Of a stretch of DNA of 33,025 bases, positions 1 to 33,025 are shown one piece after another. The notes beneath the pieces were generated by a model, which was not told the DNA's origin, searched no databases, and saw only the letters and a list, made by a program, of their open reading frames with translations. This DNA comes from Flavobacteriaceae bacterium (lineage in GTDB: Bacteria; Bacteroidota; Bacteroidia; Flavobacteriales; Flavobacteriaceae). The number at the start of each line of letters is the position of its first letter. Positions within the stretch are counted from its first letter, which is position 1. Location of the stretch: NCBI GenBank assembly GCA_018646605.1, contig JABGUL010000009.1, positions 1 to 33,025 of the forward strand, given 5' to 3'. The translations under genes and the position numbers were made by a program.

Positions 1-104
1 ACCCAATGAGAACCTGATTTAGCTTTAAAAAAAGGGGGTTGTGCAGAAAGTGTTGTTGCTGCAATCAAAAAAAAAGTACAGCCAAAAATAGGAAGCTTTG
101 CCAT
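1..104 (-). CDS. 5' end of a secreted protein, cut by the window edge
   Basis: Reading leftward from an ATG at 104, an open frame of 34 complete codons runs off the window. It starts MAKLPIFGCTFFLIAATTLS and continues AQPPFFKAKSG. This is a convincing signal peptide (hydrophobic core, small residues before an A-Q cleavage site), so the product is probably exported. It lies 38 bp downstream of the DUF2490-like gene on the same strand and could be the last gene of that run. Cys9 sits too early for a normal lipobox. Too little is present to name a family. Confidence 0.5.
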   Translation of the reverse strand, partial: MAKLPIFGCTFFLIAATTLSAQPPFFKAKSGSHW

Positions 105-142
105 GTTAGATATTTTAGGTTAAGCTACAAATTTTTTAGGTC

Positions 143-868
143 TTATAATTTATATATAAAGGTATTGATCCAAAGTCTTGTTTTTGAATAGTTGTTCTCA
201 GATAACTTAAGTGTATTTTTCTGAAATCCTGATGTTAAAAGCAGCTTCTTGTTCAACTGAAATTTTAACCCAAAAAAGGTCCAATTGAAATTAAATCGAA
301 AAGGAATGCCTGTCGGATTCATAAAGACAAAAACCTCATCAAATACAACAAAATTGATAGGTACTTTTGCTTCCTCGGGAGACAATAAATGTTGATAGGT
401 AAGACGATACCGTATCCGACTAGCAAAATCATAGCTCCTTAGAGAGCGGTCTTCTTGTAAAGGTATATTTTCACGAAAACGGTGCTCCAAACGGAGGCGT
501 GAGCTAATCAACCCTTTTTTTGTTGGTGTATTATAAACCAGCTGTTCCCAAAAATTATGCTCCATTCGAACTCTTGGGCTGACAGTCACATCAGGATCAA
601 AGTTTTTAATAAAACTATATCCAACGGTCCATTTTATATTTTTTGATGCAGTATAGGTTATAGAAGGACGAAAAATTTGTTGATTCCAAACATCTAAAAA
701 AGAAACAGTTCTAAAATGAAACTCACTTCTCAAAGAAAATTTATCGGACAAACCGTGATCGAAAAAAACAGCATTCCAAGCCCCATCATACTTTTCATAT
801 TCCTGAGCCGTCAAAGAAAAACTAATTAAAGCAATAAGTATGATTGATTTTAAATGGTTATATATCAT
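143..868 (-). CDS. DUF2490-like outer-membrane beta-barrel protein
   Basis: A 241-residue protein with a signal peptide (about residues 1-21, ending SLTAQ before EYEKYDGAW). The rest is rich in aromatic, alternating strands such as SLRSEFHFRTVSF, YRLTYQHLL and FNFNWTFFGLKFQLNKKLLL, and ends in a short amphipathic strand, as in small outer-membrane barrels. The pattern (GAWNAVFF-DH-GLSDKFSL, LEHRFRE, NEVF-like FDEVFVF) fits the DUF2490 family of Bacteroidota, for which no function is established. It starts 3 bp after the tesB stop, so it is probably translated from the same mRNA. Family call from pattern only. Confidence 0.65.
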   Translation of the reverse strand: MIYNHLKSIILIALISFSLTAQEYEKYDGAWNAVFFDHGLSDKFSLRSEFHFRTVSFLDVWNQQIFRPSITYTASKNIKWTVGYSFIKNFDPDVTVSPRVRMEHNFWEQLVYNTPTKKGLISSRLRLEHRFRENIPLQEDRSLRSYDFASRIRYRLTYQHLLSPEEAKVPINFVVFDEVFVFMNPTGIPFRFNFNWTFFGLKFQLNKKLLLTSGFQKNTLKLSENNYSKTRLWINTFIYKL

Positions 869-871
869 AGT

Positions 872-1732
872 TTAGTTGTATTTACGCATGAGTCCCTCTT
901 GAGAAACAGAAGCAATCATTTTTCCAGACCGATCAAAAATACTTCCTCTGGAAAACCCTCTAGCATTTGAGGCACTTGGACTTTCAATAGCATACAATAA
1001 CCAATCATCAATTTTAAAATCTCTATGAAACCATAACGCATGGTCTAGACTGGCATAATACATTCTTGCATGTTCTAATTCTTTTCTGTGCGGTAAAGTT
1101 GCTGATAAAAGTAAACTGTAATCTGATGCAAAAGCAAGTAATTGATGCTGTAGCGAGATATCGGCTTCTATTTTTTCTTTGGTTTTAAACCAGATATGTG
1201 ATAGGGGAGAGCTATTTCTGTTTTCTAAATAAATGGCCTTCCCAACAGGACGAAATTCAAAAATTTGTGGATGTGCTTTCATCAAACGCTCGTAACGTTC
1301 TGGATCCAGTTTTTGTAATGACTCTGCTTGTTGAATATCGGTTAGTAATAATTCCGGAGTTAGAACATTAGGCATAGTGATTTGATGATCTACACCATCT
1401 TCTTCCAAATGAAACGAAGCAGACATATTAAAAATTGCTTTACCATCTTGGAAAGCGACAACCCTTCGTGTTGTAAAACTTTTTCCATCTCTGATTGCGT
1501 CAACATGATACTCAATTGGAACATTAATGTCTCCCCCTAAAATAAAATAACCATGCATGGAGTGTGCTATCCTGTCTTTAGGAACTGTTTGGTATGCCGC
1601 GTGTAATGATTGGCCCAATACTTGCCCTCCAAAAACGCGCCCCCAAGCGGTTTTATAATTTTGACCCACAAAATGGTGGGTGTCTTTTTTTTCTAAAGTT
1701 AATAGTGAGATTAAGGAACTTAGGTCAATCAT
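872..1732 (-). CDS. tesB: Acyl-CoA thioesterase II
   Basis: A 286-residue cytoplasmic double-hotdog thioesterase, the same length as E. coli TesB, that hydrolyses acyl-CoA to free acid and CoA. The N-terminal hotdog has the family motif GRVFGGQVLGQSL (31-43). The catalytic positions align with the E. coli numbering: Asp204 in FASDYSLLLSA, Ser228 in ASLDHALWFHR (Thr228 in E. coli, a conservative change that keeps the hydroxyl), and Gln278 in SVSQEGLMR. Its ATG overlaps the end of the thiolase gene by 8 bp, so the two are very likely translationally coupled. Together they would adjust acyl-CoA and acetoacetyl-CoA pools. Confidence 0.93.
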   Translation of the reverse strand: MIDLSSLISLLTLEKKDTHHFVGQNYKTAWGRVFGGQVLGQSLHAAYQTVPKDRIAHSMHGYFILGGDINVPIEYHVDAIRDGKSFTTRRVVAFQDGKAIFNMSASFHLEEDGVDHQITMPNVLTPELLLTDIQQAESLQKLDPERYERLMKAHPQIFEFRPVGKAIYLENRNSSPLSHIWFKTKEKIEADISLQHQLLAFASDYSLLLSATLPHRKELEHARMYYASLDHALWFHRDFKIDDWLLYAIESPSASNARGFSRGSIFDRSGKMIASVSQEGLMRKYN

Positions 1733-2906
1733 AGTTATTTTTAAGAATTAAAGCTGTAGCACCACCCCCGCCATTACAGATTCCTGCAATCCCGTGCTTT
1801 TTTTGTTTTTGTTTTAAGGCGTGAATTAAGGTTACTACTATTCTAGCCCCAGAGCACCCAATAGGATGCCCTAATGACACGGCACCTCCGTTTGGATTAA
1901 CTTTTTCAGGTGACAGCCCTAAAAGTTGTGTATTTGCGATACCTACAACAGCGAAAGCTTCATTAAGTTCAAATACATCAATCTCATGAATCGACAAGCC
2001 CGCTTTGTCAAGCGCCTTCGGCAAGGCTTTTGCTGGCGCTGTAGTAAACCATTTTGGTTCATGCGCTGCGTCGGCATAACTTAAAACAGTTACAAGTGGA
2101 TCAATTCCTAGGGCTTTAGCCTTGGCTTCACTCATTAAAACAACCGCAGCAGCACCATCATTGATAGTAGATGCATTTGCAGCAGTAACTGTTCCCTCTT
2201 TTGTAAAAGCAGGACGCAATTGTGGAATCTTATCTAAGGAAACATTTTTAAATTCTTCGTCTTGTGAAACAATTATGGGATCACCTTTACGTTGAGGAAC
2301 GGCAACTTCAATAACCTCGGCATCAAAAGATCCATTTTCCCATGCTTGGGCACTTCGCCTATAAGATTCTATTGCAAAGGCATCTTGAGATTCTCTAGAG
2401 ATAGCATACTCAGTCGCACAAGCATCTGCAAAAACTCCCATCGCTACTTGCTCATAAGCATCTGTTAATCCATCTACTTGTATCCCATCTTTAAATGTGA
2501 TGTTTCCAAATTTTTGTCCTTGTCTGAGTGAACTGAGATGAGGACTTAAACTCATATTTTCCATTCCTCCTGCAATAACAACTTCAGCATCACCCAAAGC
2601 TATTGCCTGAATTCCTAGCGTTATGGCCTTCATTCCTGAAGCACACACTTTATTTATGGTGGAGCATGGAACCGTATTTGGTATCCCCGCACCCAATGCA
2701 GCCTGTCTAGCCGGAGCTTGACCTGTACCCGCTTGAAGTACATGGCCCATAAAAACTTCATCTACAATACTAGGGTTTAACTTTAGTTCATCTAGAGCTG
2801 CAGAAATAACCTTACTACCCAAAACAGTTGCAGGAACTGTTGAGAGCCCCCCCATAAAACTTCCTATGGGTGTTCGCTTTGCAGCAACTATAACCACTTT
2901 ATTCAT
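1725..2906 (-). CDS. Acetyl-CoA C-acetyltransferase (thiolase)
   Basis: A 393-residue thiolase that condenses two acetyl-CoA or cleaves 3-ketoacyl-CoA. The triad is complete: nucleophile Cys88 in INKVCASGMKA, His347 in GHPIGCSGAR and Cys377 in CNGGGGATA. NEAFAVV is also present. I place the start at 2906 (MNKVVIVAAKRTPIGSF), where thiolases normally begin. The frame stays open upstream to 2999, but that extension lies inside the preceding gene and is not thiolase-like. With this start the gene overlaps both neighbours by 8 bp. The sequence resembles biosynthetic/short-chain thiolases (PhaA/AtoB type), but which direction it runs cannot be read from it. Confidence 0.93.
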   Translation of the reverse strand: MNKVVIVAAKRTPIGSFMGGLSTVPATVLGSKVISAALDELKLNPSIVDEVFMGHVLQAGTGQAPARQAALGAGIPNTVPCSTINKVCASGMKAITLGIQAIALGDAEVVIAGGMENMSLSPHLSSLRQGQKFGNITFKDGIQVDGLTDAYEQVAMGVFADACATEYAISRESQDAFAIESYRRSAQAWENGSFDAEVIEVAVPQRKGDPIIVSQDEEFKNVSLDKIPQLRPAFTKEGTVTAANASTINDGAAAVVLMSEAKAKALGIDPLVTVLSYADAAHEPKWFTTAPAKALPKALDKAGLSIHEIDVFELNEAFAVVGIANTQLLGLSPEKVNPNGGAVSLGHPIGCSGARIVVTLIHALKQKQKKHGIAGICNGGGGATALILKNNYD

Positions 2907-3558
2907 TCGAACTTCTTTTAGCCCAAATTTCGTGCATTGCATCTCCCTTACTACTAAATCCTTGATGATGCCAATCGGCTCCTGAAACGGAATACTCAAA
3001 GGGTAAAACTCTGCCTACACTTGTGTTATTTCTTGAAAAATATTCAATATGCTCTGTATAGATTCCGTCTTTAGCAGTATAATAACCTCCCCCTGAACCA
3101 AAAAATTCAAATGTTTCCGTGTTAAATGCAATCCATTGAAAAAAACCATCGCCCAAAAATTTCATTGTCTTTCTGGGCTTAGAAGTATCTCTGCGTTGTT
3201 CTTTATTATCACGAACTCTTCCCGCCATCAACCATTTCCCGTTGAGATCAAGAGGCTCTTTTGAAACCTTATTCCAATTCTTATCAGAAACAAGTTCTAG
3301 ATTAGTTAGGCCATCTTTAGTGTGATTTGAATTGAATTCAAAATTGATTGAAAAAATGTTTCCTTCTTTTGAATAAAAACCACCTCTTGTTAAAATAAAT
3401 TGTGGAGGATCTACAACATATTGGGTTTCTATTAAGTAATCTGTATCGATCAAAATACGATGCGTGATGACTGTTCCTTCCTGTTGAGTTGTAAAACTAA
3501 ACACCTGTGAATATCCAAAATTAATAGTGAATACTACTGCTAAAATAAAACCTCTCAT
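2899..3558 (-). CDS. Secreted protein of unknown function
   Basis: A 219-residue protein with a clear signal peptide (MRGFILAVVFTINFGYSQ, cleavage likely after SQ). The mature part is beta-rich with repeated elements of the kind GGFYSKEGNIFSINFEF (about 59-75) and GGGYYTAKDGIYTEHIEYF (about 156-174), and a central LNGKWLMAGR segment that recalls lipocalin-like domains. I do not recognise a named family. It sits 4 bp after the M20 amidohydrolase stop and overlaps the thiolase start by 8 bp, so it is the second gene of the run and probably works in the periplasm. Confidence 0.75.
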   Translation of the reverse strand: MRGFILAVVFTINFGYSQVFSFTTQQEGTVITHRILIDTDYLIETQYVVDPPQFILTRGGFYSKEGNIFSINFEFNSNHTKDGLTNLELVSDKNWNKVSKEPLDLNGKWLMAGRVRDNKEQRRDTSKPRKTMKFLGDGFFQWIAFNTETFEFFGSGGGYYTAKDGIYTEHIEYFSRNNTSVGRVLPFEYSVSGADWHHQGFSSKGDAMHEIWAKRSSNE

Positions 3559-3562
3559 ACTA

Positions 3563-4981
3563 CTAGTTTCTGTAATTTAATGCTGGTTTACGATCGCCTA
3601 ACATTGGTACGTATTTAAAATCCGAACCTCTTTTTTGAAGAAATTCTTTTTTAGCAGCCAAAATAATTTTTGGATTATCAATCAGTTGCATTGCTGTAAG
3701 CGCTATTGTTTTTGCAGCCACCATCATTCCTTTGTTGCCAATATCCGTTCCTCCAGCAGCAACAGCTTGCCAACTATGAGCGGGTGTTCCAGGTACCCAA
3801 GTTGCTGCTCTTAACCCCACTGTAGGTACAGCAAAACTAACGTCACCCACATCGGTTGATCCTCCTGCTTTTCCGCCGCTACTATATGACTCTACACCAA
3901 CAGTATATTTTGTATCCAAAGGAATACCCAAACTTTCAGAAATTTTTTCAGCAAAAGCGGTTTCTTCTTGAGTGTAAGAATAACCTCCGATCGTTTCTAA
4001 ATTTTCATGCATCAAACGTTGCAAGGTTTCATTGTGCAAAAGCTCATGTGTTCCGCCAATCATTTCATAATCCATAGTTGTTCCTGTTCCTAGGGCAGCT
4101 CCCTTGGCTGCATTTACTATTCTATCAAAAACACTTACTACTTCATTTCGTGTCGAATGACGCGCATAATAATAAACCTCAGCAAAATCAGGAACAACAT
4201 TAGGTGCTTTTCCTCCTTGGGTAATTACATAATGAATTCGTGTACTTTCTGTAGTGTGCTCACGCATCATATTGACCATGTTATTCATCGCTTCAACTGC
4301 GTCAAGAGCAGAACGCCCCTTTTCGGGAGCACCAGCAGCATGAGCAGAAACTCCATAAAATCTAAACTTCGCAGATTTATTTGCTAGAGCTGGACGTATA
4401 CTCGCAGAGTTTTTACTATCGGCATGCCAGTGCAAGGCTACATCTACATCGTCAAATAAACCCGCTCGTGTCATATATACTTTTCCTGAACCTCCTTCTT
4501 CAGCTGGGCATCCATAAAACCGAACTGTACCTGGTTTATTTTCTCCTACCAAATAATTTTTTATTGCAATTGCTGCTGCCGCAGAGGCTGTACCAAACAA
4601 ATGATGTCCACAAGCATGACCTGCTTTTCCATCATTTGAAACTTTATATGGAACTGCTTTTTGTGATAACCCAGGCAAGGCATCAAATTCCCCTAAAACA
4701 GCTATCACTGGCCCTCCTGAACCATAAGTTGCTGTGAAAGCCGTAGGGATATCTGCAACTCCCGTAGTGATTTTAAAGCCGGCTTCTTCTAAAGTTTTTT
4801 GAAGTAAAGCACTACTTTGAGTTTCTTGATAACCCATCTCGGCATAAGACCATATTTGCTGAGCTATACCAGAATAATTAGTTTTATTGTCATCTATCGA
4901 ATTTAAAATTCGATTGTATTTTGATTGGCCAAAAGTTATACTTAAACCAAACAAAAAAAGTGAAGTTAAAAGATATCGCAT
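3563..4981 (-). CDS. Secreted M20-family amidohydrolase (AbgB-like)
   Basis: A 472-residue metallo-amidohydrolase with a signal peptide (residues 1-19, ending TFGQ). M20D/AbgB motifs are visible: metal-binding GHACGHHLFG (Cys124, His126), PAEEGGSGKVYM with Glu161-Glu162, a following ALHWHA (His184/His186), and a late PAHSW histidine. A dimerisation lid sits between the two catalytic halves (KFRFYGVSAHAAGAPEKGRS onward). The closest recognisable relative is subunit B of p-aminobenzoyl-glutamate hydrolase, but AbgB is cytoplasmic and needs AbgA, whereas this one is exported and has no AbgA partner here. The substrate is therefore open; an N-acyl amino acid or amide is likely. It is the first gene of the run, with a candidate promoter at 5004-5011. 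Confidence 0.85.
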   Translation of the reverse strand: MRYLLTSLFLFGLSITFGQSKYNRILNSIDDNKTNYSGIAQQIWSYAEMGYQETQSSALLQKTLEEAGFKITTGVADIPTAFTATYGSGGPVIAVLGEFDALPGLSQKAVPYKVSNDGKAGHACGHHLFGTASAAAAIAIKNYLVGENKPGTVRFYGCPAEEGGSGKVYMTRAGLFDDVDVALHWHADSKNSASIRPALANKSAKFRFYGVSAHAAGAPEKGRSALDAVEAMNNMVNMMREHTTESTRIHYVITQGGKAPNVVPDFAEVYYYARHSTRNEVVSVFDRIVNAAKGAALGTGTTMDYEMIGGTHELLHNETLQRLMHENLETIGGYSYTQEETAFAEKISESLGIPLDTKYTVGVESYSSGGKAGGSTDVGDVSFAVPTVGLRAATWVPGTPAHSWQAVAAGGTDIGNKGMMVAAKTIALTAMQLIDNPKIILAAKKEFLQKRGSDFKYVPMLGDRKPALNYRN

Positions 4982-5003
4982 AATTTGTGATTATAGTTCT
5001 CTT

Positions 5004-5011
5004 CAAATGTA
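5004..5011 (-). promoter_or_regulatory. Candidate -7 box of the amidohydrolase operon
   Basis: On the minus strand this reads TACATTTG, an exact match to the Bacteroidota -7 element TAnnTTTG. A TTG lies upstream at 5029-5027, separated by 15 bp, which is slightly shorter than the usual spacing. Transcription would start near 4997, leaving a leader of about 16 bases before the ATG at 4981. Single-motif evidence in AT-rich DNA. Confidence 0.45.
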
Positions 5012-5094
5012 TTAAATTAGTATGCCCAATCCTATAAATTTAAAGAGATCTCAAATTCTAAATTTATATTTTTTTTAAACTCAAATTATATACA

Positions 5095-6408
5095 ATGAAA
5101 AACACTGCTACTTTGTTAATGCTCCTTTTTATGTACAACACAATTCTTGGACAGGAAGTTGATTTTGAAGAGTATGATCTAAAAAATGGACTCCATGTAA
5201 TTTTACATCAAGACAGTACTGCTCCTTTAGTTGTAACCTCTGTCTTATACCATGTAGGTTCTAAAGATGAGCAAGAGGACCGTACCGGTTTTGCTCACTT
5301 TTTTGAACACCTTCTTTTTGAAGGGACAGAAAATATTGAAAGAGGAGAATGGGATTTACTTGTCACCTCAAATGGTGGGACTGGAAACGCATTTACTTCA
5401 GATGATATTACCTATTATTATGAAGTATTTCCTTCTAATAATCTGGAATTGAGCCTGTGGATGGAATCAGAGCGTATGCTTCACCCTGTTATTAATGAAG
5501 TAGGTATAAAAACTCAAAACGAAGTAGTAAAAGAAGAAAAACGTGCTCGATATGACAATAGTCCCTACGGAAGGTGGACGGAAGAGGTTCGGAAAAAACT
5601 GTTTGTAAACCATCCATATCATAGAATGCCTATTGGAAAAATGGAGCATCTAGACGCAGCAACATTAGATGAATTTAAGGCTTTTAACAAAAAATATTAC
5701 ACGCCCAATAACGCTGTTTTGGTCATTGCTGGAGACATTAATGTAGATGAAACAAAGAAAATGGTTTCAGATTATTTCAGCACCATTCCAAAGGGCGAAA
5801 AAGTTACTCGGAATTACCCAAAAGATATTCCCATAACAGAAGCACTTGAAGCCGAGGCGTATGATAGTAATATCCAGGTTCCTGCATTATTTACTGCTTA
5901 CAGAATCCCAGATAAAACTACTCGAGAATCTAAAATATTAGATATGGTTTCAACCTATCTCAGTGATGGAAATAGCTCTAAACTTTACAGAAAATTAGTG
6001 GATGAACAAAAAATGTCGCTTCAGGTTGCTGCCTTTAATATTAGCCTAGAAGAATATGGGATGTATGTTATTCTAACCTTACCTCTTGGTGAAACTTCAC
6101 TAGCAAGTCTTCGAGATGAAATTGATGAAGAAATTGAGAAGATTCAAACCAACCTAATTTCACAAAAAGACTATGAAAAATTATTGAACAAATTTGAATC
6201 TAATTTTGTAAGTTCTAATGCTTCTGTAGAAGGTATAGCCAATTCACTTGCTGAGTATTACATATTTTATGATGACACCAATTTAATCAATTCAGAAATT
6301 GACATATATCGTTCGATAACTCGCGAGGAAATTAGAGACGTTGCCAAAAAATACCTTAACTCTAACCAACGTCTAACCCTGAATTATTTACCTGGATCTA
6401 AAAAATAA
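5095..6408 (+). CDS. Periplasmic M16 zinc peptidase, catalytic member
   Basis: A 437-residue M16B (pitrilysin-like) zinc peptidase with a signal peptide (about 1-19, NTILGQ). The inverted zinc motif HxxEH is intact at His68-x-x-Glu71-His72 (HFFEHLLFEGT). The downstream glutamate of the family falls in KTQNEVVKEEKRARYDN. The second half-domain follows (YTPNNAVLVIAGDIN; YRIPDKTT). It ends 4 bp before the next M16 gene, which lacks the metal motif. Such active/inactive pairs work as heterodimers in related proteins such as mitochondrial processing peptidase, so a two-subunit periplasmic peptidase is likely. Confidence 0.92.
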   Translation: MKNTATLLMLLFMYNTILGQEVDFEEYDLKNGLHVILHQDSTAPLVVTSVLYHVGSKDEQEDRTGFAHFFEHLLFEGTENIERGEWDLLVTSNGGTGNAFTSDDITYYYEVFPSNNLELSLWMESERMLHPVINEVGIKTQNEVVKEEKRARYDNSPYGRWTEEVRKKLFVNHPYHRMPIGKMEHLDAATLDEFKAFNKKYYTPNNAVLVIAGDINVDETKKMVSDYFSTIPKGEKVTRNYPKDIPITEALEAEAYDSNIQVPALFTAYRIPDKTTRESKILDMVSTYLSDGNSSKLYRKLVDEQKMSLQVAAFNISLEEYGMYVILTLPLGETSLASLRDEIDEEIEKIQTNLISQKDYEKLLNKFESNFVSSNASVEGIANSLAEYYIFYDDTNLINSEIDIYRSITREEIRDVAKKYLNSNQRLTLNYLPGSKK

Positions 6409-6412
6409 TATT

Positions 6413-8482
6413 ATGAAAAAACATATCTCACTAATCCTTACGCTTCTATTTTGTTCTCTGTTAAGTGCACAAATTGATCGAACACAACAACCTAAACCGG
6501 GTCCAGCACCCATCATTCAAATTGATAGCCCTGAGGAGTTTAAACTCAAAAATGGACTTACTGTTTTATTGGTAGAAAATCACAAACTCCCGCAAGTTTC
6601 AATCAGTCTCTCAATTGACACCCCTTTAATATTTGAAGGAGATAAGGCAGGAACAAATGCTTTACTTTCCGCGATGATGGGCAAAGGATCAGAGTCTATT
6701 TCTAAAAATGAATTTGAAGAAGAAATTGATTTTATGGGAACCCGCTTACAATTCTTTTCTCGAGGTGCCAATGCAAGTTCATTAACTCGCTATTTCCCTA
6801 GAGTACTGGAATTACTTGCTGATGCTGCATTGAATCCTAATTTTCTTGAAGAAGAATTTGAAAAGGAGAAAAACAAAACACTTACCGGTTTAGAAACCTC
6901 AGAAAAAGATGTAAAAACAGCTGCGAGAAGAGTAGAAAATCTTGTAACCTATGGAGAAAAACATCCGTATGGTGAATATATATCTAAAGAAACTGTTGAA
7001 CAGCTTTCATTATCAGATATCAAAAAAGCATACTCCTACATTTACAATCCTGCCAATACATACATTGTCGTGGTTGGAGATTTCAATACTAAGGAAATAA
7101 AAAAACAGCTTAAAAAAAGTTTTGGTAAATGGAAAGCTAGGGAAACGATACAAATGGCATTCCCTGAACCCACAAATAGTTCAGAAACTGAAATTGTATT
7201 TGTTGATATGCCCAACGCAGTTCAGTCGGAAGTTACCGTATTAAACACCGCTTCTTTAGATAAAAAAAGCCCAGATTATTTTGCTGCAATTTTAGCCAAC
7301 CAAATACTAGGAGGGGGTGGTGAAGCTCGCTTATTCTTAAACCTTAGAGAAGACAAAGGATATACCTATGGAGCCTATTCTCAGCTAAGAGACTCTCACA
7401 AAACAAAAGCCCTATTTAAAGCATCAGCAAGTGTTAGAAACATTGTTACGGACAGTGCTACAGTTCAACTACTCTATGAAATTGACCGAATCACTAATGA
7501 ATTAGTTACTGATCAAGAACTAGATATAGTTAAAGCAAAATATGTTGGGAGTTTTGTGCTTTCATTAGAAGATCCAGCAAATATTGCGCGTTATGCACTT
7601 AACATTAAAACTCAAAACCTTGATCCTGAATTTTATAGACTATTCCTTCAGAATATTAATACAGTTACCAAAGAAGATATTTATCGTGTTGCCAAAAACT
7701 ATTTCCTGAGTAATCAAGCGAGAGTTGTAGTAACAGGGAAAGGGAGTGAGATTTTAGACGCTTTGGAAAAAATCTCCTTTAAGGGAAAAGTACTAAAGGT
7801 TTCCTATTTTGACAAATATGGAAACACCATTGATAGACCAGATTATTCAGTCGATACCCCTAATGGAATTACAGCCAGTGGGATAGTAGAGTCCTATATT
7901 GAGGCGCTTGGAGGGAAGGAAAAATTAAAAACCATTCAATCAATCAGAGAAAAAGCTGAAGCGTCAATGCAAGGAATGACTCTAGAAATAGTGTCTCAAA
8001 AAACAGATCAGAATCAGGCCATCACAGAAGTAAAAATGATGGGTAATGTAATGCAAAAACAAGTGGTCAATATCGATAAAGCTTTTATGGAAATGCAAGG
8101 ACAAAAAATCGATTTTGAAGGTGATACGTTAAATGAAATGATACTTGAATCTGCCATTTTTCCAGAATTAAATATGGATTTAAGCAGCGTTAAATTGATG
8201 GGAATTGTAGACATTGATGGAGCCAAAGCGTATGAAATTAAAATTTCTGAAGCAAAAAGTAATTTTTATGACACCTCCACCTTCTTTAAAATTCAAACAA
8301 TACAAACGCAAGAAATAATGGGAAATTCTCAAACTTCAACCACTAAGTTTGGGGATTACAGAAAGGTCAATGACATTAGTTTTCCGCACTCAACCAAAGT
8401 TTCAATGGGCCCACAGGAGATTGAATTTAAATCTATAGGTATTGAATTAAATGTTGAAATTGACACCACTATTTTTCAATAA
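6413..8482 (+). CDS. Non-catalytic M16 homologue with C-terminal extension
   Basis: A 689-residue exported protein (signal peptide to about LLSAQ). Residues about 40-450 form an M16 fold (EFKLKNGLTVLLVENHKLP at the start, later GGGGEARLFLNLREDKGYTYG, the substrate-binding R/Y region typical of M16 partner subunits). Where the partner has HFFEH, this protein has NALLSAMM, so zinc cannot bind and it is probably inactive. Residues about 485-689 are an added domain starting ESYIEALGGKEKLKTIQSI, like the LolA/LppX-type lipoprotein-carrier fold seen at the end of many Bacteroidota peptidases. It is the downstream gene of the pair, followed by a terminator at 8503-8531. Confidence 0.88.
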   Translation: MKKHISLILTLLFCSLLSAQIDRTQQPKPGPAPIIQIDSPEEFKLKNGLTVLLVENHKLPQVSISLSIDTPLIFEGDKAGTNALLSAMMGKGSESISKNEFEEEIDFMGTRLQFFSRGANASSLTRYFPRVLELLADAALNPNFLEEEFEKEKNKTLTGLETSEKDVKTAARRVENLVTYGEKHPYGEYISKETVEQLSLSDIKKAYSYIYNPANTYIVVVGDFNTKEIKKQLKKSFGKWKARETIQMAFPEPTNSSETEIVFVDMPNAVQSEVTVLNTASLDKKSPDYFAAILANQILGGGGEARLFLNLREDKGYTYGAYSQLRDSHKTKALFKASASVRNIVTDSATVQLLYEIDRITNELVTDQELDIVKAKYVGSFVLSLEDPANIARYALNIKTQNLDPEFYRLFLQNINTVTKEDIYRVAKNYFLSNQARVVVTGKGSEILDALEKISFKGKVLKVSYFDKYGNTIDRPDYSVDTPNGITASGIVESYIEALGGKEKLKTIQSIREKAEASMQGMTLEIVSQKTDQNQAITEVKMMGNVMQKQVVNIDKAFMEMQGQKIDFEGDTLNEMILESAIFPELNMDLSSVKLMGIVDIDGAKAYEIKISEAKSNFYDTSTFFKIQTIQTQEIMGNSQTSTTKFGDYRKVNDISFPHSTKVSMGPQEIEFKSIGIELNVEIDTTIFQ

Positions 8483-8502
8483 AAAACATTATTTAACGTT
8501 AA

Positions 8503-8531
8503 AACACCTCATTTTTTGAGGCGTTTTTTTT
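8503..8531. terminator. Bidirectional intrinsic terminator
   Basis: Arms 8503-8511 and 8517-8525 form a 9-bp stem (AACACCTCA / TGAGGCGTT) around TTTTT, followed by eight T on the plus strand (8524-8531). There is one A-C mismatch in plus-strand RNA that becomes a G-U pair in minus-strand RNA, where four U follow. It closes the plus-strand M16 pair and the minus-strand EamA gene, whose stop codon (8509-8511) lies inside the hairpin. A 12-bp palindrome, TTTAACGTTAAA, abuts it at 8492-8503. Confidence 0.8.
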
Positions 8532-9396
8532 CAGTTACAAGGTAAACTCCCAATAAAATAAAAGCACATCCAATCCATTGAATAAGACTAAAGGATTCGC
8601 CATCTAAAATTCCCCAACCTATCGCAACTATCGGCAATAGGTACGTTATCGAAATGGAAAACACAGGAGATGAAATTGAAACCAGTTCATTAAACATTAC
8701 TTTGGCTATAGCTGTTCCAAAAAAGGCTAGAATAAAAATATACCCCAATGAGTTTGTTACCGAAGAATCCGATCCAATTGATAACCAAGGGAAATCAGAT
8801 AAAAAAAGTATAAAAATCGCAGGAATTACAATTGCTAAAAAATTTCCAAGGGCAATTCCAAGAGCGGAGACCCCCTGAAGTTTATGTTTGATTACATTAA
8901 CATTGATAGAATAGCAAAATGCTGCGATAACGACCAATAAAGCATACCAACTTTCTGAGCCAGTATTGATTGAAAATTCATTGGAAACTAAAATCAAAGT
9001 TCCCCCAAAGCCAATCAAAACACCAATTACTTTTCCCCATTTTAATTCAGATCCAAAAACTGTTATCCCCAATATTAAAGTAAATAGAGGTGTCATTCCA
9101 TTTAGTACAGCAGCAACAGAACTGTCAATTACTGTCTCTGCAAAAGCAAAAAGATAACTTGGGAAAAAAGTACCAAAAAATCCTGTAAAAACCACCCATT
9201 TCCAGGCCGGAAGAGGGATTTTTTTTAGCTGCTCCCATCCAAAAATGGATAGAATTATTGTCGTCATTAAAATCCGTATAGATCCTAATTGCAATGGCGT
9301 TAATCCTATAAGCCCCTTTTTTATCAATATGTAGGAACTTCCCCAGATGATGGAAAGGACAATTAAATAAAGCCATTTCTTAAATGTATGCGTCAT
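8509..9396 (-). CDS. EamA-family (DMT) permease
   Basis: An inner-membrane protein of 295 residues made of two EamA repeats, each of about five membrane helices, the usual ten-helix layout of drug/metabolite transporters. The first repeat begins WLYLIVLSIIWGSSYILIKKGL, with the typical IWGSSxxxIK motif. The second repeat covers about 148-290 and ends in a basic tail. I start it at 9396 (MTHTFKKW); an ATG 7 codons upstream (9417) is possible but unlike homologues and runs further into the divergent gene's promoter area. The substrate cannot be predicted. Its last codons overlap the terminator hairpin. Confidence 0.88.
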   Translation of the reverse strand: MTHTFKKWLYLIVLSIIWGSSYILIKKGLIGLTPLQLGSIRILMTTIILSIFGWEQLKKIPLPAWKWVVFTGFFGTFFPSYLFAFAETVIDSSVAAVLNGMTPLFTLILGITVFGSELKWGKVIGVLIGFGGTLILVSNEFSINTGSESWYALLVVIAAFCYSINVNVIKHKLQGVSALGIALGNFLAIVIPAIFILFLSDFPWLSIGSDSSVTNSLGYIFILAFFGTAIAKVMFNELVSISSPVFSISITYLLPIVAIGWGILDGESFSLIQWIGCAFILLGVYLVTEKKRLKK

Positions 9397-9446
9397 AAAC
9401 ACTACAAAAATGAACAATTTTATAAAACCCTCACGCAGTTAATTTG

Positions 9447-9454
9447 TATTTTTG
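9447..9454 (+). promoter_or_regulatory. Candidate -7 box of the HMA lipoprotein gene
   Basis: TATTTTTG matches TAnnTTTG exactly. Transcription would start near 9461, about 14 bases before the ATG at 9475, and this supports that start over the frame's first ATG at 9388, which lies upstream of the box. No clear TTTG is seen at the -33 position. Confidence 0.4.
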
Positions 9455-9474
9455 ATAAACTTAATGTGTTTCAA

Positions 9475-9852
9475 ATGAAAAAAAATAGTGTGCTGATTCT
9501 ATTCGCTTCAGTTTTTACTTTTCAGGCATGTATTAATTCAACAACTCCTAACGTAATAACTGTTGATTCAACTCCGGAATCAAAAATTGAAACCGTTCTC
9601 CTTGCAGAAGAGGCTTTTGCAAAAGTAACAATTGAAGGAATGACTTGTGCTATTGGATGTGCTGCAACCATAGAAAAAAATCTTAAAAAAACCCAGGGTA
9701 TCGCTTCTGCTGAAGTAGATTTTGAATCCAAAACAGCTTGGGTTATTTATGATGCTAAACAATTAAATCTTGAGAACATTACAACCGTGGTTAAAACGAC
9801 AGGAGAGGCGTATAGTGTAACTGAGATTGAAAGGCTAGAGTCCTTCAAATAA
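9475..9852 (+). CDS. HMA-domain lipoprotein
   Basis: A 125-residue protein with a lipoprotein signal peptide (lipobox FQAC, Cys19) and one heavy-metal-associated domain (about 48-120, FAKVTIEGMTCAIGCAATIEKNL, with the later strand VDFESKTAWVIYD). It would display a small copper-chaperone-like fold on a membrane surface. The metal loop is C-x3-C (Cys58, Cys62) rather than the standard C-x2-C; Gly61 before the second Cys is a variant I associate with Bacteroidota lipoproteins. I chose the ATG at 9475 because the lipoprotein signal begins there. It ends 3 bp from the convergent gldD. Ligand and partner are unknown. Confidence 0.85.
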   Translation: MKKNSVLILFASVFTFQACINSTTPNVITVDSTPESKIETVLLAEEAFAKVTIEGMTCAIGCAATIEKNLKKTQGIASAEVDFESKTAWVIYDAKQLNLENITTVVKTTGEAYSVTEIERLESFK

Positions 9853-9855
9853 AAT

Positions 9856-10404
9856 TTACTTCCAATTTAACGTTTCCATCAAATGAATAATATCTTTTTG
9901 CAAATAAACTGTAGCAGGATAAATTGAATCAAAGTTAGGTCTAGCATAGAAATATAATGAGCCAACTAAAAAATGATGGGTACTATCCGTTAAAAAAAAT
10001 TGATGCTGTGAAGCCGCATTCCCTACTACAGAAAATAAGGTTCCGTAAACCTTACTTTTGTCATTTATAAATACTTTCTCTGGGATTGACTCTGCTTTTG
10101 AGATATGCTTGTAAGGGAGCTTATATGCGTCATTAAGAAGGGAGTCTAAATTATTGTTTATGTCCACATAGTTCAAATACAGCGTTGCTTTCATTTCAGG
10201 ATAAACCAATCTTGGAGTGATTTGACTGATTCCTTTTACTTGTGCATTAGCGTTGTATTCAAAAGAAAAGCCTGAAAGTTTATCGTAGTTTAAATACTCT
10301 GCAGAAGGGTATTCTAAACGAAGATATCCCATAGGTTTGGGCTGTACATCAGAAGTACATCCTAATCCAGAAAATAAAACTATTAGAGCTAAAATACATC
10401 TCAT
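9856..10404 (-). CDS. gldD: Gliding motility lipoprotein GldD
   Basis: A 182-residue lipoprotein with lipobox SGLGC (Cys16), followed by the GldD signature PKPMGYLRLEYP and, further on, FSFEYNANAQV, YPEMKATLYLNYV and LVGSLYFYARPNFDSIYPA. Known role: one of the Gld proteins required for gliding and for assembly of the type IX secretion machinery in Flavobacterium; its exact biochemical function is not settled. It lies 13 bp after gldE in the run mutY-ssb-gldE-gldD, the arrangement known from gliding flavobacteria. Confidence 0.92.
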   Translation of the reverse strand: MRCILALIVLFSGLGCTSDVQPKPMGYLRLEYPSAEYLNYDKLSGFSFEYNANAQVKGISQITPRLVYPEMKATLYLNYVDINNNLDSLLNDAYKLPYKHISKAESIPEKVFINDKSKVYGTLFSVVGNAASQHQFFLTDSTHHFLVGSLYFYARPNFDSIYPATVYLQKDIIHLMETLNWK

Positions 10405-10417
10405 TTCTTACTTATAA

Positions 10418-11734
10418 TTATTCTTTAGGTAAGGTTACTTTTACTTGGGTAATTCGCATTTGATCTATTTCCTCAACTCGGAAAGAGTATCCTGCATATC
10501 TAATAATCTGTTTCTTTTTTGGGAACTTTTTTACGATTTCTAGTAGAAGTCCCGCTAGTGTTTCTGCATCTCCCTTAATTAATTCGAACTCTTCCGTTTC
10601 TTCACGATGAATTACTTTAAAAAAATCCTTCAAACTTATTTTAGCTTCAAATAAATAATTGAGATCATCTAGTTTAGAATAACTCGAATCAACTTCATCA
10701 AACTCATCACTAATATCCCCTACAATCTCTTCCATGATATCCTCTAGGGTAATCAAGCCTGAAGTCCCACCATATTCATCCACGACAATAGCAAGGTGAT
10801 TTTTCTTCAGCTGAAACTCTTTTAATAAATCATCAAGTTTTTTATTTTCTGGGACATAAAGAGGTTGTTTTAACAGTTGCTGCCATTTGAAATTTTCTTT
10901 GTGAATATTAGGCAATAAATCTTTTACATAAAGTATTCCTTTAATAGTGTCTTTCTTCTCCGTGTAAATAGGAATTCTTGAATACCCTTGCTCTAAAATT
11001 AGAGGTATTATTTCTTTCATGGTTAGGGCATCAGAGATCGCAAACATATCCATGCGGGGACACATCACCTCACGAGTATCTGTATTTCCAAAATTTACAA
11101 TTCCTTCTAGTATTCTTTGTTCATCTGAGGTAGTTTCATCATCACCCGTAAGTTCCAATGCTTGGGAAAGCTTATCTATTGAAAATTGATTTCCTTTGTC
11201 TCCTAGTCTTTTTTCTATAAACGTGGTCGTTCTACTCATCGGAAAGGTAAGCCAAAACAAAAGGTATTCATCTAAAACAATTAGAACGGGAGCCATTACT
11301 TTTGAGAAAGTAAGTGCATTTCTGTTTGCATAAACCTTAGGTAAAATTTCACCAAATATTAGAATTATAAAAGTGATAATCCCAACTTCAATAATCAGGA
11401 GTAAAACAGGGTTTTCAATATCTGACAAAAAGGCCTTACTCAGTAAAGAAAAAAGAAGAACAATTGCAATATTGATGAAATTATTGGCTACCAAAACAGT
11501 CGCCAATAACCTTTTGGGTTTTCGCAATAGATGAATCACTCGTTTTACTTCCGTTTCATTATTGGTGTCATATAACTCCTCAAGAGATTTCAGCTGAAGT
11601 GAAAAAAAGGCGACCTCAGCCCCAGAAACTAATGCAGAGCATATTAATAATAATAAAGCAAGCCCCAGTTGAATCCAAACGACATTAGCAATTAAAAAAA
11701 AGAGGCTCAAAAAAGGCAGTGGGTCAGGATCCAA
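10418..11734 (-). CDS. gldE: Gliding motility-associated protein GldE (CNNM/CorC family)
   Basis: A 438-residue integral membrane protein with the DUF21/CNNM transmembrane domain (about 15-195, beginning VWIQLGLALLLLICSALVSG), a CBS pair (about 220-340; TREVMCPRMDMFAIS, GYSRIPIYTEKKDTIKGILY, HLAIVVDEYGGTSGLITLEDI) and a C-terminal CorC_HlyC domain (about 355-436). CNNM relatives transport Mg2+/Co2+; GldE is the Bacteroidota member whose gene accompanies gldD and is linked to gliding. The ATG at 11734 leaves 12 bp to the end of ssb. Confidence 0.92.
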   Translation of the reverse strand: MDPDPLPFLSLFFLIANVVWIQLGLALLLLICSALVSGAEVAFFSLQLKSLEELYDTNNETEVKRVIHLLRKPKRLLATVLVANNFINIAIVLLFSLLSKAFLSDIENPVLLLIIEVGIITFIILIFGEILPKVYANRNALTFSKVMAPVLIVLDEYLLFWLTFPMSRTTTFIEKRLGDKGNQFSIDKLSQALELTGDDETTSDEQRILEGIVNFGNTDTREVMCPRMDMFAISDALTMKEIIPLILEQGYSRIPIYTEKKDTIKGILYVKDLLPNIHKENFKWQQLLKQPLYVPENKKLDDLLKEFQLKKNHLAIVVDEYGGTSGLITLEDIMEEIVGDISDEFDEVDSSYSKLDDLNYLFEAKISLKDFFKVIHREETEEFELIKGDAETLAGLLLEIVKKFPKKKQIIRYAGYSFRVEEIDQMRITQVKVTLPKE

Positions 11735-11746
11735 TCGATTTAATAT

Positions 11747-12172
11747 TTAAAAGGGTAAATCATCAGTGTCTGGGGGCGTTTGCTCAACGTTTGGTGAACT
11801 TGCTGCGGGTGAAGGATCCCCTTGACCTGCTTCTTTTTTGGTGGAAAGAAATGTAAATTCATTAACATTGATCTCCGTAGAATAGCGATCGTTTCCATCC
11901 TCTCCAGTCCACTTTCGATTTTTAATACGCCCTTCAATGTAAATTTTGTCTCCCTTACTCAAGTACTTTTCACAAACTTCAGCAGCTTTGTTTCGAACTA
12001 CAATATTGTGCCATTCTGTGTTAGTTACTTTTTCTCCAGACGTTTTGTTGACGTAAGACTCGTTTGTTGCTAATGGGAATCTACCGATTGACCCGCCGCC
12101 TTCGAAATAATGCATTTTTACATCATCTCCTAAGTGACCTATTAGCATCACTTTGTTTAATGTACCGCTCAT
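11747..12172 (-). CDS. ssb: Single-stranded DNA-binding protein
   Basis: A 141-residue SSB. The OB-fold covers about 1-105 (MSGTLNKVMLIGHLGDDVKM, TEWHNIVVRNKAAEVCEKYL, GDKIYIEGRIKNRKW), followed by a flexible Gly/Pro/Ser/Thr tail and the acidic tip DTDDLPF that recruits repair and replication partners. It binds ssDNA during replication and repair. It follows mutY in the same direction after 56 bp and precedes gldE by 12 bp. Confidence 0.96.
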   Translation of the reverse strand: MSGTLNKVMLIGHLGDDVKMHYFEGGGSIGRFPLATNESYVNKTSGEKVTNTEWHNIVVRNKAAEVCEKYLSKGDKIYIEGRIKNRKWTGEDGNDRYSTEINVNEFTFLSTKKEAGQGDPSPAASSPNVEQTPPDTDDLPF

Positions 12173-12228
12173 AGTTATAAATGATTTAGGTTAGTTGTAA
12201 TAGTAAATTTATGAAATCAGATTGCATT

Positions 12229-13269
12229 TTAAAAAAAATTTGCCATAAACTTTTGAATTACAACAGGTACAGCAAACTTTTGAAGGCTATCTATTGCATA
12301 TCCTTCAGGGAGGGTTTCCTTATAATCTAAAACCCAAAAGTGTACCCAAAGAGCCTGATGGCTAAGTTTATGAACTATGGGTTCAGTATTCCAAAGGGTA
12401 ACTTGATTAACCTCACTTTTTAGTTTAGATGGAAAGGCTTCGTGGTGAATCAGTTTTGAAGAAGTCATAATTCTAGTTTTACTCTCCACTAAAGGAAATT
12501 GATACAACTGCTGCCAGATTCCTTTTTCTGTTCGTTGCTCCATAAGACATTTCCCCTGAGAATCTAAAACAACTAAATAATTAAAATACCTCTTCCGTAT
12601 TTTAATTTTGTTTGTTTTAACCGGGAGTAAGTGAATTTTATTTTGATTATAAGCTACACATTCTGCTGCAAAAGGACAGACAACACAATTTGGTGATCTA
12701 GGGATACACTGCGTTGAACCAAATTCCATGAGAGCCTGATTGAAATCTCCTGGCTGGCTTACATCAATCAATTCCATGGCTTTCGCTTTGAATTCCTTTT
12801 GCGCTGCAGAAGAATTTATAGGTGTTTCAATCCCAAAATAACGGGAAAGAAAACGATAGACATTTCCATCAACTACAGCCTCTGGAATATTAAAACTAAT
12901 CGAAGCTATGGCACTTGCAGTATAATCTCCAACCCCTTTTAATTTCAATAGCTCGTTAAAAGTAGAAGGAAAAATACCGTTGTATTCAAAATGAATAAAC
13001 TGAGCCGTGGCATAAAGATTTCGTGCGCGGGAATAATATCCCAAACCCTGCCAAAGTTTCAAAACATCATCTTCTTTTGCCAAAGCTAGATCCTTAATAG
13101 TAGGAAAAGCTGAAATAAACTTTTCATAATAAGGTAGCCCTTGAGCAGTACGAGTTTGTTGGAGAATGATTTCAGAAAGCCATATATGATAGGGGTCCTT
13201 GGTTTTACGCCATGCAAATGAACGCTGGTTTTCTAAATACCATGAAATAAGTTTTTTTGTCAAATTCAA
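12229..13269 (-). CDS. mutY: A/G-specific adenine DNA glycosylase
   Basis: A 346-residue MutY that removes adenine mispaired with 8-oxoguanine. Visible parts: Glu33 in WLSEIILQQT (catalytic acid), the helix-hairpin-helix LLKLKGVGDYTASAIA (107-122), catalytic Asp134 in VVDGNVYRF, the [4Fe-4S] cysteines Cys188, Cys195, Cys198 and Cys204 in C-x6-C-x2-C-x5-C spacing, and a C-terminal NUDIX-like 8-oxoG recognition domain (about 225-346, with LMEQRTEKGIWQQLYQFPL). It is divergent from the HU gene and is the first gene of the mutY-ssb-gldE-gldD run. Confidence 0.96.
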   Translation of the reverse strand: MNLTKKLISWYLENQRSFAWRKTKDPYHIWLSEIILQQTRTAQGLPYYEKFISAFPTIKDLALAKEDDVLKLWQGLGYYSRARNLYATAQFIHFEYNGIFPSTFNELLKLKGVGDYTASAIASISFNIPEAVVDGNVYRFLSRYFGIETPINSSAAQKEFKAKAMELIDVSQPGDFNQALMEFGSTQCIPRSPNCVVCPFAAECVAYNQNKIHLLPVKTNKIKIRKRYFNYLVVLDSQGKCLMEQRTEKGIWQQLYQFPLVESKTRIMTSSKLIHHEAFPSKLKSEVNQVTLWNTEPIVHKLSHQALWVHFWVLDYKETLPEGYAIDSLQKFAVPVVIQKFMANFF

Positions 13270-13357
13270 ACCAGAGAGACTTTTTAATAGATATTAAATA
13301 AAGTCAAGCAAGTATAATATAAAAACTTTACACAGAGCATTTTATAATTTAAATTTA

Positions 13358-13365
13358 TATATTTG
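13358..13365 (+). promoter_or_regulatory. Candidate -7 box of the HU-RNase G operon
   Basis: TATATTTG, an exact TAnnTTTG match, 36 bp upstream of the HU ATG (13401). Transcription would start near 13372, giving a leader of about 29 bases. No convincing TTTG lies at the expected -33 distance. Confidence 0.5.
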
Positions 13366-13400
13366 CGAGCCTTAAAATTTTAGCTATAAATAGTAAAATT

Positions 13401-13694
13401 ATGACAAAAGCAGACATTGCATCAAATATTTCTGATCAGTTAGGGATTGACCGCGCTGATGTACAAGCCACTGTTGAAAAATTTATGAAAGAAGTAAAAG
13501 GTTCTTTAGAAAAAGGAGAAAACGTTTACTTGAGAGGATTTGGGAGCTTTATTATTAAAACTCGTGCCGAAAAAACAGGCCGTAATATTTCAAAAAATAT
13601 TGCCCTTAAAATCCCTGCTCATAATATTCCTTCTTTTAAACCCGCTAAAATTTTCGTTAAAGGTGTTAAATCTAAAGTACCTGTTTCAAAATAA
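13401..13694 (+). CDS. HU/IHF-family DNA-binding protein
   Basis: A 97-residue histone-like protein. The helical dimer core covers 1-45 (MTKADIASNISDQLGIDRADVQ), then GENVYLRGFGSFIIKTRAEKTGRNI, the beta-arm (about 55-75), and the closing IPAHNIPSFKPAKIFVKGVK, with a Pro in the arm that in HU/IHF kinks DNA. It is a little longer than E. coli HU (90) through a basic C-terminus. It leads a plus-strand group with the 29-residue basic protein (27 bp downstream) and the RNase G gene. HU versus IHF cannot be decided from sequence alone. Confidence 0.95.
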   Translation: MTKADIASNISDQLGIDRADVQATVEKFMKEVKGSLEKGENVYLRGFGSFIIKTRAEKTGRNISKNIALKIPAHNIPSFKPAKIFVKGVKSKVPVSK

Positions 13695-13721
13695 TTAATA
13701 ACATTTAAATACAATTTGCAT

Positions 13722-13811
13722 ATGCCAAGTGGTAAAAAACGTAAAAGACACAAGGTAGCGACGCACAAGCGTAAAAAGCGCAGAAGAGCGAATCGCCACA
13801 AGAAAAAATAG
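13722..13811 (+). CDS. Very basic 29-residue protein, probable ribosome-associated
   Basis: A tiny open frame with ATG at 13722 and TAG at 13809. It starts MPSGKKRKRHKVATHKRKK and has 20 basic residues out of 29 (10 Lys, 7 Arg, 3 His), with no acidic residue. It is 27 bp after the HU stop and clearly GC-richer than the AT-rich spacers on either side, as expected for coding sequence under selection. Proteins of this size and charge are typically ribosomal or RNA-binding, and one Bacteroidota-specific large-subunit protein (bL38) has been described from the Flavobacterium johnsoniae ribosome. Whether this is that protein I cannot tell. The position between HU and RNase G genes is suggestive. 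Confidence 0.8.
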   Translation: MPSGKKRKRHKVATHKRKKRRRANRHKKK

Positions 13812-13938
13812 TGTTAGGCTAAACACTTAAAAAATTACCTAAAAGTTCATTGAAATGCAGTACTCTATTAATTACGAGCGCTGCTACAGGAAAATCCTGA
13901 AAATATTGTTTAATCCGTTATTTCAAGCCTAGCTTGTT

Positions 13939-13962
13939 ATGACACAAAATAATTCAGAGTGA
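13939..13962 (+). other. Short leader ORF overlapping the RNase G start
   Basis: ATG at 13939 opens a seven-codon frame (MTQNNSE) whose TGA (13960-13962) overlaps the GTG start of the RNase G gene (13959-13961) in the arrangement GTGA. This is the classic geometry for translational coupling by re-initiation. The leader 13812-13958 also holds a perfect hairpin CAGGA-AAA-TCCTG (13887-13899) and a 6-bp stem AGTGTT/AACACT just after the upstream stop (13810-13827). No protein evidence; could be chance. Confidence 0.35.
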
Positions 13963-15512
13963 ATAAAGAATTAATTATACGTTCGCATTCCTCTGCTGTT
14001 GATTTTGCACTGCTCAAGGATGGAAAGTTAATTGAGCTAAATAAAGAAGTGGAAGACAATAAATTTTCTGTAGGCGACATATTTGTCGGTAAAATCAGAA
14101 AAGCTATTCCCGGGTTAAATGCCGCATTTATAGATGTTGGCCACGAGAAAGATGGTTTTTTACACTATCATGACCTCGGTCCCAAACTCCCTTCGCTAAT
14201 AAAATACATTAAACAGATAAGCACAGGTAAAAACAAAGATTATCTTTTAAAACAATTTCGTTACGAAAATGATATAGAAAAAGACGGTAATGTAGGTGAT
14301 GTTTTATCCCCTAAACAAACTGTTTTGGTTCAAGTTGTAAAAGAACCTATTTCTACAAAAGGACCTCGATTAAGTTCTGAAATATCATTAGCTGGCCGCT
14401 ATATGGTCCTAATGCCTTTCTCAGATCGAGTATCCATATCGCAAAAAATTGAAGATCGTGCAGAAAAAAATCGCCTAAAGAAACTTGTACAGAGTATACG
14501 CCCAAAAGGTTTTGGCCTAATAATTCGTACAGTCGCTGAAGGTCAAAAAGTAGCTGCACTTGATGCTGATATTCAACAACTTTTAACTCGTTGGAAAAAT
14601 TTGTCTGCTAAACTAAAGCAGATTGATAAATATCCCACAAAGGTGTTGAGTGAAATCAATCGGTCTTCGAGTATACTTCGCGATATTTTTGACGATAACT
14701 TTACAGGTATACATGTTGATGATGCCGAAATGCAATCCGAAATTCAAGACTATATTGAAAGTATAGCTCCTGATAAAAAAGGGATTGTAAAATTGTATGA
14801 AAATCACCTCCCTATTTTTGAAAAATTTGGAATTGAAAGGCAAATAAAAAGTGCATTTGGAACAACCGTTTCAATGCAAAAAGGAGCCTATTTGGTGATT
14901 GAACATACTGAAGCATTGCATGTAATTGATGTTAATAGTGGAAATCGATCAAATCGTTCTAAGAGTCAAGAACAAACGGCCTTAGAGGTCAATATGATTT
15001 CCGCTACAGAAATCGCCCGACAATTGCGCTTGCGTGACATGGGGGGGATCATTGTAGTTGATTTTATTGATCTTAATAGCAACGAGAATCGAAAAAAACT
15101 CTTTGAGCATCTCTGTAATGAAATGAGTACGGATAGAACCAAACACAAAATTCTTCCACCAAGTCGTTTTGGACTCATACAGATTACACGTCAGCGTGTA
15201 AGACCTGAAATGAATATCAAAACAAAGGAGCCAAATCCAAACCAAAATGGAGAGGTTGAGGCGCCTATTATTTTAATTGAAAAAATCAACGCAGAGCTTA
15301 GTAAAATTACTAAGAACAAGCGGAATGATAAGGAAAAAATACATTTACATTTACATCCTTTTGTTGCCGCTTACCTTTTAAACGGGTTTCCATCCCAACG
15401 TTTAAAATGGTATTTTGAATATAAAAAGTGGATTAATATTGTTCCACGCCACGCTTATCAATATTTGGAGTTTCGTTTTTTAAACAAAGAACGAAGAAGA
15501 CTTCATCCTTAA
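13959..15512 (+). CDS. rng: Ribonuclease G/E family endoribonuclease
   Basis: A 517-residue RNase that cuts single-stranded AU-rich RNA in rRNA maturation and mRNA decay. The S1 domain begins VGDIFVGKIRKAIPGLNAAFIDVG (38-61). The catalytic Mg2+ aspartates are Asp324 in HVIDVNSGNRS and Asp368 in IIVVDFIDL. The C-terminal RNase H-like part ends at about 500. The Zn-link CPxCxG that bridges protomers in E. coli RNase E and G is absent: after RQRVRPEMNIKT (411-422) comes an Asn/Pro/Gly stretch with no cysteine, and the only Cys in the protein is 386. The start is GTG; no in-frame ATG exists upstream because TAA lies at 13950. Confidence 0.94.
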   Translation: MNKELIIRSHSSAVDFALLKDGKLIELNKEVEDNKFSVGDIFVGKIRKAIPGLNAAFIDVGHEKDGFLHYHDLGPKLPSLIKYIKQISTGKNKDYLLKQFRYENDIEKDGNVGDVLSPKQTVLVQVVKEPISTKGPRLSSEISLAGRYMVLMPFSDRVSISQKIEDRAEKNRLKKLVQSIRPKGFGLIIRTVAEGQKVAALDADIQQLLTRWKNLSAKLKQIDKYPTKVLSEINRSSSILRDIFDDNFTGIHVDDAEMQSEIQDYIESIAPDKKGIVKLYENHLPIFEKFGIERQIKSAFGTTVSMQKGAYLVIEHTEALHVIDVNSGNRSNRSKSQEQTALEVNMISATEIARQLRLRDMGGIIVVDFIDLNSNENRKKLFEHLCNEMSTDRTKHKILPPSRFGLIQITRQRVRPEMNIKTKEPNPNQNGEVEAPIILIEKINAELSKITKNKRNDKEKIHLHLHPFVAAYLLNGFPSQRLKWYFEYKKWINIVPRHAYQYLEFRFLNKERRRLHP

Positions 15513-15518
15513 TACATT

Positions 15519-15558
15519 AAATCCACCTAGTCAATTTTGATTTGGTGGATTTTTTTTT
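15519..15558 (+). terminator. Intrinsic terminator after rng
   Basis: A perfect 9-bp stem AAATCCACC (15519-15527) / GGTGGATTT (15544-15552), with nine T at 15550-15558. A smaller inner hairpin TCAA-TT-TTGA lies in the loop. It begins 7 bp after the RNase G stop and separates it from the convergent HMA-MauE gene. Confidence 0.92.
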
Positions 15559-15566
15559 ACCCGCTA

Positions 15567-16292
15567 TTAAAAAAGCATAATTGCAGCCATTACAAGCATA
15601 ATGGTGTTTTCAATAAAAGTAGCTTCCGTCATTGGAAGTTTTAAAGCGGTTCCTAAACAAGCGCATTGAATGCTCTTTTTATCCAACAAAGTTTTTGTGA
15701 CACCTATAGTAGTTATCCCCAAAATAACGAGTGTACTGTACAAAGCAATTGTAATCTCAAAACGTAATAAAAAAAGAAGTCCTAAAGCTGTTTCTATAAA
15801 TGGATACATCCATGCGTAAAAAGGAATTTTTTTTGCCAAGGGATCATACATTCTAAAAGAAGAAGGAAAATTTTTTAAATCTAGCATTTTGAAAAAACTA
15901 AATACAATGAAAAATAAACCCATAAAATCCAGCATCATGGCACTTATATCCCAATTTTTATAATGAAGTAATAGCGTTGCACCTAAAATATAGAATAGGA
16001 TGATTAGCAAAGGTTGTAATTGTTTTAGTTTAGATTGCTCTTCAACTACAGTAAATAAATCCACTTTTTGATTAGATGTGCGCTGCAATGGAATTTCCGT
16101 TATACTGAATTTCTGTGGTAATATATTTTGAAGCACTTCAATAGCAATATTTTTATTCAATGAAAGCGATACTTCTTCATTTTCTAAACTTACCTCAATA
16201 GCTGATACCCCATCTATTTGGCTTAAATGTTTCTCAACAGAAGCTTTGCAGCCTCCGCATGTCATCCCCTTTAGAGAATAGGTGTGTTTCAT
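15567..16292 (-). CDS. HMA domain fused to MauE/DoxX-like membrane protein
   Basis: A 241-residue fusion. The N-terminal heavy-metal-associated domain (1-70) has the standard loop GMTCGGC (Cys12, Cys15). A linker leads to a membrane part with four or five helices (about 90-241), resembling MauE/DoxX redox-associated proteins, that includes LGITTIGVTKTLLDKKSIQC and a second thiol pair C-A-C (Cys210, Cys212) followed by LGTALKLPMTEATFIEN. The layout suggests a metal-handling or thiol-redox membrane protein, but the reaction is unknown. I start it at 16292, where the HMA fold begins (MKHTYSLKGMTC); an ATG nine codons upstream (16319) is less likely. Confidence 0.83.
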   Translation of the reverse strand: MKHTYSLKGMTCGGCKASVEKHLSQIDGVSAIEVSLENEEVSLSLNKNIAIEVLQNILPQKFSITEIPLQRTSNQKVDLFTVVEEQSKLKQLQPLLIILFYILGATLLLHYKNWDISAMMLDFMGLFFIVFSFFKMLDLKNFPSSFRMYDPLAKKIPFYAWMYPFIETALGLLFLLRFEITIALYSTLVILGITTIGVTKTLLDKKSIQCACLGTALKLPMTEATFIENTIMLVMAAIMLF

Positions 16293-16360
16293 TTTAATCT
16301 TATTTAAAAGCCATTTCAAAGGTAGGGTAAAAAAATCAGCTAATCTTTTTATCTTGAGCT

Positions 16361-16837
16361 ATGCAAAAAAAGACCTCTTTCACACTCAAAGAAGCTCAAA
16401 AAAAACTTGAGCACTACTGTGCTTATCAAGAACGATGTCATTTTGAAGTAGAACAAAAATTGAAAGAACTACAGATGATTCCTTCTGCACAAGAAGTGAT
16501 TATTTCTAAACTTATCGAAGAAAATTATTTGAATGAAAGCCGTTTTGCTCAAAGTTTTGCAAGAGGAAAATTTAGAATTAAAAAGTGGGGTAAACAACGG
16601 ATTATTAGAGAACTTAAAGGACGAAAAATATCCGATTACAACATCAAATTGGGGTTGAAAGAAATTTCAGCCTTGGACTACCAATCTACTTTCTATCATT
16701 TATTTGAAAAGCGCAAAGAAGCCGTAAGCAACTATTCTATCTCTATTCAAAAGAAAAAAATAATTGATTTTATGGTTTACAGAGGCTGGGAAACTCACCT
16801 TATTTATGATGCCCTAAGAGAAAATTTTCAAAACTGA
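16361..16837 (+). CDS. recX: Regulatory protein RecX
   Basis: A 158-residue helical protein of RecX length and pattern: three tandem three-helix repeats, with ALKEAQ-like opening FTLKEAQKKLEHYCAYQERCHFEVEQKL, the typical LIEENYLNESRFAQSFARGKFRIKKWGK and KGRKISDYNIKLGLKEI, and a final FMVYRGWETHLIYDAL. RecX binds RecA filaments and limits recombination and SOS induction. It is divergent from the HMA-MauE gene. Its 3' end overlaps that of the convergent receptor gene by 10 bp. No recA is in the window. Confidence 0.9.
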   Translation: MQKKTSFTLKEAQKKLEHYCAYQERCHFEVEQKLKELQMIPSAQEVIISKLIEENYLNESRFAQSFARGKFRIKKWGKQRIIRELKGRKISDYNIKLGLKEISALDYQSTFYHLFEKRKEAVSNYSISIQKKKIIDFMVYRGWETHLIYDALRENFQN

Positions 16838-18657
16838 TATTGTAAGGAAAATAATACATTCCTGCCAGGCATCGGTACTAAATTCGTTTCGTTATATTCT
16901 TCATTCAAAAGATTATGTACGGATGCTGTTACTTGAAAAGCATTCAAACTCCACTGTAAAGTGGCATCAAGAATGCGGTAACCATCCATAGAGGGTCTTT
17001 TTGCATATTTAAAGGCAGTAAACCAGTGTAATTTATCTGTAAACTGGGTTCTGTAACTTGAAGTAAAATGATGCTTTAAAGAATTAATACTATATCTAGA
17101 AAAATTAGCTTCCGTTTCTTTTAAATTATCTGTCAAATAAGTATATCCTAATTTTAGAGATTGTGGGGTTTTACCAATCAAAAAAGGATAATTGATCTCT
17201 GTTTCAAATCCTTTGGTATTGATACTTCTAATATTAGTCGCCTCCCACAAACTGTCTTCTGTAGCTTTCACATAATCAATTAAATTTTCTGAATTACGAT
17301 CAAAATAAGCAGCATAAAAAGTAAGGCTGTTAGATGTAAATCGAAGACCTAACTCTTTAGACAAAGCTTCCTCAGGTTTCAAATTAGAATTTCCTACCGT
17401 TGTTCTATCAGAATAATATAAGTCGGTATAGGTTGGGATACGATAAGTATATCCTACATTTCCATATAGTCTCCACTCTGAATTCACTTGGAATCCTATA
17501 TCAACGCCAGGATAAGCAAAATTTCCAAAATCAGAATATATGTTGACTGCAACACCAGGGGTGATATCTAACTTTTGATCCCAAAAAGCGAAACGCTGTT
17601 CTAAAAAGAAAGTAGCCAGCTGTCGAGAATGTATTCCCAAATTATTACTCGAAATAGAAACTCTAGAAAAATCAAAACCCACTCCTGTAGTCCCTAATTT
17701 TGATGCAACACTTACGTCTAGTGCTGAACCAACTTTGTGTGTAATGTGCCAATTTTCATAAACTTCTGGGTTGGCACGAATAAATAAATAGTGATCCTGT
17801 CCTCTCCTCCAATAGACCTTAGGCTTGAAAACCCAATTTCCCTTTTGTACTTTGGTTTGAATTGCTAGTAAACTTGCCTCAGTTTCTTCATATTGGTCTT
17901 TGGCCTCAGGGGAGGCATAAAATCCATTAGCACCAAATTTTCTACCATTAAAACTACCCAAAAGATCTAAGGGAAGTTTTTTATCAGTAAAAAGGCCTGC
18001 TTTTAAAAACACAGTATTGTTGTTTAAATCAGAATTAAACCGATATCCATCGGCTGAATTACGAGAAAAATGTGCAAGGAAATTTCCTTTTTCAGAAGTA
18101 GTTCTATAATTTAATTCTCCATGAATTTGTCCATAAGAACCACCCCTAATTTGAGCAGAACCACCAGTAGAAAACTGTTTTTTAGTCACAATATTAATTG
18201 CCCCTGTAAAAGCATTTTGACCAAAAACTCGTGCTGCAGGACCTTTTACAATTTCTATACGCTCTATTACCTCTATTGGGGGAAGAAAGTTTAATGTGTG
18301 ATGACCCGTTTGAGCATCATCCAATTTAATTCCATCTAACAATAAAAGGGTTTGATCAAAACCTCCTCCTCTGATATATAGATCGGCTTGTGTTCCAGCG
18401 ATCCCTCTTTGACGAATATCAATTCCTGCTATTTGTTGTAATGCGGTGACTACCGTCAATGCACCACTAGATTTTAATTCTTGACTAGAAATCAAATGAA
18501 GGGTTCTTGAATTTTCTGAAAAGTCTAAATCAATCCTTGAAGAAGAAACAACAACTTCTTTCAAAAATTGTTTATTAACTAAGCTATCTAGTTGTGCTTC
18601 TAATCTTACAAGAAAGAATAAAAAAAATGCCAGCCATTGAATGGGAATGGTTTTCAT
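16828..18657 (-). CDS. TonB-dependent receptor, BtuB-like
   Basis: A 609-residue outer-membrane receptor with a signal peptide (to about RLEAQ). The plug domain (about 30-160) has the family motifs ADLYIRGGGFDQTLLLLDGIKLDD and IEVIERIEIVKGPAARVFGQNAFTGAINIVTKK. The barrel ends in aromatic LFSLQYQF. There is no N-terminal carboxypeptidase-like domain and no partner SusD gene. The compact size and RGGGFDQTL plug resemble BtuB/vitamin B12 or iron-chelate receptors, but no ligand is proven and I see no obvious riboswitch upstream. The start is only 28 bp after atpC with no terminator between, so it may be transcribed with atpD-atpC. Confidence 0.88.
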   Translation of the reverse strand: MKTIPIQWLAFFLFFLVRLEAQLDSLVNKQFLKEVVVSSSRIDLDFSENSRTLHLISSQELKSSGALTVVTALQQIAGIDIRQRGIAGTQADLYIRGGGFDQTLLLLDGIKLDDAQTGHHTLNFLPPIEVIERIEIVKGPAARVFGQNAFTGAINIVTKKQFSTGGSAQIRGGSYGQIHGELNYRTTSEKGNFLAHFSRNSADGYRFNSDLNNNTVFLKAGLFTDKKLPLDLLGSFNGRKFGANGFYASPEAKDQYEETEASLLAIQTKVQKGNWVFKPKVYWRRGQDHYLFIRANPEVYENWHITHKVGSALDVSVASKLGTTGVGFDFSRVSISSNNLGIHSRQLATFFLEQRFAFWDQKLDITPGVAVNIYSDFGNFAYPGVDIGFQVNSEWRLYGNVGYTYRIPTYTDLYYSDRTTVGNSNLKPEEALSKELGLRFTSNSLTFYAAYFDRNSENLIDYVKATEDSLWEATNIRSINTKGFETEINYPFLIGKTPQSLKLGYTYLTDNLKETEANFSRYSINSLKHHFTSSYRTQFTDKLHWFTAFKYAKRPSMDGYRILDATLQWSLNAFQVTASVHNLLNEEYNETNLVPMPGRNVLFSLQYQF

Positions 18658-18685
18658 TTGATAAAAATATGGGGTTGAAACTCTA

Positions 18686-18961
18686 TTAGTCTGTCAACAA
18701 AATAACTTTGTTGTCTCTCATTTCTAGCGCTCCTGATTGGATTTCAAAAAAGGTAAAGTTCCCTTCTTGAGAAAATAAACCCTTATTGGCATCATCTAGC
18801 TTAAGTTTACCTTGAATCTTAACTTGCCCTTTTGTTAATGTAGAAACGATAGGTGCATGATTATTCAATACTTGGAAAGATCCTGATGCACCAGGAACCG
18901 TTAAACTTTCTACTTCACCACTAAATAATTTAACTTCGGGAGATACAATTTCTAGGTACAT
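18686..18961 (-). CDS. atpC: F1 ATP synthase epsilon subunit, short form
   Basis: A 91-residue epsilon subunit: MYLEIVSPEVKLFSGEVESLTVPGASGSFQVLNNHAPIVSTL. It consists of the N-terminal beta-sandwich only. The C-terminal helical pair of E. coli epsilon (139 residues), which inhibits ATP hydrolysis, is missing, as usual in Bacteroidota. It is 3 bp from atpD. The other atp genes are not in the window. Confidence 0.95.
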   Translation of the reverse strand: MYLEIVSPEVKLFSGEVESLTVPGASGSFQVLNNHAPIVSTLTKGQVKIQGKLKLDDANKGLFSQEGNFTFFEIQSGALEMRDNKVILLTD

Positions 18962-18964
18962 AAC

Positions 18965-20590
<1,626 letters not shown>

Positions 20591-21709
20591 TCAAAACCCT
20601 TTTAGAGCCGCTAATTGATCTACATGATAATTGTAGTCACCAAAAAGTTGCTGAGCCACTCGTGCCCGTTTCAGATAAAACCCAATATTTGCATCATCAG
20701 TCACTCCAATTCCACCGTGCATTTGAATAGCTTCATTAGTAACCATCTTAACTGTTTTTCCCAATTTAGCTTTTGCTAAGTGGGCATACCGTTTGGCATT
20801 AGCATCTTTTTCATCTATTGCCTGCAATGCTTTTAAAACTATTGATTTACATAATTCTATTTCCGAAAACATTATCGCAGCCCGATGCTGCAATGCCTGA
20901 TAAGTACCAATAATGACTCCAAACTGACTTCGTTCTTTCAAATACTGAATGGTAATTTCAAATGCTTCTTGACATATCCCTAATAATTCAGCAGCTACAC
21001 CAGAATAGGCAATGGTCATTAACTCGTCTAACATACGACTTCCATCCAATTGAATGTTAAGTTTATTTTCAGCACTTACTACTACTTTATCAAAAGTAAT
21101 ATCGGCGTAAGTACCTGAATCCATGAGTATATTTTTGGAAATATTTACCCCTTCTAAATCTGCTTTCACTAAAAATATACTAATCGCTTTATCTATTTCA
21201 GAAACAACAACAAAATGACTCGCTGTAGTGCCGTCTATTACCATTGTTTTTGTTCCGTCAATCACATAATTTTCCCCTTCTGGAACTGCCTTTGTTTGAA
21301 AAGAAGTTGTTTTATGGTATTTTCCTTCCTGCAGTGCCAAAGTTAGTTGAGTTGATCCCTCAATTAAACCGGGAAAAATTTTAGCTTTTAAAACCTTATT
21401 GTCTGATATTCTGAGTGCTGATGCTCCTAAAAGGATTGAGGATATAAGAGGAGATTTAGATAAATTTCTTCCCGTTTCTTCTAAAATTTGACCTAAACCT
21501 ACATGTCCAAAATCTAAACCATTATACCTTTCGGGTATGGTCAAGGCAGTCCAACCCAAAGAAGCTATCTCCCTCCATAAATTTGAGTCAAAAGTCATGT
21601 ACCCTTGATCACGAAGAGCTCTCATTTCATTTACAGGGGCCTTAGCTTTTAGGAGTTCTGCGGCAGAATCCTTGAGCATTTTTTGTTCTTCTGTTATAAT
21701 TAATGCCAT
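20591..21709 (-). CDS. Acyl-CoA dehydrogenase-fold subunit, probably non-catalytic
   Basis: A 372-residue member of the acyl-CoA dehydrogenase family with all three domains (LGWTALTIPERYNGLDFGHVG; beta domain around 120-215; C-terminal YLKERSQFGVIIGTYQALQHRAA and the FAD-binding MHGGIGVTDDANIGFYLKRA). Both usual base positions lack Glu: the isovaleryl-CoA dehydrogenase-type position aligns with Ala234 (TIAYSG), and the MCAD-type YEGT position reads FGDY. It follows the 394-residue dehydrogenase after 7 bp. Together they match the alpha-beta dehydrogenases known from mycobacterial sterol side-chain catabolism (FadE26-FadE27 type), where one subunit supplies the base. The complex is inferred. 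It is the last gene of the cluster. Confidence 0.88.
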   Translation of the reverse strand: MALIITEEQKMLKDSAAELLKAKAPVNEMRALRDQGYMTFDSNLWREIASLGWTALTIPERYNGLDFGHVGLGQILEETGRNLSKSPLISSILLGASALRISDNKVLKAKIFPGLIEGSTQLTLALQEGKYHKTTSFQTKAVPEGENYVIDGTKTMVIDGTTASHFVVVSEIDKAISIFLVKADLEGVNISKNILMDSGTYADITFDKVVVSAENKLNIQLDGSRMLDELMTIAYSGVAAELLGICQEAFEITIQYLKERSQFGVIIGTYQALQHRAAIMFSEIELCKSIVLKALQAIDEKDANAKRYAHLAKAKLGKTVKMVTNEAIQMHGGIGVTDDANIGFYLKRARVAQQLFGDYNYHVDQLAALKGF

Positions 21710-21716
21710 GTTTTTT

Positions 21717-22901
21717 TTATTTAGTGGGTAAGCCCAAAATGAGTTTAGAAATAATATTTAATTGGATTTCTGACGTTCCTCCTTCAATCGAATTCCCTTT
21801 TGAACGACAAAACTTTCGCGCTAAGTCGCCATCTGATTTTTCATTTTCCTCCCAAATTAAGGAGTCTGTTCCAGTTACAGCCATCAATAATTCCTGCCTT
21901 TTAATATTTAGCTCGGTTCCATAATACTTGAAAAACGAAGACAATGCCCCTGAATTATTCCCGGTTTTAGCTTCATCAGTAATGCGTTGAATAGTTAATT
22001 CAAAAATTTCTTCATCTATTTCAAAATCAGAAATTTGACTTCTTAACACACCATCAGAAATCAATCCTTTTGAATTTATTGGAAGATTTTCAATCGCAAC
22101 TTCATGAACTTCTTTCCGGATGTCTGTTTCTCCAATTCCTCCTATCATTTGTCGCTCATGGGTCAATAAGAATTTGGCAATATTCCAGCCTTCATTCAAT
22201 GTGCCTATTAAATTTTCTTTTGGCACTTTTACCCCATCAAAAAAAGTTTCGCAAAAAGGAGATTTTCCGCTAATTAGTTTTATTGGTCTGGTACTCACTC
22301 CCTCAGAAGCCATATCAATAAGAATAAAGCTAATCCCAGCATGTTTTGTTGCTTCGAAATCGGTACGTACTAAACAGAATATCCAATCCGATTTATCAGC
22401 ATAAGAAGTCCAAACTTTGGACCCAGTAATTTCATAATGATCCCCCTTTTCTAACGCTTTAGTTTGTAGACTAGCCAAATCACTCCCAGCATTAGGCTCA
22501 CTATACCCTTGACACCACCATATTTTACCTTCAACAATTTGAGGTAAGTAATGTAACTTTTGCTCTTCTGTAGCAAACTTCAAAAGTGCGGGACCCAACA
22601 TTGAAATCCCAAAACTATACAAAGGTTTTCTGCAGCCTAAACGAGTCATCTCTTGAGTTAAAATATTATTTTCTTCAGGGGTCAACCCCCCTCCACCATA
22701 TTTCTCCTCCCAATAAGGAACTATCCATCTCTTTTCAAGCATTTTTTCAAACCAAATCTTTTGGTCTTGAGTAGTAAAGATTGCATTCCGCCCTCCCCAA
22801 TAAACATCAAAAGGATCTTTAACAGGCTGTCGCATACTATGTGGACAGTTAGCTTCTAACCAAACTCTTGTTGCTGTTCTAAAGTCACTTAAATCATTCA
22901 T
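21717..22901 (-). CDS. Acyl-CoA dehydrogenase, probable catalytic subunit of a pair
   Basis: A 394-residue FAD enzyme that forms 2-enoyl-CoA. Motifs: WCQGYSEPNAGSDLASLQ (129-146), ITGSKVWTSYADKSDW (158-173) in the flavin/acyl site, and SIEGGTSEIQLNII near the C-terminus. Glu249 in LLTHERQ aligns with the isovaleryl-CoA dehydrogenase/FadE26-type base on the helix before the C-terminal domain, whereas the MCAD base position is Gly. The N-terminus (ATRVWLEANCPHSMR, then WFEKMLEKRWIVPYWEEKYGG) is of the FadE family acting on large or branched acyl-CoAs. It lies between the kinase (9 bp) and the Glu-less dehydrogenase (7 bp), so a heteromer is likely. Confidence 0.9.
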   Translation of the reverse strand: MNDLSDFRTATRVWLEANCPHSMRQPVKDPFDVYWGGRNAIFTTQDQKIWFEKMLEKRWIVPYWEEKYGGGGLTPEENNILTQEMTRLGCRKPLYSFGISMLGPALLKFATEEQKLHYLPQIVEGKIWWCQGYSEPNAGSDLASLQTKALEKGDHYEITGSKVWTSYADKSDWIFCLVRTDFEATKHAGISFILIDMASEGVSTRPIKLISGKSPFCETFFDGVKVPKENLIGTLNEGWNIAKFLLTHERQMIGGIGETDIRKEVHEVAIENLPINSKGLISDGVLRSQISDFEIDEEIFELTIQRITDEAKTGNNSGALSSFFKYYGTELNIKRQELLMAVTGTDSLIWEENEKSDGDLARKFCRSKGNSIEGGTSEIQLNIISKLILGLPTK

Positions 22902-22910
22902 CTATAAGTA

Positions 22911-23984
22911 TTAAAATAAGTTTTCAATTTTGTTTTTTTGAAATGCTTGTAACCCCATTTTTCCATAGTTAATAACTGCCTGGTCTAGATTTTTAAAACG
23001 AGCATCAGTAGTAAAACCATTATTGTATCTATAAAAAATTTGTTGGATAATCACTGTGATTTTAAACAATCCAAAAACGTAATAAAATGTAATATTGTCC
23101 ATGGGAAGATTTGTGATTTGAGCATATTTATGCACCAATTCACTACGTGATAAATTACCTTTTTCAATACTAATATTCATATTACTTTTCTTCATGAAAT
23201 CAGGATCTGACTCTTGAATCCAATAACCTAAGGTAGTCCCTAAATCCATTAATGGATCGCCAATTGTAGCCATTTCCCAGTCTAACACTCCTTTAATATT
23301 CAATTTATCGTCTTGAGAAAAGATGATATTGTCGTACTTAAAATCATTATGGATAAAAGCAGTGTGGTTTTTTTTAGGAATGTTTTTATTAAGCCAAGTG
23401 TATACCTTTTCTATCGTTTCTATATCGGCTGTTTTTGCATTGATGTAGCGCTTGGTCCAACCTTCCACCTGACGTTTGACATAACCGTCGGGACGTCCTA
23501 AATTCTCGAGTCCAACGGAATGATAATCTAGGGCATGAATTTCTGCAAAAGTAGTTACAAATTCATTGGACAACATCTGCATTTGAGCTGGTGCTGGAAG
23601 TTGTTCTTTGGGAGTATGCCCACGAAAAATCACTCCTTGTAATCGCTCCATAATGTAAAAAGGAGCATCAATAACAGATAAATCGTCACAAAACAAATAT
23701 GTCCTAGGAATCTTTGGATAAATAGGTTGGAGTCCAGAAAGTATTTTAAACTCTCTCCCCATATCATGCCCAGATTTTATTTTAGCGCCATGAGGGGGAC
23801 GTCTAAGTACAAACTCTTGATTGTCCCAACGTAATAAATAAGTTAAATTAGAATATCCTGCTGGGAATTGAAGCACCTCAAAATTAGAATTAGGTAATTC
23901 CATTTTACTTCTTAGATATGTCTCCAAAGAAGAAACATCCAAGGTTTGTCCTGTTCTTATTTGTCCTGCCTTATCACGCTTCAT
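22911..23984 (-). CDS. APH-fold phosphotransferase, ACAD10/11 N-domain type
   Basis: A 357-residue aminoglycoside-phosphotransferase-like kinase. The Brenner motif HNDFKYDN (His212, Asp214 as base, Asn219) and the metal-binding LDWEMATIGDPLMDL (Asp235) are intact. The N-lobe has FPAGYSNLTYLLRW and the nucleotide-site sequence FVLRRPPHG-x10-GREFKIL. This is the subgroup forming the kinase half of mammalian ACAD10/ACAD11 and including LvaA, which phosphorylates 4-hydroxyacyl-CoA. It sits between two acyl-CoA dehydrogenase genes, which argues for an acyl-CoA substrate rather than an antibiotic. It is 155 bp downstream of the ACAD10/11-type dehydrogenase and 9 bp upstream of the next. The exact substrate is unknown. 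Confidence 0.88.
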   Translation of the reverse strand: MKRDKAGQIRTGQTLDVSSLETYLRSKMELPNSNFEVLQFPAGYSNLTYLLRWDNQEFVLRRPPHGAKIKSGHDMGREFKILSGLQPIYPKIPRTYLFCDDLSVIDAPFYIMERLQGVIFRGHTPKEQLPAPAQMQMLSNEFVTTFAEIHALDYHSVGLENLGRPDGYVKRQVEGWTKRYINAKTADIETIEKVYTWLNKNIPKKNHTAFIHNDFKYDNIIFSQDDKLNIKGVLDWEMATIGDPLMDLGTTLGYWIQESDPDFMKKSNMNISIEKGNLSRSELVHKYAQITNLPMDNITFYYVFGLFKITVIIQQIFYRYNNGFTTDARFKNLDQAVINYGKMGLQAFQKNKIENLF

Positions 23985-24139
23985 TACTGCTTTAATTATT
24001 ATTTATAATTATATGATAATATGATTTTTATATTTGTTAACCTCAATTTTTTATTTAAATAAAAATAATCGTTATTTAGTTTTAATTGATCCCCTTATTA
24101 TATCCATTTTATATCCCTGAGAAAAAAATATCAATTCTC

Positions 24140-25321
24140 TTACTTGTTAGTGTATTTTTTTAAAATACTTCTTGCCAAACGACTTTTATGAACCTCATCT
24201 GCGCCGTCATAAATTCGAGCAGCTCTTTCATGACGATAATATAACGACAATATGGTGTCATCTGTTACCCCTTTTGCACCATGTACTTGAATTGCGCAAT
24301 CCACCACTTTCTGAAGTACTTGAGCACAATAAAATTTAATGATAGAAATCTCAGAGCGTGTTTCATAAGCACCTTGTACATCAATCTTATGTGCAGCATC
24401 CTGCACAAGTAATCGAGCTGCATTAATTTCTGCTCTACATTCAGAAATCCAGTTTTGAATGGTTTGCTTTTCACCTAACATAACCCCTTCTGCTATTTCA
24501 CGAGAGACCGCTCTCTGGCACATTAAATCAAAAGCGCGTTCACACATTCCAATCCAACGCATACAATGATGAATACGCCCAGGGCCTAATCGCTTTTGAG
24601 CAATGGTAAATCCCTCACCGTCACCTCCAAGGACATTAGATAACGGAACTTTAACTTCATGAAATTTGATTTCTGCATGACTTTCCCAGCCGCTGCTAGA
24701 ATGTCCCATAATAGATACATTTCTAACAAATTCTACTCCTTCAGTGCTCGTTGGAACGATCACCTGACTTGCTTTTTTATGTGGATTTTTTCCTTCAGGG
24801 TCGGTCACAAGCATAACTATGGCAAAAGTTGCACCATCAAAACCGGACGTAAACCATTTATGCCCATTGATTACATAGTTGCCGTTTTCTTTTGTGGCTA
24901 TAGTTCCCATTTTAACTGGATTAGATCCGGCATGGTCGGGTTCAGTCATTGCGAAACAACTTCTTATTTCACCTTTTAAAAGAGGGTATAAATAAGTTTC
25001 TTTTTGATGATCAGTTCCAAACTCAATAAGAATTTCCATGTTCCCTGCATCTGGCGCTTGACAATTTAAGCAATAATGCCCGTAGGGACTTGCGCCTAAG
25101 ATTTCACTTACTTCTCCATGCTGGGCATTTGTTAATCCCAATCCACCATAGGCCGTAGGAATCTGAGGAAGCCAAAGTCCTTCTGACTTAGCTTTATTTC
25201 TAAGTTCCTTTAGCTTAGGTAATTTTTCCTCCCATTCAACATTAAGAATCCAAGGTTCAAGAGTAAGTAATTCCTCTTTTACAAAGATTTTCGTCTTCTT
25301 TTTTATCTCTTCAAAATCCAT
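24140..25321 (-). CDS. Acyl-CoA dehydrogenase of the ACAD10/11 type
   Basis: A 393-residue acyl-CoA dehydrogenase-fold flavoprotein. Motifs: CFAMTEPDHAGSNPVKMGT, VINGHKWFTSGFDGATFAIV, and a FAD-binding C-terminus VHGAKGVTDDTILSLYYRHERA. The distinctive end is RIYDGADEVHKSRLAR (Asp372, Glu376, His378), matching the xDGPDEVH signature of ACAD10/ACAD11 rather than the YEGT of classical dehydrogenases. In that family the enzyme acts on 4-phosphorylated acyl-CoA and eliminates phosphate. The kinase that would make such a substrate is the next gene downstream. It starts 9 bp after the crotonase gene. A plain dehydrogenase role remains possible. Confidence 0.9.
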   Translation of the reverse strand: MDFEEIKKKTKIFVKEELLTLEPWILNVEWEEKLPKLKELRNKAKSEGLWLPQIPTAYGGLGLTNAQHGEVSEILGASPYGHYCLNCQAPDAGNMEILIEFGTDHQKETYLYPLLKGEIRSCFAMTEPDHAGSNPVKMGTIATKENGNYVINGHKWFTSGFDGATFAIVMLVTDPEGKNPHKKASQVIVPTSTEGVEFVRNVSIMGHSSSGWESHAEIKFHEVKVPLSNVLGGDGEGFTIAQKRLGPGRIHHCMRWIGMCERAFDLMCQRAVSREIAEGVMLGEKQTIQNWISECRAEINAARLLVQDAAHKIDVQGAYETRSEISIIKFYCAQVLQKVVDCAIQVHGAKGVTDDTILSLYYRHERAARIYDGADEVHKSRLARSILKKYTNK

Positions 25322-25330
25322 TTTAAAATA

Positions 25331-26113
25331 TTATTTACCTAAAAAGTTGGGTTTTCTTTTTTCTAAAAAAGCAGTTACCCCTTCTTTTAAATCATGACTT
25401 TTAAATGCAGCAACTTGTTTTCTTGCCTCAAAAGCAATAGCCTCATTTAAACTATGGTTTATTGCATAAAACATGTCTTCCTTTGCTATTCCTATGGCAA
25501 GTGTTGCTCCTTTAGCAAGTTCTTCTGCCCATTGTTTTGCATTATTTAAAAGCTCTTCTTGAGGAACGATCCTATTGGTAAGCCCCAAGGCCAGACATTC
25601 TGTTCCACTAACTTTTTTACCACTTGTAGCAATTTCTAAGGCTCGACTATAGCCTACTTGTCTAGCAAGTAGCCAACTAGCTCCTCCATCTGGACCTAAG
25701 CCAATGTTTACAAAGGCATATAAAATGCCACTTTCAGCACTCATTACTCTAAAATCACATGCCAAAGCAAAAGCAGCGCCTACTCCTGCAGCAGTACCAT
25801 TTATTGCTCCTATAATTGGTTTTTTTAAAGTAAAAAATTGGTTCATTAAAGGTTGGTATTGATCAATAATATATTGACTTCTTTCTTCTGCTGTGGCATT
25901 ATCACTAAACACAGACATATCAGCTCCTGCACAGAAACCTCTGCCTGAACCTGTTAGTACAACAGCTCTAATTGAATCATCGTTTTCGCATTTAGTCAAA
26001 GCAGATGAAATTCCATCAACTAAATCTTGATTGACCGCATTGTAACGATCGGGTCGGTTTAAGGTGATGGTAGCAACTCCTTTATTTGCTTCAAATAATA
26101 CTGCGTTTTCCAT
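25331..26113 (-). CDS. Crotonase-fold enoyl-CoA isomerase/hydratase family protein
   Basis: A 260-residue crotonase-fold enzyme. CoA-binding and oxyanion-hole segments are present (GRGFCAGADMSVF at 58-70; GTAAGVGAAFALACDFRV at 106-123). Neither hydratase glutamate is kept: the position of rat crotonase Glu144 is Ala114 and that of Glu164 is Val135. Instead there is Asp142 in NIGLGPDGGASWLL, as in PaaG-like isomerases. An isomerase moving a double bond (3-enoyl to 2-enoyl-CoA) is thus more likely than a hydratase; the MaoC protein 6 bp upstream can supply hydration. It precedes the ACAD10/11-type gene by 9 bp. Confidence 0.88.
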   Translation of the reverse strand: MENAVLFEANKGVATITLNRPDRYNAVNQDLVDGISSALTKCENDDSIRAVVLTGSGRGFCAGADMSVFSDNATAEERSQYIIDQYQPLMNQFFTLKKPIIGAINGTAAGVGAAFALACDFRVMSAESGILYAFVNIGLGPDGGASWLLARQVGYSRALEIATSGKKVSGTECLALGLTNRIVPQEELLNNAKQWAEELAKGATLAIGIAKEDMFYAINHSLNEAIAFEARKQVAAFKSHDLKEGVTAFLEKRKPNFLGK

Positions 26114-26119
26114 AATTGA

Positions 26120-26605
26120 TTAAGTATAAGCTAGTGCTAAAAATTCAGCAACACAGGCCGGTTTTTCGTGGCCCTCTAATTCTATCGTGACATTTAATTT
26201 GTATTTAGCTCCTTTTGGGATCATTTCAAAATCTGCTAAAATTACACGCCCTCTGAAATTTGTTCCTGTAGGGGTCGCATTTGGAAAGCGGACTTTGTCT
26301 AATCCGTAATTGATTGCCATTGAAACGTGTCCAATCTCATATGCATCGTACATTATTTTAGAGCACATGGAGAGCATTAAAAATCCGTGAGCGATGGGTT
26401 TCTGATATGGGGATTCTTTGGCGCAACGTTCTGCATCTAGATGAATCCATTGTTCATCCTCAGTAGCTTTAGCAAACGTATTAATTCGTTCTTGATCCAT
26501 TTTTGTCCAGGGAGTTAATCCCAACTCTTTACCCACTGAACCCTGCATATCAGAAATATTTTTAAAAATACTTCTATAGGATTCTTGTATTTTTTGTGTT
26601 GCCAT
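26120..26605 (-). CDS. MaoC-like (R)-specific enoyl-CoA hydratase
   Basis: A 161-residue single-hotdog protein of the MaoC/hydratase-2 family, which adds water to 2-enoyl-CoA to give (R)-3-hydroxyacyl-CoA. The catalytic signature is complete: ATEDEQWIHLD with Asp50 and His55 (D-x4-H), and PIAHGFLMLSM (70-80). The N-terminal GLTPWTKMDQERINTFAKAT is typical. It lies 12 bp after the second SDR gene and 6 bp before the crotonase gene. It probably acts on the enoyl-CoA made by the dehydrogenases or by phosphate elimination. Confidence 0.92.
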   Translation of the reverse strand: MATQKIQESYRSIFKNISDMQGSVGKELGLTPWTKMDQERINTFAKATEDEQWIHLDAERCAKESPYQKPIAHGFLMLSMCSKIMYDAYEIGHVSMAINYGLDKVRFPNATPTGTNFRGRVILADFEMIPKGAKYKLNVTIELEGHEKPACVAEFLALAYT

Positions 26606-26617
26606 ATTTCTATTTTT

Positions 26618-27391
26618 TTAAACTATCATGTGACCTCCGTCAACCGTATAAATACCACCTGTAGAATAACTTCCAGCATCTGAAGCAAGATAGACTGCCA
26701 AACCTGTAAGTTCTTGAGGTTGTGCCATTCTTCCAGCGGGGAGCTCTTTTACCACTTGTTTCATTATAGTTTCATTTTGCCAGAGTGCTGAACTAAATTT
26801 GGTTTGTATTAAGCCCGGGCAGATTGCATTAGAACGAATTCCATATTTACCCCATTCTTTAGCCTGAACTTGGGTCAACATAATTAATGCTGCTTTTGTT
26901 ACTCCATAAAGGCCTAGACCAAAGCTTGGTTTTAATCCTTCAACGGAAGCAATATTGATAATAGAACTACCTTTTGAATCCTTTAAATATGGGAAACATA
27001 AATTACTCAAATCAAAGGCCGCTTTAAGATTTACATTCATCATCTTATCATAAATCTCTTCTGACATTGATTCAAGGCCCTTAAAAACAGGATTAATAGC
27101 TGCATTATTAATAAGTATGTCTATACCGCCATAGGTTTCAATTGTTTTGTTAACTAAAATTTTTCGTTGTTCTGAATCTCCTACATGACATGCCTGTGCC
27201 ATTACCGTATGGCCTTTTGCCCTGAGGTTTTTTGCAACTTCATCTACAGAGTCTTGAGATCTACTGCTGACCACTACTTTAGCCCCATATTCAGCCAATA
27301 CTTCTGCTAAGGCTAAACCAATACCCTTGCTGGAACCTGTTATCAAGGCCACTTTCCCATCGAGTTCAAAAAGATGTTTGGTTGTTTTCAT
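26618..27391 (-). CDS. Short-chain dehydrogenase/reductase, DHRS4-like
   Basis: A 257-residue classical SDR. The nucleotide motif TGSSKGIG spans 18-25, with SRS after beta-2 suggesting NADP preference. NNAA is at 95-98 and the catalytic Ser149, Tyr162 and Lys166 are in ASVEGLKPSFGLGLYGVTK. The C-terminal IRSNAICPGLIQTKFSSALW is of the DHRS4 and 3-hydroxyacyl/keto-reductase group. It could oxidise a 3-hydroxyacyl-CoA or interconvert 4-oxo and 4-hydroxy acyl-CoA, as LvaD does in the levulinate pathway; the sequence does not decide. It is 3 bp after the first SDR. Confidence 0.9.
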   Translation of the reverse strand: MKTTKHLFELDGKVALITGSSKGIGLALAEVLAEYGAKVVVSSRSQDSVDEVAKNLRAKGHTVMAQACHVGDSEQRKILVNKTIETYGGIDILINNAAINPVFKGLESMSEEIYDKMMNVNLKAAFDLSNLCFPYLKDSKGSSIINIASVEGLKPSFGLGLYGVTKAALIMLTQVQAKEWGKYGIRSNAICPGLIQTKFSSALWQNETIMKQVVKELPAGRMAQPQELTGLAVYLASDAGSYSTGGIYTVDGGHMIV

Positions 27392-27394
27392 TTT

Positions 27395-28138
27395 TTACAT
27401 TGGCATTGATCCACCGTTAGCATGGAGGGTAATTCCTGAAATAAATCCGGCCTCTTTGGAGGCTAAATAAAGGTATGCAAATCCCATATCTTCTACCGTA
27501 CCTATTCGCCCTACTGGTATTTGGGCAACTCCAGCTTTTATGACTTCATCCGGCATAGAATCCGTCATATTTGTTTTTATAAAACCAGGAGCAACAGCAT
27601 TTACAGTTACTCCAAAACGCCCTGTTTCTTTGCATAAAGCACGAGTAAAACCAGCAACTGCTGCCTTAGTAGCAGCGTAATTGACCTGACCAAAAGCTCC
27701 TGCAAATCCATTAATTGATGAGGCAGAAACAATACGTCCATAACCTGCTTCTTTCATATGAGGCAATACTGCTTTTGCAGTTGTGTAAAGTGAATTTAAA
27801 TTAACATTGATGACAGTATCCCATTCGGATTGTTCCATTTTCATAAAAGAACGATCACGAATCACACCCGCATTATTAATTAAAATATCGATTTTATGAT
27901 ACTTGGCTATAATCTCTGAAACTGCAATTTCAACAGAATCTTTGGAGGTTACATCTACTTTTTGAAAAAAGATTGATCCTCCTTGCTTTGAAATTCTTTC
28001 TGCTGTGTCAACACCTACATCTAAAACATCCCAAAGTGCGACCGTCGCTCCTGCTTTACAAAAAACCTCACAAATACCCTCACCAATTCCTCGAGCCCCT
28101 CCCGTAATAATGGCTAACTGTCCTTCTAAATTTATCAT
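27395..28138 (-). CDS. Short-chain dehydrogenase/reductase, FabG/PhaB-like
   Basis: A 247-residue classical SDR. The cofactor motif is TGGARGIG (12-19), followed by Asp37 in ALWDVLD at the end of beta-2, which favours NAD. NNAG is at 88-91, and the catalytic Ser141, Tyr154 and Lys158 are in SSINGFAGAFGQVNYAATK. The C-terminus has NAVAPGFIKTNMT. It is most like 3-oxoacyl reductases and 3-hydroxyacyl-CoA dehydrogenases of the FabG type. It is the first gene of the eight-gene minus-strand cluster, so the promoter should lie in 28139-28315, where an inverted repeat at 28211-28224 is the only notable element. Confidence 0.9.
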   Translation of the reverse strand: MINLEGQLAIITGGARGIGEGICEVFCKAGATVALWDVLDVGVDTAERISKQGGSIFFQKVDVTSKDSVEIAVSEIIAKYHKIDILINNAGVIRDRSFMKMEQSEWDTVINVNLNSLYTTAKAVLPHMKEAGYGRIVSASSINGFAGAFGQVNYAATKAAVAGFTRALCKETGRFGVTVNAVAPGFIKTNMTDSMPDEVIKAGVAQIPVGRIGTVEDMGFAYLYLASKEAGFISGITLHANGGSMPM

Positions 28139-28210
28139 ATGTAGGTTTTAAATTATAAAATGAAATTGTGTTCTTTATTAATTACTATTAAAAATAATGA
28201 AGCTCTTTAA

Positions 28211-28224
28211 AGATAACATTATCT
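28211..28224. promoter_or_regulatory. Inverted repeat upstream of the acyl-CoA cluster, possible operator
   Basis: AGATAACATTATCT: arms AGATAA and TTATCT are perfect inverted repeats around CA, centred about 80 bp upstream of the first SDR gene. TetR- and MarR-type regulators of fatty-acid genes bind sites of this shape, but no regulator gene is in the window and an AT-rich chance palindrome is quite possible. Confidence 0.2.
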
Positions 28225-28315
28225 ATAGGTTCATGAAAAATATAAGACTCTTTTTCGGTCAATATAAATTTGACTTTTAAAAGATCATATCGGAAAGGTC
28301 AAAAAATTAAAACAT

Positions 28316-28340
28316 AAAAAAGGAGCGCAATGGCCCCTTT
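28316..28340 (-). terminator. Second (distal) terminator of the 990-residue receptor gene
   Basis: On the minus strand AAAGGGGC (28340-28333) pairs with GCTCCTTT (28326-28319) around CATTGC; the one imperfect position is a G-U pair in minus-strand RNA. Six T end the element (28321-28316). It stands 18 bp beyond the first terminator, giving a tandem arrangement. Confidence 0.75.
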
Positions 28341-28357
28341 CAAACTTTATTTTTATC

Positions 28358-28391
28358 AAAAAAACGGGTAATTGTTACGCAACTACCCGTT
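28358..28391 (-). terminator. First terminator of the 990-residue receptor gene
   Basis: On the minus strand AACGGGTA (28391-28384) pairs with TACCCGTT (28370-28363), with an inner TTG/CAA pairing and a short loop, followed by seven T (28364-28358, the first two shared with the stem). It is 18 bp past the receptor stop codon at 28409 and separates the receptor transcript from the catabolic cluster. Confidence 0.9.
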
Positions 28392-28408
28392 GTAAAATCG
28401 ACTAAAAA

Positions 28409-31381
28409 TTAAAAATTGTATGTTGCTTTTGCAAGAACTCTTCTTCCAATTACGGGAAGTCCTGGCATGGCTCTATATTTTTGATTGAAAATATTATTAC
28501 CAGATAAATCAAGCGCAAATTTTTCGCTAAACTTATAGCCAATATTCATATCAACTAAATTCTTTTCGTCAGCAATACCGTTGATAAATAATCCTTGTTC
28601 AACAGTAAAGGCAGCATCATGTTGAAATGAAATTCTCCCTCTAAAGCCCATATCAGGTGAAAAGGAAAATCCAGTTCTGTATTTAAATTTTGGTGAATTC
28701 AAATAAGAAGTGAAAGGTAAATCGTCATCACCAACTGCCCAATCGGTTTGACTAACCCATGAGGAATTTCCAAACCAAGTCCATTCGTCATTTATAAAAT
28801 ATTCCATCGATAAGTCCATTCCATAATGACTTCTTGTAGCGTCATTAAATCTTCTGTAACCAGAGGCAGCGTGAACCATTCCATCTTGTGGAGCCCCGTC
28901 TGCCTCAAGAGCACCTATAATAGGATATAATTGAGATAAGGCAGAGGCATTAAGCCCTTGTCCAGCTGCTTGAAACCCTAATCCATACCCTCCAGCAATT
29001 GCCGCTACTGTTCCGGCTGCTTGAGCTGCAGCTGAAGGCACCGCTGCAGGAAGACCAAAAGCTGCTGCTGTAGCCGCATCCAATCCTGTTATAGGAAGTC
29101 CTGCTGCAGCATATTGAGCAGATATTGCTCCAAGCACAGTTGCATTGATCGTTGGATCTGCAATCATATCCGCCACAACACTATTTGCTAAATCACCTGG
29201 CAGATTTTCACTTCCACCGAAAACATAAGATGGTGCTAGTTGCGTAAACCTTGTAAATCCTGTTCTTTCATAGGTATATAAATCATATGAAACAGCAAGT
29301 TTATCACCTATAATACCTTGGTATCCAAGCTCAAAGCTATTTAAAGTACCTATTTCCCCTTTACCGGTATCATCATAGTTTGTCATTGGTGATCCTGTAA
29401 ATAAATCAAAAGGTATTAGAGATCCAGTAGCACCTGATGGTCCTGCATAAGTTTCAAAGAAAGAATTAAAAATAGGTAAAAGAGGCGCTGCCGCTGGATT
29501 AGCTGCTGCTACCCCTGCTGATGCACCTGCTAAAGTTTGAGCTATTCCACTCGCTCCCAAAGCACCATAGAAATAAGCGAGTGGGATTTGAGTAGATCCT
29601 TCTGGAAGATTTGGCCATCCAGGTACACTCATGTCTATTGAAGCGTTTGAGAAAGTTTGAGCATTAGCCTGTCCTGAAAGCCATATGTCGAATACTCCTG
29701 GTGCTGGAGAGTTTACTGGGAAATCAATAAACATCTCTAATGCTGAAGGAATAAATGCCGCTTGGTTGTAAGAAGCTCTAAATGTATGCTTCGGGCTTGG
29801 CTTATATACCAACGCTACTCTGGGAGCAAAAGAACTATCGTCTAAAAAACCATAGCTGTCATATCGCCCTGCAAAAGTTAAGTCCAATTTAGACCCCAAC
29901 TCTAATGTACCTTGTAAATAAAGACCAGATATTTGATAATCATCATTTAGTTCATTTCTTCCCCAAATTGTATTTTCAGAATCTTGTCGGTTGTTACGCG
30001 TATCAAAACCAACAGTAAAATCAGAATTTAAAAGTGAAGGGATTTGAAAGTTATATTGAACTTGAGCTTCTAAAAGGTTTCTTTTTGCAATTTGATTTAA
30101 ACCTGTTCCGTACAAAAATGTAGGATTGTCATCTCCCCCTCCATCGTTATCTACATAATAGATTTGAGCGAAAAGACCTCCAGTTTGGATTCTAGCTTGC
30201 GTCCAAAATTCTGTTCCGTCTGTTCTTCCATAACCTTGGGAATTTGCAAAAAATCCATCACCAGTATTCGCTCCTGCTGAAAGAAACATACTTGTTTTAT
30301 CAGAGGGTCTAAATTCTAGATGTGCATTAACGGTTGAGTTTCTGTAATTTGTTTTAAGTCCTTTTCCGTCAGGATATAATTCACTTGTTGACAAAAGAAG
30401 GTCCCCTTGTTGTGTTGCATCAGCAACTCCATTGGAAATAACAGGTTTTCTAATTTCGTCTTTAAATGACGCGATATTTGCCTGATCTCTTGGATCATTT
30501 GGATCGAAGTTAAAATCGTTTCCTTTTAAATATTTTGCATTTATTTTATATCCAAAAGTTTTCTTTTCATTAGACCATGCATGTCTAATTGCTGCACCCG
30601 TCGTGGCTAGTTCTCCAGCAATTAATTCTACGGTAGTTCCTGGATAGTCAATAGGATTTTTTGTTAAGAAGTGAACAATTCCTGAAGAAACCCCAGGCCC
30701 ATACAATGCTGAGTTCGCTCCTCTTACAACTTCTATTCTTGCAATATCAATATTTGATAATCCACTTTGATAACTCAAAAAAGAAGAAGAAGTTGGATTA
30801 AATAAATTTCTATAATCAAGCATTGGGAACGTTGAAGTTCCAAAAACTCCAGAGCCTGCTCTCATTTCAATATTTATAACATTAGCCGATTGTTGCTGTA
30901 ACTGAACACCCGGAATGTCAACTAAAGATCTAATTGGATCTGTCACATTTGAGTTATTTTCCAAATCTCTCGCGGTGATAATAGAAACAGACTGAGGTGA
31001 TTCCGATATTTTTTGCGGTCTTCTAGAGGCAGAAATGATTATTTCATCTAAGTTTTGACCTGCTTCAAGGGAAATGCTTATTTGTTGATCTGCACTTGTA
31101 ACCTCCAAAATAGTAGAGTTGAATCCGATAGAAGATACCTCAATCGAAAAAGGAAGCTCTGTGGAAGAGGTTAAAACGAAGTTCCCATCAAAATCTGTAG
31201 CCGCTCCTGTTCGTGAACCAACGACAATAATGTTTGCTCCTGGAATTGATTCTCCGGTCTCTGAATCAGTAATTGATCCTGAAATAGTGGTTTGAGCCAT
31301 TGCAAAATTTCCTATTAAAAGCAATAGTGAGAACATTGCTATTTTAATTAAATTGTTTGTTTTCATTTGTTTGATTTTCAT
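28409..31381 (-). CDS. TonB-dependent receptor with carboxypeptidase-like domain and Ala-rich insertions
   Basis: A 990-residue outer-membrane active transporter. A signal peptide ends NFAMAQ (about residue 30), then a carboxypeptidase-like regulatory domain (about 31-110, TTISGSITDSETGESIPGAN), a plug (about 115-250, DIARIEVVRGANSALYGPGVSSGIVHFLT) and a 22-strand barrel ending RRVLAKATYNF. Two long Ala/Gly-rich segments stand out at about 604-640 and 750-815, likely outside loops. No SusD gene is adjacent, so glycan uptake is less likely. Its position upstream of the acyl-CoA cluster suggests a lipid-like ligand, which is inference. The start is ambiguous between 31381 and 31366, because the initiation region is duplicated; mature protein is unaffected. 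Confidence 0.9.
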   Translation of the reverse strand: MKIKQMKTNNLIKIAMFSLLLLIGNFAMAQTTISGSITDSETGESIPGANIIVVGSRTGAATDFDGNFVLTSSTELPFSIEVSSIGFNSTILEVTSADQQISISLEAGQNLDEIIISASRRPQKISESPQSVSIITARDLENNSNVTDPIRSLVDIPGVQLQQQSANVINIEMRAGSGVFGTSTFPMLDYRNLFNPTSSSFLSYQSGLSNIDIARIEVVRGANSALYGPGVSSGIVHFLTKNPIDYPGTTVELIAGELATTGAAIRHAWSNEKKTFGYKINAKYLKGNDFNFDPNDPRDQANIASFKDEIRKPVISNGVADATQQGDLLLSTSELYPDGKGLKTNYRNSTVNAHLEFRPSDKTSMFLSAGANTGDGFFANSQGYGRTDGTEFWTQARIQTGGLFAQIYYVDNDGGGDDNPTFLYGTGLNQIAKRNLLEAQVQYNFQIPSLLNSDFTVGFDTRNNRQDSENTIWGRNELNDDYQISGLYLQGTLELGSKLDLTFAGRYDSYGFLDDSSFAPRVALVYKPSPKHTFRASYNQAAFIPSALEMFIDFPVNSPAPGVFDIWLSGQANAQTFSNASIDMSVPGWPNLPEGSTQIPLAYFYGALGASGIAQTLAGASAGVAAANPAAAPLLPIFNSFFETYAGPSGATGSLIPFDLFTGSPMTNYDDTGKGEIGTLNSFELGYQGIIGDKLAVSYDLYTYERTGFTRFTQLAPSYVFGGSENLPGDLANSVVADMIADPTINATVLGAISAQYAAAGLPITGLDAATAAAFGLPAAVPSAAAQAAGTVAAIAGGYGLGFQAAGQGLNASALSQLYPIIGALEADGAPQDGMVHAASGYRRFNDATRSHYGMDLSMEYFINDEWTWFGNSSWVSQTDWAVGDDDLPFTSYLNSPKFKYRTGFSFSPDMGFRGRISFQHDAAFTVEQGLFINGIADEKNLVDMNIGYKFSEKFALDLSGNNIFNQKYRAMPGLPVIGRRVLAKATYNF

Positions 31382-31387
31382 TTGTTT
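31360..31387 (-). repeat. 15-bp tandem duplication of the receptor's start region
   Basis: On the minus strand AAACAAATGAAAA occurs twice (31387-31375 and 31372-31360) separated by TC, so the A-rich context and ATG of the receptor are repeated in frame with a period of 15 bp. Both ATGs (31381 and 31366) lead into the same signal peptide. Confidence 0.85.
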
Positions 31388-31900
31388 ATTTACATAAAAA
31401 ATTTAAAAACACTTCTAATTGTTTGTATTTAGTGTGTTTTGGCTTGTTGAGTTATCTTTTTTTTAATTCAAATTATCTAATTTCCGTAACAATATAGTAT
31501 ATTTTTTTGGCATCTTGATGATTTATTAAGAGGGCATTTTAACACTAATTAACATAAGTGAATTATTATTGTTTTAGATTTCAGCGAGAATATTTTAATG
31601 ATAATGTCCAAAATATAAGCTATATATTGATATATATGTGTGTTCTACTATATCTAAAAACGTTTTTATTTGAGAAATTCCTTGTAAATTTTAATGTAAG
31701 CCAGATCGCTGTTTTAATCATCTTTGTTGAATCTGAGTTTCCAAAATGATCATTCAAAAACTAATTTAAGATCAAAACAAATAATAATTCATGTTTGTGA
31801 TTCACCGCATGTATATTTTTTTATGAAAGAGCTTTAGAACTTTTGATGGTTTCACAAACAACACAAGGTTTAAAAAATCTTAGGTTTAATCCATAAGAAA
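31382..31900. other. Long AT-rich divergent intergenic region
   Basis: These 519 bp separate the minus-strand receptor from the plus-strand acyltransferase and must hold both promoters. I find no exact TAnnTTTG box in a sensible place for either gene, no RNA gene, and no convincing hairpin. TATATAT-TG-ATATATA at 31621-31636 is low-complexity. A 63-codon plus-strand frame at 31558-31749 has no protein-like character and is probably not a gene. Its length is unusual for this compact window, so an unseen small RNA or regulatory site is possible. Confidence 0.5.
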
Positions 31901-32968
31901 ATGTATTTTCGAAACCATAGTAATACGTCTCTTTTGAAACCAATTCTCTATTTTTTATTCAAACATCTTTTCCGCTATTACAATTGGATTTATTTTAGAT
32001 CCATTTTGGTCTACGGAGAAGAGAACCTCCCCAAAGATGGAGGAGTATTATTTTCTCCCAATCATCAAGGAGCATTTCTAGATCCCCTCATAATTGGCTC
32101 CATGACCCCTGATAAAATGACTTCTTTAACTAGAAGTGATGTTTTTGGAGGACCATTACAGTGGTTTTTAGATGCCTTTCAAATGCTGCCCGTATACCGG
32201 ATCAGAAACGGCTATAGCAATCTTAAAAAAAATGATTTAACCTTCGCTAAATGTTATCAAATTTTAGGGGATGGAAAATTCTTATTAATGTTTTCAGAAG
32301 GGGGACACCATAATGAATACTTTTTGCAAAATTTATCAAAAGGGAGTAGTCGTCTTGCTTTTCAAGCACATAAAGAAAATCCTAATAAAAAAATATACCT
32401 ACAGCCCATGGGAATAAATTATGGGCATCATCAACAACCCCGGTGCACACTCCATTTAGTCTATGGAAAACCCATTGAAGTAGGTGGTTTTATTTCTAAA
32501 GATTTGACCGAGGCGGAAAATATTAACAAACTCAAAGAAGAACTTCAACTTCGAATGAAAGACTGTCTTTGGCTTCCAGAAAAAACTGAAGAGTATCAGG
32601 AAAAGAAAAAGAGAATCAATCGTATTACGACCCAAATGAATTTTGATCAACTTAAATCAGCACTAGAAAACGTTCCCGAAAAACTCCCTTTAGCAAAAGC
32701 CCCGTCCTCAACAAAACGCTTTTTTGCTTTTGTATTTAGCCTTCCCAATATTATACCCTTGATAATTAGCAGAAAGATCATTGGACAATTTAAAGATATT
32801 GTCTTTTTCAGCTCCATGAAATATGCTTTAGGGGTGTTTTTCTTTCCACTATGGTGGTTGCTAAGTTCAATTGGTATTGCCTATGGCCTTGGAAACTCCG
32901 TAATGGTAGTCTATTTACAAATTTGCATTCTCTCTATTTTCATAAGACAACGTATTTTGCTATCATAA
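31901..32968 (+). CDS. PlsC-type glycerolipid acyltransferase
   Basis: A 355-residue membrane-bound acyltransferase of the LPLAT/PlsC family, which transfers acyl groups to glycerophosphate-type acceptors. Block I is SPNHQGAFLDP with His55 and Asp61, an H-x5-D spacing instead of the common H-x4-D; block II is LPVYRIRNG (96-104), block III is MFSEGGHH (130-137). After about residue 260 there is a hydrophobic region with two or three membrane helices (FFAFVFSLPNIIPLIIS; YALGVFFFPLWWLLSS; VVYLQICILSIFI). I associate the longer spacing and hydrophobic tail with Bacteroidota members. Acceptor (lysophosphatidate, ornithine lipid or other) is not determined. It is divergent from the receptor and monocistronic as far as the window shows. 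Confidence 0.88.
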   Translation: MYFRNHSNTSLLKPILYFLFKHLFRYYNWIYFRSILVYGEENLPKDGGVLFSPNHQGAFLDPLIIGSMTPDKMTSLTRSDVFGGPLQWFLDAFQMLPVYRIRNGYSNLKKNDLTFAKCYQILGDGKFLLMFSEGGHHNEYFLQNLSKGSSRLAFQAHKENPNKKIYLQPMGINYGHHQQPRCTLHLVYGKPIEVGGFISKDLTEAENINKLKEELQLRMKDCLWLPEKTEEYQEKKKRINRITTQMNFDQLKSALENVPEKLPLAKAPSSTKRFFAFVFSLPNIIPLIISRKIIGQFKDIVFFSSMKYALGVFFFPLWWLLSSIGIAYGLGNSVMVVYLQICILSIFIRQRILLS

Positions 32969-33025
32969 ACAAAAATACTATAGATTTTTATTATAATTAC
33001 CAACATAAAGGATTATTTTTAAAAT

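Follow-up and report, generated by a model that had tools for sequence, protein, structure and literature searches.

A separate kinase and flavoprotein in a flavobacterial operon as a probable two-protein form of ACAD10/11

Introduction

Does a flavobacterial operon in which an APH-fold kinase gene lies next to an acyl-CoA dehydrogenase-fold gene encode a two-protein form of ACAD10/ACAD11, and on which acid would such a pair act? This question was addressed in a window of 33,025 bp, the whole stretch of DNA that was analysed, from a Flavobacteriaceae bacterium (GCA_018646605.1, contig JABGUL010000009.1, positions 1 to 33,025). The original prediction, made from the letters alone, had read the two genes as a split ACAD10/ACAD11-like module. 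In the literature consulted, the bacterial proteins with demonstrated ACAD10/11-type chemistry are proteobacterial and resemble LvaA/LvaC. A literature search for ACAD10 with Flavobacteri, judged by title, returned nothing relevant.

Results

Organization of the locus

The kinase and dehydrogenase-fold genes were both intact in the ORF check and are adjacent in an eight-gene operon on the minus strand. The operon starts with a FabG-like SDR (SDR1, 27395..28138), followed by a second SDR (SDR2, 26618..27391), a MaoC-type enoyl-CoA hydratase whose closest solved relative is Rv0130 (26120..26605) and a crotonase, assigned as enoyl-CoA hydratase/isomerase by domain match (25331..26113). These four neighbours had been predicted and were confirmed, with spacings of 3-12 bp. 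SDR2 is a possible 4-oxoacyl-CoA reductase, the role of LvaD, or a 3-hydroxyacyl-CoA dehydrogenase. It was the commonest further kinase neighbour among those counted, lying within 5.5 kb in 56/84 kinase loci, many of which end at a contig edge. Crotonase and MaoC are fused in Arenibacter loci and in L066 (Maribacter Ww89), L051 and L053. Next come the gene of the ACAD10/11-type flavoprotein, a proposed 4-phosphoacyl-CoA lyase assigned below to group B (24140..25321, 393 aa), a 155-bp gap (23985..24139) and the kinase gene, proposed to encode a 4-hydroxyacyl-CoA kinase of the LvaA/ACAD11-N type (22911..23984, 357 aa). Directly downstream of the kinase are genes for acyl-CoA dehydrogenase subunits of alpha type (21717..22901, PimC/Tcur3483-like) and beta type (20591..21709, PimD/Tcur3481-like), both recognized by profile and structure matches.

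Upstream of the operon, also on the minus strand, lies a gene for a TonB-dependent receptor (28409..31381, Pfam), as it does in same-genus and Arcticimaribacter-type loci. A terminator-like hairpin was seen by eye at 28358-28390, and the receptor probably has its own transcript. A promoter search with a single regular expression, modelled on the Bacteroidota consensus, gave no match anywhere in the window. The alpha/beta dehydrogenases (20591-22901), the TonB receptor and the 155-bp gap were absent from the original prediction. The window also contains a thiolase gene, at 1725-2999.

The kinase resembles the kinase domain of ACAD11

The kinase matched Pfam APH (5e-46), and its predicted HNDFKYDN and LDWE motifs were both present. 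Among solved structures the top match was 9o56 (5e-87), followed by the ACAD11 kinase domain (6e-46); 9o56, ACAD11 and 3dxp led other APH proteins by far in search score. By score, the refuting outcome named with the prediction, a kinase that groups with unrelated APH proteins, is therefore not favoured. The closest of these, 9o56, comes without a stated function, and a literature search found no paper on it. Catalytic D214, N219 and D235 and the CoA-site residues R77 and R171 were invariant in 32/32 aligned kinases. D220, N225, R176 and the Arg beside the alphaC Glu of ACAD11 correspond to D214, N219, R171 and R77 of the window kinase. The residue given as R86 in the excerpt of PMC12440821 falls at position 84 in the present numbering, an offset of 2. 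The kinase tree, which held no LvaA and no unrelated APH rows and in which one mammalian reference and 9o56 stood on long branches, was used for neighbourhood only.

The flavoprotein carries the residues of a phosphate-eliminating enzyme

The dehydrogenase contains the N, M and C domains of Acyl-CoA_dh (Pfam). Its best solved matches were ACAD11 (2wbi, 4e-83; 8v3u, 1e-82), then 4hr3 (3e-75), with the next at 5e-38. It has R244, R249, H252 and R255 (RLGPGRIHHCMR) and the catalytic D372 (YDGADEVH). In the excerpt of PMC12440821, the model of mouse ACAD11 has R626, H634, R637 and D753 in contact with the substrate; R626, H634 and R637, in the HCMR region, are described there as absent from conventional ACADs, and Ala or Leu at these three positions as most harmful to ACAD activity. 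The four residues correspond to R244, H252, R255 and D372 of the window protein, which thus has the residues of the lyase type. The three basic residues were kept in 79/79 ACAD11-like rows (references and duplicates counted) and the catalytic Asp in 78/79, the remaining row ending early, while the full set occurred in 0/5 ordinary ACADs aligned alongside.

The window dehydrogenase does not belong with ACAD11 itself. In the tree, clade A, which contains ACAD11 and so the proven enzyme, formed one side of a 98/100 branch and the window dehydrogenase lay on the other side. Its identity to mouse ACAD11 was 42%; two clade-A proteins from flavobacteria reached 56-57%. The predicted ACAD10/11-like character was therefore borne out in YDGADEVH and the R/H/R/Asp residues but not in placement. 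Group B, to which the window protein belongs, was not upheld as a clade: the root set by a distant outgroup falls within it, and of 200 bootstrap trees 10% had a branch that separated B from the remaining rows. Clade A and group B were mutually exclusive, both occurring together in 0/54 kinase genomes, and group B dehydrogenases were also found in Acidobacteriota, Deinococcota, Chloroflexota and KSB1. Croceivirga (L113) is an example with a clade-A pair, Arenibacter (L076, L101) one with a group-B cluster. Near-fixed changes lie next to the key residues (Leu638 to Trp256 and Ala752 to Tyr371). Together with the 42% identity and the position outside the ACAD11 clade, these changes suggest that the substrate of the window dehydrogenase may differ from that of ACAD11.

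The two genes occur in the same genomes

When 395 genomes drawn across the phylum were searched (E ≤ 1e-60), with the pair counted for either dehydrogenase branch, the kinase was present in 27 and the dehydrogenase in the same 27, neither occurring alone. The hypergeometric probability of this co-occurrence is about 10^-41.7 if genomes are assumed to be independent, which they are not. Kinase and dehydrogenase were not within 1 kb of each other in 10 of the 27 pairs. Since the same 27 genomes hold both genes, partly unlinked, the pair is, on this distribution, one functional system. Among 120 near genomes, own genome included, the partner was present in 15/15 kinase genomes versus 1/105 others. 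A single near genome (G021) carried a clade-A gene and no kinase; the neighbours on that contig looked gammaproteobacterial by eye, and the contig is perhaps contamination. An ACAD11-type gene was missing within 2.5 kb in 16 of the 77 kinase loci having enough upstream sequence, and one of the 14 genomes reached through loci (G131) lacked a gene of this type at E ≤ 1e-40. Gene identity, the diagnostic residues and the pairing across genomes are each supported at the level of sequence.

AbfD occupies the gap in some relatives

In some relatives a gene for AbfD (4-hydroxybutyryl-CoA dehydratase/vinylacetyl-CoA isomerase; PDB 1u8v, 6vjr) lies between kinase and dehydrogenase, at the position of the 155-bp gap of the window. 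AbfD stood directly before the kinase in 9/84 kinase loci and occurred together with the kinase-dehydrogenase pair in seven (L022, L030, L050, L058, L059, L062 and L083). In the phylum sample both AbfD genomes (2/2) were also kinase genomes, with the genes unlinked. The L022 protein matched 1u8v at 5e-169, and C99, C103, H292 and C299, which we take to be the Fe-S ligands of 1u8v, were kept in the printed alignment. AbfD uses radical Fe-S/FAD chemistry, free of ATP, and 4-hydroxybutyryl-CoA is its known substrate. The protein is unrelated to the window pair, although a 4-hydroxyacyl-CoA is also its substrate type; by sequence assignment, operons with AbfD beside the pair encode two unrelated ways of acting on 4-hydroxyacyl-CoA. 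AbfD was not found in the window or in its own assembly. No AbfD remnant was detected in the 155-bp gap, which is accordingly not called a deletion scar; loss of AbfD here and gain elsewhere both fit. Literature searches found no paper joining 4-hydroxybutyryl-CoA dehydratase with ACAD11, nor 4-hydroxybutyryl-CoA with LvaA.

The AbfD gene at this site in relatives raises the possibility that the pair, though of the ACAD10/11 kind, replaces AbfD at the cost of ATP, with 4-hydroxybutyryl-CoA as its real substrate; the sources would be 4-hydroxybutyrate, polyhydroxyalkanoate or gamma-butyrolactone. The filled slot in relatives, its emptiness in this assembly and the two AbfD genomes of the phylum sample are in keeping with such a role. 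However, the seven loci that hold both systems are not predicted by pure replacement, and the alpha/beta dehydrogenases and TonB receptor suggest a larger acid, so we consider 4-hydroxybutyryl-CoA an unlikely substrate.

Other substrates and other reactions

The kinase might instead phosphorylate another hydroxyl, for example that of a tertiary or steroid side-chain alcohol, with the flavoprotein eliminating this phosphate and the operon serving a bulky isoprenoid- or steroid-like acid. Foldseek with the AlphaFold2 model of the kinase (mean pLDDT 91.5) placed 25-hydroxy steroid kinase (9fsg) second among the 50 matches listed, from which ACAD11 and 9o56 were both absent. The alpha/beta dehydrogenases are closest among solved structures to Tcur3483/Tcur3481, with 4x28 also high for alpha; we take all of these to be steroid enzymes. 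9fsg is likewise of the APH type and phosphorylates an alcohol for elimination, and the excerpt of PMC8449060 describes its lyase partner as not identified in the literature and gives no lyase gene candidate nearby. However, 9fsg acts on a steroid alcohol and is distant in sequence from the window kinase (2e-07, versus 6e-46 for ACAD11), and the residues by which a phosphate on carbon 4 of an acyl-CoA is bound are conserved in the flavoprotein. Where relatives encode AbfD within this operon, it too indicates carbon 4 of an acyl-CoA, and the best NCBIfam matches of the alpha and beta subunits were pimeloyl-CoA dehydrogenase models, far under cut-off. A steroid alcohol kinase was dropped as first choice on the sequence scores, and we regard this reading as quite improbable. 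That the flavoprotein is an ordinary beta-oxidation dehydrogenase beside an unrelated small-molecule or resistance APH would suit two very large superfamilies and the plain beta-oxidation enzymes of the operon, but this is made very unlikely by the Asp in place of the catalytic Glu, the R/H/R set, the identical occurrence in 27/395 genomes with 10 pairs not within 1 kb, the scores of ordinary ACADs far under ACAD11 and the weak matches of resistance APH models, far under their cut-offs.

Discussion

Diagnostic residues, best solved relatives, co-occurrence and neighbours shared with published lva clusters all support the predicted ACAD10/11-type chemistry. The pair is most probably a 4-hydroxyacyl-CoA kinase and a 4-phosphoacyl-CoA lyase, a bacterial two-protein form of ACAD10/11. 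We infer the reaction, its mechanism (by analogy with ACAD10/11), the chain length, uptake by the TonB receptor and the route of CoA activation. The acid would enter through the TonB receptor. With ATP as donor, the kinase would phosphorylate 4-hydroxyacyl-CoA at its 4-hydroxyl. Asp372 of the flavoprotein would then remove the alpha proton, hydride would be shuttled to FAD and back, and the 4-phosphate, held by Arg244, His252 and Arg255, would be expelled to give 2-enoyl-CoA with no net oxidation. The MaoC or crotonase hydratase, an SDR, the alpha/beta dehydrogenase and a thiolase could take the product on through beta-oxidation. Candidate roles for one of the SDRs are reduction of a 4-oxo group or oxidation of a 3-hydroxyl.

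The original prediction spoke of a nearly complete route, which is too strong. The window holds no CoA ligase, as had been stated, and in the own assembly a fatty acyl-CoA ligase was not found, only an acetate-CoA ligase and a MenE-like protein; the substrates are candidates only. Two CoA-transferase pairs are candidates for activating the acid, and some relatives have a CoA ligase at the head of the locus.

Mammalian ACAD10/ACAD11 have the same catalytic and phosphate-holding residues in one fused chain, in contrast to the two genes of the window; identity to mouse ACAD11 was 36% for the kinase and 42% for the ACAD part (ACAD10 was left out of the comparison). The split arrangement stressed by the prediction is real but not special: LvaA and LvaC are likewise two proteins, as are the Burkholderia proteins that have been tested, and the bacterial split form is already known. 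As in the window, the Pseudomonas putida levulinate operon has separate kinase and lyase genes with an SDR (LvaD) nearby; its CoA ligase (LvaE) has a counterpart in some relatives of the locus. In some relatives a histidine phosphatase gene is repeatedly found close to the kinase or its partner, and the excerpt of PMC6692424 gives one in the lva cluster of Pseudomonas citronellolis. To the lva set the window locus adds alpha/beta dehydrogenases, MaoC, crotonase and a TonB receptor. The lyases also differ: LvaC has a published identity of 62% to ACAD10 and 56% to ACAD11, by which LvaC, left out of our trees, is expected inside the ACAD11 clade, whereas the window dehydrogenase lies outside.

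A wider idea, to which we give about an even chance, is that marine flavobacteria and related bacteria share a single operon framework for taking the 4-hydroxyl off acyl-CoA. Into it would be slotted two unrelated chemistries, that of the kinase with a group-B lyase and that of AbfD, and next to the conserved kinase a clade-A lyase and a group-B lyase would stand in for each other. Operons with both the pair and AbfD are a place to ask why an ATP-consuming route is kept beside an ATP-free one. If the proposed reaction is true, a separate, widespread flavoprotein branch performs the same elimination and is a candidate lyase family, and a possible use of 4-hydroxy acids or lactones by ocean flavobacteria with small genomes would be accounted for.

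Diagnostic residues of the dehydrogenase and the kinase

Comparison of the window dehydrogenase (24140-25321, minus strand) with proteins of solved structure gave ACAD11 as the best match (2wbi, 4e-83; 8v3u; 8v3v), followed by 4hr3 (3e-75) and then by 4n5f at 5e-38. Excerpts of the ACAD11 structural study report that the phosphate is held by R626, H634 and R637 beside the catalytic Asp753, that these three residues are absent from conventional ACADs, and that substituting Ala or Leu for them was the most disruptive while R637K caused only partial impairment (PMC12440821). All four residues are present in the window protein (R244, H252, R255 and D372). R626, H634 and R637 were found in 79/79 ACAD11-like rows, references and duplicates counted in, and Asp753 in 78 of them, the exception being an incomplete row. 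The R/H/R and Asp set occurred in none of the five ordinary ACADs aligned, including the two further dehydrogenases of the window operon.

The neighbouring kinase (22911-23984, minus strand) belongs to the Pfam family APH (5e-46). Its solved relatives by sequence are 9o56 (5e-87, titled only 'Aminoglycoside phosphotransferase'), ACAD11 8v3v (6e-46) and 3dxp (2e-43); a much more distant one is 9fsg (2e-07), named 25-hydroxy steroid kinase (25-HSK) in the Foldseek listing. An alignment of 32 kinases, drawn from records of Bacteroidota, Acidobacteriota, Deinococcota, Chloroflexota, KSB1 and other groups, showed no variation at the catalytic Asp and Asn, in the LDWE motif or at the two CoA-site arginines. 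These residues correspond to D220, N225 and R176 of ACAD11 and to the Arg beside the alphaC Glu, called R86 in PMC12440821 and falling at position 84 by the offset that fits D220, N225 and R176. The AlphaFold2 model of the kinase was confident (mean pLDDT 91.5); Foldseek put 3dxp at the top with 25-HSK next, and did not show ACAD11 among the 50 matches listed. Judged by homology to assayed enzymes, as described in excerpts of PMC12440821 and PMC11342911, phosphorylation followed by phosphate elimination is the most likely activity of the window pair. Both this reaction and its two-gene form are already known.

Two kinds of ACAD11-like dehydrogenase

In a 53-row dehydrogenase tree, with rows thinned by hand from a larger aligned set after an earlier quick tree, mammalian ACAD11, 4hr3 and bacterial 'ADGPDE' proteins lay on one side of a branch supported at 98/100 (clade A, 15 rows). 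Outside it fell the window protein and 35 others with 'IYDG[A/P]DE', here termed group B, a name for the rows outside clade A that implies no monophyly. Identity to mouse ACAD11 is 56-57% for two flavobacterial clade-A proteins and 42% for the window dehydrogenase. Sixteen positions are conserved (>=94%) yet different between the two, including Leu638/Trp256 by the HCMR motif and Ala752/Tyr371 by the catalytic Asp. The tree was built without a row for LvaC, the lyase of the Pseudomonas levulinate (lva) operon; LvaC should belong in clade A because excerpts of PMC11342911 give it 62% identity to ACAD10 and 56% to ACAD11.

Pairing of kinase and dehydrogenase across genomes

Among 120 near genomes, the window's own (G000) counted in, the kinase was detected in 15 (E <= 1e-10) and the dehydrogenase in 16 (E <= 1e-60), the latter in 15/15 kinase genomes versus 1/105 others (G021). 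That sole ACAD11-type gene without a kinase (L153, on contig G021:C17) has neighbours that by eye look foreign and gammaproteobacterial, and the contig is perhaps contamination. Across 395 phylum-wide genomes, both genes were found in the same 27 (both E <= 1e-60), with a probability of ~10^-41.7 if genomes were independent, a value that relatedness makes less extreme. The pair was within 1 kb in 17/27; the two genes were on separate contigs in 4, 101 kb apart in 1, 7.8 kb apart in 1 and 1.8-2.1 kb apart in 4 genomes of one genus. Since 10/27 pairs are not within 1 kb, close linkage alone does not explain the co-occurrence.

None of 54 distinct kinase genomes showed both clade A and group B. 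Twenty-nine came from the near set and from genomes reached through loci (15 B, 13 A, one with neither, G131), and the phylum sample, in which the best four dehydrogenase candidates per genome were scored, contributed 20 B and 7 A; G000 and G069 are common to both sets. The assignment to A or B followed tree or motif for rows in the alignment or trees, and otherwise identity to the window protein (43-45% versus at least 52%). In the kinase tree, kinases beside clade-A genes (loci L032-L035, L108 and L113) nest among Bacteroidota kinases otherwise paired with group B, with support of 91-93 at the enclosing forks. The pattern is as if the kinase had been kept and its partner swapped between A and B. 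This is indirect evidence that group B does clade A's job.

The operon and related loci

The window is a complete 33-kb contig of a 1.98-Mb assembly with 98.03% completeness. The eight-gene operon runs on the minus strand from 28138 down to 20591, in the order SDR1, SDR2, MaoC, crotonase, dehydrogenase, kinase, dehydrogenase alpha and dehydrogenase beta, with intergenic gaps of 3-12 bp except for 155 bp before the kinase. A TonB receptor gene lies 270 bp upstream, with a terminator-like hairpin (by eye) between, and atpD, named from its translation (18965-20539), lies 51 bp downstream. The cluster is upstream of atpD in the window's genus and, with a different gene order, in a MED-G11-like group; AtpD was seen at the cluster in L022, L024, L026-L031, L058, L083, L086, L095, L102 and others. 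The site upstream of atpD is a conserved landing place for the cluster. The L095 contig, labelled Alphaproteobacteria, carries a MED-G11-type cluster very near the Cryomorphaceae MED-G11 one in trees; its atpD is 85% identical to that of the window, and it is probably misassigned.

We compared 84 kinase loci after duplicate copies of a genome had been dropped; many contigs were cut. In the 77 loci with at least 1.3 kb of sequence upstream of the kinase, an ACAD11-type gene was within 2.5 kb in 61 (54 on the same strand, 7 on the opposite) and none was in 16. Genes near the kinase in the 84 loci were SDR2 (56), MaoC (40, fused MaoC-crotonase genes left out), alpha dehydrogenase (26) and CoA ligase (23).

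A gene for AbfD (4-hydroxybutyryl-CoA dehydratase) abuts the kinase in nine loci (L022, L030, L048, L050, L058, L059, L062, L075 and L083), and an ACAD11-type gene directly precedes it in all of these except L048 and L075. The L022 protein matches 6vjr (3e-229) and 1u8v (5e-169), and its alignment keeps the Fe-S ligand positions. The Saprospiraceae genome that yielded L075 also contains L157, with SDR1, a group-B gene and AbfD at a contig end, so this lyase-AbfD gene order extends past the family. AbfD was found in 4/120 near genomes: inside the cluster in G006 and G029, away from it in G055, and in G015, a genome in which no kinase was found, as a fragment of 75 aa that lies behind TonB-SDR1-SDR2-MaoC at the end of a contig. 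It occurred in 2/395 phylum genomes, both kinase genomes with AbfD unlinked. Neither AbfD in the window's own assembly nor a remnant in the 155-bp gap was found.

A histidine phosphatase of ~239 aa (PF00300 in 3/3 tested) lies close to the kinase or to its ACAD11-type partner in KSB1 (L063, L074), in Saprospiraceae/Lewinella (L064, L065, L071), in two flavobacteria (L032, L155) and in one acidobacterium (L084). Likewise, according to excerpts of PMC6692424, a histidine phosphatase gene adjoins the lvaA homologue in the lva cluster of Pseudomonas citronellolis. The enzyme could clear 4-phosphoacyl side products, and an SDR near the pair could fill the role of LvaD. A ~130-aa protein follows the kinase in L113, L108, L033, L035 and L069; it gave no Pfam match in L113, the one tested, and could be a counterpart of the 12-kDa LvaB.

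Possible supply and activation of the acid

An acyl-CoA ligase (~560 aa where complete) precedes the TonB gene in the same-genus genomes G004, G008 and G024 and in L049, L052, L055 and L060, and is divergent to SDR2 in the MED-G11-like group. The only AMP-binding proteins found in the window's own assembly were an acetate-CoA ligase that passes the TIGR02188 cut-off with 951 bits and a MenE-like protein that stays below cut-off and was placed by eye from its men-like neighbours. Proteins similar to the locus ligase were found in 32/37 same-genus relatives and not in the own assembly (E <= 1e-20), so an assembly gap is possible. The assembly has two CoA-transferase pairs (PF01144; G000:C37 and G000:C4).

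In L049, L050, L051, L052, L055, L059, L060 and L062, the stretch from the TonB gene to SDR1 contains a ~352-aa strictosidine-synthase/SMP-30-like protein (PF03088/PF08450 in L049, the one tested) together with two additional SDRs, and in most of these loci an amidohydrolase (Pfam in L049) follows. The strictosidine-synthase/SMP-30-like protein could be a lactonase supplying 4-hydroxy acids.

Word searches of the open-licence literature found no prior report of a separate group-B lyase, of mutual exclusion between group B and clade A, or of an operon in which AbfD separates the lyase gene from the kinase gene.

In the proposed route, the substrate would be a 4-hydroxyacyl-CoA derived from a lactone, a 4-hydroxy acid or a 4-oxo acid. 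A bulky or branched acid is possible, because the operon alpha and beta dehydrogenases are nearest to Tcur3483/Tcur3481. The kinase would phosphorylate the 4-hydroxyl and the flavoprotein would eliminate phosphate via transient FAD redox to give a 2-enoyl-CoA, whose beta-oxidation would be completed by MaoC or crotonase, SDR, thiolase and the alpha/beta dehydrogenase.
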